A stretch of 64,000 bases of DNA, from NCBI GenBank assembly GCA_009377575.1, contig WHTU01000010.1, positions 1 to 64,000 on the forward strand, given 5' to 3'. Within the stretch, counting starts at the first letter, position 1, and every line of letters begins with the position of its first letter. Under the pieces are notes generated by a model. It ran no database searches. It saw only the letters and a program-made list of their open reading frames with translations, and was not told the origin of the DNA. The stretch is from Nitrososphaeraceae archaeon. Its GTDB lineage: Archaea; Thermoproteota; Nitrososphaeria; Nitrososphaerales; Nitrososphaeraceae. This document shows positions 1-64,000 of the stretch, piece by piece. The translations under genes and the position numbers were made by a program.

Positions 1-132
1 ATATTTTGCTACTGGAAGGCCAAGCTGGCCTAAACCTATTATAAGAACTTTGTCGAAGCGAGAATTATTTTCAGTTCCCAAAGAGCTTGATTGTGAGCTC
101 CCGCTAATTATCTCAAAGTCCTCTTTAGGCAA
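1..132 (-). CDS. Rossmann-fold NAD-binding dehydrogenase, N-terminal part (cut by window edge)
   Basis: Only the first 44 or so codons lie in the window; the gene runs off the left edge on the minus strand. After a serine-rich leader of about 28 residues comes a hydrophobic strand and the dinucleotide-binding loop GLGQLG (motif GxGxxG), followed by LPVAKY. This is the start of a Rossmann domain as found in UDP-sugar dehydrogenases and 6-phosphogluconate-type dehydrogenases; which family cannot be told from this fragment. A TTG at 130-132 gives the start shown. Another in-frame TTG at 160-162 would add ten residues. No ATG or GTG is available in frame before the upstream stop. Confidence 0.55.
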   Translation of the reverse strand, partial: MPKEDFEIISGSSQSSSLGTENNSRFDKVLIIGLGQLGLPVAKY

Positions 133-162
133 AGTGAATCCACAAATAGTATTATCTAACAA

Positions 163-460
163 CCGAGAAATTTATGGTTTTATTGTTTAATATACAGTAA
201 GATAGTGAAAACTAGTAATATTTTAGTGCGGATAGGTACAGTGCTTTGTTATGATTAATATTTTAAACAGTGAGTAAATTAGTGATCTTCCCCTAAAACG
301 GTAATCATAGGTAGAATAATCCCACGATAGATACTCCTTCGTATAGCCCAGAATTAGGTTGTCCTCTTTCGGCAGATCCACTCTAAGGAAAGGCCAATTT
401 CTTCAGAGCTAACAATAAGATGGTTAAAATATGATGAGAATTTCGTTACTGATGTGGATT
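163..460. other. Intergenic region with divergent promoters
   Basis: No convincing gene in either strand. The right end holds an AT-rich TATA-like box (about 424-432, ttaaaatat) roughly 30 bases before the ATG at 461. Nothing else stands out. Confidence 0.4.
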
Positions 461-796
461 ATGGAGAATCGAAGCGAAGCTGTTACCAGATATAAAGTTA
501 ACCAGCTAATCGATACTGGTATAAGCATAACCTTAAGTCTCTCCGAGGATGTGGAGCTGGAAAAGGTGTCCCAGCAACAGCAAATATTGGACTCGATTGA
601 CAACCTCGTCTCAGATAAGGATATTAAACAACAAGTAAAGCCGTTCCTGGAAGCCATTCTCAGAGCTCAACCACAGACCGTGGTCAATACGTACTCTCAG
701 ACAACTATACAGATTACCATGCCTAAAAGGCGGTTTCAGAAGATTGGAATTCCGCAGGTCGGAGATACCCTTGCAATAGATATAAGGAAAGATTGA
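461..796 (+). CDS. Hypothetical protein, about 111 aa
   Basis: I do not recognise this family. The product is hydrophilic with a predicted helical middle (a Gln-rich stretch near residues 35-40) and a C-terminal part rich in beta-type residues ending IGIPQVGDTLAIDIRKD. The frame is open from an ATG at 431, but the ATG at 461 lies about 30 bases after a TATA-like sequence, the usual leaderless distance, and skips a hydrophobic run unlike the rest, so 461 is preferred. It has no membrane segment and no cysteine or histidine motif. It is separated from the next gene by 138 bases and probably has its own transcript. Confidence 0.6.
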   Translation: MENRSEAVTRYKVNQLIDTGISITLSLSEDVELEKVSQQQQILDSIDNLVSDKDIKQQVKPFLEAILRAQPQTVVNTYSQTTIQITMPKRRFQKIGIPQVGDTLAIDIRKD

Positions 797-934
797 AACA
801 AGTATTCTTAATCCACTAGTTTCCAAAGAATCTTATTGCTAGCTAATTCCATCCGGATGTCATTACACCCCAAACTCAGAAACACCTTCTTCTCGGCAGA
901 TTAGAATAAATAGAGTTAGTGGGCGAATATTCTC

Positions 935-1198
935 ATGCAGTGCGCAGTATATGATACATATGTTAAAAAGAAAGATGGGAACGTTATGCATTTTGATGTT
1001 GTCGTGGAAGCAAAGACTCCACACGAAAAAGCTATCGAATATGGCAAGAAGTATTTGGAAACCGTAGGAGAGGGAGAACAACAGATGACTCAAGAGGAAT
1101 GCCAATTCTGCCACATCCAGCAAGCTCCTCCGACGATAGAGACAGATATTCAAAGTAACGGCTATTATATTCAAAAAATGGAAGGTTGTCCTGCATAA
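935..1198 (+). CDS. DUF2024 family protein
   Basis: A protein of 87 residues matching the pattern of the DUF2024 family: the opening AVYDTYVKKKDG, then MHFDVVV, a central YGKKYLE helix and the EEC-x2-CH motif (residues about 56-60). The family is a small single-domain fold of unknown biochemical role found in bacteria and archaea. Length agrees with family members. The TATA-like gaataaatag at about 903-912 lies some 28 bases before the ATG, consistent with a leaderless monocistronic transcript. The Cys and His residues could bind a metal, but this is inference. Confidence 0.75.
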   Translation: MQCAVYDTYVKKKDGNVMHFDVVVEAKTPHEKAIEYGKKYLETVGEGEQQMTQEECQFCHIQQAPPTIETDIQSNGYYIQKMEGCPA

Positions 1199-1300
1199 CC
1201 ATTTAAGTCTCTCCAGCAATTGTACTTGAGAGCTCGGAAAATGTGTCGCTTTGCTTGAATCATTCGATTTTTACGGCACTCCGTTGAGAGATAATTAACA

Positions 1301-2458
1301 TTGAGACTTACTAAATCCGAAGAAAAAATCCTTGCTGGGAGTATGGGAGAGATCTATGCTTCTGCCTATAGAGTGTTACTGGCGATAGGACAGGCAACTG
1401 AAGCCGAAAAACTGGTTCCGATAGAATGGGCTCATGTTTCTGGTGTAAACTATAATACTATCGGCGATGCAGGAGTTGATTTCCTACAAGAAGTATCCAA
1501 AGAGGTACGGTTCAAGGTTAGAACGACTATAAATCCTATGGGCTTTGATAGAACTAAACCCGTTACACTTTCTAAAAATTTTTTGTCGAAGCAAATGCAA
1601 ATTGTGGAGAGTTATAGAAGAATGGGAGCCATACAATCATTTTCCTGTACTCCATATGAAATATTCAATCTTCCGAAAAGAGGTACTCCTGTGAGTTTCG
1701 CAGAAAGCAGCGCAGCCGTCTTTTCCAATTCTTTCCTGGGGTTGATGACAAATAAGGAAAGCGCTCTTAGTGCACTTGCAAGTGCTATAACAGGAAAGTC
1801 CCCATATTCTGATCTTCGTATAGAGGAGTCACGATCACCGAGAGTAGCCATAAAACACGGTGGCGTCGCGATAAACACTGAAACTGATTACGGCTTACTT
1901 GGTTATATAGCCGGAAAAATCGCTAAAGATAGCTGTATTGCTTTTTCAGATCTGAAAAGCGAGATGGAAATGATGCCTGCAAAAGCGATTTCCTCAGGCC
2001 TAGGAACCTCAGGATCCTGTGGAATGTTTACGACTGGCAGTAAACAGGCAGGTGATTCCGTTGCAATAGACGACGAGGAAATGACTAGAGCCAAAGACGA
2101 GTTAAGTACCGATGAGGATGGCGACCTCATTCTGTTTGGTAGTCCACAACTCGGGCTTAGCGAGCTAACTTATCTGCACGACCTAATCGCAGGACGAAAA
2201 TTTGATAAAAGATGTATTATTTTTTGTTCACGATACGTCCATGATCAAGCTAGGAAAATTGGACTAGCTGCAAAAGTAGAGTCATCAGGAGCAGAATTTA
2301 TGTGCGATTCTTGTATGTGTCTTTCGCCATTGATAACCCGAGACAACACTGATTCCATCATTACCAATAGTGTAAAGGGAGCATATTATATGAAAAATTC
2401 CAATCGTGTCGGCGTAGCGCTAAAGGATATGAAAACCATCGTTGGAACCTATAGCTGA
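1301..2458 (+). CDS. Aconitase X catalytic (large) subunit; probable phosphomevalonate dehydratase large subunit
   Basis: A 385-residue protein with the hallmarks of the aconitase-X large subunit: it opens with LTKSEEKILAG and continues with the VPIEWAHVSGVNYNTIGDAG region. In archaea the separate large and small subunits form mevalonate 5-phosphate dehydratase, which makes trans-anhydromevalonate phosphate in the archaeal mevalonate pathway to isoprenoid lipids (known from Aeropyrum pernix). Cysteines around residues 236-240, 302-305 and 330-336 are candidates for the iron-sulfur cluster. Start is TTG, chosen because the family begins at this motif. The small subunit follows directly, overlapping or nearly touching its end, so the two are translated together. 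Confidence 0.85.
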   Translation: MRLTKSEEKILAGSMGEIYASAYRVLLAIGQATEAEKLVPIEWAHVSGVNYNTIGDAGVDFLQEVSKEVRFKVRTTINPMGFDRTKPVTLSKNFLSKQMQIVESYRRMGAIQSFSCTPYEIFNLPKRGTPVSFAESSAAVFSNSFLGLMTNKESALSALASAITGKSPYSDLRIEESRSPRVAIKHGGVAINTETDYGLLGYIAGKIAKDSCIAFSDLKSEMEMMPAKAISSGLGTSGSCGMFTTGSKQAGDSVAIDDEEMTRAKDELSTDEDGDLILFGSPQLGLSELTYLHDLIAGRKFDKRCIIFCSRYVHDQARKIGLAAKVESSGAEFMCDSCMCLSPLITRDNTDSIITNSVKGAYYMKNSNRVGVALKDMKTIVGTYS

Positions 2459-2465
2459 TTACGTC

Positions 2466-2876
2466 ATGAATAAAATTAAGTGCATATGCATCGTAAAAGG
2501 ATTCGCCAAAGGCGAAGCTTTGATATCAAACACACCCATAAATTTTCTTACGATGATTGACGCTGAGAATGGGGAGATCAAGGATCTAAACCATTACCTC
2601 TACGGCAAGACATTAAAGGATAAGATATTCGTTTTCCCATATTCAGTAGGTAGCAGTGTTGGGGCCTACGTCTTGTACAGCTTGAAAAAAAAATCGGCCG
2701 GCCCATTGGCTGTTGTATGTTCAAACAAAATGGACATAACGACGGCTTCTGGATGTGCGATATCAAACATACCCGCTGTTTACCTCAAACACAGGAACAT
2801 CATTGACGCGCTCAAGAATAGCCAGGCATTGGTTGTTGATGGGGAAAGAGAGCAGATATTGATTTATCCAAATTAA
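2466..2876 (+). CDS. Aconitase X small subunit (DUF126); probable phosphomevalonate dehydratase small subunit
   Basis: The swivel-domain partner of the preceding gene. Visible family features are GEALISNTPINFL near the start, a glycine/serine loop VGSSVGAYVLYSLKK (about residues 64-78), and the closing region SGCAISNIPAVY. The frame could start at an ATG at 2442, inside the large-subunit gene, but the ATG at 2466 gives the family-like start NKIKCICIVKGFAKGEA and leaves 7 bases between the genes. The pair forms one heterodimeric enzyme; in bacteria and fungi the two parts are often fused in one chain. Confidence 0.83.
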   Translation: MNKIKCICIVKGFAKGEALISNTPINFLTMIDAENGEIKDLNHYLYGKTLKDKIFVFPYSVGSSVGAYVLYSLKKKSAGPLAVVCSNKMDITTASGCAISNIPAVYLKHRNIIDALKNSQALVVDGEREQILIYPN

Positions 2877-3002
2877 GTGTAAACAACAAATTTTTTCAAT
2901 TCCTCGTTCCGAATAATGCACGATCATGAAGTGGCCCTTCAGACTGAAAGCATGTTACATGTACATAATCCTTTTATTAGGTGTGTGAGACTAAATAATT
3001 GA

Positions 3003-3224
3003 TTGGCTAGGTTTTGTCCCGAATGTGGTGGTGATATGAAATTTGACAATCCTAGTAAGAATTTTGTATGCAAGGGTTGTGGCTTGTTTGTTTCCAGCGA
3101 AAAATTAGACGAATTAAGAGACAAGGCGGCTGAAAAATATTATGAAACTGGGGACGGTAGAAAACGAGTACACAATGACTATCTTGACTGGTGGCAAAGT
3201 TCAAAGAAAGATAAACAGAAATAA
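3003..3224 (+). CDS. Small zinc-ribbon protein (RPB9/TFS N-domain-like)
   Basis: A protein of 73 residues starting with TTG. Residues 5-27 carry CPECGG and CKGCGLF, a CxxC-x14-CxxC zinc ribbon that resembles the N-terminal ribbon of archaeal TFS and RNA polymerase subunit M/Rpb9. The C-terminal half is charged and helical (DELRDKAAEKYYE, then DYLDWWQSSKKDK) and lacks the second ribbon with its catalytic acidic hairpin, so it is not a full transcription cleavage factor. It could act in transcription or translation; the role is unknown. It is a single gene between aconitase X and the tRNA thiolase. Confidence 0.7.
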   Translation: MARFCPECGGDMKFDNPSKNFVCKGCGLFVSSEKLDELRDKAAEKYYETGDGRKRVHNDYLDWWQSSKKDKQK

Positions 3225-3433
3225 TCCAGAATAGATAGTTGAGTTCTGTAATAAGTTTACATGTGAGTGACAGCTAATTGTAAATTCGATAAATTCGTTA
3301 GGTATCGTTGACTGAGATTATCGAGACCTGTGTTCGATCACTTTTTGACAATTCCCAGTCAGTCCGAATTTAAATTCAAAAAGATTTAAATAAGAAGTAT
3401 TGTCCCTTTGCCTTTGCAGCCCCCTAATAGAAG

Positions 3434-4366
3434 ATGGAAACATGTAATAAATGTAATAGAAATCCGCCGGTCTATTTTAGAGAATATTCGGGGGAAAAGC
3501 TTTGCAAGAGATGCTTTATAGAATCAATAGATCGCAAAGTGCAGCGAACGATAAACAAATTTTCAATGATCAAATTTGGCGATCATGTAGCTGTAGCTAC
3601 GTCAGGCGGGAAGGATAGCTTGGTTCTATTGAGCATTCTCAATGCCGTTATTGACACTGCCAGGGGAATTACAATTAGCGCAATTACAATTGATGAAGGT
3701 ATCTCTGGATATCGAGATGAATCATTGAAGATAGTCTCAGAATTTTGTTCTAAACTGGGCGTGCCACTTACTATTCTGTCATATAAGGAACTCTTCGGAA
3801 CTCAAATGGACGAAGCTATGAAGATAAGACCGTCAGCAAAATTAACATCCTGTACTATTTGTGGAACGTTTCGTAGAAGAGCGATAGACATAGCAGCAGA
3901 GCAGGTAGGGGCAAATGTAATTGCCACAGCGCATAACTTGGACGACGAGATACAAACATTCATGATCAATCTCTTTGCAGGTGACGTAAATCGAATGGGA
4001 TGGAACCAAGCTTCTTCGAGCTACAAGACAGGTTGCATGAAGAAGATCAAACCGCTGGCTGATACATATGAGAGAGAAATCGTATTCTATGCACTGCAGA
4101 AAGAAATTCCATTCCAGAGCGAGCAATGCCCATACATGAATGAAAGCATTAGGGAGGAAATCCGTGAGTTTCTAAACAGGTTGGAGAAAGCACATCCCGG
4201 AATAAAATACAATTCGTACAAGTCTGCAGCTGATATTTCAGCTCTTGTTCGGGGCGGAAACAATCATGAGAGTGTAAGGGGCATTTGCGAAAACTGTGGC
4301 AGAGATTGCGCTAAGCAGATCTGCTCCGTGTGCAAGATTCAGGAGAATTTCAAGCCATTAAGTTAA
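3434..4366 (+). CDS. tRNA 2-thiolation PP-loop ATPase, TtuA/Ncs6 family
   Basis: 310 residues with the full TtuA/Ncs6 layout: an N-terminal zinc finger (Cys4, Cys7, Cys24, Cys27), the PP-loop SGGKDS at 57-62, the paired cysteines CxxC at 140-143, a later Cys232 that fits the third [4Fe-4S] ligand of TtuA, and a C-terminal zinc finger ending in CENCGRDCAKQICSVC. Enzymes of this family adenylate a tRNA uridine and replace its oxygen with sulfur supplied by a ubiquitin-like carrier. Substrate (U54 versus wobble U34) cannot be fixed by eye. The gene is followed by the SRP RNA and is probably transcribed alone. Confidence 0.85.
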   Translation: METCNKCNRNPPVYFREYSGEKLCKRCFIESIDRKVQRTINKFSMIKFGDHVAVATSGGKDSLVLLSILNAVIDTARGITISAITIDEGISGYRDESLKIVSEFCSKLGVPLTILSYKELFGTQMDEAMKIRPSAKLTSCTICGTFRRRAIDIAAEQVGANVIATAHNLDDEIQTFMINLFAGDVNRMGWNQASSSYKTGCMKKIKPLADTYEREIVFYALQKEIPFQSEQCPYMNESIREEIREFLNRLEKAHPGIKYNSYKSAADISALVRGGNNHESVRGICENCGRDCAKQICSVCKIQENFKPLS

Positions 4367-4410
4367 ATTTGTTCGGTAATTGGACAAGAACATTGTGCGA
4401 CACTAACATA

Positions 4411-4418
4411 AATATAAT
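4411..4418 (+). promoter_or_regulatory. TATA box of the SRP RNA gene
   Basis: The sequence aatataat begins about 29 bases before the predicted 5' end of the SRP RNA, the normal archaeal TATA to start distance. Confidence 0.6.
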
Positions 4419-4439
4419 CTAACGTAGGATTACATATTT

Positions 4440-4754
4440 GGAGACAGGGAGGATCGGGGTGTTAGTCGTACCCCATACCAGAAACCGACTTCATGCTGGG
4501 ATCAGCAACCGCTGGGTAAATCTACTGGTACAAGGTACCTGCTTGCCTAGCTGAAATGAAGTCATGCCGTGCCGGATGGTTATGAGCAGCATGTCATGCG
4601 AAGGCATGGTCTTGACTGCGTATAGTCGAAATGGGTGAGGTCCGGGAGGGAGCAACTCTAAGATTGCATGGTTATGCTGGCACGTCTACGTGGCAGATCT
4701 CGCAAGGCTTGAGAGGGGGCTTTGGACCTTTATTGGAACCAGTGGGCTGTCTCC
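4440..4754 (+). ncRNA. Signal recognition particle (7S) RNA
   Basis: The universal SRP domain IV (helix 8) sequence is readable at 4633-4660: a gtgaggtccgggagggagca core followed by actctaa, the binding site for SRP54. The ends pair perfectly: ggagacag at 4440-4447 with ctgtctcc at 4747-4754, which sets the boundaries at about 315 nt, normal for archaeal SRP RNA. Helix 6, the SRP19 site, is closed by acttcat (4488-4494) pairing with atgaagt (4556-4562). Near the 5' end gggg (4456-4459) pairs with cccc (4471-4474) around a gttag loop, typical of the Alu domain helices 3/4. The transcript guides SRP to ribosomes making membrane and exported proteins. Confidence 0.92.
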
Positions 4755-4883
4755 AATAGCACCTCGATTTGTACCTTTTGTTCTCGGACTTGCTAAATTA
4801 AGCAATGATCAAGATCAAATTAATAAATCACTGATTGCCAGATTGCACTTGCGGGCATGTATGTCATGCTTAAGGCTTGGATT

Positions 4884-5888
4884 TTACAACCAGTGGCTGA
4901 GACGGAAAATATCTTCAACCGGCTCTTTTTTTAATATCCTGATTAAAGCTCTTGCTTGAGGTACTGAAAGCATAGGCTTCTTAAAATGATTGTCGATACC
5001 GATCCTCGGGCATGCGACTTGTACAAACGCATCTATGTGACTAAATATCTGCATTCTTTCCTCAGTTATTTCGGTCAATCCAATCAATCTCACCTTCATT
5101 CCAACTTTTTCAAACTCTTTCTTCAGTTCCAGCGCGCGGGTCTTTGCAAACTGACCATCCTTTATACCAATAATTATTCCAACCATATGAGCGTCGACAG
5201 CTTTGTAGATAGACAGAATCGCTTTCCTGTGTAATTCCTCAGCGACGCTACTTACTTCAGTGTACTCCTGAAAATAAGGATCAAGCATGAATGTTTGTTT
5301 CCCTGTCGATAAAGCTACCCCGGCTGAGTGGAAAGTACTTTGCCCCAAAAAGACAAAGCAATCCACTTCATCTAACTCACTATGAGCAGGGTAAAATTCG
5401 CATCCAAAAACCTGTCCGTCATTGAGCTGGCCTTTACCCCTTCCTATAGTGACGCTCATTCCTGATTGTTCAAAGATCTTACGAACGTTCTCAAGCTGAC
5501 GTAAATGTTGACTAATTGTTAGTAGCGATACATTTTTATAATTTCTGTTTAGGAGTTCAGTTGCCAATCGCCTTGCAACTTCATCAAAAGGCATATCCTC
5601 ATATGCGTCTATCATGACGATCTCTTTTCCAAAACCATCCATCGAGATTGTATGCCCTATGTTAAAGAGAATTTCGGCCCCGAGCACGTTGGCTGCATGT
5701 GTATTGAGGTCGCACGAACCCCAGCAGGTATCTCCTATTATGTAAACTGGTATTTCGAATTTGTCTGCGATCATGTCTGCCGTTTCCTGAATTTTAGACA
5801 TAAGTCCGTCAGGACCATCCAATGCAACAGATTTTGGTTTCCTCTCTTCAATTATTCTGAATATTTTCTGGTTATCGATCAATATCAT
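4884..5888 (-). CDS. dph2: 2-(3-amino-3-carboxypropyl)histidine synthase Dph2
   Basis: 334 residues of the archaeal Dph2 type. The enzyme is a homodimeric [4Fe-4S] non-canonical radical SAM enzyme that transfers the aminocarboxypropyl group from S-adenosylmethionine to a histidine of elongation factor 2, the first step of diphthamide synthesis. The three cluster cysteines are visible: Cys59 (GDTCWGSCD), Cys163 (GQVFGCEFYP) and Cys293 (VACPRIGID), near-identical in spacing to the Pyrococcus enzyme (59, 163, 287). Full length, with no break. It converges on the SRP RNA, ending about 130 bases from it. Confidence 0.9.
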   Translation of the reverse strand: MILIDNQKIFRIIEERKPKSVALDGPDGLMSKIQETADMIADKFEIPVYIIGDTCWGSCDLNTHAANVLGAEILFNIGHTISMDGFGKEIVMIDAYEDMPFDEVARRLATELLNRNYKNVSLLTISQHLRQLENVRKIFEQSGMSVTIGRGKGQLNDGQVFGCEFYPAHSELDEVDCFVFLGQSTFHSAGVALSTGKQTFMLDPYFQEYTEVSSVAEELHRKAILSIYKAVDAHMVGIIIGIKDGQFAKTRALELKKEFEKVGMKVRLIGLTEITEERMQIFSHIDAFVQVACPRIGIDNHFKKPMLSVPQARALIRILKKEPVEDIFRLSHWL

Positions 5889-6066
5889 GCCTATGCTCTA
5901 ACTTCCACCGAGTTTTGCTGATACCATTCAGTTCTATGGCAATAAAAATGCATACACTAAGAACAAAATTTTATAGACAAACCCTCCTCTTCCAACTGCC
6001 CGTCAAGAGAGGTTGAAATCGAAAATTTAGTTGTAATACGGATTAACTTGCAGAATAACTTGTGAT

Positions 6067-8457
6067 TTAAGAAGCATTCTTGATCTTAAGTAGTAAAACT
6101 TTTTTGTTGTTGTTCAACTGGGAACCTTTCCATATGCTTGGAAAATATATCTTTGCATTTTGATCAGTGACCAATTTAAATCCACATTCACCCAGGGTAT
6201 GTGATATACGACTTTCGTGCTCTCCATAGTCGTCAATGTCAGTTAGAATTTGCACGGTACCATCATGACGTACCTTAGGTTTCATAATTGAAAGTAATGA
6301 TTTGAATGATACGATTTGGGTCGAATCTTCTCTTTGGTCCAATATATCTCTGGATAGGACAATAATGAAATTATCCACCACACTGTCAAATAAATTTGGA
6401 ATTAACTTTTGAGGACTTCCCCAAAATGCAGATGCGTTAGGTGGATCCAACATTGCAAACCGATTTTTGGCTCTAAGAACTTCCTGCTGATCTTGACTTA
6501 TGCCAATAAAATATTCAGCCCAATTGTCTATGGCCACTTGCTCAAGCATCTCTCCATTCAACATCGCGAGCTGGACGTTTACTTTTAAGAATAATTTTTT
6601 TGCATCAGCAATCGTCCGATTCAATTGAGTTGAGGGGTTACCTTCATGGAAGAATTGATAAATCAAGTTCCATCTTTGTTTAAATACATCCGGAAATGTC
6701 TTACTATGCAGTAGTTCTTGGAATAATTTGGTTTCTGCGAAATCTGCAAAGAAAGCATCCGTTCGCGAGACGGCCTCAAGTTTGGGGAGATACAATTCGT
6801 CATAAAGACTCGTAACTCTATCCCATGCTCGAATAGGATCTGAACTCATATATGTAACTGACAGGTCAGCTAACCAGAGTATTTCTGCGAGGAGACTAAT
6901 TTTTTCTGAATCATATCCTTCAGCAGATAAATCTTTCAAGAGACTTGAGAATGTATTCCGTGGCTCTTTCAGCGCAGAGTACGGAAAATCAGTATGCCAA
7001 ATAAGTGCTTCTATCACTAGGCTCTCCTTTGGCCTTTCGTATGCTCTTGATTGCAAATACTCTGGATGCGTGGTGGAAAATTCGGCCTGCATCTTCAGTG
7101 AGTGCGCGTGATCCCGAAAATACTCTTCAAATTCTGATGGATTCAAGATGAAATAGGCTTCATGAATTCTAGTCTTCTTGAGTTCACTAATAGTTCTGCT
7201 AACCTTCGGTCCTATGACAGAGACCGGCGTCCCGTTATCGTTGACAGCTGTTGCTACAAATGTTGATTGTACCGGATCATAGTCATGCAACAGAGCTGAA
7301 ACAAGGATGAGTTCGTAGTCGTTCCCAGTAAACACAAATCCACGAAAATCTCGGGGTAACATTTGCAAGACCATATATGAAACCTCTAGGCTATGGTGAA
7401 AATTATGGTACTCTGTCGAGCCCTCGCCTAATCCTTGGTTGTCGTACGCGTTTCTTAAGAAACTTGTTAGCGTTTTTATTTTGCGAATACTGTTTGGAGG
7501 AATACCTCGATCAGTAGCAACCTGAATTATGGCGGTAATCAGTTCTTCGTCCTTGGCATTTGCGAGATTCTTGTTGATGTCGCTTATAAAGTTCCTTTTT
7601 GAGCGGGGTAAGTAACGAGCTACTTCCTCATAAATTATTCTAAGAGGCAAACTCTTATTAAGATAAATGCCAAAAATAGTTATCCCGTGAGGATATTTTA
7701 TTCTTGGTTTCTCTCGTTCAAATACCTCTTCGGAAGCGCTTACCAATGCTTTATTCAGGTCGGTTATTCGGGCTCTAATTTCCTGACCCTCTAACGATTG
7801 GAATTCCCGGGGGTCGATATATCTTGATCTCTCTGTGTTCATCACCATCCACTGAGGAATTTTTACTCTATATCTGAAGTAACCTCGTTTGCTCTGTTGC
7901 GAGGATAGGAATGCAATTCTTTCCTTAATTGTAACGGCAACATTTCTACGTCCATTTGAAAACGGGAGCTCGTTGTCACGAACAACCTGAATTATTATTT
8001 CCCTGTCTTTGGATTGGAGACCAAGGAGTATATGCCAATATTTGCCTTTATCGAGCCAACTTGGAGCTTTAGTTTCTTTGTCCCAAAAATCGATGGGACC
8101 TAACGGGAGATAACCATTTTCATACTGCTTGGTTTCGGGATTATAGGAACGATACTGATAATCTCCAATTTGAGGATCAAGCTGTTTTGCCTTGTACTTC
8201 GCCGATAATACCCTCTCTGCCGATCTAGTTAACTCCCGATAAGCCATCGCACCCCAGATAGTTCCTAACGCACTCATCAACGTAAGTATAGCCGCAACGG
8301 TGTCGACTTGGTTAGTTATGAAGTAAGTTGGAGTTAGAGGTATTCCAAACCATCCAGTTGCAAGTAATCCACTGAATGTCAAAGTGATGAAGAGCCATCT
8401 TGCTAGATCATTGTAGTAAAGGCTAAATGACTTGGTTCCATCACCGAAATAACTCAT
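6067..8457 (-). CDS. Membrane-anchored class I PDE-like HD-domain protein fused to a degenerate TrmB-like methyltransferase domain
   Basis: 796 residues. Two membrane helices at about 20-40 and 52-72 are followed by a charged cytoplasmic region (80-340) without a recognised fold. Residues 345-620 read like a class I cyclic-nucleotide phosphodiesterase catalytic domain: YHNFHH (His351 and His355), LLHDYD (His391-Asp392), WHTD (Asp490) and WLADLS (Asp531), in the correct order and spacing. Residues 640-790 resemble TrmB-type tRNA methyltransferases: YFIGIS with a long helix, a loop before LIPNLF, and ILTDIDDYGEHE near the GF(K/E)L strand. The glycine-rich SAM loop is missing, so this part may be a non-catalytic sensor or scaffold. 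No other gene shares its transcript. Hydrolysis of a cyclic nucleotide is inferred, not shown. Confidence 0.72.
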   Translation of the reverse strand: MSYFGDGTKSFSLYYNDLARWLFITLTFSGLLATGWFGIPLTPTYFITNQVDTVAAILTLMSALGTIWGAMAYRELTRSAERVLSAKYKAKQLDPQIGDYQYRSYNPETKQYENGYLPLGPIDFWDKETKAPSWLDKGKYWHILLGLQSKDREIIIQVVRDNELPFSNGRRNVAVTIKERIAFLSSQQSKRGYFRYRVKIPQWMVMNTERSRYIDPREFQSLEGQEIRARITDLNKALVSASEEVFEREKPRIKYPHGITIFGIYLNKSLPLRIIYEEVARYLPRSKRNFISDINKNLANAKDEELITAIIQVATDRGIPPNSIRKIKTLTSFLRNAYDNQGLGEGSTEYHNFHHSLEVSYMVLQMLPRDFRGFVFTGNDYELILVSALLHDYDPVQSTFVATAVNDNGTPVSVIGPKVSRTISELKKTRIHEAYFILNPSEFEEYFRDHAHSLKMQAEFSTTHPEYLQSRAYERPKESLVIEALIWHTDFPYSALKEPRNTFSSLLKDLSAEGYDSEKISLLAEILWLADLSVTYMSSDPIRAWDRVTSLYDELYLPKLEAVSRTDAFFADFAETKLFQELLHSKTFPDVFKQRWNLIYQFFHEGNPSTQLNRTIADAKKLFLKVNVQLAMLNGEMLEQVAIDNWAEYFIGISQDQQEVLRAKNRFAMLDPPNASAFWGSPQKLIPNLFDSVVDNFIIVLSRDILDQREDSTQIVSFKSLLSIMKPKVRHDGTVQILTDIDDYGEHESRISHTLGECGFKLVTDQNAKIYFPSIWKGSQLNNNKKVLLLKIKNAS

Positions 8458-8543
8458 GTTCTTTTCACCATTGTGTTTTTAGATTTCGAATTTATAGCAC
8501 AACTTCAATAACCTTGCGGGATAGTTATACTGACCAAGCTAAT

Positions 8544-9278
8544 TCACTTCCCTTTATTATTGAAATCAGTTCTTGCAATCTCGTCTTTCAGATCGGACCA
8601 TTGTTCAGATTGGTGGACACGCCATTTCTCATAACAAACAACATTCTCTAAATTCAATCTCCGTAGCCAACCAGAACGTTCCAGGTCAGGTGTATTTTCA
8701 AACTCACTTACATAACCTAGACATAGATAAGCAACGGGTGAAACGTAATCAGGGATCTCAAGGATTTCTCGGATTTTACAATTTGAGATGATACTTACCC
8801 ATCCCATGCCCAAACCCTCCGCACGAGCTGCTAGCCAGAGGTTTTGGATGGCACAACAAACGCTGTATACTCCCGTCTCCGAAATAGACGTTCTGCCAAG
8901 CACAAAAGGACCAAACTTGTTTGGATCATACGTAATACAAATGTTTAATGAAGATTCCAAAATCCCTTCAAGCTTTAGAGATGTGTACTTACGTTGCCTT
9001 TCTTGATCTGATTCAAGCATCTTGACAGATTTCTGGAATTCCTCTATGAATGAGTGTTTTATCCTTTCTCTTATCTTCATATCGCTAATTAGAATAAAGT
9101 CCCATGGCTGAGAGAATCCCACAGACGGAGCGTGATGAGCAGCATTAAGAATCCTAGCCAAAACGCTCCCCGGTATTTTCTCTTCCAGAAATTTGGTCCT
9201 AACATCCCTACGAGAAAAGATCGCTTTATACACCGCATCTTTTTCATACTGAACAAAGGAGTTCTGAGAAGTGTTCAA
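8544..9278 (-). CDS. bluB: 5,6-dimethylbenzimidazole synthase BluB (nitroreductase fold)
   Basis: 244 residues. BluB breaks down reduced FMN with oxygen to give 5,6-dimethylbenzimidazole, the lower ligand of cobalamin. Family marks seen here are SRRDVR near residue 23, AAHHAPSVGFSQPWDFIL (about 46-63), the SLKLEGI segment, LGRTSI, and CAIQNLWLAARAEGLGMGWVS (about 140-161). The SVGFSQPWDF loop separates BluB from ordinary nitroreductases, which lack the first arginine-rich signature. The gene is single; a 137-base gap with TATA-like sequences separates it from the tRNA-Val gene on the other strand. Confidence 0.88.
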   Translation of the reverse strand: MNTSQNSFVQYEKDAVYKAIFSRRDVRTKFLEEKIPGSVLARILNAAHHAPSVGFSQPWDFILISDMKIRERIKHSFIEEFQKSVKMLESDQERQRKYTSLKLEGILESSLNICITYDPNKFGPFVLGRTSISETGVYSVCCAIQNLWLAARAEGLGMGWVSIISNCKIREILEIPDYVSPVAYLCLGYVSEFENTPDLERSGWLRRLNLENVVCYEKWRVHQSEQWSDLKDEIARTDFNNKGK

Positions 9279-9380
9279 TACGTTTTGATCAATCTTAGCA
9301 ACAGCCAGCGAGATTTATACTGTTAGTACAAGGCATGCTCTTTGCTGCCTCAAAATGATATCCTTAGCACTTCTGAGAAC

Positions 9381-9388
9381 ATATATTT
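9381..9388 (+). promoter_or_regulatory. TATA box of the tRNA-Val gene
   Basis: The sequence atatattt begins 35 bases before the mature tRNA 5' end, which allows a short 5' leader. Confidence 0.5.
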
Positions 9389-9415
9389 AGGCCAGGACAC
9401 GAGAACATTCTAAGA

Positions 9416-9490
9416 GGGCCGGTGGTCCAGCCTGGTTAAGATACCGCCTTGACATGGCGGGGGTCGTTGGTTCGAATCCGACCCGGCCCA
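9416..9490 (+). tRNA. tRNA-Val (GAC anticodon)
   Basis: A complete cloverleaf can be drawn. The acceptor stem is gggccgg paired with ccggccc, with A as discriminator at 9490. The anticodon arm is ccgcc-ttgacat-ggcgg with anticodon gac, which reads GUC and GUU valine codons. The T arm is gttgg-ttcgaat-ccgac. A five-base variable loop is present and no intron is seen. CCA is not encoded (the sequence continues with atttactggg). It stands between bluB and the HTH/zinc gene, both on the other strand. Confidence 0.95.
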
Positions 9491-9533
9491 ATTTACTGGG
9501 TAAGTCTTATCCTGACACCAGATCGATCTCTTT

Positions 9534-10379
9534 TCAATAGCCACCACCTGAATTCTTCTCGCTTTGACACACGTGACATAGCGCCTTCCCGTGATACCTG
9601 TTCACCAACTCTCTGCCTAGCGGTAGTTTGTCGTGTACAATCACATCTATGTGTGTGTTATTACAATTGCCACACCTTAGTCTCCTAAATCCCCTTGGAA
9701 GTCTCCGATCTGGATCGAGAAGAGATAGTTCCATTTTATTTTGAACTTCTTCCTCAATGTATAGAGCTAAGAGTTCTGATATCTCATTTTTCGTTAGGTA
9801 ACCTCTCTGGCGAGAGCGATCAATTAGTGTTTTGATATTGATGTTCTTAACCGGCTCCTTTTCATAACCCTTCTGAATCACGTTGAGCATTATCTGCTCC
9901 AGAAGTTCATCATTATCCCTTTCGCTTAGCTCAATAAATCTTCGATATTCGATTTCGACAGCCTCAGGGTGAAAACCATGTTCAGCTAGAATATCAATCG
10001 GTTTTTTTCCGGACTTGAATTCCCTATAAAGAATCATGAGACCTTCTGAATCCAGCTGTGGAATATCTATCAAATAGTCGCTTAGCCCAGTACTTTTTCT
10101 TAATTTTATCTTCTGTAGTGCCATAGAGCTTCGATCTCCCTGTTCTTCTTCCGGATCAAAAAGCATCATTTCGCTCTGCTTTTTTGACTCATGTGTAGTA
10201 CTTCTGCTTACTATTGATCCTGCTCTTGATTTTAGCAGACTTTTTTCCTTCCATACATTTTCTACACTAGTGTTTAATCTCAAGGCGATATCCCTTGGCG
10301 TCAAATTCCCATCTGAAACTAGTCGCCATATCTGCTGCCGTTTACTTTCTGGTTTGTTAGATGTGTTAGTATGGATCAA
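9534..10379 (-). CDS. Hypothetical HTH and zinc-finger protein
   Basis: 281 residues, family not recognised. The N-terminus (about 14-50) looks like a helix-turn-helix: IWRLVSDGNLTPRDIALRLN followed by SVENVWKEKSLLKS. The middle is helical and charged, with DILAEHGFHPEAVEIEYRRF resembling a second small helical DNA-binding unit. The C-terminus carries CGNC and CHVC about 40 residues apart, a likely zinc site. The combination suggests a DNA- or RNA-binding regulator. The 5' flank is a long gene-free region of about 790 bases that may carry its control elements. Confidence 0.6.
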   Translation of the reverse strand: MIHTNTSNKPESKRQQIWRLVSDGNLTPRDIALRLNTSVENVWKEKSLLKSRAGSIVSRSTTHESKKQSEMMLFDPEEEQGDRSSMALQKIKLRKSTGLSDYLIDIPQLDSEGLMILYREFKSGKKPIDILAEHGFHPEAVEIEYRRFIELSERDNDELLEQIMLNVIQKGYEKEPVKNINIKTLIDRSRQRGYLTKNEISELLALYIEEEVQNKMELSLLDPDRRLPRGFRRLRCGNCNNTHIDVIVHDKLPLGRELVNRYHGKALCHVCQSEKNSGGGY

Positions 10380-11167
10380 GATATAGTACAGTAAGTAATC
10401 ATGTTAATAAGGTATTAATCGGCACCAGGATAGAGTAGATCCCTAAGTATCTAAGCTATCAATAAGCTACCAACTAACTTACCGTAGTAAGTATGTATGC
10501 TAATTTCAAATACATATGGCATTTGAATGAGGCAATCTAAATAGCTCATGTTCATCGAATCGGCTAACTTATTTTTTAGTCTTCGTTGATGCCTTTACAA
10601 TCTGTGAAAGTTTAGATGCTGAAGTGCTTAACGATTGTCACTCATTTATTATATCATTGCCGATGTATATCGGATACAACTATAAATCATTGTATTAGCC
10701 AAGGTCATCATAAACCAGAGCTTTCACGTACACCGGTAGATCGGGTGTAGTATTATGTTTATCAGTCTTGACAAGATGTGATTCTGAGATTGACATATCA
10801 AGGCTCTCTTAGTTGTATGTTAGTGATGACTGATAAATTTTATTTCAGAGATTAGGGGCTATTTACTCTTCTGTACAATCTGTTCTATGTACAGTCCTGC
10901 ACATACTACGCCTCAGGACTTTACTTTTGACTGAGGATGCACCGGAAATAATGTATACGGCAGCTTGCTTGACATCTCTGTTTTTGCTATTTTTTCTATA
11001 TGTCGAGTTTTGAAAGCCCCTTTTTTTAATACCAAATACATGAATAAGAGGTCAGTCGCTCAATTTCTAAGAATTTTATATGTACCTCTATTCATTTCCT
11101 TTGGGAATCTCTCAAAGGCTAACTTAAAATCCTAACTGTAACGCATCTTCACTAACTTCTATACCAC
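10380..11167. other. Gene-free region of about 790 bases
   Basis: No convincing reading frame on either strand. Small symmetrical elements occur, such as acttaccgtagtaagt (10477-10492) and tgtacaatctgttctatgtaca (10872-10893, arms tgtaca). A T7 run at 11022-11028 could be a terminator. A structured RNA or a multi-site promoter region is possible but unproven. Confidence 0.3.
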
Positions 11168-11623
11168 CTATTCTAATTCAATTCTCACCTTGTTTATCAA
11201 GTCCTCAGCTGAAATTGGCTTCGTTATAAAACACCCAATACTCCGTATTGAGTGGATTTCTCTCAATGCTCGATAATTTATCTCACCTGCAGTCATGAAA
11301 CAGATTCGCAAGTTCAGATCCATTTCTAGAAGCCTTCTGCTTATTTCAAATCCATCCATGCCTGGCATATTGATATCAATAAGCAACAAATCGTAGCGGC
11401 CTGGTTCGAAGTCAGACAGGAATTGCTCAGGACTATTAGAAGTATACACCCTGAATCGCAACGCTATATTGTGTTTCGAAATAAGATCTGATTCCAGTAT
11501 CGTTTTGAAAGTAGTTGTGATATCTCTATCGTCATCAAGGATTACTATTGTCTTAAATCCGTTATCAGATCTGATCTTTGTGATGTCTTGTTTAACTTTC
11601 TGTGTCATTCCAAAATTATCCAA
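11168..11623 (-). CDS. Receiver-only response regulator (CheY-like)
   Basis: 151 residues that form one receiver domain and nothing else. The acidic pocket is Asp30-Asp32 (VILDDDRD), the phosphoacceptor is Asp83 in LLLIDINMPGMDG, the switch threonine is Thr111 (FMTAGE) and the conserved lysine is Lys135 (ITKPIS). There is no output domain, so it must act through protein contacts or as a phosphate relay. Start is TTG; an ATG five codons later (MTQKV) is an alternative. No histidine kinase gene lies in the window. It is a close relative of the receiver encoded divergently at 11944-12651. Confidence 0.85.
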   Translation of the reverse strand: MDNFGMTQKVKQDITKIRSDNGFKTIVILDDDRDITTTFKTILESDLISKHNIALRFRVYTSNSPEQFLSDFEPGRYDLLLIDINMPGMDGFEISRRLLEMDLNLRICFMTAGEINYRALREIHSIRSIGCFITKPISAEDLINKVRIELE

Positions 11624-11635
11624 CTTACTACTTCA

Positions 11636-11746
11636 CTAGGACTTCATAACTTCTACGCGGTTAGCCTCAAAAGTTCCATTTTGTTCAAAAGTCATCTCTC
11701 CCCTGTAAATTACATTCAAATATGACTGGAAATCAATATTATCCAT
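11636..11746 (-). CDS. Small hypothetical protein, 36 aa
   Basis: An ATG frame of 36 codons ending 12 bases before the response regulator start, on the same strand. The predicted peptide has balanced composition (MDNIDFQSYLNVIYRGEMTF, then EQNGTFEANRVEVMKS). Its position and spacing suggest a short leader gene cotranscribed with the regulator. I do not recognise the peptide. Confidence 0.4.
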   Translation of the reverse strand: MDNIDFQSYLNVIYRGEMTFEQNGTFEANRVEVMKS

Positions 11747-11943
11747 AATACGACTATAGCCCTTCAGTTTATTTACTGTCAAGCAGTCTATTTATTGATT
11801 CTTAAGGAAAGAACCTTAGAATACAAGGGCAGTGCTTATTAAATTACAATCCAAGCGTCAAATTATTATTTGTAATAGTGGGTACTAATGAATCTGCATC
11901 ACCATTAAGCAAGCTGTAAGAGGAGAGACGAGAATACAGTACT

Positions 11944-12651
11944 ATGCGATTTTCCCGACTATTGTCCGATTTATGGCTGAGGGTATGTAGTGACACTCAT
12001 GAGAAAGTCGAATCAGAACAAGACGTTGGGATGAGAACGCTCATTTTCACGACAGCTCTAGCGCCAAGTGGAATTTCAGTATATAGGGAACTAAACCAGG
12101 CCCAATACGATAAAGCTATAACGGATAAGCACATTCGGAGTTTGGCACATGATACAGGTCTAATTAGTCGGGAAGCATTAATTGAAACAGGAGGGCCATC
12201 TGCAGTCACAAAGGCCACCAAGGTCATGATGACGAGTCCAATCAAGAATAAGAATATGGACAAGTTAAGGAGAATAATGATAGTCGATGACGAGCAGGAT
12301 GTCACCTTCTTATTCAAGATAATATTGGAAGGTATGCATCAAGACCTATCTTTCTGCTGCAAAGTAGATTCTTTTAACGATTCATTAGTTGCGTTGGAAA
12401 ATTACAGAGAGGGTCTTTACGATCTGATAATTATAGACGTAGTGATGCCCAAAATGGATGGATTTATGTTATACAAGGAAATAAGAAAAAAAGATAAAAA
12501 AGTGAAAGTTTGCTTCCTGACCGCGGGTGAGATGTACTATGAGGAGTACAGAAAACATGTATTTCCTGAAATTTCCGCAGATAGGATTATACGGAAGCCG
12601 ATCTCTAATGACGATTTGGTTAGAAAAGTAAATGGGTACTTTGAAATCTGA
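11944..12651 (+). CDS. Response regulator, C-terminal receiver domain
   Basis: The frame is 235 codons long. Residues 107-233 are a receiver domain: IMIVDDEQD (Asp115-Asp116), LIIIDVVMPKMDG with phosphoacceptor Asp165, FLTAGE with the switch threonine, and RKPISNDDL with the conserved lysine. The first 94 residues match nothing I know and have a different composition. An ATG at 12226 would give a plain 141-residue receiver like the divergent neighbour, and that may be the true start. Sequence similarity around TAGE and KPIS to the gene at 11168-11623 marks the two as paralogues. The 320 bases between them must hold both promoters. Confidence 0.75.
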   Translation: MRFSRLLSDLWLRVCSDTHEKVESEQDVGMRTLIFTTALAPSGISVYRELNQAQYDKAITDKHIRSLAHDTGLISREALIETGGPSAVTKATKVMMTSPIKNKNMDKLRRIMIVDDEQDVTFLFKIILEGMHQDLSFCCKVDSFNDSLVALENYREGLYDLIIIDVVMPKMDGFMLYKEIRKKDKKVKVCFLTAGEMYYEEYRKHVFPEISADRIIRKPISNDDLVRKVNGYFEI

Positions 12652-13349
12652 TATTTGTTACTTAACTACAATGTGTTATTAAGATGAAAGCGGATCTAAG
12701 AAGAATTGTAAATGATGGTCTGAGCATTAAAGAAAGTTCGTTAGACGATTCCAATATGGCTTCCTCAGTTGTAAGGTTAGGTAAACGCAAAGCAAATACC
12801 AAGGTCTCATCATTGTTGTGTTATTGACTGCAAATTACTCATCAGACATATGAACTCTTGTTAGATTGTTAGGATAGATGTGATGTGAAAGATCCTGTCT
12901 AGTTCGTATCCCCTTTAATTGCTTTTGAATCACACCTACGATTGCTAATTTCAGAATCATTCCCTTGGAGACTAACCGTGAATCCCCGTAGTGCGATGAT
13001 CATTGATATTTCAGTAGACATGTGGGATCATTGGTACTCCGGATTAATTCGCTCGTAACGAGTATGCAGTGTCTTGAGTACGTTAGTACGATAGCCTGTA
13101 AATAGTAACACATGCATTGTCCGTTCGTTGCGTTACCTTGCCTGAGTCTATCCATTTAATAGATTCCCCGACATTCTTTTGTCCATGCCATTACCGCAAC
13201 GCCTAAATTACTATTTGAATTTACCTGAAAATCCGTTACACCACGATGTAATTGAGCTTGGACAAGTGATACGGTTCTGTCAAGGTGTTTATGGAAGAAG
13301 ATGTTTTCTGCGGACCTCAAGTTTTTGCAGACCTCAAAGAAGTGTTATT
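12652..13349. other. Gap of about 700 bases with two very small open frames
   Basis: A 47-codon ATG frame at 12684-12827 (+) begins MKADLRRIVNDGLSIKESSL and follows the response regulator by 32 bases; it could be a remnant of a helical domain. A 26-codon GTG frame at 12978-13058 (+) reads naturally (AMIIDISVDMWDHWYSGLI) but is too short to trust. Nothing else is visible. Confidence 0.3.
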
Positions 13350-14105
13350 CTATTCAAGGTTGGTTTCTGAGGTTCCGCTGTCAACAGCCACCTTCGATGA
13401 TTCCTCACTAAAATCCTCGAGATATATTTCCATATATCTTTTCAATCTCTCCCAGGATTTCCGTACATCTTCGTCTGCTGGTTTCTTGATAGCATATTTT
13501 CCTGCAAAAGGGATTTCCTCGATCTCATTGGATCTCAACGTTTGAAGACTTTGAAAATTCAGATTTCTGGGTGTATCCTCGGCTAAATCATTGTCTGGAC
13601 CTCCTCGTAGTTTATCGGGAGGGGTTAGCAACGAATCCTCACCGGCAATTGGTTCAGTATCATTCAAGTACCACCTTCTGACCTCCTTTTCAACGCTCTG
13701 TGCTTCCGCAGATGAAACTCCTGTTAAATCCTTAATCTCAAGCCAGAGGTTCTCAGGCAAATCTCTCTTGAATTTTTTGTAAAACTCGTTCCATAATGAT
13801 ACTCTTAGTACTGACTCGCGAAGCGACTGTTTTCGGTGGTCTTCATCTCGTGGGTATAGAATATCTTCACCATTTTTTGTGACTCTAAATTTTCCTCTTC
13901 CCTCAAGTAGTCCATAGCTAATTAGACTATTTATTCTCCTGTAAAAACCTCCACTTGTAGGTGTTTTGTATCCAAGCAAGAGAGCAAGATCATTTGCGTG
14001 AATCTGACGATCTACGCTTTTAACATTATCATATATCTTCTTGATGTCGTTGAAGGCCCCTGAAGTGAATCTTACCTCAGGAATTTCATATGAACCAATT
14101 CGCAA
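13350..14105 (-). CDS. Hypothetical protein with N-terminal winged-helix-like domain
   Basis: 251 residues. Residues 15-90 look like a winged helix: DIKKIYDNVKSVDRQIHAND, then LALLLGYKTPTSGGFYRRIN, then SLISYGLLEGRGKFRVTKNG, the usual helix-helix-wing order seen in thaumarchaeal DNA-binding proteins. Residues 90-140 form another helical block and the remainder is acidic and low in hydrophobic residues, so probably flexible, with a final helix (RKSWERLKRYMEIYLEDF). It may be a chromatin or transcription protein. It has no cotranscribed partner; the aminotransferase downstream is 245 bases away. Confidence 0.6.
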   Translation of the reverse strand: MRIGSYEIPEVRFTSGAFNDIKKIYDNVKSVDRQIHANDLALLLGYKTPTSGGFYRRINSLISYGLLEGRGKFRVTKNGEDILYPRDEDHRKQSLRESVLRVSLWNEFYKKFKRDLPENLWLEIKDLTGVSSAEAQSVEKEVRRWYLNDTEPIAGEDSLLTPPDKLRGGPDNDLAEDTPRNLNFQSLQTLRSNEIEEIPFAGKYAIKKPADEDVRKSWERLKRYMEIYLEDFSEESSKVAVDSGTSETNLE

Positions 14106-14349
14106 TTTGTTTGATTATCTTTCCATTTATCGTTATTAAATTTGCGTTATTGCTGATTACAAGCCATACTAACCGAACAGCCAATCTTTTTTCTAGTTAC
14201 TCTCTTTGATCCTATGTCCCTTGATCTAGGTCCATGTTGTTAAAAGCATTCAGTCCATATGCAAAAAAGGGACAACAGTAGTAAATGTAGTTGAAAATAC
14301 GAATTGAGTATTTACGAGGGGATGGCTTGTTCTGGCTGTCTACGTCGAA

Positions 14350-15492
14350 TCATGCTTGATAGGTCTTCAAAGCCGAAATCAGTTTATCAATGTCGCTTTC
14401 GTCATTGTAGAAGTGAGGCGATACCCTGATACCTCCACCCCGCGCAGACACTATTATTCGCTTTTTTCCTAGATACGCGACCAAATGTTCAGGAGACCTG
14501 CTCTTAAATACAATGATGGCAGATCTGTGTATGTTTGAGAGGGGAGAAAGGATCTGAATTTTCAATTCAGCAAGCCTGTCGATTAGATACTGTGTAAGAT
14601 AACGTATTCTTTCTTCAATCCGAAGAATGTTAATCTTGGAGATATACGCGATTGCTGCCTTTAGAGCAATGATATTTGGAAAGTGGGGCGTGCTGAGCTC
14701 AAATTTCGAAGCGTTCTTGGACATCCTGATTTTCATGTTATCAAAATGCTCTCTATCCTCCTGTCCAAATTGACTGAAGAATGGGGGATTCAGTCCAGAT
14801 TCATCGTCTAGCAATTTACTCTGAACGTAAAGTGTTCCTATTCCAAAGGATGAAAGCAGCCATTTGTGGCCATTAGCCACTGTAAAACCAACCCCAAATT
14901 TATCAACATCGAAGTTCAATGCTCCGATTGACTGGGTTGCATTGACCACTAGGTAGAGATTCTCCTCACCACAAATCTTGCTTAATGTCTCCAAGTCTTG
15001 CTTGAATCCTGTTGAATATTGAACGTGGCTAGTGATGATCGTTCGAGTTCTTCTTCTTATGGCCTTCCGGATCCGCTCGATGGGTACCATCCCATTCAGA
15101 GATGGAACTATTGTCATATCTGCTCCCCTATTGATCCATGGTAGGTTTGAAGATGGGAACTCCAAATCGTTTGATATCGCATGGCCACGGTGCGCAAGCA
15201 TATGAGCTATAATATTCATCCCCTCGCTTGTTGAGTGAGTGAACGCGATTTCTTCGGAACGAGCCCCAATGAAGTCTGCGTACATCCTACGAGCTTCTTC
15301 AATTAAATCAATCCATTTCTGCCAGCGTGTTCCCCCATAGATCATGTTATCCTTGTAAAATCTCGCCACTGCGTTTTGAACTTGCCTTGGGATTGGAGAG
15401 ATCGCAGCATTTGCCAAATATGAAAACTTTTTAGTGACTGGAAAGTCTTCTCGTAGTCTTTCCCAGGATGATGATTTCAATTCGGCGCTCAT
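14350..15492 (-). CDS. Class V aminotransferase family protein (cysteine desulfurase-like PLP enzyme)
   Basis: 380 residues with fold type I PLP features: YLANAAISPIP at 25-35, THSTSEGMNIIAHML (about 84-98) for phosphate binding, the ring-stacking region SHVQYSTGF, NATQSIGALNFDVD for the PLP nitrogen contact, and the Schiff-base lysine in ANGHKWLLSSFGIG (about 205-218). The family includes cysteine desulfurases, isopenicillin N epimerases and kynureninase-like enzymes. The long cysteine-bearing active loop of desulfurases is not evident, so an aminotransferase or epimerase-like reaction is as likely. It is a stand-alone gene. Confidence 0.8.
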   Translation of the reverse strand: MSAELKSSSWERLREDFPVTKKFSYLANAAISPIPRQVQNAVARFYKDNMIYGGTRWQKWIDLIEEARRMYADFIGARSEEIAFTHSTSEGMNIIAHMLAHRGHAISNDLEFPSSNLPWINRGADMTIVPSLNGMVPIERIRKAIRRRTRTIITSHVQYSTGFKQDLETLSKICGEENLYLVVNATQSIGALNFDVDKFGVGFTVANGHKWLLSSFGIGTLYVQSKLLDDESGLNPPFFSQFGQEDREHFDNMKIRMSKNASKFELSTPHFPNIIALKAAIAYISKINILRIEERIRYLTQYLIDRLAELKIQILSPLSNIHRSAIIVFKSRSPEHLVAYLGKKRIIVSARGGGIRVSPHFYNDESDIDKLISALKTYQA

Positions 15493-15606
15493 TCTTTACA
15501 TTATAGGATTATATGATTTTCCTATTTGACGATTGAAAGACCTTATCTCACCTAGCCAAAGCTAATTTTATGTCTACAAAAAAAAGGATAAGGAAATTCT
15601 TGCTCC
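15493..15606. promoter_or_regulatory. Divergent promoter region
   Basis: This short AT-rich region separates the aminotransferase gene (minus) from a small plus-strand frame and holds TATA-like sequences in both directions (for example aattttatg at 15564-15572). Confidence 0.3.
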
Positions 15607-15714
15607 ATGACAGCGAATGCAGATGCACATAGATATTGTATTCTGAACAAACTCGAGTTCAGCTGGTCTATAGACGCAAGCACAGGAAATCTAAATGATA
15701 CAGGGAAGATGTGA
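15607..15714 (+). CDS. Small hypothetical protein, 35 aa
   Basis: An ATG frame of 35 codons with a protein-like composition (MTANADAHRYCILNKLEFSW, then SIDASTGNLNDTGKM). A TATA-like aattttatg lies about 40 bases upstream. It is not recognised. The remaining bases up to 16013 show no other gene. Confidence 0.35.
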   Translation: MTANADAHRYCILNKLEFSWSIDASTGNLNDTGKM

Positions 15715-16013
15715 TCACACACTTTCTGGTGACACACATCTCAAAATCTATGAGGTTTAGGAGAACTGCGTGAGTACTTATGATCCAAGTCCAAACCCGC
15801 CGAGTACATTTAACGTTGATATCTTGGTATTTTGAGAAAAAGTCAACGGATTTAGTTTCATAAACCATTTCTCCTACAGTCTAATGCCTTATCCCCCCAT
15901 TGAAGGGGCTAGTATTGATCGAGACAAGGGCGACTGCGATTCTACAGACAGAATTTAGTGGCTGATTTCTCCGGCAGTATAAATATCAGCGATACGAATC
16001 TATAGTCTTAAGT

Positions 16014-16031
16014 CTATATAGAAGTATATAG
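16014..16031. promoter_or_regulatory. AT-rich inverted repeat before pstC, possible phosphate-regulator site
   Basis: ctatata (16014-16020) and tatatag (16025-16031) form a perfect 7-base inverted repeat about 100 bases before pstC. Similar sequences lie before pstB (18153-18169) and the AbrB-PhoU gene (19905-19929). It may be a regulator site or simply a TATA-rich promoter. Confidence 0.35.
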
Positions 16032-16128
16032 GCAAACGTCGATCTCCATGTTAACTATAAGATATCATGATATACGGCTCAATAGCCTCGATAATAAAGG
16101 GGTCTGACGATATCTGAAACCTAACCTG

Positions 16129-17100
16129 ATTACCAAAAAGGAACTCGCTTCAACTTTTCTCAAAGGTAAGAGACGCGGTGATAAGATATTTCATGGGACA
16201 GTTATTGCTGCATCTGGTTATAGTGCTCTTATGCTAATCCTCGTCGCGTTTGCGGTAGGCGAAGGAGCCCTTCCGATATTCTCCGCTGAAGGCTTTCAAT
16301 TTGTCATAAGAACTGATTGGAACGCTGTGTATGGGCGTGAGTCATTTGGTGCGTTGCCATATATCATAGGTACATTGCTTAGCTCCGCCATTGCGATGGC
16401 TATCGGCGTTCCAATAAGTCTAGGGATAGCCATTTTTGTCACAGAGATGGCTTCTCATAGGATTAGTACTCCCCTATCATTCGTCGTTGAGTTACTCGCT
16501 GCTGTGCCCAGCATCATATATGGCCTTTGGGCGTTGTTTGTATTCCGATTCTGGGTAAGAGATCTTATCGAACGTCCTCTATACGAACACTTGAACTGGA
16601 TCCCATTTTTTGACAAGACTCCTTTTGGCTTAGATATCTTTACCGCAGGGATTGTACTTTCGATAATGATAATCCCAATTATTTCTTCGATAACAAGGGA
16701 GATACTGCTTGTTGTGCCTAATTCTCAGCGCGAGGCTGCGTACAGCCTCGGTGCAACTAGGTGGGGAACATTGAAAACGGCTATCTTTCCTTATGCAAAA
16801 TCCGGCATACTTGGTGCTTCATTTTTAGGATTGGGACGCGCGATAGGGGAAACTATTCTTGTCACAATGATAATAGGAAACGCGATCGGTCCGGCTGCAA
16901 TCCCAACCACTCTATTTTCACAAGGGCAGTCGCTAGCGAGTCTTATTGCAAATGAATTCAACGAAGCAGCTTCCGACTTACATCTTTCAGCGTTGATTGG
17001 GCTGGGCGCTATCTTGTTGTTGCTGTCTATGATCATAAACATTGGTGCAAGATTTATGGTTTCAAGGATGGTCAAAGTGGTTCCAGGGGGTAGAGAATAA
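16129..17100 (+). CDS. pstC: Phosphate ABC transporter permease PstC
   Basis: Inner-membrane subunit of the high-affinity phosphate importer. Six membrane segments are visible, with the PstC pattern GTLLSSAIAMAIGVPISLGI, AVPSIIYGLWA, and the ABC-contact loop VPNSQREAAYSLGATRWGTL followed by GLGRAIGETILVTMIIGNA. The first ATG in frame is at 16231, but it falls inside the first membrane helix. The frame stays open and coding-like back to 16108, giving TKKELASTFLKGKRRGDKIF ahead of the helix, and contains no ATG, GTG or TTG. ATT at 16129 (or CTG at 16126), about 30 bases after a TATA-like sequence, is the likely start. It overlaps pstA by one base (taatg). No pstS gene lies nearby. Confidence 0.88.
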   Translation: MTKKELASTFLKGKRRGDKIFHGTVIAASGYSALMLILVAFAVGEGALPIFSAEGFQFVIRTDWNAVYGRESFGALPYIIGTLLSSAIAMAIGVPISLGIAIFVTEMASHRISTPLSFVVELLAAVPSIIYGLWALFVFRFWVRDLIERPLYEHLNWIPFFDKTPFGLDIFTAGIVLSIMIIPIISSITREILLVVPNSQREAAYSLGATRWGTLKTAIFPYAKSGILGASFLGLGRAIGETILVTMIIGNAIGPAAIPTTLFSQGQSLASLIANEFNEAASDLHLSALIGLGAILLLLSMIINIGARFMVSRMVKVVPGGRE

Positions 17101-18020
17101 TGTCTGGAAACAACGGTAAATCGGCTGCGCGATTTCATAGAAGAGAAGTTCAGCAGATTATGGTAAAAAATGCAAGAAAGGCTAAAATAATCGATAAAAT
17201 AGTAAGCATATTTGCGATCATGTGTGTTATTCTAGCGGTTATTCCGTTGACAAGCATATTAATTGAGGTAATAAAAAATGGAATTGCAGCATTTAATTGG
17301 GACTTCTTGACAGGAAGGCCCTCTGCTATTGGTCGAGCCGGTGGGGGAGTAGGCCCTGCGATTCAAGGAACGTTAATCGTAGTAGGTCTGGCAACAATGA
17401 TTGGGGCTCCGATTGGAATACTCACTGGTATCTACCTCTCAGAATTCGCTGGAGGTGGTCCTTTTCCGAACGGGGTACGGTTTTTCAATGAGGTAATGAC
17501 AGGTCTACCATCCGTTGTTATGGGGATAGTCGGCTATATCCTAATTGTCATCAATATCGGTTCCTTCTCTGTATGGGCTGGGGCTTTTTCGTTATCAATT
17601 ATCATGATTCCGATCGTATCCCGTGTGACTGAAGAGACCCTTAAAATCGTCCCCAACTCAATTCGTGAGGCAGGTTTTGCGCTCGGCATCGCAAAGTGGA
17701 AGATTACTCTTTTCATAACTTTCAAGTCTGCAATTAGCGGCATTCTGACAGGAGTTGTGCTTGCAATAGCAAGGATTGCGGGAGAGACCGCCCCCCTTAT
17801 TATGACGATCCTGGGCACTAGCTTATTTTTTACTGGTTTCAATAATCCGGTAGACGCATTACCCCTAAGAATATGGCGCCTTTCTTCTCAACCTTACGAA
17901 AGTGCTCAAACGCAAGCGTGGGGAGCCGCTCTTTTGCTCATCCTAATGGTGCTGGCTTTGAGTGTAGCTTTAAGACTCTTAGCTCAACGAAGAGGGTTTT
18001 CAGTAAGGGCCGAGATTTAA
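17100..18020 (+). CDS. pstA: Phosphate ABC transporter permease PstA
   Basis: 306 residues, second membrane subunit of the phosphate importer. Segments match PstA: DFLTGRPSAIGRAGGGVGPA (about 64-83), GAPIGILTGIYLSEFAGGG, TGLPSVVMGIVGYIL, and the ABC-contact loop VPNSIREAGFALGIAKWKIT followed by AIARIAGETAPLIMTILGTS. Six membrane helices are expected. Its ATG shares a base with the pstC stop codon, so the two permeases are translationally coupled. PstB follows after 235 bases that hold an AT-rich inverted repeat and a duplicated segment. Confidence 0.92.
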   Translation: MSGNNGKSAARFHRREVQQIMVKNARKAKIIDKIVSIFAIMCVILAVIPLTSILIEVIKNGIAAFNWDFLTGRPSAIGRAGGGVGPAIQGTLIVVGLATMIGAPIGILTGIYLSEFAGGGPFPNGVRFFNEVMTGLPSVVMGIVGYILIVINIGSFSVWAGAFSLSIIMIPIVSRVTEETLKIVPNSIREAGFALGIAKWKITLFITFKSAISGILTGVVLAIARIAGETAPLIMTILGTSLFFTGFNNPVDALPLRIWRLSSQPYESAQTQAWGAALLLILMVLALSVALRLLAQRRGFSVRAEI

Positions 18021-18152
18021 GATTTGTTCACCGGTTTGAGAGAAACCTCGAGAATTCTGAACTTTTTGCTTCTATTTTTCAACGTAATCACTTCTTGTCG
18101 CGAATACTTTGTAGTTCTCGCTCATTGCTAACGAGATTTCTCGCTATATGCT

Positions 18153-18169
18153 CTATATTGTATATATAG
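18153..18169. promoter_or_regulatory. AT-rich inverted repeat before pstB
   Basis: ctatat and atatag form an inverted repeat with a 5-base spacer in the pstA-pstB gap. It overlaps a good TATA box, so pstB may have its own promoter as well as read-through from pstA. Confidence 0.35.
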
Positions 18170-18197
18170 ACAAGGATTTAATTGGCGTCTCTCTGTA

Positions 18198-18315
18198 GAT
18201 ATTTTATCTGTCAGCCAAAGAGATTACCAATCGCACAGCAGAAACTACAAAACGCATGGAAGATATTTTATCTGCTAAAGAGATTAGCAGTGACACGTCC
18301 GAAACGACAAGGCGT
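18198..18315 (+). repeat. Imperfect tandem duplication of the pstB 5' end
   Basis: The 13-base string gatattttatctg occurs at 18198 and again at 18262. After a 4-base difference the two copies continue in the same reading frame, coding [17 protein letters not shown] upstream of the start and [17 protein letters not shown] inside pstB. The unit is 60-64 bases. Only the second copy has a start codon. Confidence 0.7.
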
Positions 18316-19092
18316 ATACGAGAGGAACCTCGACGTAGGTCGAAAGTTTCCATCAAGGGAGTAAATGCATGGTTCGGCTCAAAACAAGCCTTAAAAAACA
18401 TTAACTTGGAGATTGAGGAGAACACTGCTACCGCCTTCATGGGTCCTTCTGGATGTGGCAAGACCACCTTAATAAGGTGCCTAAATCGAATGCATGAAAT
18501 GACTCCAGGAGCTAAGGCTAAGGGCCAAGTAATACTAGATGGTATCGACATCTATGACAAGTCCATTGATCCTGTTATCATCAAGAGAAGGATAGGAATG
18601 GTCTTTCAGAAACCGAATCCCTTTCCCACTATGAGCATATTTGACAACGTCGCGGCGGGTCTAAAGCTGAACGGGATAAAAGACAAGAAGCTTATTAGAG
18701 AAATAGTTGAGGAGAGTTTGGAAGGCGCAGGTCTTTGGGAAGAAGTTAAAAATGAATTGGATAAGCCTGGTATGGGTCTTTCAGGAGGGCAGCAACAGCG
18801 TCTGTGTATCGCGAGAGCATTGGCCATGCAACCTGAGATCCTATTGATGGATGAACCTACTTCAGCTCTAGATCCTCTAGCTTCCTCTAAGATTGAAGAA
18901 TTAGTACACAAACTAAAGAAGGATCTCACTATCATTATAGTAACTCATAACATGCAGCAGGCCGCTAGGGTAGCTGATCGTGCCGCGTTTATGTACCTTG
19001 GTGAGATGATTGAATATGGATTCACCAAGCAGATTTTTCAAAACCCTGAACAAGAACTTACTGAGAGATTTGTCAGTGGCAAGTTTGGATAG
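18256..19092 (+). CDS. pstB: Phosphate ABC transporter ATP-binding protein PstB
   Basis: 278 residues. Walker A is GPSGCGKTT at 63-71, the Q-loop is [11 protein letters not shown], the signature is [16 protein letters not shown], and Walker B is [11 protein letters not shown] with the switch histidine in IVTHNM. The QKPNPFP Q-loop and [15 protein letters not shown] segment are specific to PstB. The first 30 residues are a non-family extension, rich in Ser, Thr, Glu and Arg, which arose beside the tandem duplication noted at 18198-18315. PhoU follows 72 bases later. Confidence 0.93.
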
Positions 19093-19164
19093 TGTCATTC
19101 TGACGACTAGATACTCTACGGCCGCTTTACCTAGAATTAATATCGCTGTGCATGTCAAACTAAA

Positions 19165-19833
19165 TTGACTCGACTGCTTGACTTAGGCATAGCAAGAACC
19201 CGCGATATTATTGGAGAGATGTCCAAGATATCGGAGATCTGCGTGTCTACGGTATTGGAGTCCTATACTAAAGGCGACGTAAAAAAAAGAGAGATATTTG
19301 AATGGGCAGAGAAGCTACGGATTCTTCAGGAGGAGGTATCTGATTTGGCATTTGAGCTCATAGCCCGATACCAACCTGTAGCGACAGATTTAAGGTACAT
19401 TAAGTCATGCCTAGAGATATCATACGTACTTTCACGCTTTGGAGGATATGGTTATGAAATTGTCGAAGTTCTGGACATGATGGGTTCAATTTCAGAATGC
19501 GACAAAACAGTCGTCACAGAAGCTGCAAAGGTAACTTCCGAGATGATTTCCCTTAGTGTGAACGCGTTAGATTTTAAAGATAAGCTAGCTTCAGATAAGC
19601 TATATGATATGGACGATACTGTTGATCTCATCTATCGGAATTATTTACGAGAGATTGTCACAGCCAGCAAGGAGTCAAAGGATATGTACTCTGATCCAAG
19701 ATGCGTTATATCTTCACTTCATGTTTTGAGATATCTTGAAAGAATATCAGACCACACCTGCTATATTGCAGATTCAGTATCATACATAGTAACGGGAAAA
19801 TCAAGCCCCAAACGCGTCCAAATGAATCCTTAA
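19165..19833 (+). CDS. phoU: PhoU phosphate-signalling protein
   Basis: 222 residues, all helical, with the two three-helix PhoU repeats. Family features are LDLGIARTRDIIGEM near the start, the metal-site motif region EEVSDLAFELIARYQPVATDLR (about 53-74) and the second repeat RYLERISDHTCYIADSVSYIVTG with the conserved ER-x-x-DH. PhoU proteins restrain the Pst importer and signal phosphate status. Start is TTG because the upstream ATG runs out of frame into a stop. It directly follows pstB, as in many genomes. Confidence 0.88.
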   Translation: MTRLLDLGIARTRDIIGEMSKISEICVSTVLESYTKGDVKKREIFEWAEKLRILQEEVSDLAFELIARYQPVATDLRYIKSCLEISYVLSRFGGYGYEIVEVLDMMGSISECDKTVVTEAAKVTSEMISLSVNALDFKDKLASDKLYDMDDTVDLIYRNYLREIVTASKESKDMYSDPRCVISSLHVLRYLERISDHTCYIADSVSYIVTGKSSPKRVQMNP

Positions 19834-19904
19834 GACTTTAGAGTCGTAATATATAAGTACTGCATTTTAATAGTACCGCGTAATTTATGGTTCGCATATT
19901 TAGA

Positions 19905-19929
19905 CTATATAGATATGGAGCATCTATAT
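19905..19929. promoter_or_regulatory. AT-rich inverted repeat before the AbrB-PhoU gene
   Basis: atatagat (19907-19914) and atctatat (19922-19929) form a perfect 8-base inverted repeat with a 7-base spacer. The left arm is part of ctatatag, also seen before pstC. It lies about 50 bases before the start codon and may be an operator. Confidence 0.4.
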
Positions 19930-19977
19930 GATCAACTATCGTAATGTGTTTTATCTTCTTTCAATAACTGAAATTAA

Positions 19978-21045
19978 ATGAATTCCATTCCTGAAAATAA
20001 TGAAATACGCAAGATCCAATTTACAGGTAGATCTACTTACATTCTTTCATTACCAAAGAGATGGATGAGTGAAATGCGTCTCAAGGCAGGTGATCCTGTA
20101 ACAATAGTACGTGAAGCAAATAACTATCTTTCGATAATTCCAAGTGCTGTCAGAGGCCCTAATACGATTGATGAGGCTAACTCAACTGTGCTTAGCACTG
20201 AATCATTTAATACCATCAAACGAAAAGTGGTGTCCATGTACTTAGCAGGCTATAATATTATTAACCTAAAATCAAAGACGGGAAGAATACTGCCATCACA
20301 AAGGGATGCTGTTCGGGACGTGGTAAGAAGAAATTTGGTAGGCACTGAAATAATCGCCGATGCATCAGAAATAATTACTATTCAAGTGCTCCTAAGCTTG
20401 CCTGAACTCTCAATAAATACTGCCGTCCGACGAATGTTTCTAATTGCTGCAGCAATGCATAGGGATGCCATGCTTTCATTGGCTGAGTTAAACCACGAAT
20501 TGGCAGAAGCAGTTGTAAAATCAGATGACGAGGTAGATAGATTTAGTCTTTACATATTACGAAATCTTGTAATCGCTACACAAAATGAGAGAATTCTGCA
20601 GGAGATTGGATTGAGAAAATCTTCTGATTGTTTGAGCTACAGGGTCGCAGTAAAAAGCATTGAACGCATAGCAGATCATGCTTCGGGGATCGCTGATAAA
20701 TGTGTTGCAATAAAGGATAAAATTGACAAGGATACATTGCAGCACATTGATAGCATGAGTAAGCGATCTCTGGCGTTAATTACCGATTCAGTAGAGGCTT
20801 TCTTGCGTAGGGATTATTCTCTCGCGGATAGCATAGTAGACAAAGCTAATGATATGCGTTTAATTGAGAATGAAGTACTTTCTTATATTGACAATAGCGA
20901 ATCATCTTCTAGCGGATCCAGGAATCTCAACCTCAAGCTAATATTAGAAGATATAAGAAGGACAGCTGAGCATGCAAGTGATATTGCCGAAGCGGCTATG
21001 AATCAGACCATTCGAGGTGTAATAGACTCGAACAAGAGTTCTTGA
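19978..21045 (+). CDS. AbrB/SpoVT DNA-binding domain fused to PhoU domain
   Basis: 355 residues. Residues 8-55 form a swapped-hairpin AbrB domain: IRKIQFTGRSTYILSLPKRW, then MRLKAGDPVTIVREANNYLSI. The remainder, from about 110, holds two PhoU helical bundles with SYRVAVKSIERIADHASGIA and LILEDIRRTAEHASDIAEAA, each with the E-R-x-A-(D/E)-H-A motif. Archaeal proteins of this design are thought to regulate phosphate genes directly, in place of the bacterial PhoB/PhoR pair, which is not seen here. The gene ends the phosphate uptake block and has its own promoter region with an inverted repeat. Confidence 0.85.
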   Translation: MNSIPENNEIRKIQFTGRSTYILSLPKRWMSEMRLKAGDPVTIVREANNYLSIIPSAVRGPNTIDEANSTVLSTESFNTIKRKVVSMYLAGYNIINLKSKTGRILPSQRDAVRDVVRRNLVGTEIIADASEIITIQVLLSLPELSINTAVRRMFLIAAAMHRDAMLSLAELNHELAEAVVKSDDEVDRFSLYILRNLVIATQNERILQEIGLRKSSDCLSYRVAVKSIERIADHASGIADKCVAIKDKIDKDTLQHIDSMSKRSLALITDSVEAFLRRDYSLADSIVDKANDMRLIENEVLSYIDNSESSSSGSRNLNLKLILEDIRRTAEHASDIAEAAMNQTIRGVIDSNKSS

Positions 21046-21340
21046 ATGGTGTAATAGACTTAGCAACACTTCCTGATTCACAGAGATCAGCCATGACTTA
21101 AATTTCTCATTCGATAACGGTATAAATCTGACAATTCAGACCTCAGTCTTTTCGTGTAGCTAGCCATTTGGCCCTATTTGGCATCACTTTATCCATACTA
21201 ATGGATCTAGAAAGATGAATCACTTTTTCCGAACTAATTAGAGGTAATAAATTGATGCAACCTGAAAATGTTATCCGAGATCTACTGAGGAACAGCTGAT
21301 AAGAGATGAAAAACGGATGGCTTAATCGATACTTGGGAGC

Positions 21341-21925
21341 TTAAATGATTTTTTTGTCTTCTCCAAGTACAATACCAGGGGCATTCTGAAGTGACTTAAT
21401 CCTCAAGGGCCATTGAAAATCCTTGTTCCAAGGCTGGTCAAATAGTATTCCTATTTTTGGTGCAGTTACGTCAATGAGGTTTATAGGAGAGTCATCCAGT
21501 ATGAAATCGAAAGGGTACTCGGATTTTGGCATGGCATCGTATACGAAGATTAGGTCGTCTGAAAAAACATCGTGATGATCAAGCCATCTTGCCACATAGG
21601 ATACGGTCGGTCTCTCTCTCCTGGTAAGTATAGATATCCTAAAACCACTCTCATGTATGTTTTCTATGGTCCTATTCTGATTGGGCTCGCATGGTGGAAT
21701 CTCTTGCCATCGATATTCCCATACATAGTTAAATAACTTCGAAATCTCCTCCGGAGTAATCGGAAGAATTTTAGAAATATCCCATGCATAGATATCGTTC
21801 TTGGTAATATTTGTGTGGTGCCTTTCGTTGTATTCCTTTACCCAAATAACCATTGTGTCTGCCAAGACCGAATCAAAATCTAGTGCAAAAGTCTTAGTCG
21901 GGCCTGGTATGTTCAAAATATTCAA
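21341..21925 (-). CDS. HAD-family hydrolase, 5'(3')-deoxyribonucleotidase-like
   Basis: 194 residues with HAD motifs: motif I ALDFDSVLADTMVIW (nucleophile Asp16 and Asp18 with Ser between), motif II SILTRRE, and motif III/IV FILDDSPINLID. The pattern VWVKEYNERHHTNITKNDIYAWDIS following motif I is typical of the type C 5'-nucleotidase (NT5C) group. A nucleotide or sugar-phosphate phosphatase role is likely. It lies between the PhoU genes and the SixA/Ppx pair but on the opposite strand. Confidence 0.75.
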   Translation of the reverse strand: MNILNIPGPTKTFALDFDSVLADTMVIWVKEYNERHHTNITKNDIYAWDISKILPITPEEISKLFNYVWEYRWQEIPPCEPNQNRTIENIHESGFRISILTRRERPTVSYVARWLDHHDVFSDDLIFVYDAMPKSEYPFDFILDDSPINLIDVTAPKIGILFDQPWNKDFQWPLRIKSLQNAPGIVLGEDKKII

Positions 21926-22205
21926 AGGATGTGAGAAAAGAGATTATAAAACTGTTAATATTTTCAGAGTCAAGGGGTATTGATATATCAATAATCTACC
22001 CAACAAGTCAGATATCATCGTTTATATGAGTTCTACAACAAAGTAGTCAACGTAGTGAATCATGTAAATGGCTAATAAGATCATACTGAACATGATGTTT
22101 GTCATTAAACTGGGTTAGCAAGTATTTGCATAAATTTGATAATAAATGGGCGTTACCACTTAAGAGTATTTAAGGACAGGTCGTCATGCAAATATCATAT
22201 GGATC

Positions 22206-22367
22206 ATGTCATGCTATATTGGGGACAAGTATTTCAAAGATAACGATTTGCATCTAGATTTAGTTGATTTGCATTCACAATTGGAAAGTTACTACTCACA
22301 AATACTTGATAGGAATTGGCTAATGATAACCAATTACGTAATGGATTATGTTTTCAAACGAATCTAG
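22206..22367 (+). CDS. Small hypothetical protein, 53 aa
   Basis: An ATG frame of 53 codons reading MSCYIGDKYFKDNDLHLDLV at the start and MITNYVMDYVFKRI at the end. It is acidic and aromatic with a helical pattern, and lies 53 bases before sixA on the same strand. A TATA-like tatttaa at about 22167-22173 is 33 bases upstream of the ATG. Not recognised. Confidence 0.45.
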   Translation: MSCYIGDKYFKDNDLHLDLVDLHSQLESYYSQILDRNWLMITNYVMDYVFKRI

Positions 22368-22420
22368 ATCTTACAAATAAAAAAATATAATATATAGTAT
22401 GCCGACTAAATAGGTCAAAA

Positions 22421-22921
22421 TTGGAACTCTATATAATGCGGCATGGTGAGGCGGTCAAGAACATTCAATCTGGCCCCTCTGCATCCGACGCGGATCGGCC
22501 TTTAACCATGCCAGGTAAACAAGAAATAGAAGAGATTTCATATTTTCTGAAAAATTTAAACATCAAATTTAGTCTCATTATCTCTAGCCCGCTAAAGAGG
22601 GCACATCAGACGGCATTTATTGTATCCAAGATTTTCAAGATCGCTAACAATTTGGAAGATTGGGATGAACTAAAACCGGAAGCAGCCAAACAAGCACTTA
22701 TTGAGAAACTTTCCAAGCTCAAAGAAGATTCCACAATTCTCTTAGTGGGCCATGAACCCTTTCTTAGTTCGTTCATAAGCGAAATTGCGTTTGGAAATCC
22801 AGGTGGAAACCTAGTGCTCAAGAAAGGGGGTTTCGCGAAGCTTAGGATTTTGTCGAATTTTCCAAAAATGACTGCCGAGCTGCGCTGGCTATTGACTCCC
22901 AGATTGATGCGACGGACATAG
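22421..22921 (+). CDS. sixA: SixA-like phosphohistidine phosphatase
   Basis: 166 residues of the histidine phosphatase superfamily. The catalytic RHGEA is at 7-11, the arginine of SSPLKRAHQTA is at about 52, and the second catalytic histidine is in LVGHEPFLS (about 111). The short length and DADRPLTMPGKQEI segment are typical of SixA, which removes phosphate from histidine in signalling proteins. Start is TTG. It lies 83 bases upstream of the exopolyphosphatase gene; SixA-like genes are often found next to Ppx, and the two are probably cotranscribed. Confidence 0.85.
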   Translation: MELYIMRHGEAVKNIQSGPSASDADRPLTMPGKQEIEEISYFLKNLNIKFSLIISSPLKRAHQTAFIVSKIFKIANNLEDWDELKPEAAKQALIEKLSKLKEDSTILLVGHEPFLSSFISEIAFGNPGGNLVLKKGGFAKLRILSNFPKMTAELRWLLTPRLMRRT

Positions 22922-23004
22922 TCCCTTTGAACAACTACTGGGAGATTTGGATACTTGCAAGGTTTACTCAATTATATAATCTCTAGATTGTTTGTGGACA
23001 GGAA

Positions 23005-24561
23005 ATGAAACTTTCTGTTATTGATTTAGGATACAATTCAGTCAAATTAGTATGCTATAAAGTAAACTCTGATGGCACATTTAGGGCTTATGATAGAAGA
23101 AGCGTCAAGACAAAGATCGGAAGAGGACTAACAGAAGGCGGTTATCTTAGTGAAGTAGCGAGTAGGGATACGATTGAAAGTCTAAGGCTCTTTCGCGATA
23201 TATTAGTATCGGACGACGTAAAAAATATCATCGCCGTGGCAACAAGCGCTGTTCGAGAGGCGAAGAATAGAGCTAAGTTTATTTCAGATATTTATGAGAA
23301 GACTGGATTCACATTCCGGATACTTTCACATAAAGAAGAATCATATTATTCTTGGTGTGGGGCCCTCCATTCCACATGTATCTCAGACGTTCTATTTTTC
23401 GACCTGGGCGGAGGGAGCCTGGAGATTGTACATTCCCACGATTTCAAGATTAATAATCATCTCTCACTTCCTTTAGGGGCCCTACGAATGACGAGAATTT
23501 TGAATCAAAAAAACGGAGACCTAGGAAAAAAATACGTTCGAAGGCATCTTATGAAGCTGGAACAGCATATTGTAAAATCACTGCCCGATAGGAAACAATT
23601 CGATTTTAGCCCTGACGTTACTCTGGTAGGAGTGGGAGGGACTCTTCGAACGATAGCACAGTACGACCAAGATTTAACCAACTACCCTTTGGATAAGATC
23701 AACAATTATAAGATGAAAATTGAACACATCGAAGAAATAACAGAGAAGCTATCAGGTATGTCGGTAGCCGAAATCACTGAAATTGTATCAATAGGAAGTA
23801 GCAGGGCTGATACAGTCGTCCCTGGGTGTTACGTCATATCCTCGCTAATGAGAAAACTTGGGCATGACTCTGTAGTTGTAAGTACAGAAGGGTTGAGAGA
23901 AGGCTTAGTCCTTTCTTTCATTAACGATCCAGGTTATCTATCCTCAGATAACATCCAACCAACTCTACGTTCTCAAGTCGAGTACATTGTCAAGACCGGT
24001 TGCAGGCGCATACCCCCACCAAGTCGTTACCATAGCTTTCTGGAAACGCTACTATCTGTTGGACTATTAAAGGAGCGAGAACTTCAAATCTTGATTGAAG
24101 CTATTCAACGGATCCATCAATTTCATAATATACTCAGTACAAATAGTTTATTTTATGCCTTGATAGACGAGGAATACAAGAATCTAAGCCACGGTGAGCT
24201 GCTAGTATTATGTCTTTCAATAATATACTCAAAGAAGCAAAAGATTTCAAATCGCTTATTCGCGAAGTATAAGTCAATCCTTCACACGCCACAAAACAAA
24301 AGATCGATAGAAAAAATATCTTCGTGCCTCAACTTTATTACAGCAGTTGAAAAAAGTCATGCAACTATACACCATGTAGTGTACGATGGAAACATTTTCC
24401 ATATCGATCTTAGATGTAATGATTTGTTCAGATTTCCTAGATTCTTGTTTGAAGAAGCAAAAAGATCCTTAATCTCGTCGTTGGGTATCCCAGTGGAATA
24501 CAATATGCAGTTAGATTCCAATGACATCAAGGTGAAGGTTGAGGACAAAAATGTTTCTTGA
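23005..24561 (+). CDS. ppx: Ppx/GppA family exopolyphosphatase
   Basis: 518 residues. The N-terminal ASKHA-type ATPase-fold domains show VIDLGYNSVKLV (5-16), the AVATSAVREAKN segment, the LSHKEESYYSW catalytic glutamate region, DLGGGSLEIV (about 132-141) and LVGVGGTLRTIA (about 210-221). The C-terminal part (about 320-518) has the HD-like helical domain usual in longer Ppx proteins. The enzyme releases phosphate from the end of polyphosphate chains or pppGpp. With Pst, PhoU and SixA upstream it completes a phosphate storage and supply cluster. Confidence 0.88.
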   Translation: MKLSVIDLGYNSVKLVCYKVNSDGTFRAYDRRSVKTKIGRGLTEGGYLSEVASRDTIESLRLFRDILVSDDVKNIIAVATSAVREAKNRAKFISDIYEKTGFTFRILSHKEESYYSWCGALHSTCISDVLFFDLGGGSLEIVHSHDFKINNHLSLPLGALRMTRILNQKNGDLGKKYVRRHLMKLEQHIVKSLPDRKQFDFSPDVTLVGVGGTLRTIAQYDQDLTNYPLDKINNYKMKIEHIEEITEKLSGMSVAEITEIVSIGSSRADTVVPGCYVISSLMRKLGHDSVVVSTEGLREGLVLSFINDPGYLSSDNIQPTLRSQVEYIVKTGCRRIPPPSRYHSFLETLLSVGLLKERELQILIEAIQRIHQFHNILSTNSLFYALIDEEYKNLSHGELLVLCLSIIYSKKQKISNRLFAKYKSILHTPQNKRSIEKISSCLNFITAVEKSHATIHHVVYDGNIFHIDLRCNDLFRFPRFLFEEAKRSLISSLGIPVEYNMQLDSNDIKVKVEDKNVS

Positions 24562-25441
24562 AGGCAGAAAATGACACAAGCGATTGTGACTCTTATCTGA
24601 TATAGTCTCCCGGGATTTGAGTCTAGAGACGGGCATCTCGGAGAGGCACCAAGATGGAAGGGTTATTTATCTCGTGAATATTATTTTGAGTGTCATAGCC
24701 ATTTAGTATTTTTTAAGTCAATCATAATGATCACATGCCATTAGGTCAATACATTACTAGAAGTAAACTGATTATATAGATTACTATCTCTTATATAATG
24801 TACCATAGAATTCATACACAACCCGTATATTCCAGCCGACGATATTTCTAGAAAAGTGTAAATATGCAAATGCGAACGAAAGGGACATCAAATGAAAACA
24901 TTGATGATGCACAAGTTGTAAGACTTCGAAATCGAACCAATGACAACTTGTTCATCAGACTCTGTGAGCAAAAGGGTATCCATAATTATGATTAATGCCT
25001 AGTATAAGATTTCTCAACCTGCTCATACTTATTTTCCTAATCGATCGTTGCTTTACAGTATGATATATTGTCGTCTCAGAATACTCATCCAAGCTAAGTT
25101 GAATCATATATTATCTTCTTCGTATATCTTGATCTAAACTGATTTGCATCTCATCTTTGAGAAATGATTAAAATTCAACTCTCGATTCAGATTTTCTAAT
25201 ACCTGAGATTATGACCTAACAGCAATCTTATGATAAAAAAATTGTTCAAATAAACCTACAAGAGAGCCAGCTCGTTCATCATGATCTTCCTTATTTCCAA
25301 AAGCCCATACTCATAGGTCTAAAAGGAGGTTCTCATCCATTGAGAGGATCAAATACACAGGGAGAAGACCAGTAAGATTACACACTCTTCTCAGATGGGA
25401 ACCAGCGAACACTCTTCATATCTCATCCATTCTTCATATTA
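24562..25441. other. Sparse region of about 880 bases
   Basis: Apart from the small frame at 24864-24995 no gene is supported. The sequence is AT-rich with several TATA-like boxes. The phrase ctcatccatt occurs twice (25332 and 25425) without further structure. Confidence 0.3.
24864..24995 (+). CDS. Small hypothetical protein, 43 aa
   Basis: An ATG frame of 43 codons, charged and helical (ENIDDAQVVRLRNRTNDNLF and IRLCEQKGIHNYD at the end). The TATA-like gtatatt at about 24825 sits some 38 bases upstream. Not recognised. Confidence 0.35.
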   Translation: MQMRTKGTSNENIDDAQVVRLRNRTNDNLFIRLCEQKGIHNYD

Positions 25442-25660
25442 CTATGTTCGAATCCGATTCTTGTAGTTCTTTCGAACCTCCATGGAGATTGTCATTAAAC
25501 CAATGCCAAACGGTATGGCCACAATCCCAAGAAGCATAGACAATGAGGTGTATGGTTCGTCTCCAAAACTCCATTTCATAAATGTGACCGAACCTACAAG
25601 AAGTACTATAAGAGGTACATTCATACCCACTGCCAAGGCTGCTATAAGTAACGGATGCAC
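25442..25660 (-). CDS. Small two-helix membrane protein
   Basis: 72 residues with two membrane segments, about 4-26 and 42-58, linked by a short charged loop (KWSFGDEPYTS), and a basic tail VRKNYKNRIRT. Topology predicts both ends on the cytoplasmic side. The family is not recognised. Small membrane proteins like this are frequent in the organism's group. It is a single gene. Confidence 0.5.
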   Translation of the reverse strand: MHPLLIAALAVGMNVPLIVLLVGSVTFMKWSFGDEPYTSLSMLLGIVAIPFGIGLMTISMEVRKNYKNRIRT

Positions 25661-25848
25661 TTTAGCAAGGTGTATTGGCTGTTAGTATTTATAACTATTG
25701 GAGAGGGCGCAATCACAAAAATGAAAGGAAAAGCTTCTTGATAATACCTTTGAGACATGAGTGATGATCTGATTTTTTAATTTCAACAACATCATACCAT
25801 GGCTGACCTTCTGCCTTCATTGGTAGCATATAGTGGGAGAGGGTATTA

Positions 25849-26157
25849 TCATACCCACGGCCAGATTTTAATACCTCTTACTGTACATTGTTTTCTAATT
25901 ATTACGCGTGCTCGCTCCACCGCTTCTTGTTCGTCGATCTGTTTACCCAAATATTGCAAGATCAGCTGCTCATAGAGTTTTTTCGCTCGCTCTTCGGTGA
26001 ATTCTTTATAATTTGAAAATCTATCTGCTGATGATCGGCGTCCTCCTTTTTTCGTCTGCTGAGGAATGTCGTTATGTCCTTTCATATCTGCATACTCTCT
26101 CTTACATTCTGCACAGTTGTCGTCAAAGAAATCGGAATGAACTGCGCATTTTGACAT
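25849..26157 (-). CDS. Small zinc-binding-like hypothetical protein
   Basis: About 102 residues from the ATG at 26157; a longer frame begins at 26193. Near the N-terminus C-x3-H and C-x2-C (MSKCAVHSDFFDDNCAECKR) look like a zinc site. The middle is basic and the end helical (ERAKKLYEQLILQYLGKQID then EQEAVERARVIIRKQC). It may bind nucleic acid. Preferred start: the cysteine motif lies at the expected beginning and the upstream residues are atypical. Confidence 0.5.
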   Translation of the reverse strand: MSKCAVHSDFFDDNCAECKREYADMKGHNDIPQQTKKGGRRSSADRFSNYKEFTEERAKKLYEQLILQYLGKQIDEQEAVERARVIIRKQCTVRGIKIWPWV

Positions 26158-26351
26158 TACTGAGAAATCTCGTCTATGGTATATTAAGAGCACTTATTTC
26201 GCTGAGTCTATTCGAATTAAGATGGAAGAAAACACCTTCATAAATCTAATGATAAAGTACTTTCAGGAGAACCACAAGATCTATTGTTCTCGTCTGAGTA
26301 TTTGGCTGCGGGTTTGATTTAGGTCAAATTCTAATCTGTTCGCATCCATTG

Positions 26352-26516
26352 TTATTTCCAGTGTTTTTCTTGTCTTGCATCTTCAACTTTCACAATTACC
26401 TCATATACGTTATCTGTAACCCAATCATAGAAAAGTCTGGTGACTGTCATAGGGAATAATTCTCCGCATTCATATATTCAAGTCGGTTTTCTCACAGCCT
26501 CAACTATCTGTTTCAA
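26352..26516 (-). pseudogene. Small coding-like frame broken by one in-frame TGA
   Basis: From TTG at 26516 the frame reads MKQIVEAVRKPT, then TGA (26478-26480), then IYECGELFPMTVTRLFYDWV and TDNVYEVIVKVEDARQEKHW to a TAA at 26352. Codon choice looks like a real protein on both sides of the TGA. Either the first part is chance and a gene starts at the ATG at 26448-26450 (32 codons), or a small gene carries a nonsense mutation. Confidence 0.4.
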
Positions 26517-26570
26517 TAATTCTTCCCAACTGTGAAATTAAATAGGGTATACAAATTATTCCCTTGTATC

Positions 26571-27398
26571 ATGATAGATGCAATCCAAGCACTGATACTC
26601 GGAATTATTCAAGGACTGACAGAGTGGCTTCCTATTTCCAGCTCTGGACATCTGGCCTTAGCCCAGCTTGCCATGAACCTTCAAGTTCCAATATTTTTTG
26701 ATATCGTATTGCATCTTGGTACACTTGCAGCTGTTATTGGGGTCTACCGATATGAACTGCTATCGATCCTAAAATCGTTTAAATCTATTCATCAAAGAAA
26801 TGGCAAAAATTCTGAAGTGGAGCGAAAGAACATTATGTGGGGTAGAAGGTATCTCTTGCTTATCATTCTAGGAATGATTCCTACAGCGTTGATGGGGGTA
26901 GGGTTCAGATCAATTTTTGAGGAATCCTTTTACAGTATGTGGTCAATAGGGTTGGGATTCATAATAAGCGGAGCTATGATAATCGTCACAAAGTTTATCG
27001 GCAAGGGCACGAATTCAATAGGAAAAGTCGATGCAGTTTTGATAGGCGTGGGACAGGGACTGTCTATTTTCTCAAGCATCTCAAGAAGCGGAGCAACTAT
27101 TTCTATTGGGATGTTCAGACACATTGAAAGATCCGAATTAATCACCTATTCTTTCCTACTTTCTATTCCAGCGATTTTAGGGGCAGGGCTATATGACTTG
27201 GTTTTTGCAGATAATATTTCTCAGGTTGAAATAATTCGTATTCCAATAGAGTCTTATATAATCGGGACCCTCTCAGCTGCTGCTGTGGGATACGTGTCGA
27301 TAAAATTCCTAATTAGCATCGTCAACAAAGGAGAATTCTACCTATTTTCGTTCTATTGCTTTTTAATAGGATCCCTAATACTTGTCAGTCTTATCTAA
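26571..27398 (+). CDS. uppP: Undecaprenyl-diphosphatase-like UppP (BacA family)
   Basis: About 275 residues, eight membrane helices. The family motif QGLTEWLPISSSGHL (about 15-29) with the catalytic Glu and His is intact. The second motif reads SIFSSISRSGATIS, with the arginine of SRSG kept although the usual Pro-Gly before it is replaced by Ser-Ser. The enzyme recycles a polyprenyl diphosphate carrier; in archaea the carrier is probably dolichol-type and serves surface glycan synthesis. The ATG at 26571 (IDAIQALILGIIQG) is the family start; the frame also opens at GTG 26532. It is a single gene. Confidence 0.85.
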   Translation: MIDAIQALILGIIQGLTEWLPISSSGHLALAQLAMNLQVPIFFDIVLHLGTLAAVIGVYRYELLSILKSFKSIHQRNGKNSEVERKNIMWGRRYLLLIILGMIPTALMGVGFRSIFEESFYSMWSIGLGFIISGAMIIVTKFIGKGTNSIGKVDAVLIGVGQGLSIFSSISRSGATISIGMFRHIERSELITYSFLLSIPAILGAGLYDLVFADNISQVEIIRIPIESYIIGTLSAAAVGYVSIKFLISIVNKGEFYLFSFYCFLIGSLILVSLI

Positions 27399-27570
27399 CT
27401 AAAAAGGTAAAAAAATATAAGTTCATTTCTTAAAATTTAAACGTAAGAATAAAGCTTCAAATTTTACAATGAAAGTTTTTCTAATCAAACAATACATTCA
27501 ATGTTACAACTAAATTTTATTCATATTTGTGACATATAGTTTTTAAGTTGCAGCTAAAGTAAGAAACATA

Positions 27571-27777
27571 TTGATTGACTTTTCTAAATTGAAGTACAGG
27601 GTAAACTATAACCAGTCTGTGTATAATTTCAAAACAAGGCGGTATGAAAGTAAGGATGCTACTTACAATAGCTACGAGCAGGCCAGAGCAAACCAATGGA
27701 AGTGCGAAAAATGTTGCGTGCTGTTCGGAACGCTGAAGGAACTAAAGCTCCATAAAATAGAACTTCATTCGTATTAA
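27571..27777 (+). CDS. Small C2H2 zinc-finger protein
   Basis: 68 residues. The C-terminus has a classic C2H2 finger: CEKCCVLFGTLKELKLHKIE followed by LH, i.e. C-x2-C-x12-H-x4-H with the usual Phe and Leu. The N-terminal 45 residues are basic and tyrosine-rich. Such single-finger proteins are common in thaumarchaea and probably bind DNA. TTG start; the TATA-like tttttaag at 27540-27547 is about 28 bases upstream, which supports this start. Confidence 0.7.
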   Translation: MIDFSKLKYRVNYNQSVYNFKTRRYESKDATYNSYEQARANQWKCEKCCVLFGTLKELKLHKIELHSY

Positions 27778-28245
27778 TCAACTGAATGAGTTCTCTCCCG
27801 GAGGACATGTAATAGATGAGTTTCAGTATATTACTGATTTAGGGATATTATCTACCGTTCATGGGATACTGAGTAGGATCATACTGTTTATTTTTATTTG
27901 ATCTTGTTTCACTCGTCAATCGTGAGACGACTCGATAGTTTGATGGCATATGCAAATATGTAAATAAGAGTTACACAATTTGGCACTGAATTATTTCGTA
28001 TTTAGTTGCAAAGGAATTATACATTCATTGTATAGAGAAATTAAATATTGTAACCTTATCATCGAACACTCTCAGCAATTAGGTGGGTAGGATAGTAGTG
28101 TAGTATTAAATCTATGTGTTAATACACCATGCTTTATTCGTCCGACTTGATCCAGTGTCAAAGACTTCTGTTGTGCACTGCACAATTCATCGCTTTTTTT
28201 CGAAAATAACAAAGTTCCGAATGGAAATCATTGATTTAACATGGA
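27778..28245. other. Intergenic region with one terminator-like hairpin
   Basis: No gene supported. ttgtgcactgcacaa at 28171-28185 is a hairpin-capable palindrome (one central mismatch) followed by a run of T at 28194-28200, resembling a plus-strand terminator, although no plus-strand gene ends nearby. Confidence 0.3.
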
Positions 28246-29025
28246 TTAGAATTTGCTGCCAATACTACATACTTTCAGAGGTCTTATCTTATGCGCGTTT
28301 CTTTTGATTGTTTGTTCAATCCCAGCTATCTTGCTATTTGAAATTTTATAACTATCAAGCTCATCACCATTGTTCTTAGGGCCAGCAGATTCCAGTTTCT
28401 TAAGAATTATATCAATTTCGTCGTAATTTGCTCCAAGCTCTTCTTCAGCAGTGTGGCCTTTCCATAGTCGAGGGCTACTTTCCTTTTGTAGGATTGAAAG
28501 TGGAAGTTCTAAATATTTGGCAAGCTCCCTCACCTGCGTTTTATATAGGTCTCCCAATGGAAACAGGTCTGCCGCACCATCTCCGAATTTTGTGTAATAT
28601 CCGAGCACTAACTCACTCTTATCTGATGTTCCTAAAACTAGTCCATTATATATGAACGAGTAATAATATAAAATACACATTCTTATTCTAGCAGTTAAAT
28701 TCCCTTCCGCGTACTGATCCCTAGGAAGATTGACAAGGAATTCTGACTTGATATTATTTATGTTCATAATCTTGAATTCTATATGCAGACTTCTGGCAAG
28801 TTCGGTTGCGTCATTTACATCCGAGTTTGGCGTTATAGGAAAATCAGGGAGTATCAATGAAAGAACCTTTTTATTCGATAAAGCTCGAACAGCCAAACAA
28901 GCAGTCACCGACGAGTCAAGTCCTCCACTCAAGCCAACAACTACCTTTTCACGTTTGGCCTTCTGTAATTCCTGCTTGATAAATTTTTCTATCAGGTCAC
29001 ATATAGTCTCGAAATTTACAGACAC
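28246..29025 (-). CDS. nadE: NAD+ synthetase
   Basis: 259 residues of the ammonia- or glutamine-coupled NAD synthetase core. The PP-loop SGGLDSS at 33-39 binds ATP, followed by ILPDFP, a middle region GNLTARIRMCILYYYSF, LVLGTSDKSELVLGYYTKFG (the adenylate binding part, about 133-152) and DLFPLGDLYKTQVRELAKYL. It converts nicotinic acid adenine dinucleotide to NAD. There is no attached amidase domain, so ammonia is the probable nitrogen donor. Start is GTG. Stand-alone gene. Confidence 0.9.
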   Translation of the reverse strand: MSVNFETICDLIEKFIKQELQKAKREKVVVGLSGGLDSSVTACLAVRALSNKKVLSLILPDFPITPNSDVNDATELARSLHIEFKIMNINNIKSEFLVNLPRDQYAEGNLTARIRMCILYYYSFIYNGLVLGTSDKSELVLGYYTKFGDGAADLFPLGDLYKTQVRELAKYLELPLSILQKESSPRLWKGHTAEEELGANYDEIDIILKKLESAGPKNNGDELDSYKISNSKIAGIEQTIKRNAHKIRPLKVCSIGSKF

Positions 29026-29151
29026 AATTGGTAAAAATCTCCATTACAATATTTTTGTTACCATCACATAAGGATATTTTGAGCTTCACCGTCCATGCAA
29101 AATGATAGGCAGGCTCTGCGAGTACCAATATTCACATACTTCCAACAGCAT

Positions 29152-29322
29152 CTACTTTTTGAGGCTCATCTCGTTCTCTTGCATCCCATAATTATGATCA
29201 AAGGTAGAGGTGGGTGTAGACACGTTAATAAAGGACGGTTTTAATTGCATCTTCGACCCAGGTAGAAATTTTTGCGCAAATAGGTTTGCAGACTTCTCTG
29301 CCTGGTAAAACCAAGAAGCAAT
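29152..29322 (-). CDS. Small hypothetical protein, possibly with an ATT start
   Basis: A minus-strand frame of about 56 codons ending at TAG (29152-29154). From ATT at 29322 the peptide is ASWFYQAEKSANLFAQKFLP, then GSKMQLKPSFINVSTPTSTF, then DHNYGMQENEMSLKK, a natural composition. No ATG, GTG or TTG occurs in frame between the upstream stop (29353-29355) and an internal ATG. A TATA-like sequence (gtataaatt on the minus strand, about 29351-29359) is 30-35 bases from the ATT. The surrounding 29026-29473 gap shows nothing else. Confidence 0.35.
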   Translation of the reverse strand: MASWFYQAEKSANLFAQKFLPGSKMQLKPSFINVSTPTSTFDHNYGMQENEMSLKK

Positions 29323-29473
29323 CTTCCCTGAGGCGGAAGCAAACGGTCTAATTTATACGTGGGATCAGATCTCATCTCAGTCTACCGACGTCATATCATT
29401 CAATCAAATGACCGATTTGTGATAGTAATGCTAATATTCTGTTTTCTGCTTTCAACAATCTACTTAAAAGTTC

Positions 29474-30463
29474 ATGTCAAGTAAGCATCAAATTATATCA
29501 AGTTTAATGTGGGTAGAGAAATACCGTCCGTCTACTCTTGAACAGATAGCAGATCAAAGTGATGTTATCAGAGGACTTCAGAATCTAATTCAGAATCCTA
29601 ATGAAATACCTCATTTCATATTTGCAGGTCCAGCGGGAGTCGGCAAGACTACGGCAGCCTTGTGCATTGCCAAAGAATTGTTAGGGGAAAATTGGAGAAG
29701 GGATACCCTTGAATTGAATGCCTCAGACGAACGAGGTATAAAGATGGTCCGTGAGCGTGTCAAGGAGTTCGCGGCAGTCATGAAATTCTCAAGTACCACG
29801 GAAAGCAATGATAGGCCCTATCGCATTATAATTCTTGATGAAGCTGACGAGATGACCTCTGAAGCTCAGACTGCATTGAGAAGAATTATTGAGGATAGTT
29901 CAAGGACCACACGTTTTATCATTATTTGCAATTATCTTTCCCAACTGATAGAACCGATACAAAGTCGATGTGTCATATTTCGCTTTACGAGATTACCCAA
30001 GAAGGAGGTGGTGAATCATTTATCAGAAATTTGTAGACAAGAAGGAATAGAATTTGATGTTAAAGCCCTTTCTAGAATTTATGATTCTACTTTAGGAGAT
30101 CTTCGTCATTCCATCAATATTTTGCAATCTGCAGTGACTAATAACAGCATATCATCTGAAAAGGTGGAAATGTCTATCGGGTTATCAGGGAGAGCAAAAG
30201 TAGGCGAGGTCATAAAGCTCGCCCTTGCAGGTAAGTTTAATGAAGCCAGAGTAATGCTATTGGAGTTGACCCAAGTGTATGGTATGTCTGAAAAAGACTT
30301 TCTAAAATATGTGGCCCAAGAAGCTTTCTCTATGAAATTAAGTGATCCAGGAAAATTTGCTGAGCTTATGGCCGAGTATGACTATAGGCTGAGCATCGGA
30401 GCACATGCCGATATTCAGCTCACTGCGTTTCTTGCTCAAGTTAGTACACTCGGGCAGAAATAG
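29474..30463 (+). CDS. rfcS: Replication factor C small subunit
   Basis: 329 residues of the clamp-loader AAA+ family. Features: WVEKYRPSTLEQIADQ at the start, Walker A GPAGVGKTT (52-60), Walker B with DEAD at 122-125, sensor 1 IICNYLS, and the SRC arginine-finger motif at 164-166. The C-terminal collar is present. Four such subunits with one large subunit open the PCNA ring and load it on DNA. The RfcL gene is not in the window. A winged-helix gene follows 205 bases later. Confidence 0.94.
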   Translation: MSSKHQIISSLMWVEKYRPSTLEQIADQSDVIRGLQNLIQNPNEIPHFIFAGPAGVGKTTAALCIAKELLGENWRRDTLELNASDERGIKMVRERVKEFAAVMKFSSTTESNDRPYRIIILDEADEMTSEAQTALRRIIEDSSRTTRFIIICNYLSQLIEPIQSRCVIFRFTRLPKKEVVNHLSEICRQEGIEFDVKALSRIYDSTLGDLRHSINILQSAVTNNSISSEKVEMSIGLSGRAKVGEVIKLALAGKFNEARVMLLELTQVYGMSEKDFLKYVAQEAFSMKLSDPGKFAELMAEYDYRLSIGAHADIQLTAFLAQVSTLGQK

Positions 30464-30668
30464 ATTTGCAAATATTTCATGGCTTTAAAGTGTTTATTTG
30501 ACAATCATATTATTGTCGTTGCAAACAATTCAGGACAAATTCAGCTAATGACTTCCGGATCAGATTGTCAGGTCTATTTGAGAGACTATCGCTATACCTT
30601 GAAAAAAAACCCGCCTGGAATTAAGATGAGATAACCTATACGCAATTGAGAGCATCGAGTGACTAGAG

Positions 30669-30992
30669 TTGTCTGGTTCTACAGTATCATACAGAGACAG
30701 GATCTACATTGTCGAAGATATTATCCTGAAACTGGCAGAATATGGGGAATTGAACCAGACAGCATTGATAAGTTTCTGTGGTCTCAACCTCAAGAAACAT
30801 AAAGTAATTCTCGATGAAATGGAATCCAACAATCTTATTACGAGAAAGGAAAGATTGATTGGTAAGAAATCAATTAGCGTTTATGTGACCACTCCTGAAG
30901 GTATAAGTTTTTTTAATACTATACTGGCCCCTTATGAAAAAATGTTTCCGCGAAGAAGAAATCAGGGTGGGTCGAAACCTAACTCAATGTAA
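30669..30992 (+). CDS. Winged-helix DNA-binding protein
   Basis: 107 residues that fit the archaeal winged-helix regulators with one domain: IVEDIILKLAEYGELNQTAL, LKKHKVILDEMESNNLITRK and a wing KSISVYVTTPEGISFFN. The tail is basic (FPRRRNQGGSKPNSM). Such proteins are abundant in thaumarchaea; the target is unknown. Start is TTG. The closest relative in this window by design is the gene at 38180-38464. Confidence 0.75.
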   Translation: MSGSTVSYRDRIYIVEDIILKLAEYGELNQTALISFCGLNLKKHKVILDEMESNNLITRKERLIGKKSISVYVTTPEGISFFNTILAPYEKMFPRRRNQGGSKPNSM

Positions 30993-31106
30993 GCAAAAGA
31001 AGACAATGTGCACCTGAGCCTTAATTTTTGATTAAAAGAAACCTGGAAGAAACTAGTGCAAAACGAATACCCGCGGTATATACCCCTATATTCGATATAT
31101 TACAAT

Positions 31107-31535
31107 CTATTCCAAACCAAACTGAGATGAAATTTTCCGATTAATCTCCCTTTTCTCATTAAGGTAGTCATTGTATCGACTACTCCATGAACCGATCTTT
31201 CTATATTGCTTAATTCCTGCATAGAGCCAGACACAAGAAATTACAATAACTGAACCTAATAACACGCTTAATACAGTCCCAAATTCGTTCTCTATTTCAA
31301 GAATTGCAAAGAAAGATGGATGTCTTATCAAGTACACAGAGAGACCTATAGCAATGGGAGCTAAGATTAAAGCAGAGATTGAAACACCTAATAGTGTTTT
31401 CCTAATATTAAGGATTTGTTGAATGAATGTGTCCATTAATGTCAACAAATTAGCTCTTGCAGTGTTGGCTAATTCGTCGTCATCGTTGTTGACAAAATTC
31501 TCATTATCTCCGTGATTAGCCGCTCTGTCGTCCAT
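31107..31535 (-). CDS. Hypothetical protein with two membrane helices
   Basis: 142 residues. An acidic N-terminal tail (NDDDELAN) and an amphipathic helix lead to two membrane segments, about 47-69 and 86-107, and a basic C-terminal helix (RYNDYLNEKREINRKISSQF). The family is not recognised. The arrangement of a charged pre-helix and a helical tail suggests a membrane-bound scaffold or oligomer. Neighbours give no hint. Confidence 0.55.
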   Translation of the reverse strand: MDDRAANHGDNENFVNNDDDELANTARANLLTLMDTFIQQILNIRKTLLGVSISALILAPIAIGLSVYLIRHPSFFAILEIENEFGTVLSVLLGSVIVISCVWLYAGIKQYRKIGSWSSRYNDYLNEKREINRKISSQFGLE

Positions 31536-31804
31536 ATCCCCGTCTTTAATCCTTAACGGGATGTTCCTTTATTTATCTTATGATGAACAAAGTTATTTCA
31601 TCCGTCGACGTCCTACGAACGCAATGCAGACACCTATACTTTCGTTATAGTCAACGAAGTAAATGTCGTAATGGGGCGATTGATGCTGGTTACTTTGTCA
31701 GGATTACTTAGATAGGCTCTGTTGATTGTCTCCAGTATTTTTAGGAAGTAATAATTGCATGAAGCCTTTTTTAGATACCCATTGTTATTTTTGAGTGCAG
31801 TTGC

Positions 31805-32497
31805 ATGAAGGGGAAAATACTCCTATTCGGGATTCTTTTTTTGTTTTTCATGTGTTTTACGACGCTCAATTTATACTCAAGCCTTCAAGATAATTTCGAA
31901 ATAAATCATGTTTCAAGCTACGCGGATGATAATAAGATCATGCATGTTTTTGGGGAATTGAAGAACATTGGAAATAAATCTATGACAAATGTCACGGTTG
32001 GGGTCATATTCTTAGATTCAGAAGGCGAAATTATAAATGAATACAAGAGATCTGCTGAATTGAGAACCATCAATCCGGGTTTTACCTCTCCCTTCGAAGT
32101 TCTTTTCATAGACCCGAAGACTGTCGGTGAGGTAAAGGACTTCAAACTATATGTAAATGGAACGGAAACCAGAACTCAGCCCATAGATCTCAAAATTAGG
32201 ATAGACTCATCTAGACAAGATATTTTGGGATTCTATTTTATCAATGGTGTCATATTCAATTCTGGGCCCATTAGTGCAAATAACTCAATTGCTATTGCCA
32301 CACTTTACGATATAGAGGGTCGGGTTATAGCGATAGGAAGAGGCTTAGCTGAACCAAAAGATATCACTAGCAATTCTGGCGCAAGTTTCGGATTGGCTAT
32401 CGTAGATAAACTACAAACCCACAAGGGAAAGAGCTATTCTGTTGTAGCAGATTCTGATATGTATGTTTCGAAGCCAACCGCCACAAAAAAGAAGTAG
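31805..32497 (+). CDS. Exported or membrane-anchored FxLYD-type protein
   Basis: 230 residues. A hydrophobic leader (about 4-25) is followed by two beta-sandwich units of the FxLYD kind: HVFGELKNIGNKSMTNVTVG with a downstream PGFTSPFEVLF, and INGVIFNSGPISANNSIAIA with a downstream ITSNSGASFGLAI. Such domains occur outside the cell in archaea and bacteria and often mediate binding. Asn-x-Ser/Thr sites suggest N-glycosylation. The protein is probably held at the cell surface by its uncleaved leader. Confidence 0.65.
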   Translation: MKGKILLFGILFLFFMCFTTLNLYSSLQDNFEINHVSSYADDNKIMHVFGELKNIGNKSMTNVTVGVIFLDSEGEIINEYKRSAELRTINPGFTSPFEVLFIDPKTVGEVKDFKLYVNGTETRTQPIDLKIRIDSSRQDILGFYFINGVIFNSGPISANNSIAIATLYDIEGRVIAIGRGLAEPKDITSNSGASFGLAIVDKLQTHKGKSYSVVADSDMYVSKPTATKKK

Positions 32498-32566
32498 CTA
32501 TTACTTAGTTTTACATGCAAATGAAGTTGTATTGTCGCAAATCATCGTGGCCCAATGGAAACTACG

Positions 32567-33049
32567 CTAAACAAGCTTATCATCATAATTTCCTTTGGAG
32601 ATCTCTTTGTAAACATCTTTCGCGAGTTTTCCGTCTACTTTTACTCCCATGCTTAAACAGGATCCTATTACCTCTTTAGTAATTCCTTTAATATCAATCG
32701 CATAGGAGCTGTCGAGTTTCATTTTTGCTATTTTTACAACATTTTCTATAGGCAGGTCTCCCACATAATTACTTCCTGAAGTTCCAGATCCCTTGGTAAA
32801 TCCACCCTCTTTTGCAATTAGAGCCGCAGTCGGAGGTATTCCTACTTCTACGGTGAACTGCTTCGTTTCGGTATCGACTTCAACTTTGACGGGAACCTTC
32901 ATGCCTGGAAAGTCACGGGTTTTTTCGTTAATGGTATTCACAACTTGCAAAACGTTAAGCCCCATCGGGCCTAACGACGGGCCCAGAGGAGGACCTGCGC
33001 TGGCTTCTCCACCGCTTACAAGGGCCGAAATACTTTTCTTTTCTCCCAT
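32567..33049 (-). CDS. rpl11: Large ribosomal subunit protein uL11
   Basis: 160 residues. N-terminal domain: ALVSGGEASAGPPLGPSLGP with the proline-rich turn, then the GVEP-like region VEVGIPPTAALIAKEGG; C-terminal RNA-binding domain IENVVKIAKMKLDSSYAIDI and GSCLSMGVKVDGK. It binds 23S rRNA at the GTPase centre. The ATG at 33047-33049 (GEKKSISALV) is the family start; four codons upstream add atypical residues. It follows the Spt5 gene on the same strand, the usual order in archaea, although uL1, uL10 and P1 do not follow. Confidence 0.92.
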   Translation of the reverse strand: MGEKKSISALVSGGEASAGPPLGPSLGPMGLNVLQVVNTINEKTRDFPGMKVPVKVEVDTETKQFTVEVGIPPTAALIAKEGGFTKGSGTSGSNYVGDLPIENVVKIAKMKLDSSYAIDIKGITKEVIGSCLSMGVKVDGKLAKDVYKEISKGNYDDKLV

Positions 33050-33157
33050 ACATCGGAACAAAAGGGTAACCTGAATATAAACTGATTATATTATTCCAAA
33101 AGGTCTATTTACTCAACCAGAATCTGAATAATTGGTCTGGTATGTGGCCGATTCGCC

Positions 33158-33823
33158 CTACTGAACCACTTTTCGGAGATAATTTGCATCAACAGTAACT
33201 GGAATTTGATATGGTGAATCTAGTAGAACTACTGTTGCTTCCTGTTTCTCGTAGTCAACTCTGATCACCTTTGCTTTCATTGATTTGAACGGTCCTGCTA
33301 CCACCTCTACCATATTATCTATGCTCAGATCAGTAACTACAGGTTTCTTCACAAGATAGCCTTCTATATCCTTAAAGGGTAATTCCCCACGTATCTGTCC
33401 TCTAACATGCCTTACGCCGCTCAGTGCTTCATATGCTATATTTGCATCAGGTGCCTCGACAATAATGTAGCCCTTAAAGTTTTCCAATGCCAATATCGAA
33501 AAAATTTTCAATTTCTTTGTGGTAATCTTCGTGTGTAAAATGTTGGCAACAACGCGTTCCTGGCCACCTGTTATCCTGATAGCAAAAAATTTGGCCTTAG
33601 TGTCATCTTCTGCCGTGGGCTTATTTGTCTTGTCGATAGCTTGGGCTGGAACAGATTCATCTACTGCCTTATTTTCCTGTATGTTGCTAGGTGTGTTAAC
33701 CTCAAAGCCATCTGAGGTGGTGCTTGCAAGGTTGAAGTCTTCAGTTACACTAGTAGAATTACCGCCATGCCCTACATTCTCCCTTTCTAAATTACGATTA
33801 ATGTCAAGTAAGTTAGCATCCAT
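33158..33823 (-). CDS. spt5: Transcription elongation factor Spt5/NusG
   Basis: 221 residues. The NGN domain (about 77-160) shows KFFAIRITGGQERVVANIL, FKGYIIVEAP and the end of the domain with VRGQIRGELPF; the KOW domain follows with NMVEVVAGPFKSMKAKVIRV. It binds the RNA polymerase clamp and keeps it closed. Unlike most archaeal proteins, about 145-150 residues, this one begins with some 75 residues rich in Asn, Ser, Thr, Asp and Glu, presumably disordered. SecE, the usual upstream partner, is absent. uL11 follows 108 bases downstream. Confidence 0.9.
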   Translation of the reverse strand: MDANLLDINRNLERENVGHGGNSTSVTEDFNLASTTSDGFEVNTPSNIQENKAVDESVPAQAIDKTNKPTAEDDTKAKFFAIRITGGQERVVANILHTKITTKKLKIFSILALENFKGYIIVEAPDANIAYEALSGVRHVRGQIRGELPFKDIEGYLVKKPVVTDLSIDNMVEVVAGPFKSMKAKVIRVDYEKQEATVVLLDSPYQIPVTVDANYLRKVVQ

Positions 33824-34008
33824 TTAGCGAATGTATTTACGATATATTGTTGCAATTTATAAGTTTACGTTGCATTTACTGGTGCAGATTCGTCAATTCA
33901 GGCCTTTAAAATCTAGGATACTTAGATCATGCACGCAAATTACACCCATGACCATCTGCCACCGTCTCTAGCTAGCGAATTTATAGTAGGTTCTCTTCCA
34001 CCCTCCTC

Positions 34009-34827
34009 GTGAGGGAAAGTATTTCGCTAATTGCATCCGCAAATGATGAAGCAGGGATGAACATGGTAAATTTCTTGACATTCAACAAGGATTTTCAGAT
34101 GACCAGCAGCGATCCTCTGGTCTATGAATCAAGCAAATATCGGAACGTCAAACTCTACTTAACAGATAAGGATCTGCTCTTCCTTGAGGAGTACAATATT
34201 AGTGAACGACCAACTTCATTCGTCTTTCTTTCAAGACATAGGTCAGCAAGTGGGATAGCCTCTCTTACATGTCATTCAACGGGTAACTTTTCTCATGATA
34301 ATTTGTATGGTGGTGAGCCAAATGAATTAGGAATGGCCAGTCCTTCCATGTTAAAGGCTTATTTTAATGAATTATACCGAAATCGCAACTCTGCGCGTGA
34401 CTATCAAATTACCTTAGAGGCTACCCATCACGGCCCTACATCTCTTGAAGGGCCCATTCTTTTTGTCGAAATAGGTTCTGGACCAGTACAGTGGAGGGAC
34501 TCGAACGCAGCCCGGGTAGTTTGCAATAGCATTTTAGAGATTTCTTCATTAGATTTAAGAGGTTCAAGTAGAGTAGCCCTGGCTCTAGGTGGAACACATT
34601 ACCCTGAAAAATTGAACAAAATACTTCACGAAACAGATTTTTCTATAGCGTACATTGTGACGAAGAACAATCTGCAGTTTATTGACGACCAGATGCTTCA
34701 GCAAATGATGGCCAGGAGTACCGAAAGGATAACCCATGTTCTTATGGATTGGAAGGGACTTGGAAAAAATAAAAGGAGTATTATGGATACGATTGAGAAA
34801 ACTGATCTCGAAGTGATCAGGATATGA
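34009..34827 (+). CDS. dtdA: D-aminoacyl-tRNA deacylase (DtdA/GEK1 type)
   Basis: 272 residues. The archaeal and plant enzyme removes D-amino acids mischarged on tRNA. Family motifs seen are FLSRHRSASGIASLTCHSTG (about 73-92) ahead of NF and the YGGEPNELGMASP segment, LEATHHGPTSLEGP (about 137-150) and VEIGSGPVQW, and a later ALGGTHYPEKL. His and Glu residues in these motifs form the zinc site. Start is GTG. Divergent from the Spt5 gene, from which it is separated by 185 bases. Confidence 0.9.
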   Translation: MRESISLIASANDEAGMNMVNFLTFNKDFQMTSSDPLVYESSKYRNVKLYLTDKDLLFLEEYNISERPTSFVFLSRHRSASGIASLTCHSTGNFSHDNLYGGEPNELGMASPSMLKAYFNELYRNRNSARDYQITLEATHHGPTSLEGPILFVEIGSGPVQWRDSNAARVVCNSILEISSLDLRGSSRVALALGGTHYPEKLNKILHETDFSIAYIVTKNNLQFIDDQMLQQMMARSTERITHVLMDWKGLGKNKRSIMDTIEKTDLEVIRI

Positions 34828-35021
34828 TTGAGCTAATCTCGTATCTGAGGCTCGAAGAGTGGTTCTACCATACCCGTTCTGATGTTATGAGATTTAGATT
34901 TACCCAGGATGAAGGCAGATGAAAGTAATATAGCGACCGGCTTCGCGTATTAATAGTTTAGGTTTGAATCTATACTCTTCGACAATGTTATTAGGTATCT
35001 CTCTCTGAGTGTTGACACAAG

Positions 35022-35450
35022 ATGCCAAACCTGACTAGGATCGATGTCGTGACCGCATTTTTGCAATTTAAAAGTCAAATATTAATCCTTAGACGAAGCA
35101 CTAGCGTGAAAACAATGAAGGAGAAATGGGGGGCTGTGAGCGGCTATTTAGAAAATAATGAACCATTAAGACAAGCTATCATAGAAATCAAAGAAGAAAC
35201 TGGTTTGGAAAATGATGACGTACAATTAGTGAGATCGGGCGATGTACTTCTAGCCATCGATCCTGAGAGTCCGAATACTTCATACAATATTCATCCATAC
35301 CTTTTCCAATCAAAGAGTCAGAAAATAAGGCTTAGCAGAGAACATAATCAGTATAAATGGATAGCAATAGGTGAACTTTGGAGATATGACACTGTTCCCA
35401 AGTTAAAAGAGGCCTATGAAAGCGTAGCAGGATCATCGCGTGATGAATGA
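35022..35450 (+). CDS. Nudix hydrolase
   Basis: 142 residues. The Nudix box spans about 41-62: GYLENNEPLRQAIIEIKEET followed by GL. The consensus G-x5-E-x7-R-E-U-x-E-E-x-G-U is met except that the usual Arg is Ile; the metal-binding Glu residues are kept. WGAVSG before the box and the acidic tail are as in dATP/NADH-type sanitising enzymes. Substrate unknown. It follows dtdA by 194 bases. Confidence 0.82.
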   Translation: MPNLTRIDVVTAFLQFKSQILILRRSTSVKTMKEKWGAVSGYLENNEPLRQAIIEIKEETGLENDDVQLVRSGDVLLAIDPESPNTSYNIHPYLFQSKSQKIRLSREHNQYKWIAIGELWRYDTVPKLKEAYESVAGSSRDE

Positions 35451-35510
35451 GATGAAACACAAAGCCTCAGGTCTGAGCGATAGATCGATTTATCTTGTTG
35501 TCAAGGCGAA

Positions 35511-35627
35511 ATGATAGAAATGAGAATGGTAATGGAAACGTCGCCGGTAATTTGTTTTCATGCCAATTCTAAACCGTATCGACAACTAAAAGCAAGTCTG
35601 AACGAAAAATTATACTATACAAATTAA
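35511..35627 (+). CDS. Very small hypothetical frame, 38 aa
   Basis: An ATG frame of 38 codons in the 330-base gap after the Nudix gene. Several methionines at the start and the tail ANSKPYRQLKASLNEKLYYT look protein-like, but nothing independent supports it. The rest of the gap is AT-rich and empty. Confidence 0.25.
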   Translation: MIEMRMVMETSPVICFHANSKPYRQLKASLNEKLYYTN

Positions 35628-35781
35628 GGGAAAGCAAAGAATGATTATGGTTTAGAATCGACGATTTTTGAATTTAGAATTGCTTTTGGTGCTTTACTAT
35701 CCAACTATTTTTCATGCAGGATTCTCGAACTATTTTCTGTTGTGGTTTGAATTTGCGATCAGTTCTAATCAAAAGTAACCC

Positions 35782-36972
35782 TTAACTTTGGATTCCACAT
35801 GAATTCGGCCCTGCTTCTAGGTCGTCTAATTGCAAGATATTGCAAAATAGCAGATCTTTGTTGAGCCTCAATATTCTGTTGTAATTCATGGGCTGAGGAG
35901 GTATGCTGGAAACAACGAAACTAATGAATTCGTTCTCATCCATTCTAAATGCCTTTACAGAGGCTTTTATTTCTCCAACCGTTTTGAAAATTGGCTCTTT
36001 ATGCTTCATACTTTTGCTGTAATGTGAGGGCAATAGTATTGCATCATCAGGTAAAGCCGAGAGCTTCTTGTAGGTAAGAAAAAGGGTTCGAGAAAATTCA
36101 TCAATCCTATCATGGAGATCAGGTCTACCGATCCCGTCAACAAAGAGTGTATCCCCGCTAAAAAGAAATATTTCCTTTTTGCTAGGTTTCCCCCCTTCTG
36201 ACAAGGTTTCTAATCTAAAAGACATACTCCCAGCCGTATGGCCGGGTGTGTGGATTACTTCGAAAGATAACCCTTTAGAGATTTCAATCCTCTTGCCATC
36301 ATCAAGGAAGTTCAGGTCCAATCCGTTAATCTTACTTGGCTCAGTTTCGTATTCTTCCAGAGAGCTAAGGTAGAGCTTTGCACCCGTTTCTTTAGCAATA
36401 GTCCTAGAAGCAGACAAGTGATCTGCGTGTCGATGCGTCTCGATCAGAGCTTGGATTCTAAGGTCGTTATTTTTTGCAATCTCGAAAATTGAGGTAACCG
36501 AACTACATGGTGGATCGATGACAACAGCATCATTAAAATACGAAATCAGGTAGGTCATGCAACCCTTTGAAATTCGTCTTATCTGCCAGATCTTCATGTT
36601 CCGATCTGATAAACATGGTATCAATGCCACATCGTTTATTTTGTTCCAAGCAACCATGCCTCCTCTTATGCTCTTGACATCATACCCGAGTTGAGATAAA
36701 TATTCTGCTGCCATCTTTGATCTCATGCCGTGCGAGCAGACCGTGATCACCTCTTTGTCCTTGGGGATATTCCTAATCATTTCTTCAGACGACAACTTGT
36801 CCAAAGGTACGAGAGAGGGCTCTAGATGTTTATCGTAGCTAATCTTCCAGGTCTTGTACTCCTCAGGGGTCCGAACATCCAAAATGTATAAATTTTCACC
36901 AGAATCCATCTTGTCCTTCAAATCGGAGGGCTCTATTTCAAGCGTACCGTAGTGAGTGCGCTTATCTGTCAA
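35782..36972 (-). CDS. Rhodanese - metallo-beta-lactamase fusion (persulfide dioxygenase-like)
   Basis: 396 residues. A rhodanese domain (10-115) carries LDVRTPEEY and the active cysteine Cys79 in CSHGMRS, ending with GGMVAWN. A metallo-beta-lactamase domain (about 125-330) has THRHADHL (179-186), HTPGHTAGSMSF, and SGDTLFVDGIGRPDL. The last motif is typical of ETHE1-like persulfide dioxygenases. The combination suggests oxidation of glutathione- or protein-bound persulfide with transfer of sulfur by the rhodanese. A C-terminal helical region (330-396) is extra. Stand-alone gene. Confidence 0.85.
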   Translation of the reverse strand: MTDKRTHYGTLEIEPSDLKDKMDSGENLYILDVRTPEEYKTWKISYDKHLEPSLVPLDKLSSEEMIRNIPKDKEVITVCSHGMRSKMAAEYLSQLGYDVKSIRGGMVAWNKINDVALIPCLSDRNMKIWQIRRISKGCMTYLISYFNDAVVIDPPCSSVTSIFEIAKNNDLRIQALIETHRHADHLSASRTIAKETGAKLYLSSLEEYETEPSKINGLDLNFLDDGKRIEISKGLSFEVIHTPGHTAGSMSFRLETLSEGGKPSKKEIFLFSGDTLFVDGIGRPDLHDRIDEFSRTLFLTYKKLSALPDDAILLPSHYSKSMKHKEPIFKTVGEIKASVKAFRMDENEFISFVVSSIPPQPMNYNRILRLNKDLLFCNILQLDDLEAGPNSCGIQS

Positions 36973-37314
36973 TCCTGAGGCTCAATCATACTATCCGCCT
37001 TGCGTATAATAAAATGGTTTGTGTGAATGATATGCGTCTAATAGAATGGTAGCTTTATGTTCATAACCATTTATTATTGTGTAGAGGGAGGGAGGAACAG
37101 TAGAAACGTTAGTAATACTCTAAGAGCTCCGGTGAAGAATGATGGAAGTAGTCCAAGCTAAGGGAGCTACGTCTAATGACGTCTCGTGACGACCTATTGG
37201 ATGCATGAGAGTGTCAATGCAATATTGACATAAGCTTCTTGGAATATTGATGGTAACTGTGATGGTAATGCCTTTAGAGCTACTTTATATACTACCATAT
37301 GCAATATACCAATT
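36973..37314. other. Promoter region between divergent genes
   Basis: No gene supported. The right end has TATA-like sequences before the small exported protein (actttatatac at about 37283-37293, some 25 bases before the ATG at 37315). A direct repeat gatggtaa occurs at 37249 and 37263. Confidence 0.35.
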
Positions 37315-37509
37315 ATGGGGACGAATACGAATTATTCCCTAAGGTTGGTGGCTGTAGCTGTATTCGCAGTATTGGCCTTCGCTGTGGCAGGACTTGCTTC
37401 ATGGACTTTTTTGAGTGAATCGTCAGTGACAGCACAGAATGATACTGTAGTTAACGAAACCATGCTATATACAAACCAGACTGAAATGGCTCCCGAGACC
37501 AAACGCTGA
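37315..37509 (+). CDS. Small membrane-anchored or exported protein
   Basis: 64 residues. A hydrophobic segment, about 10-33 (LVAVAVFAVLAFAVAGLASW), is followed by a polar tail rich in Thr, Asn and Glu with N-x-T sites (NDTV, NETM, NQTE). The leader ends in SVTAQN, which could be cleaved as VTA/Q. Similar short exported proteins are frequent in this group and their role is unknown. A TATA-like box is correctly placed for a leaderless start. Confidence 0.6.
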   Translation: MGTNTNYSLRLVAVAVFAVLAFAVAGLASWTFLSESSVTAQNDTVVNETMLYTNQTEMAPETKR

Positions 37510-38179
37510 TCTAGCTCAACCACAAAGGATAGGGATAAAACGTAACAGAATGCAGTAGTTACCGTTTTGATATTTGAGATTATAGATTATGGCTAAAATT
37601 GCAATTTCATAGGGTAACGTCATTTTAAGCAGGATAGTAGTAATCTAGAAGCCTATCTTCCTAATTAATCGGTGACTAGTCTGGTTCTATATCATCATGG
37701 TATTAACGTGCATTCCTTTTGGATGCACTGCATAGTTGTAGGCTTTACAAGTCTCAAAAATTATCTCATTTGCTGTTGCTCTTCACTTTATGGTGTCTTG
37801 TGCAATATCATGAGGTCAGGAACTGATGTGATGATGAATTTTGTTATTTCATTGCTGACCATAAGATCAGTGTCCCGGTCCATCGCAAGTCTAATGGTCT
37901 CGCCATGGATTTGCTGATAGAATAGATTCTTTCCCCGTCAATGAACTAGAACCATTATCTCCTTATAGCTTACCCGTGGAATCCTGTGTGCATCTCTTCA
38001 TCATTTCTGCGCTGTAGAAACTTACGGAGTTGCCTGATATTATCCGATCTCAGATGCATTCTAAATTGCAATCTGTAAGCTTGGCAAAGTGGTTGTCTTA
38101 TGCCCTGCTAATCCGTACTCCGTTGATCGGTTCTCTAGCAAAACTGTCATATGGTGTCTGCTTACTTATTCTTTAACTA
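37510..38179. other. Sparse region of about 670 bases
   Basis: Holds one broken small frame on the minus strand (listed at 37788-37955). Longer open frames on the plus strand have poor composition. No RNA gene is seen. Confidence 0.3.
37788..37955 (-). pseudogene. Small coding-like frame with an early TGA
   Basis: On the minus strand ATG at 37955, preceded at 6 bases by a GGAGA-type ribosome site, gives MVLVH, TGA (37938-37940), then RGKNLFYQQIHGETIRLAMD and RDTDLMVSNEITKFIITSVP and DLMILHKTP to TAA (37788-37790). The part after the TGA is charged and helical like a real protein. An internal ATG at 37883 would give 31 codons. Family unknown. Confidence 0.35.
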
Positions 38180-38464
38180 TTGCCTCAGCGTGATCGTCAT
38201 AACATAATTAAAGACATCCTTGAGATAGTCTATAATACCCAGCCGCTTTTTCGAACCAGACGAAGTCAAACCAGCATTGGGCATGAAGCTAATCTGACAC
38301 ATCCGCAGACAGTGAAGTATCTCGAAGCTTTAGTTAATGTTGGACAGCTCATTTTAACTGATTTCAAACCCTTTCCATATTACGAAATGACCAAGAAAGG
38401 GCGGAGAAGTTTGCAGTTGTTCAGCGAGTTAGATGACGATCTACGGCCCGTCGTTCCTAAGTAG
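38180..38464 (+). CDS. Winged-helix DNA-binding protein
   Basis: 94 residues, single winged-helix domain: RHNIIKDILEIVYNTQPLFR, IGHEANLTHPQTVKYLEALV and the wing LILTDFKPFPYYEMTKKGRR followed by SLQL. The pattern matches the archaeal HTH_45-like regulators. Start is TTG. It may regulate the thioredoxin gene that follows, but 235 bases separate them. Confidence 0.72.
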   Translation: MPQRDRHNIIKDILEIVYNTQPLFRTRRSQTSIGHEANLTHPQTVKYLEALVNVGQLILTDFKPFPYYEMTKKGRRSLQLFSELDDDLRPVVPK

Positions 38465-38699
38465 GAATTTATTAATGTATAGCAGGAAAACATCCTGGTT
38501 CGTGACTGTTTGCCATGCTCATGAATTTTTCTGCGAAGTCGCAAAGCACAGGGCCAAATTCTACAATTGCGATGCACGTATGGGGAGGCGAGGCCTGCCT
38601 TCTTTCATTCGCAATTTGCTGGCAGACGATTCTCAAAACCCCCTTAGTGTATGCTGGATAATTGGTTTATATTCACCAAACACATAATCTCTATTTCAA

Positions 38700-39023
38700 A
38701 TGGTAGTCGCGATATCCAAACAAACGTGGGAGAATGACGTTTTGAGATCAAATACTCCAGTCCTTGTCGACTTTTGGGCAGAATGGTGTGGTCCATGTAG
38801 AATGGTTAGCCCTATTCTCGAGAAGCTAGGCGAAAGAATGTCGGATCAGATCAAAATAGTTAAGCTGAACGTGGATGAAAATCAAGAGCTTGCTATGAAC
38901 TATGGGATTAGATCGATTCCATCTCTTTTAATCTTTAGGGAAGGAAAAGAAATTGGTCGGACAGTCGGTGCTGCTACAGAACAGACCTACGAAGAGTTTG
39001 TGAAGACATCCCTTTCAAATTAA
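38700..39023 (+). CDS. trxA: Thioredoxin
   Basis: 107 residues, the standard length. The active site WCGPC has its cysteines at 30 and 33; VLVDFWAEWCGPCRMVSPIL, the cis-proline region RSIPSLLIFREG and the KLNVDENQELAMNYGI strand-helix are all present. It reduces protein disulfides in the cytoplasm. No leader peptide. A nested inverted repeat lies 73 bases after its stop. Confidence 0.94.
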   Translation: MVVAISKQTWENDVLRSNTPVLVDFWAEWCGPCRMVSPILEKLGERMSDQIKIVKLNVDENQELAMNYGIRSIPSLLIFREGKEIGRTVGAATEQTYEEFVKTSLSN

Positions 39024-39095
39024 GGAAGTGGACTCGTCGGCAGCCGATCATGGGAGCTCGCTGAATTTTTTTACCACTATGATTGTTCTCCAATT

Positions 39096-39140
39096 TAAGG
39101 TGACATTAGACAACGCCTAAATTTAGGCTAGATCACCTTA
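39096..39140. repeat. Nested inverted repeat
   Basis: taaggtga (39096-39103) and tcacctta (39133-39140) are perfect inverse copies, and between them gcctaaatttaggc (39115-39128) is a 14-base perfect palindrome. It lies between the thioredoxin gene and an exported-protein gene and may be an operator for the latter or a processing signal. Confidence 0.55.
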
Positions 39141-39223
39141 TGCGAGACATTATACCTTTTTTTTAGATTGGCGAATTCTACAATCAAAATATTTAAGTAG
39201 GATTTCTCTTCAATTTAGAAATA

Positions 39224-39562
39224 ATGAACAAAAAAGCTACCATTGTAGGGACACTGTCGACTCTATTCACATTATCGGCAATCTTGTTGAACACCCCGTA
39301 TTTGAATCCAGCCTTTGCTCAAGTAGGTCCACCTGGAGAAGCTGGGGTTACAGATGAGTCAGAACCGGATTTTTCGCCTTTAAATATGACAGGACCAGAG
39401 ACAGCTACTGAATTTGAAGAGATTGCCGGAAGTGATGCGGCTATATTGGCAAATGACACCGCCATAAACAATCCTAACAACACTATGCTTGATGCGACCG
39501 ATGTAAACATACGAGAAGACTGCATGCAGATGCCTGGAAACACCTCAGAGTACTGTCCTTAG
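39224..39562 (+). CDS. Small exported protein
   Basis: 112 residues. A signal peptide (about 1-32) ends in PAFA, a type I cleavage site followed by QVG. The mature part is acidic, rich in Pro, Glu, Asp, Asn and Thr, with two C-terminal cysteines (CMQMPGNTSEYC) that may pair. Family and role unknown. A TATA-like atatttaag lies about 35 bases upstream. It sits with a cytoplasmic thioredoxin before it and an exported DsbA-like protein after it. Confidence 0.65.
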   Translation: MNKKATIVGTLSTLFTLSAILLNTPYLNPAFAQVGPPGEAGVTDESEPDFSPLNMTGPETATEFEEIAGSDAAILANDTAINNPNNTMLDATDVNIREDCMQMPGNTSEYCP

Positions 39563-39799
39563 TCAGCGACTTTCGAATCTCTATTTTTTGTTTCATAGAA
39601 CTCGTGGTAGTATTCTTCCCACAATGCTTTTAGAATTGTGAGAACCCGCTTCTCATATTTTTAGCAAGTTACTCGACATCAGAAAGCATTTCCTTGGCCG
39701 GTATACTATTTTCAAAAAAGGCTTGCTTAGACAGTCTCTGCATTTGAAGGGCCACATCATGACTTTTAAGTGGCTTGAGTCGTAATGATGACTGAATAA

Positions 39800-40558
39800 T
39801 TGGTGAAGGGCGGAAGAAAACACAAGACTGATAAAAGAAGAATGAATAAGAAAGCTCTGATAGTTGGAGTAGCGCTTGCCGTTATAATGGTAGGAGGTGC
39901 TGTAGCCGCTGTTCTTATGAGCTCTCCTTCTCCGGCTTTGAATAAAGACAATAATAACGAAGTCATTCAGCGAATAGTTGCCCCTATTTCTGAGAACGTC
40001 CCGGTACTCGCCGCAGACGGTGGGTCTTCTAATATAACGATGGTTGAATTCGGTGACTATCAATGTCAATATTGTGCTAGATTTCATAACGAAACAAAGA
40101 ATCAAATTATGAACAATTTCGTAGATACTGGCCAAATTAGGTTCGTTTTCAAAGACTTCGTGATCAATGATCTTCCATCCGACCGTGCATCAACGTTGGC
40201 AGCCGAAGCATCGTATTGCGCTGCTGACCAAGGCAAATATTGGCAGTACCATGATGAACTGTACGATAATTCTCGCGGAGAAAACACAGGTTGGGTGACT
40301 GAGAATAGTTTGAAGCAGTTTGCGACGAGAATCGGAATTCAGAATCTTACAGAGTTTTCTGGATGCCTTGAGAACCACACTCATCAGGATTTAGTCGAAG
40401 CCAATACTCAGCTTGCTAACGGAATTGGCCTTAGATCGACTCCCTCTTTTGTCATAATTTCTAACGAGACGGTGCCAATAGCCATAGAAGGCGCCCAACC
40501 ATTTCCTGTATTCAAACAAGCTATTGATGATGTCTTGGCTAACGTGTCGCGGACCTAA
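39800..40558 (+). CDS. Exported DsbA-like thiol-disulfide oxidoreductase
   Basis: 252 residues. A basic start (GGRKHKTDKRRMNKK) and one membrane helix (about 18-40) anchor the protein facing outward. The thioredoxin fold begins at about 79 with MVEFGDYQCQYCARFHNETK; the CQYC active site is at 89-92. A helical insertion and the cis-Pro region LRSTPSFVII follow as in DsbA. It probably oxidises or isomerises disulfides of exported proteins. TTG start at 39800 lies about 33 bases after a TATA-like ttttaag; the ATG at 39842 is an alternative. Confidence 0.85.
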   Translation: MVKGGRKHKTDKRRMNKKALIVGVALAVIMVGGAVAAVLMSSPSPALNKDNNNEVIQRIVAPISENVPVLAADGGSSNITMVEFGDYQCQYCARFHNETKNQIMNNFVDTGQIRFVFKDFVINDLPSDRASTLAAEASYCAADQGKYWQYHDELYDNSRGENTGWVTENSLKQFATRIGIQNLTEFSGCLENHTHQDLVEANTQLANGIGLRSTPSFVIISNETVPIAIEGAQPFPVFKQAIDDVLANVSRT

Positions 40559-40839
40559 ACTGTAGCTCTATGGCGTCTGGTAAAATATTGGCAAACGTGT
40601 TTTGGTATACTTGAGGCCTGAGAATGTATTGTCGTCCTTACTTAACACGGCACACCTTTCAAGGAGAGTCGTCCGGAATAATAAAGAAATAACTTAATAA
40701 CATCAATATAAGAAAGCAGCAAAAAGAAGGCATATGACTATTCGCATAGTACTGCATTCAGTCAATTAATTTGGTCTTTTACTGTTAGAAACGGTCTACA
40801 ATTGGGCTTTACCAAAGCATAGCCGCTCAGATTTGTCCT

Positions 40840-41070
40840 TTATCGCCTATCGGAGCGCCTGCCACTAGGCTTACGTGAATTGTACGAATTTCGTGTTCCT
40901 CTGTCATATGTAAAATATTTAAAGGCGAAGAATGAGGCCATGGCATAATTAGCTATTGCTAAAGCGAAGAAAATGAAAGACGATAGATATGCAGACTCTA
41001 CTAAGCCGAAGGTACCTACTGCTGCAGCCAATCCCATGAAAATAATGAGTTGATTCTTGTATACTACCAA
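40840..41070 (-). CDS. Small two-helix membrane protein
   Basis: 76 residues with two hydrophobic segments (about 8-25 and 30-52) and a strongly basic tail (YNSRKPSGRRSDRR), which places the C-terminus in the cytoplasm. Not recognised. The frame opens without a strong start, and composition is the main support. Confidence 0.5.
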   Translation of the reverse strand: MVVYKNQLIIFMGLAAAVGTFGLVESAYLSSFIFFALAIANYAMASFFAFKYFTYDRGTRNSYNSRKPSGRRSDRR

Positions 41071-41702
41071 ATGCCAGATCCTGTAGTCTGAGCAGTGGCC
41101 TGTTAGATATGAATTTTGTTCCTGGAACTTATTTGGATCTGAAGAATAAGTAAAGATTGTAGAACAACTTTTCTTACCACTACTTAGTAACCCCTGAGTG
41201 GATAGTTAACATTAAAAATATTGGTCAGAAAGAAGATGTATTCCGGACGCCAAAGTATAAATTCCTCTCGCAAGCTTCTGACCATTATCTATTGAAAGCG
41301 CATCCTTAATTTGCTCAATATACATATGACCTAACACGGTAAAACACGCCTATATTTAATTACGCTTCCACTAACAAAGGTCAAGTTACCCGTCTTGTTA
41401 TTAGACAATCTAGTAGCGAACCACAGACCTGAATCTGGGAAATACAGAAATATCTTGCCTTCTTTAACTTTAATAAGTCATTTCTTATTTAAAATATGGC
41501 GTAGGGATAATTTGAGAAATGTAGATAGGTGCCTCGTTCCCAAAAATGTGAAAGCACCCCCCTTATATTCAAACATAACTAGATTAGTGTCAAATTATTA
41601 TGAGCCATGTGCCTGAAGGGTACTCAAGTAGCATACATATATTGAAAAGCTATATCAATTCATCATTAATCCACTAATACGGAAAACTCACTTCTATTGA
41701 AT
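41071..41702. other. Mostly empty region of about 630 bases
   Basis: Apart from the small minus-strand gene at 41212-41325 no gene is convincing. A plus-strand frame from 41395 has low-complexity, atypical composition. Confidence 0.3.
41212..41325 (-). CDS. Small hypothetical protein, 37 aa
   Basis: An ATG frame (start at 41325) reading MYIEQIKDALSIDNGQKLAR then GIYTLASGIHLLSDQYF. The composition is that of a compact helical protein. The minus strand has a TATA-like aaatata about 32 bases before the ATG, ideal for a leaderless transcript. Family unknown; likely missed by length cut-offs. Confidence 0.5.
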   Translation of the reverse strand: MYIEQIKDALSIDNGQKLARGIYTLASGIHLLSDQYF

Positions 41703-42692
41703 ATGGAATCTGCAACAACCCTCACCTATGTTTTTGCAACCTTTGTGCTAATCGTCATGTCAATTACCACAGCCACTGATGGACCCATGGTTCAGTTCCC
41801 TCTATCCAATCAAGCTAGAGCAGCATCAGACAATGAACTTGAGCTGAATTGTGAAGGTAATGAAGACATGTGCCTGGTAGAGGCTTGCCTTGGTAGTGAG
41901 TGCTCTGCTTTAGGAAAAGAAACAGGATTTTCAGAAATGCTGACCGAAGAGATATTAAGCAAGGTTCCAATGAAACCCGTTAGTAGGGATAGCTGTCAGA
42001 CAACTGATGAAAAAGAAGAAATTAATAATTTCAAATTCCGTGCAACAAAAGAAGGATCAGATGAATTAAACTCAAATAACGCTGATTTCGGGATGCCAAG
42101 TCAGATCCCTGTTGCCCGGTGGGACCATTCTGGTTCAGATATTTTAATAGGCATGGACCTCGGAATGATCAAGAAAATTTGCAACATCAACTTACTTTTC
42201 GATGATGATGCAGAGATCGAAGAAGGTTTTTCCGTGACTGTTTCAAATGGCAGCAAGAGTCTTCATAAAGTTGTTGATGAATTTACAACTGGAACATCGC
42301 CTGAATCTTGGTCAAGTCATGATCTCGACAGCTTGGTCGGAAGATTCGTCCATATTACCATACCAGGTGTTTCAGAGTTTTATGTTGATGATGACGATGA
42401 TGATGATCCAATTGTCTCAGAAATTATAGTAAAAGCTCTTCCAATGACCCAAACTTCTAGAAATTCGAGTGCTCAGAGTAATTCTACAGACACCCTAACC
42501 AGACAGATGCCTAACAATACCATTTCTCAGCCAGAAGAATTGTCACCGTTGGAGTTCTTGGACGCAGGTTCTGATCTATTAGATACTCCAATACTTGGAA
42601 CCGAGCCTTATAGAACAAATCAAAGTTCTTTAACAGACATGTCTTCAACACCAACCTCAAATATATACACAGGAGACATCTTCCTGCCATAG
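41703..42692 (+). CDS. Exported protein with a discoidin-like domain and Asp run
   Basis: About 329 residues. A signal segment (about 5-25) precedes a cysteine-containing region (CEGNEDMCLVEACLGSEC). Residues 140-245 look like a galactose-binding (discoidin/F5-8C-like) sandwich: ARWDHSGSDILIGMDLGMIK, then FSVTVSNGSKSLHKVVDEFT and VGRFVHITIPG, ending VSEIIVKAL. Within it lies a run of eight Asp (about 233-240), perhaps binding calcium. The tail is Ser/Thr/Asn-rich, as in a flexible stalk with glycosylation sites. Likely a surface adhesin or sugar-binding protein. TTG six bases earlier is an alternative start. Confidence 0.65.
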   Translation: MESATTLTYVFATFVLIVMSITTATDGPMVQFPLSNQARAASDNELELNCEGNEDMCLVEACLGSECSALGKETGFSEMLTEEILSKVPMKPVSRDSCQTTDEKEEINNFKFRATKEGSDELNSNNADFGMPSQIPVARWDHSGSDILIGMDLGMIKKICNINLLFDDDAEIEEGFSVTVSNGSKSLHKVVDEFTTGTSPESWSSHDLDSLVGRFVHITIPGVSEFYVDDDDDDDPIVSEIIVKALPMTQTSRNSSAQSNSTDTLTRQMPNNTISQPEELSPLEFLDAGSDLLDTPILGTEPYRTNQSSLTDMSSTPTSNIYTGDIFLP

Positions 42693-42985
42693 CGTTTTTT
42701 CTTCCACTATACATTCATGGGTCGAGGTTGGAACCAATTGCAATGTGGGCTTTAACATAGTAACAGTGCTGTGAATATTGGTCTGAAATTGCTCATAGTT
42801 CGAAGCCCCCTTTATCAAGATGTAAACCTACAAAATATTTCACCTAGTAGAACGATACGTTACCCTGTCTATGAGCTATTTAGGATATATTGTTCATCCA
42901 AGCCAATAACTCAAGCTACTATACATCTGTACTGAGCACACATCAGCCATATTTGCATTGAATGATATGTGTCAATCTCCTGCGC

Positions 42986-43465
42986 CTACCCTATTTCTAA
43001 GATCGGTGTATCTGCGTTCTGGCAATCAGAAGATCCACTAAAAGTTTGCTCAGCACTTACAGGATCATTGGATCTAAATTGAACTGTAATAGTTACCTCA
43101 TGGCCGCAGGAACCACTTATTGTAACAGGGCCAAATAAAGGAGGAGAACATAACATAAACTTATTATCCTCATCTGGACTATCTCCTTGCATCTGGTACT
43201 CGGAGACCGAAAGATTGCCGGAATATATTGGTCCGCCGACAACCAACCCCGCATTCCCTGTACCAAAGCTATAGAGAGTCCAATTTCCAGCTATCGTATT
43301 GTTGGATGACAGCGCTGTAAACGAAACATTCGTTTCGAAAGTTGAGCCATCAGAACATGTCACCTGTCCAGCTCCCCCTCCGTGAATGAGAACAGCACTT
43401 GCATACTCTTCTCCCATTTGAAATAAAGCTTGGTACGAGAGCAAGACGCGAGAAACTGAAATCAC
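42986..43465 (-). CDS. Hypothetical, possibly 5'-truncated exported protein
   Basis: 159 residues from GTG at 43465. The C-terminal part looks like an extracellular beta-sandwich: GNWTLYSFGTGNAGLVVGGP, CSPPLFGPVTISGSCGHEVT, then ITVQFRSNDPVSAEQTFSGS. Four Cys residues could form two disulfides. No signal peptide precedes it, though one would be expected. The same frame stays open for about 35 codons upstream (TSYQVLAPLKNPSKNSQGVY) without a start codon. The gene may be cut at its 5' end, with signal peptide and first domain lost. Confidence 0.45.
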   Translation of the reverse strand: MISVSRVLLSYQALFQMGEEYASAVLIHGGGAGQVTCSDGSTFETNVSFTALSSNNTIAGNWTLYSFGTGNAGLVVGGPIYSGNLSVSEYQMQGDSPDEDNKFMLCSPPLFGPVTISGSCGHEVTITVQFRSNDPVSAEQTFSGSSDCQNADTPILEIG

Positions 43466-43807
43466 ACCTAAGTAAACCCCCTGGGAATTTTTTGACGGAT
43501 TTTTCAGCGGTGCTAGTACCTGATAGCTCGTTCTCCTTATATTTACATATATAAGTACATTTGCTGCTACCTAATTTTCAAACTCGATTCCATTCAGTGG
43601 ATGTCAAGGCAAGAAAAAGGAGAGGTCTACGTTCCTAAATAGGGGATTACAATTCTCAATGTCGTTAACATCGTTACCGTCCTCGACCTTTCAATTTGTG
43701 GAGCTTTGAATCCATCAATTAACCGCTTTTCAGCCGTATTAGGAGTGCCTCATGCTGCCCTTGCAAGTGTTGTATCCGTAATCGATAACTCAGGACCATG
43801 AAATAGA
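43466..43807. other. Gap with the upstream open frame of the truncated gene
   Basis: Contains a TATA-like tacttatatatg on the minus strand (about 43547-43558) and the start-less upstream frame described for 42986-43465. Nothing else is seen. Confidence 0.3.
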
Positions 43808-45352
43808 CTAGGGAGTTGATATAGTGTCGCCTGATAAGATAACCTTTCTAAGTATCATCTTATTCGTAGCATCCATCATAGCCTGCACGGAAGCAATTAC
43901 TATATCTTCCCCTGTCTTCCGGGATGAAATTGTATGGCCTTTACTATCCTCTATCTTGACAACTACTTCTGCAGTTGCGTCAGACCCCCCAGTTATTGAC
44001 TCGAGGCGATATTCTCTAATTTTCACATCCTCTAATTGGCTCACTATTTTTTGGATTGCCTTTAGTGCCGCATCCACTGGTCCTACCCCGATTTCAGAGG
44101 AAATCACATCCTTATCGCCTGTATTGATCTTTACAACTGCTGTTGGTATGATGTTTATCCCTGTTACGGTATGAAAATCACGAAGCTGGAATTTTTCTTG
44201 GAATGTGCTATTTTTCATTATCTTACCTGCGATAGAAAGTAATTCACTTGTCGTTATAGATTTTCCCAAGTCCGCAATACCTTTCTGCCTCTCCAAAATT
44301 TGTTTAAGCTGTTCGTCATTCGGCTTCAGTCCAAATTCTTCTAACATTGCTCTTATCCCATGGGCGCCAGCATGTTTACCTGCTTGGAGCCATCTTTTCC
44401 TTCCTACAAGTTCCGGACTAATGGGTTCGTAAGTTAGTGGATTGTTTATTATACCATGTGTGTGAATTCCAGATTCATGACCGAATGCATTTTCTCCGAT
44501 AATGGCTTTATTTGGCTGGACTATGATTCTCATTGCATTGGAAACGAATTTCGAAGTCTCATATAGTAATTCGGTCTTGATTCCATGCGATCTCTTATAT
44601 AGGCACTGCAACGCCATAACGACCTCTTCTAGAGAAGCGTTTCCAGCTCTTTCTCCTATTCCATTTACTGTTACGTGGGCGCATGTTGCTCCTGCATTTA
44701 TTCCCGCGATAGTATTGGCAACAGCAAGCCCTAAGTCATCATGACAATGCATGCTTATGGGCAGTGGCGAAATAGTTGTTACATCTGCTACGAGCCTTGA
44801 TATATAATCTGGAGTTGAATAGCCGACAGTATCAGGGATATCCAATCGATCAGCTCCAGATTGCGATACGGCTTGAAAGACCTCCTTCATAAAACTGGTC
44901 TCTGATCTAGTAGCATCCTCAGCTGAAAACTCTACTTGTACTCCGTGTTTCTTTGCATAATCTACAGCCCACACAGCCTTTTCGAGTACCTGGTCTCTGT
45001 CCATCTTTAGCTTGAATTTCATATGAATATCTGAGGTGGCAATGAACAAGTGAATATATCCTAGATCGCAGCCAAGTGCGGCGTCTATGTCCTCCTGCAC
45101 GGCTCTAGCCAAACCGCATATTTCCGCATGTAATCCCTGTCTAACAATACTTTTTATCGCATGCCTTTCACCTTCTGACACAATGGGAAAGCCAGCCTCG
45201 ATAGCATCTACCCCTAATTCATCCAATTTTATAGCAATTTGTAATTTTTGTTCGGGGCTCACGGAAACGCCTGGTGTCTGCTCACCATCTCTAAGGGTGG
45301 TATCGAAAATTCTTACCTTTTCAACAATAGGCGATAGTCCAGGAAAGGGCAA
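43808..45352 (-). CDS. leuA: 2-isopropylmalate synthase / citramalate synthase family
   Basis: 514 residues. The DRE-TIM barrel shows IFDTTLRDGEQTPG (15-28) and the metal-binding HCHDDLGLAVANTI (about 202-215), with GIGERAGNASLEE and GENAFGHESGIHTHG. The C-terminal regulatory LeuA dimer domain (about 400-514) is present: AVVKINTGD, GVGPVDAALKAIQKI, GSDATAEVVVKIEDS. The enzyme condenses acetyl-CoA with 2-oxoisovalerate (leucine) or pyruvate (citramalate, isoleucine); the motifs seen do not separate the two. Feedback inhibition through the C-terminal domain is expected. Stand-alone gene. Confidence 0.9.
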   Translation of the reverse strand: MPFPGLSPIVEKVRIFDTTLRDGEQTPGVSVSPEQKLQIAIKLDELGVDAIEAGFPIVSEGERHAIKSIVRQGLHAEICGLARAVQEDIDAALGCDLGYIHLFIATSDIHMKFKLKMDRDQVLEKAVWAVDYAKKHGVQVEFSAEDATRSETSFMKEVFQAVSQSGADRLDIPDTVGYSTPDYISRLVADVTTISPLPISMHCHDDLGLAVANTIAGINAGATCAHVTVNGIGERAGNASLEEVVMALQCLYKRSHGIKTELLYETSKFVSNAMRIIVQPNKAIIGENAFGHESGIHTHGIINNPLTYEPISPELVGRKRWLQAGKHAGAHGIRAMLEEFGLKPNDEQLKQILERQKGIADLGKSITTSELLSIAGKIMKNSTFQEKFQLRDFHTVTGINIIPTAVVKINTGDKDVISSEIGVGPVDAALKAIQKIVSQLEDVKIREYRLESITGGSDATAEVVVKIEDSKGHTISSRKTGEDIVIASVQAMMDATNKMILRKVILSGDTISTP

Positions 45353-45619
45353 TTTAAACTTATTTCCAGCCTCCTCTTACTATATATTCGCAAGCCTATC
45401 AATTTTACATACAAAGTGAGAAAGAAGGTTTCTAATCGCAAGCAAAATATTGGCCAGAGGTGAACGCGGGTAGTGCCTTCGACAGGTAGCGTGATCAGCT
45501 CATCTTCAGACGGTTAGAAACGCCCCATCAACAGTCGAAATGCAAAAGATTCTTTTCATGAACATGGGTCTGACGCTAACTTGTAAATATTATTAATTCA
45601 GATATATACAGGGAATACT

Positions 45620-45952
45620 TTGCCAACCAATAAACTCAAGGGCATTTGGGCTAAACAGATAGCCCTAATCGCAGGTAGCTTCCTCTTAGGTTTAGTGTTG
45701 ACCTACTATTTCGGTTTCATTGCCGGTCTTTCTCTTAACATCCTAGTACTTGTTGGTTTGGTATTCTATATACGAAGAAGCCAACAGAAGGCTTTAGGAA
45801 ATCTTGGATTTAGCAATGAGAAGGCAGGGGGGAGTTTTGCACCAACGGAATCAAAAGTATCACTAAAGTATGTCTGTATGTCTTGTGGATCACGCGTAAA
45901 GGGATCGAGATGCGCCACTTGCGGTTCTCAGGCAAAAAGGGCTATCTTTTAG
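45620..45952 (+). CDS. Membrane protein with C-terminal zinc ribbon
   Basis: 110 residues. Two membrane segments (about 12-30 and 34-50) are followed by a basic linker and a ribbon CMSCGSRVKGSRCATCGSQA (CxxC-x8-CxxC, about 86-102). Proteins with a membrane hairpin and a zinc ribbon are common in thaumarchaea; the function is unknown. Start is TTG. Stand-alone gene, divergent from leuA. Confidence 0.65.
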   Translation: MPTNKLKGIWAKQIALIAGSFLLGLVLTYYFGFIAGLSLNILVLVGLVFYIRRSQQKALGNLGFSNEKAGGSFAPTESKVSLKYVCMSCGSRVKGSRCATCGSQAKRAIF

Positions 45953-46016
45953 ACGGTCAGATGCGATTATTCATTCGAATGAATTTGCCAGGGCTGTATC
46001 AAGAAATGCATGTATT

Positions 46017-46946
46017 TCATTTAGATACGTCTAGATAGAACTGTTCCTTGTCTATCTTCTCCGGTCTTACTCCCTCTATTTCCATCAAATCTTGCATTAC
46101 CCCTCTTCCTCTATTTATGGAGCCAGTCTTGAGTTTCACAATTCCATTAATGAATCCGCTACTTCCACATATAGGATTAAATGCCGATTCAACATTTCCG
46201 TGAAACTTTTGGAGAGTCCGTTCAGTTTTCCCTTCTTCATCCTTAAAGAATCTGCCTTTTCTGTATGATATCCTCGGATGATCGGAATACAAAGTAGTCT
46301 CATCATCTCTTGTAAAAGTGAAAACCACTTTGAAATTATCTAGCTTCTTTGCCATCTCCAGTAGCCAATTGTAATACATTACACCCACCTTGCTTTTGTT
46401 TTCAAGCGAATAAAGTCTGGGGTTACTGTAAAATAACACGAGTCGTATATCCAAGTCTCTCCGATCTTCCATATATTGCAAGAGGCATCGGGCGCATTCA
46501 GCACCATTTGATCCTGACCAATATGCGATATCCTTCTCTATTCCAGATGCGAACTTTGAGAGAAAAGGTTGTTTTGCTCTGCTGTACTTGACAGACACTT
46601 TATCGCCTATTTTGAATTGCTCAAAAAAATATGCTGCAAATCCATCTGCCTTGCCGATGACCGGATTTATGTAACCATATGGTTTTTCATCCTTTATCGT
46701 TAGTTCAATATCATTCCTTGTTGGTGAGGAAGCGATCGAATATGCCCTTTCTACTTCGGCCTCCACAATGCCGCCAGAAGATGTGGGTCTTTTCAAAAAT
46801 GCTTTGATTGTCACAAATTCTCCTACATTAAACGTAAATCGATCTGAAGCCGACAACGGAGAAAATACATAAGTATAGGAATCGGGGGTTTCCTTTATTT
46901 TATCCTTTATCTGCCATTCGAATATGGGGGTCTGGGATTTAGACAT
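46017..46946 (-). CDS. Ferredoxin-NADP reductase-type flavoprotein
   Basis: 309 residues. The FAD domain has VGEFVTIKAFLKRP and the flavin motif RAYSIASSPT (about 67-76); the NAD(P) domain follows with YWSGSNGAECARCLLQY (nucleotide loop), LVLFYSNP, VVFTFTRDD, and the C-terminal CGSSGFINGIVKL. It moves electrons between NAD(P)H and a one-electron carrier. The GSGTG-type loop reads SGSNGA, a mild deviation. No ferredoxin or oxygenase gene is adjacent. It has its own promoter region. Confidence 0.8.
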   Translation of the reverse strand: MSKSQTPIFEWQIKDKIKETPDSYTYVFSPLSASDRFTFNVGEFVTIKAFLKRPTSSGGIVEAEVERAYSIASSPTRNDIELTIKDEKPYGYINPVIGKADGFAAYFFEQFKIGDKVSVKYSRAKQPFLSKFASGIEKDIAYWSGSNGAECARCLLQYMEDRRDLDIRLVLFYSNPRLYSLENKSKVGVMYYNWLLEMAKKLDNFKVVFTFTRDDETTLYSDHPRISYRKGRFFKDEEGKTERTLQKFHGNVESAFNPICGSSGFINGIVKLKTGSINRGRGVMQDLMEIEGVRPEKIDKEQFYLDVSK

Positions 46947-47275
46947 AGATTCTCTTGTTGGAGGAGAAAATACTTAACATTTTCCTAGTCCTTATAAATC
47001 AATTTGGCGGAGAATCAAGGAGGAATAATTCTTGCCAAATCAATCCGCAAATGCTCCTATTTTTTCTTGCACGAGACGAGAAGGAGGTATTTTTGGTCTC
47101 GCAAAAGAGTGGCTCTGACAAAGGTACATACGCCTTATGTTTCCTGCTCTGACTTTTCGGTATCCTTATTTTATGCAACTTCGGCAATAGGTTCTTGAGA
47201 ACGAGCGAACCATGTCTTAGATAGTACAGTGTTAATATAAGGAAATCTCCATTAGGACGGATCTTATCGATCGAT
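46947..47275. other. Intergenic region with one doubtful frame
   Basis: A TTG frame at 47032-47118 (+), preceded by a GGAGG-type site and a TATA-like cttataaatc at about 46990, codes 28 residues (MPNQSANAPIFSCTRREGGI then FGLAKEWL) before a TGA. It is natural in composition but very short. Nothing else is supported. Confidence 0.3.
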
Positions 47276-47875
47276 ATGATTGGATTTAATTGGTCTGAAG
47301 GTGGTCAACGTTTTCCAAGAACTATTTGCTATGTTTTGATTGTTTATATCCTGGTCTCCAGCGCTTATTCCGCTAGTCCAGATGTCTTGGCTTTTTTCCA
47401 CACTCCTCCTTTGGCAGATAATATGGTTACCTTTGATGATCGGGGTCTCGGGTTAGCTATCAAATATCCTAGCAATTGGGAGAGATCGAAAATCGGTCAG
47501 GATCAGGTCACATTTATAGCTCCACGCGAAAGCAATTCGCCTTCGTTCCCAGCTGGGTTAGGTATAAAGTCACACAATATTTCAACTGTAGATGCCACAT
47601 TAGATTCTATAGCAAAAGAACTAATCACTGATCTTGAACAAGATACTCAGGATTTTACCCTCTTGAGCTCCAGTCAGTCGAAGCTGAATAGCCTTGATTC
47701 TTATGAGATTTCTTTTAGTGCAACAGATGATAACGATGCAAAAAGGACAGCAATGCAGATAGTTGTAAAGCCTGAAAATCTGGTCTATGTAATCACATAC
47801 AAAGCCTATCCAGAAAAATATGAATCATACCTTCCGATCATACAGTCAATGCTAGATTCGTTAAAGTTTATGTGA
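47276..47875 (+). CDS. Exported PsbP-like protein
   Basis: 199 residues. A leader (about 15-35) precedes a domain typical of the PsbP-related family in thaumarchaea: NMVTFDDRGLGLAIKYPSNW followed by E, then VTFIAPRESNSPSFPAGLGI, a helix SIAKELITDLEQDTQDF, and the closing strands VYVITYKAYPEKYESYLPII. The fold binds calcium or partner proteins in photosystem relatives; in archaea its role is unknown, probably at the cell surface. The leader is not a strict lipoprotein signal because no lipobox cysteine is seen. Confidence 0.75.
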   Translation: MIGFNWSEGGQRFPRTICYVLIVYILVSSAYSASPDVLAFFHTPPLADNMVTFDDRGLGLAIKYPSNWERSKIGQDQVTFIAPRESNSPSFPAGLGIKSHNISTVDATLDSIAKELITDLEQDTQDFTLLSSSQSKLNSLDSYEISFSATDDNDAKRTAMQIVVKPENLVYVITYKAYPEKYESYLPIIQSMLDSLKFM

Positions 47876-48035
47876 TAAATACCATGAAGCGCTCGCGTTC
47901 GGCTGCATTTAACCAAAAATATAGGATCATTCTCAATTTTCAGTAATTTTTGATGATCTTCACTGTTCCTTAAGATTTGTGCATACTGTTACGCCCCAGT
48001 CACCAAGGAGCACTGCTTCAATATCGCGTTTCCTA

Positions 48036-48176
48036 CTAACCAACTGCGCCAATAATAGCGTTCTGCGGGTGCTTGCACCGGCAGAGATTACTACCATGTT
48101 CAGAAAATTTGTGTTTACAACGATAATAGGTGCAGATTGGCTCTGATTCCTTACCCCACACGTCAGTAATTTTCAT
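48036..48176 (-). CDS. Small zinc-binding-like protein, 46 aa
   Basis: A minus-strand ATG frame of 46 codons: MKITDVWGKESEPICTYYRC, then KHKFSEHGSNLCRCKHPQNA and IIGAVG. It has four cysteines in C-x4-C and CRC arrangement with three nearby histidines, a plausible zinc site. It is followed by two stop codons and preceded by a TATA-like catatatat about 25-30 bases upstream. The pattern recalls a small conserved protein of ammonia-oxidising archaea, but this was not checked. The rest of the 47876-48453 gap is empty. Confidence 0.6.
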   Translation of the reverse strand: MKITDVWGKESEPICTYYRCKHKFSEHGSNLCRCKHPQNAIIGAVG

Positions 48177-48453
48177 TTACTAATCATGATATATATGCCG
48201 ATACAATATATTGTTACTGCAAGAAGCTTAGGGTCACGTTCGGAAGGCGCTGGAAATTAATTTTAGATATTTTCTTGCCGTCCTGATATGAAGTACGGAA
48301 AATTTATCATCAAGTTTATAAAAATAATTCAATAATACCCTTAAAAACATGATAAACGTTAGGGCATATTTTAATGTTTGTAGGATTCTACTGCCAAAAG
48401 ATTACCAAATAGTTAATATTTAACATGGGATAGTAATACCCTTGCCTTAGCAA

Positions 48454-48939
48454 ATGCATGAGCGAGATTTCCTTCATGAGGTCTGCATAAGTGCTTTATC
48501 TGTTAGCAGGAAAGTGAGTTTTGCGGGGATAGTGGACAATAATGGTAAACTTTTGCTCGGTCATGAAAAGAAGAATGCCGATACCAACAGACGACGATTA
48601 CTTTGTTATATTGGTGACTATGAGAATAAAGTTGTCGTTAGCATATATTTCAAACATCTTGCACCAATGTTAAATGAAATAGTAAAAAAGCATTTTTTTG
48701 ATATGAAATCCAATACTTCGATCTATGATTGTAACACAGCCGATCGGGCGGGTGCCATTCGGATTTACGAGATCAACGAATTTTATGTCTTGGATGTTGC
48801 TAGCAATATCAAATTGGGCTTCATTCCTATTACTGAAACTGCAGACAAATTCCTTTGCGTCTACTTAGAATCACATATGGTCGAAATGTCCAACACCTCG
48901 TATCATAGGATAATAGCCTCCATTAATAGGTGCTTATGA
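48454..48939 (+). CDS. Thaumarchaeal hypothetical protein (DUF6659-like)
   Basis: 161 residues. The pattern SALSVSRKVSFAGIVDNNGK LLLG near the N-terminus recalls a family of small proteins expanded in Nitrososphaeria (remembered as DUF6659, not verified). The fold looks like alternating strands and helices similar to roadblock/profilin-like sensors. It lacks membrane segments. After its TGA the same frame stays open for about 33 more codons, which may be chance. Confidence 0.6.
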   Translation: MHERDFLHEVCISALSVSRKVSFAGIVDNNGKLLLGHEKKNADTNRRRLLCYIGDYENKVVVSIYFKHLAPMLNEIVKKHFFDMKSNTSIYDCNTADRAGAIRIYEINEFYVLDVASNIKLGFIPITETADKFLCVYLESHMVEMSNTSYHRIIASINRCL

Positions 48940-49262
48940 ATTAAGCTAGCAAGGTTTGGTAGTATCCAATTATCAGAGTTTGCCAGATCGATAAGTTTGG
49001 TAATGGAATTCATTCTTAGCGCTGAAGCATCCGAATTTTAATGTAGAAAGGATGATCTGGTAGCGATGAAGCGAATATTTATTTCATTTTCTTTTTGAGA
49101 GTGGTTCACTTTGTCTCACATAGGGCTTATACTTGGTGATTTACCAGACTCCTGTAAGCCTATACTTTGATTCTATCCGGTGGCAATGACGCGATTTGGT
49201 GGAATCGATTAGCTGAATGATTAGCTTTTCGCAAATAGCGTAAAGATTTATATCTAATGATT
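48940..49262. promoter_or_regulatory. Upstream region of the MarR-MFS operon
   Basis: No gene supported. The TATA box tttatatc is at 49247-49254, about 35 bases before the marR ATG. gaatgattagct and ctaatgattagg recall each other and the operator arms. Confidence 0.4.
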
Positions 49263-49285
49263 AGGGCACTAAGGATTAGTACCCT
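49263..49285. promoter_or_regulatory. Inverted repeat abutting marR, probable operator
   Basis: agggcacta (49263-49271) and tagtaccct (49277-49285) match as inverse copies at 8 of 9 positions with a 5-base spacer, and the right arm ends immediately before the ATG. It covers the expected transcription start, where a bound MarR dimer would block transcription. Confidence 0.6.
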
Positions 49286-49822
49286 ATGTCAACTTTTGAT
49301 TATGAAACTAATCCTGGATTCATCATAAACAGGACTGCAAGATCTCTTTCACGTTCTTTAGATATTAGGCTAAGAAATACAGTCGGCATTACTTTTGCCC
49401 AGTGGAGAGTACTTGTTTTGCTAACAAAAACCCATGATGGCCTCTCACAAAAGGAAATCGCCGAGGGTCTTGGGTTGGAAGCACCTACCCTGATACCTAT
49501 TCTTGACAAGTTGCAGAAAGATGGTTTTATTGAAAGGAGAGTTGATCGCAATGATAGAAGGAACAATAGAATCTTTCGCGCTAAGAGGACATTCGAAATT
49601 TGGGAGACTACCCTTGAGTGTGCCTCTAAGGTGCTCACCATAGCATTGGCAGGTCTTCCAGATGACAACGTACAGATTATGAAGGAGGTATTGGAAAAAA
49701 TGTGGATTAATCTACAGGCAAATCTGGAACTATCCAATAAAACCCCTGCAACCATTGCAGGAATGGTTAGTCGAAAACAAGGATTACAAGAAACAACGGC
49801 CGCACAACAGCAGCAGGTCTGA
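49286..49822 (+). CDS. MarR family transcriptional regulator
   Basis: 178 residues. The winged helix reads LRNTVGITFAQWRVLVLLTK, GLSQKEIAEGLGLEAPTLIP, ILDKLQKDGFIERRVDRNDR with the D-R-N-D-R-R wing typical of MarR. Dimerising helices flank it on both sides. It probably represses itself and the transporter gene that follows 21 bases later, releasing DNA when a toxic organic compound binds. The C-terminal tail is Gln-rich (TTAAQQQQV). Confidence 0.9.
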   Translation: MSTFDYETNPGFIINRTARSLSRSLDIRLRNTVGITFAQWRVLVLLTKTHDGLSQKEIAEGLGLEAPTLIPILDKLQKDGFIERRVDRNDRRNNRIFRAKRTFEIWETTLECASKVLTIALAGLPDDNVQIMKEVLEKMWINLQANLELSNKTPATIAGMVSRKQGLQETTAAQQQQV

Positions 49823-49843
49823 TGTACAGAGCATTATTACAAG

Positions 49844-51481
49844 ATGCAGAATCCGCTAAAGAGTAAACAAAATCAAAATAGACGAAACGAAGGATTGTCA
49901 ACTAAAGAGGATTCTAATCTCTTGGCCAGTCGTGGCGGAACCGCGATACCTCGTACGGCTTGGAAATTGCTAGTTATTCTAAGCTCCATTGCTACCATGG
50001 TGATGTATGTAGAGACCATGTTGATTCCTGCTATTCCTGATCTAATAAATGACTTTAATGTCTCTTACGGAACTTCTTCCTGGATCCTGACGACCTATCT
50101 AATCAGTGGAGCGGTCGCCACCCCGATAGTTGGTAAACTATCTGATGTTTACGGAAAAAAGAAGGTTCTCTTATTGGTAATGCTAATTTATGCGATAGGA
50201 GTCTCATTCGCAGGGTTTGCCTCAAACATTTACACATTGCTACTCGTTAGGGCTATTCAAGGAATCGGAATGGGCATGTTTCCCATCGCATTTGGCATAA
50301 TAAGGGATCAATTCCCAAGGGAAAAAATTTCAATAGGTCAGGGGATTATAAGTTCAATGTTCGCAGCAGGGGCGGCGGTAGGGCTTTCAGCTGGAGCATT
50401 AATTGTAGAGAATTTTGGATGGCAAGCGACTTTTTTCACGATAATCCCAATCGTCATTCTACTATTAATTACCATTTGGAGATTCGTACACATTGGAGAG
50501 AATCAGCAAATTGATCCAGCGCCAATAAAGGACTCAGTTGGAAGAGGTAAGGAATCTAGTTTGGTTCCTGTAACCAACTTTGATGAGAAAAGGAAAAGAA
50601 AATTACAAATTGATATTAAAGGAGCAGCAGCTCTCGCAGTTTCTATAACCTCATTTTTGCTCTGCCTAACCTTAATTGAGACCTCTAGTGGTTTAAGCAC
50701 TTCAAACAATTCATTTTTTGGCATTTTGTCAGCCTATGGCACGATTATAGGTTCAGCGATAGTAGCTGTTATTTCCTTTGTTCTATTCTTGCTAATTGAG
50801 AAAAGAGAGAGTTATCCGCTTATCGATTTGCGACTTTTAGGAAATAAAGCGATACTGCCATCAATTCTAATAATCCTCATCGTAGGGCTATCTAATTTTA
50901 TGGTGTTTCAAACCATACCAATACTAGTGAGAAATCCCGAGCCATTAGGTTTCGGAGCAGACGTCGTAGACGCTGGAACAATTCAGTTACCATTTGCATT
51001 AGTATTTTTGGTATTTGGTCCGACTTCTGGTCTTATAATTTCAAAGTTAGGTTCCTTAAGACCTGTAATAGTTGGGACTTCGATTATTACAGTTAGCTTT
51101 TTAGGCCTTGTATTCTTCCATGACAGTCCAACTGCAATTTCAATTAACCTTGGTGTTCTTGCTACTGGATTGTCTTTCGCGGCTATCGGGGCAATGAACG
51201 TAATAATACTTGCCACTCCAAAAGAATATACAGGCATATCCCTTGGTATTGCCACCCTAGTGAGGATAATAGGGAGCGCTATAGGACCTGCTCTTGCGGC
51301 TATGTATATGCAATCAAGTCAGACTGTCATAGATATAGGTGTACTATCAAGGTCTTACCCCTCTGATTTCGCGTTCGTGATGATATTCTCTACAGCGACA
51401 GTGATTGCAGCTGGTTCGATCTTCCTATCTGTTTTGTTACACCGACGAGCAAGCCGTATGGCCATTCCTCAGCTCTCGTAA
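49844..51481 (+). CDS. MFS drug efflux transporter, DHA2 (EmrB/QacA) type
   Basis: 545 residues with fourteen expected membrane helices. Motif A is GKLSDVYGKKKVLLL (about 101-115), the motif near helix 1 is VMYVETMLIPAIPDLINDFN (about 46-65), and helix 5 carries the antiporter motif GAAVGLSAGALIVENFGWQA. A hydrophilic loop of about 60 residues lies between helices 6 and 7. It exports drugs or other organic compounds using the proton gradient. Cotranscribed with marR. Confidence 0.9.
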   Translation: MQNPLKSKQNQNRRNEGLSTKEDSNLLASRGGTAIPRTAWKLLVILSSIATMVMYVETMLIPAIPDLINDFNVSYGTSSWILTTYLISGAVATPIVGKLSDVYGKKKVLLLVMLIYAIGVSFAGFASNIYTLLLVRAIQGIGMGMFPIAFGIIRDQFPREKISIGQGIISSMFAAGAAVGLSAGALIVENFGWQATFFTIIPIVILLLITIWRFVHIGENQQIDPAPIKDSVGRGKESSLVPVTNFDEKRKRKLQIDIKGAAALAVSITSFLLCLTLIETSSGLSTSNNSFFGILSAYGTIIGSAIVAVISFVLFLLIEKRESYPLIDLRLLGNKAILPSILIILIVGLSNFMVFQTIPILVRNPEPLGFGADVVDAGTIQLPFALVFLVFGPTSGLIISKLGSLRPVIVGTSIITVSFLGLVFFHDSPTAISINLGVLATGLSFAAIGAMNVIILATPKEYTGISLGIATLVRIIGSAIGPALAAMYMQSSQTVIDIGVLSRSYPSDFAFVMIFSTATVIAAGSIFLSVLLHRRASRMAIPQLS

Positions 51482-51541
51482 GTTCCACCTTGATCACGTG
51501 ACAAGCAGAGAATTGACGATGCATTATTCATGCTTTTTCGC

Positions 51542-51841
51542 TCAATCCGATAATGTCACTCTTCTAGCTCCAATATCGCTAACAACATAGTGGTCTTGTC
51601 CTATCTCAATTATGTCTCCTGGTGAGATTCTATCGTGTGTTCTCTTCCTTCTTAGGGGCTTCCCAAATGGTTTCCTTTGTTCTTTGAATATCAACCAAAT
51701 CCTTCCTACATTTAATACATTCTTAAACTCAGATTCCCAAACAAGATCATATACTGTAGATAGCGCTTGGAAGCTGATACTGTTATTTCTGATAAGTAAA
51801 TCAGCTTCAGGTTCCCTGCAAAAATACACTCTTACTATCAC
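51542..51841 (-). CDS. Hypothetical protein, 99 aa
   Basis: 99 residues, not recognised. The middle is basic (EQRKPFGKPLRRKRTHDRIS) and the end reads as a small beta-barrel: PGDIIEIGQDHYVVSDIGAR followed by RVTLSD, reminiscent of SH3-like or KOW-like folds that bind nucleic acid or peptides. It converges on the MFS transporter gene, so it is not part of that operon. Confidence 0.5.
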   Translation of the reverse strand: MIVRVYFCREPEADLLIRNNSISFQALSTVYDLVWESEFKNVLNVGRIWLIFKEQRKPFGKPLRRKRTHDRISPGDIIEIGQDHYVVSDIGARRVTLSD

Positions 51842-52190
51842 TTGTAACCACTAGATATTGTAAACATTTACCTATTAGCATTTTTTTTTCAGGTAATTGA
51901 ACCCAATTCTACGTAAACGACATGATCGTTAGCTGATAAGGTAGCAACATCATATTTTAAGAATTTCCATTTGAAGTGCGATAAGCCGTTCTTTATCTTT
52001 ACTCTCTCATCTCACGATAATTTATTGTGTGTGTGTGACATCTTTGAAAAGCTATCTTGACTAGAAGTAGATCCAATGATCGATTGAGTTCTGGCCGATT
52101 TACATCGGTAGATTCGTGTCAACACCATAAATAGTATAAAAAAAGAAGAGTTTGGACGTTCCGTCAGAAGATCTGACTTGGCTAAATTGT
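51842..52190. other. Intergenic region
   Basis: A minus-strand 38-codon frame at 52012-52128 has a TATA-like box too near its ATG to be its promoter. A tgtgtgtgtg run lies at 52029-52038. Nothing else is supported. Confidence 0.3.
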
Positions 52191-52820
52191 CTACTTTATT
52201 ATTTGGACTGACTTCGTAATTGTTCCGTATATTGGTGTGTCTCCAAAGTGATTACTAACTGCAGTTGGGTCTAAGTAGATGCTTACCACATTGTTACCCA
52301 TGTAGGTAACTGATGTCGGGACATTAGAAACTGGTCCGTCTTTCATAGTAATCGTCGAGGTTCCGTTGAATACGGCGGTTTTGTTATCGGGCATAGACAA
52401 TTCCGTTAAAGTAAAGTTGTCTATTTGATGCTGATGCAATGCAGAGCCGTTTGTCATTACCATATCAAAAGATGCTACGAATTTACCGTTCTGTGACATA
52501 TCTTTAACCATAGCTGAGGTTGAGTTTGAAGCTGGGGCGCTTTGATTTCCATATTCTCCTGCTTCGCCTTTAGTTAAGCTCGCTTTCCAGTAACCGGATA
52601 ATATCCAAGAAGGATTCCCGTTTTCATCGTTTTGAATGCTGGCTATTGTACCTGCGGCGTAGTGACCAGGCTCCATCATGCCGTAGCTGTGATCGCCTCG
52701 CTGATCCATTGGGTATGCTGCAGCGTGATTGCTCTCAAATGGTGCCGCCATTAGGATAAATCCAACTCCTATGGTTAGGAGTGCGGCTCCAATCACTATT
52801 ACTGTTGGGTTATGTTTCAA
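52191..52820 (-). CDS. Exported hypothetical protein
   Basis: 209 residues. A signal segment (about 6-33) ends near NHAAAYPMD; cleavage after AAA or AYP is possible. The mature part starts with a His/Met-rich stretch (GDHSYGMMEPGHYAAG) and continues as a beta-rich domain: WILSGYWKASL, KFVASFDMVMTNGSALHQHQ, then a strand segment NKTAVFNGTSTITMKDGPVS. The same design occurs in several exported proteins of ammonia-oxidising archaea and could bind copper through His and Met; the binding is inference. Confidence 0.7.
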   Translation of the reverse strand: MKHNPTVIVIGAALLTIGVGFILMAAPFESNHAAAYPMDQRGDHSYGMMEPGHYAAGTIASIQNDENGNPSWILSGYWKASLTKGEAGEYGNQSAPASNSTSAMVKDMSQNGKFVASFDMVMTNGSALHQHQIDNFTLTELSMPDNKTAVFNGTSTITMKDGPVSNVPTSVTYMGNNVVSIYLDPTAVSNHFGDTPIYGTITKSVQIIK

Positions 52821-53332
52821 TGTGAAGACACCTAATCTCTACAATCTTATTAAGCATACGATTTGTTTTATCGCGCCTCAATGTACAATAGTTAGAGACT
52901 ATTCTTCAGAAATTAATCGATACTAAACAACATTCTCAATGATTTTGCATGATAATGTTAATGTAACAACTCAGATGTTACGAATAGATCTCTGAAGTGA
53001 AACAATCATCATAACCTTTGGTTTACGAAGAGCGATTCAGTCCCCACCAAGTGTGTTATCTGAGCTCACTTTTTTTTTAAATCGATTATTGCAATTTCAT
53101 TGCCGATCATCTTTACGCGCGTTTATCGAGACATACACAAATTCTTGATTACGTGCATTAATTGCAGAAATAATGATTTATATGTCACCAATCAACGGTA
53201 CATTCTGGCGAATCGAATGCAGTCGGAGTTAATACGATAGAGCTTACACCAAATTCTTATCCAAATTCCAGCAACGGTTTAAATGGTCGACGTGTTATTG
53301 GAGACAGGTTCGCTGACGACACCATCTCTGAT
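52821..53332. other. Intergenic region with an upstream open frame
   Basis: The first 350 bases show no gene; a T9 run lies at about 53070-53078. From 53177 to 53332 the frame of the following zinc-ribbon gene stays open and coding-like without a start codon. A TATA-like gatttatat lies at about 53174-53182. Confidence 0.35.
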
Positions 53333-53557
53333 GTGCAAGCCTACAAGAGTAATGAACGGATCTTTGTGATTTGTGACGTTTGCTTCTGGGCCACGACGTA
53401 CCTAGACAAGAGCAGGCTCCCAGTCCTTGACAGTAGATGTTCGAGATGTCAGGAGGTAGGGTTATCGAGTTTTCCCATTCTGTCCAATGAATCGTTCACG
53501 TATGCTTATTCTGAAAAGCGTGGAGTAGAGTTGAGGTTCATAACTCGCGATGGATGA
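53333..53557 (+). CDS. Small zinc-ribbon protein
   Basis: 74 residues from GTG. CDVC (residues 14-17) and CSRC (about 36-39) form a CxxC-x18-CxxC ribbon; the remainder is a beta-type ending (YAYSEKRGVELRFITRDG). Similar ribbon proteins are common in thaumarchaea. Reading continues upstream in frame for over 50 codons (NSYPNSSNGLNGRRVIGDRF among them) without a usual start, so the true protein may be longer or a single-base error may separate it from the ATG at 53217. Confidence 0.55.
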   Translation: MQAYKSNERIFVICDVCFWATTYLDKSRLPVLDSRCSRCQEVGLSSFPILSNESFTYAYSEKRGVELRFITRDG

Positions 53558-54023
53558 AATACTGCATCAGTATGTGCTCTAATAATATTTCACATTAAAT
53601 AAAGTGTTGTCAAATTCTCAAACAAGTGACATAGATTGCATACTAGGGATTTTTTTAGGCTCAGTATATTGCTCTGATCAGTGTTTGGCATTAATTATGA
53701 AATCGAAAATTACGATAAAGTTGATCGCTTCTCTACACTCAAGGCGGATCAAGTGATAGCTAAAAGTAATTTGTAAATTGTAGAGAATGACAAATGTGAG
53801 AATTGGAGTAACACAAAGCTAAGCCCTTGTGTGTGTTCTGCCTTGAAGAATCGTAGCGAAGTCAAAATACGGAAACAGCACTTATAATATAAACATGAAA
53901 TGGTCGATTAGTTGCTTAGATTTATAATAGAAAGAACATCATGGTTGAAATATTACAAATAGTTTTGTAATATTATATACAACAAATTAATAATCCAGAT
54001 TGATCATATATAGATCCTAGCAT
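53558..54023. other. Intergenic region of about 470 bases
   Basis: No gene is supported. The right part (53940-54010) is very AT-rich, with TATA-like boxes before the gene at 54024. Confidence 0.3.
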
Positions 54024-54383
54024 ATGTCTGAAATCCTGCAAGATAAATCATTGGGTCTGGTATTGAAAGGATATAATCTGATCCCAAACGGTTCTCTTGC
54101 TACAAAAATTGGGATTTATACACCAATGATTTTAGAAACAATACTTCAGGAACATCCCGAGGAAGTTGACAAGTGGTTGCAAAAGCTACATAGAGAAAGC
54201 ATACACCAAAAAAAACTATGCCTGTTCGACAATGATACTGCTGCGTGTTTCAATATTGAAATCTATGAACATTTTGAAAAGAGCTTTAAGAGTTGGGAAG
54301 AAGGAGGCTTACTAAGAATAATGTTAACTAAAGACAGGCCTGTATGGGTCAGCAAGAAACCACTCTTCATTCATGCAAAGTAA
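54024..54383 (+). CDS. Hypothetical protein, 119 aa
   Basis: Not recognised. A soluble alpha/beta protein with ATG start: DKSLGLVLKGYNLIPNGSLA near the N-terminus, a helix EEVDKWLQKLHRESIHQKKL and a strand segment GLLRIMLTKDRPVWVSKKPL. Three cysteine/histidine residues are scattered without a motif. An AT-rich promoter precedes it. Confidence 0.5.
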   Translation: MSEILQDKSLGLVLKGYNLIPNGSLATKIGIYTPMILETILQEHPEEVDKWLQKLHRESIHQKKLCLFDNDTAACFNIEIYEHFEKSFKSWEEGGLLRIMLTKDRPVWVSKKPLFIHAK

Positions 54384-54682
54384 TCTACCAGTTATACCAG
54401 GGGTTCAGACTTCCTTATTAGCGTATCCGTAACTTGCTAGCTGATTCTAAGGTTAATTACTGTTAGGATTGCTATCTTTTGATGATTGAAATTGAGCTTA
54501 CATATCGACCTGCAGCTACCATTCGTCATCCTTGGAATTACTTGATGACTAGAAAACATCTATGACTAGAGGTCCCGAAGAAATAACACTACTGCTATTG
54601 CTCGAACGTAGAAGAAATTTCCATTAGTACAAGAGTTTATGCTGCTGCAAATTTATATTCTTCAATTTGTTAGTTCTTGAAA

Positions 54683-55018
54683 ATGTCATCGTATTTAGGA
54701 ACTCTCATTTTGGACTTTATGTCTACCGATTTCAAAGCAGATTCAGAAATCGCAATTGCGTTACTCTCGCAATTGAAGGACGAATGTGGTTTTGATCAGA
54801 GTCTTGAAGCCTTTGCAATATTGGATCCTGTTCAAAGTGCGGGTTGGATATTTTCAAAGTTGTTCGTTGCTGGCCAATTTATAGAGAAATTGTATGACAG
54901 TAACACTGAGGAAATTGACAAATCTAAGGGTAAAAAGTTTTCTGACAAGTTCGTATATTGGCTTTCATTTAAACTAAAAGAACGTGGTTGCCGAGCACAG
55001 ATCAAATTGTCTGCATAG
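54683..55018 (+). CDS. Hypothetical protein, 111 aa
   Basis: Not recognised. The N-terminal half is hydrophobic-helical (LGTLILDFMSTDFKADSEIA, then IALLSQLKDECGFDQSLEAF); the C-terminal half is charged with WLSFKLKERGCRAQIK. No signal peptide or membrane helix of full length. ATG at 54683 is preferred; a TTG two codons earlier also fits. The preceding 300 bases contain no gene. Confidence 0.5.
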   Translation: MSSYLGTLILDFMSTDFKADSEIAIALLSQLKDECGFDQSLEAFAILDPVQSAGWIFSKLFVAGQFIEKLYDSNTEEIDKSKGKKFSDKFVYWLSFKLKERGCRAQIKLSA

Positions 55019-55347
55019 AATAAGAAAAAATCATTATTGCAGAGGTCACAATACAATCGGGATTCTCGATAGCCTACTATACATTAGCTCAGTCCATAGC
55101 TTATTTTATATCATCGATGGTGGGACCCGCGCGACTTGGCAATAAATCCTGTCTATCGAATCTGAAGGGTGTATCTAGCGAGTTAGTTCTTTCTTTGGAG
55201 ATATTGATACATGACCAAATTTCCCTCATTATTGGTTGATAAAGCGTCCTTAAACAACCCCATATCACTTTCAATATCTCACTACACACCACACTACCCA
55301 TAAACCTCCACAAGGCACGTGTATATGATTCAATAGTTATAGGAACC

Positions 55348-55671
55348 TTAGTTAGGTAGTACAAGTAAGAATGGATCCAAGTTACCCATTATGCATATTG
55401 CCTTTTCACTACAGATGAATTTCGTAAGGATGTTTTGACAAATTACTATATTGCCTTGACATTCATTTTGTTGATTAGCGATAACACTGTCTTCATTTGA
55501 TGATTCACTAGATTCTGTAGTAAGCGTAACTTCAGAATTTGCGATGTCTTCCTCTTTGGAACCGTACTCATATGCAAAGGCCATCTCTAAGCTCACGCCG
55601 TATTGAAAGGCCATCATGAACAGCGTCATGAGAAGGACTCTTCCAGCTAGCGTCAATCTATTGTTACTCAC
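55348..55671 (-). CDS. Small exported protein
   Basis: 107 residues. A signal peptide (about 5-33) ends in AFAYE, a likely type I site. The mature part is acidic and Ser/Thr/Glu-rich, then has four cysteines within 25 residues (CQGNIVICQNILTKFICSEK with a following AIC), which suggests two disulfides. Family unknown. The 3' end overlaps a doubtful frame that continues to 55101, listed among the rejected items. Confidence 0.6.
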   Translation of the reverse strand: MSNNRLTLAGRVLLMTLFMMAFQYGVSLEMAFAYEYGSKEEDIANSEVTLTTESSESSNEDSVIANQQNECQGNIVICQNILTKFICSEKAICIMGNLDPFLLVLPN

Positions 55672-55930
55672 AGCCTAAGACTATTACTGATATTATTTAG
55701 GAAATATTTGGGTTGAACTAATGAAAAAATTCTGTACTAATATTCTATAGTTAAATCTCGGCTCAAGAACTGAGAATTCTAATTAAAATCCGTTTACTTT
55801 CAGTTGCATGCGCCATAATGAGTGTTTCAGTGGATGCAGGCATCATTTGGCAGGATAAATAAAACTAGCTTGAAACTGGCACCCTCTATCTTTTCTTGTC
55901 TCAGGCACAGATTTGACATTTAAAGCTATG

Positions 55931-56608
55931 TTATATTCTTGTGACTGAACCCATCTTATTGTCTGCTCTGATCGAGTAATGTTTGATCATAGCTTTAGCT
56001 GTTTCTGCAGATGATTGCACCTTGCTCTCATAGTGTCTAGCCAATGTAAAATTGACAGTTATACTATTATGGCATTTAGAACAAAGTGTTCGAAGATTGT
56101 CGTAAGTCAACAATCGTTCCTTTATAAATGGCAAATTGTTCGACGAGTTAGTTGGACTGGATTTACTACTTTTTGTCGTCTTGTGGAAATGCTCAACAAG
56201 CTGCACAACTGGTTGGATATGATCACATTCTAAATCGGTTCCCTTCACATCCAATACATCTGCAAAATTCAGGAATCGCATATTGCGCTTTGTGAATTTA
56301 ATTATCCGTTCCTTATCCCAAGATTTACCACATTTTTGGCACGTATAATTGTCCCTCTTGAAAATAGCTAATCTGACGCCCATCCATGTACAATGCAGAA
56401 AGTGCCATTTTGCAAATTCTGTTGCATGGGACCTGCTACAAAAGTACTTGAACGGAAGCTTGGTTTGCTTCTTACAATTATCTACTCTACATATTGAATT
56501 TCCTCGATCGTCTAATCTATTGAAATAATTTGGGGGAATGTAAAACTGTTTCCGTTTCATCAGTGTAGCTACATTAATTGCAGTTTTAGATATATTAACT
56601 TGGATCAC
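55931..56608 (-). CDS. HNH endonuclease with an N-terminal zinc-finger-like region
   Basis: 225 residues. The HNH fold spans about 78-182: RDNYTCQKCG with Cys90 and Cys93, the catalytic DH at 129-130 in ECDHIQPV, and NLRTLCSKCHNS with Cys176, Cys179 and His180. Before it, Cys40, Cys45, Cys57 and His61 (CRVDNC and FCSRSH) form a second probable zinc site. The nuclease cuts DNA with one metal ion in the HNH site. Its start lies inside the preceding membrane-protein gene (14-base overlap), so the two are translated together. A solitary role in defence or in mobile DNA is possible. Confidence 0.8.
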   Translation of the reverse strand: MIQVNISKTAINVATLMKRKQFYIPPNYFNRLDDRGNSICRVDNCKKQTKLPFKYFCSRSHATEFAKWHFLHCTWMGVRLAIFKRDNYTCQKCGKSWDKERIIKFTKRNMRFLNFADVLDVKGTDLECDHIQPVVQLVEHFHKTTKSSKSSPTNSSNNLPFIKERLLTYDNLRTLCSKCHNSITVNFTLARHYESKVQSSAETAKAMIKHYSIRADNKMGSVTRI

Positions 56609-57113
56609 TTAGTCTTCGTGAATTCTCGCCCACCCAGTACATTTTCACGGCCTTCAGAATCGAGTTCATTGAAACAAAATAAACGATCCATGCTATAAGT
56701 TCTGCGACGAAATATGCTTGATATGGTTCTAAATATCCCAATTCTAACTGATGGAAATGAATATAGGTTTTGGTAACGATGAACACAGCCTCCGAAACCG
56801 AAAATGCTGCAAATAACTTCCTTATATCACGGATTAACTTGTGTGAATTGATGGTGCTGCTATATGGATCAACATAGCGATCCTTGTTATCTCTATAGAA
56901 GAGGTATGCAAATATCGGAAGATACGAAGCGTAACCTACAACGAGTGTATAAATTGAATTTTCAATACTGCTTTCAGGACCAGCAAATCCTGCATAAGAT
57001 TCAGTAAAAATCATCCCTATCACAAATGATATGATTCCGCTGACAGCAATGGATTTATTTAGTAAGAGGATATCTCTGTATTTTCGGAAGAATTCTTTAA
57101 CTGCCTTCTTCAA
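56595..57113 (-). CDS. Four-helix membrane protein overlapping the HNH gene
   Basis: 172 residues. Four membrane segments at about 18-38, 52-70, 99-118 and 134-156, with a basic N-terminus (KKAVKEFFRKYRD) and a charged cytoplasmic loop YRDNKDRYVDPYS. Family not recognised. It shares a 14-base overlap with the HNH nuclease and so forms a two-gene operon with it. The pairing of a nuclease with a small membrane protein is unusual and recalls some defence modules, but no further component was identified. Confidence 0.65.
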   Translation of the reverse strand: MKKAVKEFFRKYRDILLLNKSIAVSGIISFVIGMIFTESYAGFAGPESSIENSIYTLVVGYASYLPIFAYLFYRDNKDRYVDPYSSTINSHKLIRDIRKLFAAFSVSEAVFIVTKTYIHFHQLELGYLEPYQAYFVAELIAWIVYFVSMNSILKAVKMYWVGENSRRLSDPS

Positions 57114-57309
57114 TCGTCCTCACCTAAACCATGTAGAACACAATTGAATCATCTTAAAAAATTTGCTGCATAAGAGACTAGTATGAATTTTGGGGAACCT
57201 AGAGGATTCGATTATAGGGAAAGATCAAAATTTCTTAATCCTGTTTGAGCTTTAACAATAGAATTAAGTATTTCTCATTCGGTATTGCCCTACTCGCAAT
57301 GAATCGGCG

Positions 57310-58287
57310 CTAATTGTTTCCCTTGATCCCATTTGCGACGAGGACAGAATAGCAACCAAGCCCACAACGTTCGCAGATTGGCTTCAATCCGTTCTTGGTG
57401 TCAGCGCTCCCTATGCAACATGGCTGCTTGGTTCTACCCAAATGATCCAAGGATAGAATCGCCCAGGAGGGACACTCTATAGGTGTAGTTCCAGAGCCTC
57501 CCCAGTTACCCTTCATTAATTCTAGCTGTTTTTGACTATTGATTACGAATTCTGGATATTTGTCCTTCAGTTCAATGAGCTTGTCAACCATGCGGCTACG
57601 TTCAGGCCCAAAAGGTACCCACAGGGGATCATTCATTGAAAATGGTGTGTGAAACTGAAAACCCATCTTGTTTACCACTCCATTCCACTCTTCGATGAGA
57701 CCATCTATGCATGAATGATTTAGTGAATTGATGGTCATCGTGATCCAAATATCTTTCCATGCTGGCTTACGTCGATTAGGTGGACCATTAATATAATCAA
57801 GTATATTTTGCCTCGTTTTTGCGTATGTACCCTTACCCCTTATGCTATCATGAATTCTTTCAGTACCATCTATTGAAACCCAATAGAAATACAAATTCTT
57901 AAATCTTTTTAAAGGAAAAGTAGCATTGGTTACCACACATATTCGCTTAGGCATTTCTTCACAGAAAGCTTCAATAATATCAGGTCGGAGGGTAGGTTCT
58001 CCACCGACCAAAGTCACAATAAAAGTATTATGTTTCTTAAAGGTGTCCTTTATTATCTTTCTCCATTCTTCAGAGCTAAGCCCATCCTTTTCATCATTTT
58101 TCCGGTTCAACCACCAATAGCAGTGTGTGCAATGAAGATTGCAGACATTTATGATATCTGCAGAACCGTACATGTAAGGTTTTCTATGAAAGAGCTTTAT
58201 CCCTATAATCTTGTTGAAGATGCTAAAGTAAAAGGGCGTTTCCTTTACTAGTTCTGTAATTCCTCTACCGTAAATAAGGTCAGTCAT
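57310..58287 (-). CDS. Radical SAM enzyme with C-terminal cysteine cluster
   Basis: 325 residues. The SAM-binding cluster motif is C-x3-C-x2-C at 49-56 (VCNLHCTHCYWW), followed by the glycine-rich VTLVGGEPTLRP (about 92-103). The C-terminus has CPSW, a paired CC in QPCCIGSAD, and CERCGLGC (about 305-312), a SPASM-like ligand set for a second iron-sulfur centre. Enzymes with this layout modify peptides, lipids or cofactors. The start at 58287 gives 48 residues before the cluster motif. The gene ends 196 bases before the membrane-protein gene on the same strand. Confidence 0.82.
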   Translation of the reverse strand: MTDLIYGRGITELVKETPFYFSIFNKIIGIKLFHRKPYMYGSADIINVCNLHCTHCYWWLNRKNDEKDGLSSEEWRKIIKDTFKKHNTFIVTLVGGEPTLRPDIIEAFCEEMPKRICVVTNATFPLKRFKNLYFYWVSIDGTERIHDSIRGKGTYAKTRQNILDYINGPPNRRKPAWKDIWITMTINSLNHSCIDGLIEEWNGVVNKMGFQFHTPFSMNDPLWVPFGPERSRMVDKLIELKDKYPEFVINSQKQLELMKGNWGGSGTTPIECPSWAILSLDHLGRTKQPCCIGSADTKNGLKPICERCGLGCYSVLVANGIKGNN

Positions 58288-58720
58288 ACAACAACCTAAT
58301 GATATGACAACACCAGATATAAATAGACTATAGTTCTAATTCCTGCGGATTCATCTCTGACTGGCCGAATTTCGCTCAAATGCCTGTCTATGAATTTTCG
58401 TAAAGCGATCGCATCACTATCTGTATAGTGGCATTTAGATCGTAGTACGACTACAATCAATTTTTGGAATATTGCAAGTATTGCATATGCATATTCAGCT
58501 CATTTCAAGGTTTGAAAGATATACAGTTGCTTTTTATGAATAAGAATTCAATGTTATTATTAAATGGCAAAGCATGCTGGGAAGAGACGGTCGGTAACAT
58601 AGATGCCAATAAACAACCACACTTTTCCGCATCTATTCGGTATCTATCTATTAGCATCGATTGCAGAGTCATTCTATGTCACGATATTTATGCCTCGGAG
58701 AGTCTGATCAATAAGAAGGA
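58288..58720. other. Intergenic region with a doubtful frame
   Basis: A plus-strand frame from ATG 58536 ends at 58727 and overlaps the HIT gene start by a few bases, which would suit coupled translation. It reads NGKACWEETVGNIDANKQPH and later IRYLSISIDCRVILCHDIYA. Support is composition only, so it is not listed as a gene. Confidence 0.3.
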
Positions 58721-59158
58721 TTGTTGAATTCAAAATGCATATTTTGCGAAATCTTATTGGGAAATTTGCCTTCAAATATCATTGTTCAGGATGAAAAAGC
58801 GATTGCGTTTCTCGATGCTTTTCCACTGACAAAAGGTCATACACTGGTTATCCCAAAAATGCATTTTTCTAAAGTCCAGGATATGACTGAAGAATATGGA
58901 TCAGCTTTAATTCGCCTTATGCTTAGGCTAGTGGACCCTATTGAAAAGGCCGCACATGTCAGCTCGTCGACTATTGCAATTCATAATGGAAAGGAAGCTG
59001 GTCAGGAAGTCGACCACGTGCATGTTCATATTATCCCTCGGACGGTACACGATGGGGCAGGACCAATTCATTCGATGTTTGTGAAAAGACCTCAAATTTC
59101 GTCAATAGATATGAATCAAATGGCCTTAGCAATAAGAGGAGAACTATTATCAAGGTAA
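58721..59158 (+). CDS. HIT family protein (nucleotide hydrolase/transferase)
   Basis: 145 residues. The HIT triad HVHVHIIPR is at 99-107; an N-terminal CIFCEIL (Cys6, Cys9) joins His residues in the zinc site seen in Hint/Fhit-like proteins. The middle segment FPLTKGHTLVIPKMHF is typical. Such enzymes hydrolyse or transfer nucleoside monophosphates from adenylated compounds. Start is TTG at 58721 or 58724. It is followed by an exported SIMPL protein. Confidence 0.88.
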   Translation: MLNSKCIFCEILLGNLPSNIIVQDEKAIAFLDAFPLTKGHTLVIPKMHFSKVQDMTEEYGSALIRLMLRLVDPIEKAAHVSSSTIAIHNGKEAGQEVDHVHVHIIPRTVHDGAGPIHSMFVKRPQISSIDMNQMALAIRGELLSR

Positions 59159-59304
59159 TTGTTCTGTCGAGCTGAAGTCGCAGGTAAAGAGACGGAGTTC
59201 AAAGCTCAATATGCCTTCTCCTTTCCACGTATTTGCAGAAAATCATTAAATACGAGGCACAAAGTACATCTTCTAGTTTCCAATTGGTCGTTATTGATTA
59301 CATT

Positions 59305-60135
59305 ATGGCCGACAATCTTACTCCATTTACTCTTAAGCATCTTGGCAATGCTGTTCCATCGGCCACAATTTTTTTACTGGTTTTTTTTCTCTGCATGAGT
59401 TTTTTTTTCCAATTTAATAGCGCGATCGCCCAGAATTCGACTGGTAATGTCTCAGTGAATAGTAATAGTGATATGACAAATGTAAATAGCACAGTGTACA
59501 CAACTGGAAGTGCAATTAGTAGGCTAGCACCTGACAGGGTAGTCATTTCGATTGGCGCTGAAACTACTGACAAGACAGCCAATGATGCCTTGTCGTTAAA
59601 TTCTGGATTAATGAATAATATCACTTCTGAGTTGAGGAATCATGGTTTAAGATCAAATGAGACTCGCACCTCTTCCTTTAACATTTTTCCACTGTATAAT
59701 TATACTGAAAGTGGAACGAGATTAAATGTGTCTGGCTTCACTGTAACCAATACAGTACAGATTGAAAGTTCAAATTTAAACAATGTTTCTCAGTGGATTG
59801 ACACTGCAGTTGCATCTGGAGCTAATAGCATAAATAGTATAGACTTTTCGGTATCTGAGAAAAGGTTAGAGGATACTAGGAGTAAATTAATTACTGATGC
59901 AATAGATAACGCGAAACAAAAGGCGGAGGCAGCTGCTTCGGCGGTGCAATTGAATGTAATCGGAGTGAAATCAATAATCGTTGATGGATCTACGACTGTT
60001 CCACCTCTTCCACCTCAGCCATTTTTTAGAGAAGCCGCAGCAGCTCAAGGAGGAACTGCCTCCTCTTCGACTCCTATTCTGGCAGGGGAACAGGAAGTAT
60101 CCGTTTCTGTTTCCTGTATCTTTACAATGGGATGA
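59305..60135 (+). CDS. Exported SIMPL-domain protein (DUF541)
   Basis: About 276 residues. A hydrophobic leader (about 20-42) is followed by the SIMPL domain: VYTTGSAISRLAPDRVVISI, then GAETTDKTANDALSLNSGLM, INS-x-DFSVSEKRLEDTRSKL, and ITDAIDNAKQKAEAAASAVQ with the closing QEVSVSVSCIF strand. DUF541 proteins are periplasmic or surface proteins of unclear function that often assemble into rings. The frame opens earlier at 59233, but the ATG at 59305 (ADNLTPF) places the leader correctly. Confidence 0.8.
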   Translation: MADNLTPFTLKHLGNAVPSATIFLLVFFLCMSFFFQFNSAIAQNSTGNVSVNSNSDMTNVNSTVYTTGSAISRLAPDRVVISIGAETTDKTANDALSLNSGLMNNITSELRNHGLRSNETRTSSFNIFPLYNYTESGTRLNVSGFTVTNTVQIESSNLNNVSQWIDTAVASGANSINSIDFSVSEKRLEDTRSKLITDAIDNAKQKAEAAASAVQLNVIGVKSIIVDGSTTVPPLPPQPFFREAAAAQGGTASSSTPILAGEQEVSVSVSCIFTMG

Positions 60136-60371
60136 ATGTAAAAAAACATCTAGGTTCACGAATAATTAGTGTATTCCATACTGGAGTTTGTACAGAATTA
60201 TGCAGAATTCTTTCTGTTTCATTTTGTTAGCAAACTAATGCCGAAGTTGAATTGCGTTTTTTGCTGGTATCACTAATCCTTTTAGTGGAAAAATAAGAAG
60301 AATGCTCAAAATATAACATTTTTGCCTGCTACGTCGATGCATGAATCAACCTTAATAGCCAGGACCAAGGT

Positions 60372-60587
60372 CTAAATGTTGGTAGTTGTTAATGTTCTAG
60401 GCTCATCGGTAGCGTACACATTATCCCTCTTGAGATATGAAAACAGTATCTTTTTTCTTGCCAAATCCCATCCTATCTTCATTGCAACTAGCGTAGGGAC
60501 AAAGCCTAATGCGACATATCCAACCATTTCAAATGGATTCATATACATTAATTCTAATCTCCTGCTAGATTGATTAAGTCTACTCAT
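60372..60587 (-). CDS. Small single-helix membrane protein
   Basis: 71 residues. One membrane helix, about 17-38 (PFEMVGYVALGFVPTLVAMK), a basic segment (ARKKILFSYLKRD) and an acidic tail. Methionines 14 and 16 offer later starts. Not recognised. The gene looks alone, and the composition is typical of a real small membrane protein. Confidence 0.5.
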   Translation of the reverse strand: MSRLNQSSRRLELMYMNPFEMVGYVALGFVPTLVAMKIGWDLARKKILFSYLKRDNVYATDEPRTLTTTNI

Positions 60588-61213
60588 AAGTCTCTATAAT
60601 TATTAATCAGCGGTGCTTAGTGGTTCGTTACGGATTTCATGAGTAGTTGAAGATAAAAATCGAAAAAATATGCACGGTAACATCAGATCTTTGACAGGAG
60701 GGAATTTGGAAAAGGTGCTCTCTGCTTCGCGCAGGAGGTTGAGATTTACAGAATGTATTGATGAACAACATCGGTGAATATTCCATATTGCTCTCGTGGG
60801 TATCTTTATAGAGGAATAATTGACTACCTTCTACAATTCTGGGAACCCGGAGCATAATTATAAGACTACCTCACTACTATCTGTATAATACTATTATCGT
60901 CACATAACCCTTAGGGTACCTTAGTGATCACTATAGTGGTTCCAAGGTGTGAAAAAATAAACACCAGATGGTCACTTTATCAGGTTCGGGATTAAATGAA
61001 TCAGCATCTGCTCACTTTTAGAATCCCCTTTTGAGAATGCTGCTTAGATCCAGGCACGTTACTGGAATGAAGAACGTGCATCCGCACAAAAGTTGTATTG
61101 TTTTAGTTGCGGATTAGTACAATGTCCCATGATAAGGTAGAGTTGTCTTCCAACATATCAAAATAACCAAAAGTTAAAAAAAGGATAATACGTTAACTAA
61201 AAGAGGTGAATCT
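60588..61213. other. Accessory gap with a doubtful frame and palindromes
   Basis: A minus-strand frame at 60637-60855 (72 codons, starting MLRVPRIVEGSQLFLYKDTH) has a TATA-like attatac upstream at the right distance, but its C-terminal half is atypical. A dense set of palindromes lies at 60907-60947. Otherwise empty. Confidence 0.35.
60907..60947. repeat. Cluster of overlapping palindromes
   Basis: Within 41 bases: acccttagggt (near-palindrome), tagtgatcacta (12-base perfect palindrome, 60922-60933), cactatagtg (10-base perfect palindrome, 60929-60938), enclosed by acctt and aaggt. It lies 600 bases before an integrase fragment and may be a recombination or operator site. Confidence 0.45.
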
Positions 61214-61216
61214 GTG

Positions 61217-61330
61217 TTGAGATGCGCTTGTTGTGGTGGTGAGATGGTTTTGAAAAGTGAATTGAGGGCGGCAGCTGTCTATAAATGCGTAGAATGCGGC
61301 CTGAGCGATACAAAATTAAAATTGGAATAA
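61217..61330 (+). CDS. Very small zinc-ribbon protein, 37 aa
   Basis: TTG start (GTG three bases earlier also in frame). The product reads MRCACCGGEMVLKSELRAAA then VYKCVECGLSDTKLKLE. Two CxxC knuckles (residues 3-6 and 24-27) make a zinc ribbon. Composition and the paired motifs support a true gene. TATA-like sequence: gataata at about 61182. Family of small ribbon proteins common in thaumarchaea. Confidence 0.6.
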   Translation: MRCACCGGEMVLKSELRAAAVYKCVECGLSDTKLKLE

Positions 61331-61502
61331 CAGTCGTCCGTAGAATGTTAGAGTTTCCACATTTTTACTTTTGTACACTTTATGGCGATATATACTTTTA
61401 AAACAATCCATCATTACAAGATCTTTGAGAGTTGTGACTATGGTCCGGTGTGAGATTAGAATCCCAATATTATTGGAATGTCTGTATATACAACCTAAAA
61501 AC

Positions 61503-61522
61503 CTCTCCTATACGTGGGAGAG
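61503..61522. repeat. Short inverted repeat before the integrase fragment
   Basis: ctctcc (61503-61508) and ggagag (61517-61522) form a 6-base hairpin stem with an 8-base loop, ending five bases before the integrase fragment start. Possibly a regulatory hairpin or part of an attachment site. Confidence 0.35.
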
Positions 61523-61527
61523 TGTAG

Positions 61528-61890
61528 ATGAGACTAGAGCAACAACTCGAAATCTCGCCAGCCTATATTCAATTCAAAAGCTCTCTTCATTCCAAAGAAA
61601 CCAAAATAAGATATGCAGAATGCCTAACCGATCTTTTTAAATTTGCAGGGCAAAAATGTGACCAAATCTTAGAACTGCCTCTCAAACAAGCTCAAGCTTT
61701 ACTAATCCAGTACGTAGAGGATATGAGAGACAATCGAAAACTAGCCCCTAATAACATGAGACAGAGTTTCAACTCTTATAAAGACATAGCATTACCGGAG
61801 GTTGACGTTATCTTTTTGAGTAAAATCTCCATAATTGCGTTCGATAAATGGGGGTTTAAATCGAACTATAATAGGATTGAAAGTAGGTAG
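61528..61890 (+). pseudogene. Fragment of a tyrosine recombinase/integrase (core-binding domain)
   Basis: 120 residues. The first 75 residues resemble the N-terminal SAM-like domain of XerA-type integrases: SPAYIQFKSSLHSKETKIRY, then AECLTDLFKFAGQKCDQILE and QYVEDMRDNRKLAPNNMRQS. After that the sequence departs from the family (expected helix N-x-x-R-x-F-N-x-I-K) and stops before any catalytic residue (no R, HxxR or Tyr motif). So it is a truncated, non-functional remnant. The 110-base gap after it contains no continuation. Confidence 0.6.
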
Positions 61891-62008
61891 GTACTATGAT
61901 ATTCTAGCCTCCAGTACGTGTGCTCACCGTACCTTCCTTTGCCCCGTCCAATCATATAATTTAATCTTAAGAGCTCTACATGCAATTCAGCTGTTCTAAC
62001 CCATATTG

Positions 62009-62565
62009 TTATCCTGATATTGCAATATTCCTTACGATCTCGAAGCAATCTCCAGAAATATCATCACTTACGACATATTTGATTACATAATCTCCTGGAG
62101 GGAATGGTGATTGCTGGTCCAGTGAAAGCAGTAAGAATAGTTCTTTATTTTGATGATGTGATACTAGATCACTTACTGGAAGATCAGGCACTTCTGCTAG
62201 AACATTTCCGTTATTATCAGGGATTGTTATATCTGCAGTCATCTTAGAGTTGTACAATTGCTCTTTCCCTCTGTAACTGGGTTATATGTCATCCCTGCTG
62301 GCTCAACGTACAGTAACAATGTCTCACCAGGACTAAATACATTCGATTCTCTTACCTCATATACTCCGTATCCTTGAGGCTCAGATGTAACATATGTATC
62401 TAATGCAGAATGAAAACCAGTGCTTGTAGATGATGTAGTAGATGCTCTTGCATCGTTCGGTGTCAAGGACATGATAGTAACAATTGTCACGAAGACTACG
62501 AGTACGACAGTTAGGTATTTGAAATGACCAAGGTTCCTATTTTTATCACTTTTATAAAAGTACAA
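62009..62565 (-). pseudogene. Frameshifted exported beta-sandwich protein
   Basis: Two minus-strand frames overlap: 62239-62565 codes the signal segment (about 17-42), then GYGVYEVRESNVFSPGETLL LYVEP-type sequence, and 62009-62257 continues with MTADITIPDNNGNVLAEVPD and PPGDYVIKYVVSDDISGDCF. Joined by a one-base shift near 62255 (gggaaagagc), they give one natural exported protein of about 180 residues. A sequencing error or a true frameshift is possible. The domain resembles extracellular Ig-like proteins frequent in this group. Confidence 0.55.
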
Positions 62566-62734
62566 GCCCTAGAACCTTATTTATTTTGCTGAGCAGGAGA
62601 TCGACTAGAATGGTTATGCATGAATATCTTTGTAAGGATGTTAGGAGACCTGATGATAATCTAACAATAATTAATATGCTAACGGGTATGCAATAATCCA
62701 TGGCCAGAAGAAATACCAAATAAAGAGAGTATCT

Positions 62735-62920
62735 TTAATGACCTGAAAGTGAAAGATTTCTATCCCCAAGATATGTAGTCAGGTCAGCCATTATCGTTGC
62801 ATTATTTTCTACTGGTACATTCCTATAATTCACGAATCCAGCCCAAACAATCAGAAGTACAGTAGTAATCACTATTAAGGCAAAGATTACTTTGTGCTTA
62901 GTCCTTCTACCCATCGACAT
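62735..62920 (-). CDS. Small single-helix membrane protein
   Basis: 61 residues: a basic start (MSMGRRTKHK), one membrane helix (about 11-29, VIFALIVITTVLLIVWAGFV) and a polar tail ending TYLGDRNLSLSGH. Composition supports a real gene. Family and function unknown. Confidence 0.5.
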   Translation of the reverse strand: MSMGRRTKHKVIFALIVITTVLLIVWAGFVNYRNVPVENNATIMADLTTYLGDRNLSLSGH

Positions 62921-63730
62921 AAGATTATGATACTACACAAATCTAAAAGTTATAAAAATATCCCTTATTGTGATAAACTTTGTTTATATTCGAGAACTTG
63001 CAAAAAGATGATTGGGGATTATCCTTCTGTATTGCAATACCCACAATCACACAAGGCATTGCCAAAGTTTTTACATGCTAAGGGAGTCCAAATGTGTCTG
63101 GCGGCCTCTCTTATAGACAATTCTGTTTTTTGTGCCATTTCATGTAATATTCACATTCTAAATTGAAATAATTTTATCTGAATGGGCTATTACATTTCAA
63201 GATTGATCCTGAGTATTCAGGGTTGTACTTAACTCAAGGCCTGATACGTTATTAGGTGAATCAAGTAATCAACAGTATGAAAACTGACCATTGTGAGCAC
63301 CCAAATCATGAGGACTATATGGAGGCTTTCCTAGAGAAATTCCCTACTTGCAACAAGAGATGCACACTACGTAACCATATCTGTTGACCAAGAAGAATGG
63401 GCAATCTCCTTAGCAAATCCAGATAAGAATACAGTCAAATGTTGTCAGGTTTGCAGCTTAAGTGAAGGTACGAGGAGGGCAAGCAGACCTATGGCGGTGG
63501 TCTAAAATATGATTGCCCTTAAATGGTGATGCCCCAGCTACACGATAATCTATAATTGCCCTTATCCTCCTATGTTATGAGTACATTCGGGACAAGCCTA
63601 GGACTGACTCCTTATTAGATTTTTTTATGAAAACATCTCGGGCCAATAGAATATGTTATGATGTCTTTATGGCAAAACCAATATTTATTTAGATGTTTCC
63701 CGGCACTTAGAATTACGAAGTGTCAATTAG
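62921..63730. other. Sparse accessory region before the SDR gene
   Basis: Contains a doubtful plus-strand frame at 62927-63166 with several cysteines (YCDKLCLYSRTCKKM) and the frameshifted gene at 63277-63505. No RNA gene or repeat is obvious. The SDR gene is preceded by an AT-rich promoter region. Confidence 0.3.
63277..63505 (+). pseudogene. Small cysteine-rich gene with a frameshift
   Basis: From ATG at 63277: MKTDHCEHPNHEDYMEAFLE, then KFPTCNKRCT, then a stop at 63385-63387. In the next frame the coding-like sequence continues: HYVTISVDQEEWAISLANPD, then KNTVKCCQVCSLSEGTRRAS to a TAA at 63503-63505. The two parts read as one protein of about 75 residues with many Cys and His, joined by a shift near 63350. 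Family unknown. Confidence 0.4.
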
Positions 63731-64000
63731 ATGTTGAAAAATAAAGTAGCGCTAATTACTGGAGCAAGCAGTGGGATAGGCTATGCTACTTCAGTTGCTC
63801 TATCAAAGGCCGGTGCACATGTAGCAGCCGGAGCGAGGCGAGCTGAAAGGTTAAAGGAATTAGAAAAAGAAATAAGCGATTCTCAAGGGGCAGAAATCCT
63901 TGTTCATGATCTTGATGTTACCGACAGGGCAAATTGCAACTCATTCGTTGACGCCGCTGTCAAGAAATGGGGCACAGTTGATATATTAGTAAATAATGCT
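63731..64000 (+). CDS. Short-chain dehydrogenase/reductase, N-terminal part (cut by window edge)
   Basis: The first 90 codons of an SDR enzyme. The NAD(P)-binding motif is ITGASSGIG (TGxxxGIG) at about 8-16, an arginine-rich segment AAGARRAERL (about 33-42) follows the second strand, suggesting NADP use, then DLDVTD (about 61-66) and the structural VDILVNNA (NNAG motif) at the window edge. The catalytic Tyr-x3-Lys lies beyond the window. ATG start. Confidence 0.9.
   Translation, partial: MLKNKVALITGASSGIGYATSVALSKAGAHVAAGARRAERLKELEKEISDSQGAEILVHDLDVTDRANCNSFVDAAVKKWGTVDILVNNA

Follow-up and report, generated by a model that had tools for sequence, protein, structure and literature searches.

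A family-conserved archaeal membrane protein joining a class I phosphodiesterase-like HD domain to a degenerate TrmB-like methyltransferase domain

Results

The fusion gene, its conservation and its N-terminal region

The gene under study lies on the minus strand of a 64,000-nucleotide stretch from a Nitrososphaeraceae archaeon (contig WHTU01000010.1, positions 1 to 64,000), the whole of which is referred to here as the window. The features of the gene and of its upstream neighbour are as follows, with the basis for each in brackets.

6067..8457, minus strand: whole fusion gene, 796 aa, stop codon included (ATG start; family-wide conservation)
8344..8421, minus strand: membrane helix 1, residues 13–38 (hydropathy, AF2 helix)
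8179..8301, minus strand: membrane helix 2 running into a predicted cytosolic stalk helix, residues 53–93 (hydropathy, AF2 helix)
7588..8169, minus strand: conserved mixed domain of unknown type, residues 97–290 (alignment)
6592..7575, minus strand: class I PDE-like HD domain, all-helical, residues 295–622 (PDEase_I profile, PDB profile, Foldseek)
7381..7410, minus strand: YHNFHHSLEV, with His 351 as presumed catalytic residue and His 355 as presumed metal ligand (H351, H354 and H355 in 35/35 homologues)
7273..7287, minus strand: HDYDP, with presumed metal ligands H391 and D392, and Pro 395 where HDx2H has its second His (35/35)
6988..6993, minus strand: T489-D490 motif (35/35)
6859..6870, minus strand: ADLS, with presumed fourth metal ligand D531 (D531 in 35/35)
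6637..6654, minus strand: FFHEGN, residues 602–607 (F602, E605 and G606 in 35/35)
6070..6591, minus strand: pseudo-methyltransferase of the TrmB (tRNA m7G) fold, residues 623–796 (profile and fold matches)
6547..6579, minus strand: degenerate SAM motif I, NVQLAMLNGEM, residues 627–637 (aligned to EVGSGKG of TrmB and ELGMGDG of a standalone relative)
8544..9278, minus strand: BluB (5,6-dimethylbenzimidazole synthase), nitroreductase family, outside the fusion protein (TIGR02476, 231.9 bits against a cut-off of 150)

A preliminary description of this DNA had taken the frame at 6067–8457 for a real membrane protein and had pointed to other Nitrososphaeria as the place to look for the same fusion; conservation and selection support a real protein, and the fusion recurs in other genomes of the family. 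Whole-genome searches recovered the fusion at 41–95% identity in each of the 37 Nitrososphaeraceae genomes of the first search (its own and 36 sampled), and no full-length homologue was seen in genomes of the other families of the order. A GTDB scan with one genome per species returned 49 loci (39–95% identity), titled Nitrososphaera, Nitrosocosmicus, Nitrosopolaris or other Nitrososphaerales/Thaumarchaeota; the fusion sequence at the one locus labelled Nitrosopumilus groups with Nitrosocosmicus. Values of dN/dS were ~0.05–0.25 in every pair compared, within and between genera, and all domains of the fusion are under purifying selection, the C-terminal domain being generally the fastest evolving yet still constrained (0.07–0.26). 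Because the frame is kept in every family genome searched at such ratios, it is more than a chance occurrence, and a chance or misread ORF was ruled out on these grounds together with the 49 GTDB loci. An assembly artefact was likewise ruled out, as the fusion is a single open frame in nearly all same-family genomes, six single-contig ones included. No homologue matched phage or plasmid records and PADLOC gave no match, by which a mobile or phage origin and a defence role were discarded.

The two N-terminal membrane helices described earlier were recovered both by hydropathy, which places hydrophobic helices at residues ~21–41 and ~50–73, and in the AF2 model of the whole protein (mean pLDDT 79.7), with helices at 13–38 and 53–93. 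The domain that follows, residues 97–290, is without a Pfam match and carries the motifs IGDYxYxSYNPET, DFWDxET, WLDKGKYW, KIPQWxVMNTE and LNKSLP.

The HD domain matches class I phosphodiesterases in fold

Four residues coordinate the metals in class I phosphodiesterases (PDEs): the second His of YHNxxH, both residues of HD and a late Asp; TD, though conserved, does not bind metal directly. The window protein presents Y350-H351-N352-F-H354-H355, H391-D392, T489-D490 and A530-D531-L-S in that order. By analogy with these enzymes, we take H351 to be the catalytic acid and H355, H391, D392 and D531 to be the metal ligands. The YHN-x-HH, HD, TD and ADLS elements previously listed as a complete ligand set are thus all present in the order given, although TD does not belong among the direct ligands. 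In an alignment of 35 homologues, H351, H354, H355, H391, D392, D394, T489, D490, D531, D540, F602, E605 and G606 are invariant, and N352 is kept in 31.

Matches to the Pfam family PDEase_I were found in 35 of 35 members at E ≤ 1 but were always weak (best E 4.8e-5), spanning mainly YHN..HDxD, and the window protein scores 18.2 bits, below the gathering cut-off of 24.8. As a specificity control, PDEase_I was run against 300 genomes from the phylum, which gave 29 weak matches, 6 of them above the cut-off; the two of these six that were read both proved to be HD proteins of dNTPase-like type, carrying the motifs HTRFEHSVGV and HDVGHG. Since such proteins also match PDEase_I, a weak Pfam match alone is not diagnostic; what is diagnostic for class I PDE kinship is the fold result together with the YHN triplet and HDxD. 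A profile of the HD domain, searched against 177,635 PDB sequences, returned class I PDEs first, namely PDE9A (E 6.8e-4), then PDE1B, PDEB1 and PDE10A, with SAMHD1 and HD-GYP absent among the matches listed. Class I PDE catalytic domains also made up all 50 matches listed when the model of the domain (pLDDT 84.9, pTM 0.87) was compared with the PDB by Foldseek; the best, PDE9A (6lzz), had an E value of 5.5e-4 and a TM score of ~0.5 on both sides, a moderate similarity. Identity with SAMHD1-type dNTPases, which the weak PDEase_I matches might have allowed, was ruled out because these enzymes are absent among the PDB and fold matches listed for the domain. The HD domain very probably has the class I PDE fold.

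The likeness to class I PDEs (PF00233; PDE9A, PDE5A, PDE10A, PDE1B and trypanosome PDEB1) covers the HD fold over the whole domain and the YHNxxH, HD, TD, late Asp and FFx[QE]G[DN]-like motifs, FFHEGN presumably corresponding to the late FFxQGD motif. The domain is nevertheless not a canonical class I PDE, and the class I assignment of the preliminary description holds for sequence profile and fold but not for the class signature or the Pfam cut-off. The signature HDx2H(x4)N is broken by Pro395, which replaces the second His in 35/35 homologues (HDYDP for HDxDH), and ~70 residues are inserted between the HD and TD motifs. The helix with the base-recognizing Gln would be expected, by PDE numbering, ~20 residues past FFHEGN; no clear equivalent of this Gln was found, and strand 1 of the methyltransferase domain starts at about that distance, so that the terminal base-recognition helices appear to have been replaced by the TrmB-like domain. 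The fusion also differs from class I PDEs in being archaeal and in its membrane helices.

The C-terminal domain is a degenerate TrmB-like methyltransferase

Pfam Methyltransf_4 matches residues ~623–770 in 33 of 35 members (best E 7.5e-9), TrmB from the PDB (1yzh) matches the C-terminal domain in a profile search (E 3.3e-7), and Foldseek returned TrmB/NpmB-type folds with target TM scores of 0.60–0.68. Residues 635–796 are therefore related to methyltransferases by both profile and fold and, as had been noted from the sequence, TrmB-like motifs occur here without a glycine-rich SAM loop. In place of the motif I consensus ExGxGxG, the window protein has NVQLAMLNGE, with one glycine left and without the motif I Glu, and its relatives typically have N-x-E-I-G-M-R-R-G-E. 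Across the 35 homologues, position 629 is Glu in 18, position 631 Gly in 19 and position 635 Gly in 24, and position 633 is never Gly among the residues listed, the central glycine being absent in nearly all relatives. The acid that ends strand 2 is lost in 34/35 (IGIS/IGIG), with Asp in the remaining one. IGIGxDQ was considered as the SAM loop and rejected, as the profile alignment puts motif I at residues 627–637.

Given the eroded motif I and the lost strand-2 acid, the domain very probably does not methylate, and SAM binding is doubtful as judged from these residues; their loss also argues against simple SAM sensing in the window protein. The domain shares with the tRNA (guanine-N7) methyltransferase TrmB (PF02390, TIGR00091) a Rossmann methyltransferase fold, the order of strands and helices, and WGD and TD remnants. 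It differs from TrmB in its degenerate motif I and ribose-binding acid, in the absence of the PWPKKRH catalytic/tRNA motif and in being fused to an HD domain, and it scores 14.9 bits against the TIGR00091 equivalog cut-off of 112.65. As defining features of each family are missing, the fusion was classed neither as a class I PDE nor as TrmB.

Standalone and paralogous relatives of the two domains

A direct search with the window protein found a standalone TrmB-like protein of 190–215 aa in five relatives (L091–L095), and profile alignment with hhalign, by which the fusion was compared with this family and with the HD+GNAT family below, related it to the C-terminal domain with a probability of 99%; no closer relative of that domain was found. 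Whereas the SAM loop and acid are eroded in the fusion, the standalone protein has both intact (ELGMGDGR..VGIDLD), and because the ELGxGDGR loop and the VGIDLD acid are retained, it is probably an active methyltransferase. In these Nitrososphaeraceae, its gene adjoins a MIP18-type Fe-S assembly gene.

A second HD family, of 440–570 aa, carries a C-terminal GNAT-like domain where the fusion has its pseudo-methyltransferase, and is without membrane helices. The copy in the genome of the window is encoded at C88:5345-7057 on the minus strand (L107; relatives L080–L090 and L096–L099), and this HD(PDE-like)+GNAT architecture is conserved across ammonia-oxidising Nitrososphaerales. It shares GLGxDYYGYHNIxHELE and FHDYDP with the fusion (hhalign probability 99%), its TD is changed to TA or TT and its last ligand is Glu or Asp. 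A PDB profile search with this family alone returned PDE5A, again with neither SAMHD1 nor HD-GYP among the matches listed. The HD+GNAT paralogue lineage is the probable source of the HD domain in the fusion, and the HD+GNAT protein is possibly a messenger-linked acetyltransferase.

No description of a fusion between a PDE-like and a pseudo-methyltransferase domain was found in a non-exhaustive search of the open literature. Its parts are of known kinds, and it is homologous to both class I PDEs and TrmB; the combination is new to the literature searched, and the architecture is new.

Cyclic nucleotide signalling genes in the same genomes

Very few archaeal cyclases belong to class III according to a 2021 study (PMC8646023). 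The genome of the window encodes 11 class III cyclase-like genes (L108–L118, on contigs C342, C177, C343, C2, C144, C319, C355, C351, C369 and C325), one of which (L116) is fused to a receiver domain; up to 20 occur in one relative, and most Nitrososphaeraceae genomes have several. In most of the 11, the Asp motifs for metal and the Lys/Asp motifs for the base are retained; Lys often replaces the catalytic Arg. The same genome encodes two proteins of 560–600 aa with cNMP-binding domains (C323:5029-5289 and C22:39386-39652), which are possible messenger effectors. The presence of class III cyclases together with cNMP-binding proteins makes a cyclic nucleotide a plausible substrate for the HD domain.

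The HD family, counting fusion and HD+GNAT proteins together, was found in 153 of the 250 genomes searched within the order. Cyclases are encoded in all of these but two, which are incomplete (59% and 69%). Families and lineages of the order without cyclases are also without the HD family, and two cyclase-bearing families (f8 and f10) lack it. This co-occurrence is supportive but not decisive, as it may reflect a single shared event in the ancestor of the ammonia-oxidising archaea. Genetic linkage is not supported: cyclase genes lie near the fusion in 2 of 49 loci, about as gene density predicts. In one genome (G011), a class III cyclase-like gene (L097:2968-3609, plus strand) lies ~0.7 kb from the HD+GNAT gene, and in another (G030) a cyclase lies ~3 kb from it on the same contig.

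Proposed function and alternatives

The reading that we favour, with a probability of roughly 0.6, is a cNMP phosphodiesterase tethered to the membrane and capped or regulated by a pseudo-methyltransferase; catalysis, substrate, topology and the role of the pseudo-methyltransferase are all inferred. The fusion would be anchored in the membrane, face the cytosol and, as a metal-dependent phosphodiesterase with the class I PDE fold, act most likely on a 3',5'-cyclic mononucleotide (cAMP or cGMP) from the class III cyclases of the cell, with the two membrane helices and domain 97–290 as the presumptive signal-bearing part. The TrmB-like domain would no longer methylate; because it starts where the base-recognition helices of a class I PDE would be expected, its role is probably to cap the catalytic pocket or complete it, or else to serve in dimerisation or regulation. 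On the best reading, a pseudo-methyltransferase would have replaced or capped the C-terminal lobe of the PDE; replacement of the recognition lobe is a specific, testable hypothesis. A tentative extension, which we think less likely to be right in full, is that the substrate-recognition lobe has given way to a dead methyltransferase, or that the latter serves as a SAM/SAH-linked regulator, in a membrane off-switch of a little-studied cyclase/PDE messenger network in ammonia-oxidising archaea of soils.

Archaeal cyclic nucleotide signalling is poorly known, and the evidence suggests that the fusion may be an undescribed component that switches it off. If active, it would provide a concrete, testable part of the machinery by which these abundant soil nitrifiers turn over messengers, and a rare example of a phosphodiesterase that incorporates a pseudo-methyltransferase. 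A CpdA-type (class III) cAMP PDE has already been reported in Thaumarchaeota (PMC9289680), so the fusion need not be the cAMP PDE; CpdA resembles it in the proposed role, the breakdown of cAMP, but has an unrelated metallophosphoesterase fold.

The main rival, possible but clearly less probable than the favoured reading, is an active metal phosphohydrolase with another substrate (a dNTP or NTP, a cyclic dinucleotide, a modified nucleotide or a lipid-linked phosphate) in which the TrmB-like domain would help to form a new pocket. The apparent absence of the base-recognition end, the broken HDx2H, the long insertion and the sub-threshold PDEase_I matches of generic HD dNTPases would all fit it. 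It is countered by the retained YHN catalytic His, by the co-occurring cyclases and by fold and sequence neighbours that are cNMP PDEs rather than SAMHD1, HD-GYP or PgpH among the matches listed.

The pseudo-methyltransferase sensor of the preliminary description, taken as a C-terminal domain that responds to SAM/SAH through altered ligand contacts and tunes the PDE, is unlikely. The domain is kept in 33/35 members and is constrained, and many relatives have two of the three motif I glycines, but the acid that would bind the SAM ribose is missing in 34/35, and the window protein has one glycine and no motif I Glu. Slightly less probable again is that both enzymatic domains are inactive and the protein serves in the membrane as a scaffold or as a receptor for a ligand: Pro395 departs from the signature, the methyltransferase is already degenerate and PDE-like pseudoenzymes are conceivable, yet metal ligands and catalytic His are invariant down to ~40% identity, which would be unusual for a dead enzyme.

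The gene neighbourhood

In the window, 86 bp separate the fusion from BluB, which lies upstream on the same strand, and BluB is found in this position at 18 loci, but a joint role in cobamide lower-ligand metabolism is very improbable, as other genera keep the fusion beside different genes (SMC, inositol-phosphate synthase, lyase) and no domain of it points to cobamide metabolism. Neighbours differ by genus, with BluB upstream and SMC or an inositol-1-phosphate-synthase-like gene downstream; in the window, a Dph2-like gene follows. SMC lies directly downstream on the same strand in several genera, at ~50–120 bp in most (L039, L044, L045, L068, L073–L075 and L079). The only tRNA gene that ARAGORN reports in the window is tRNA-Val (gac), at 9416-9490 on the plus strand.
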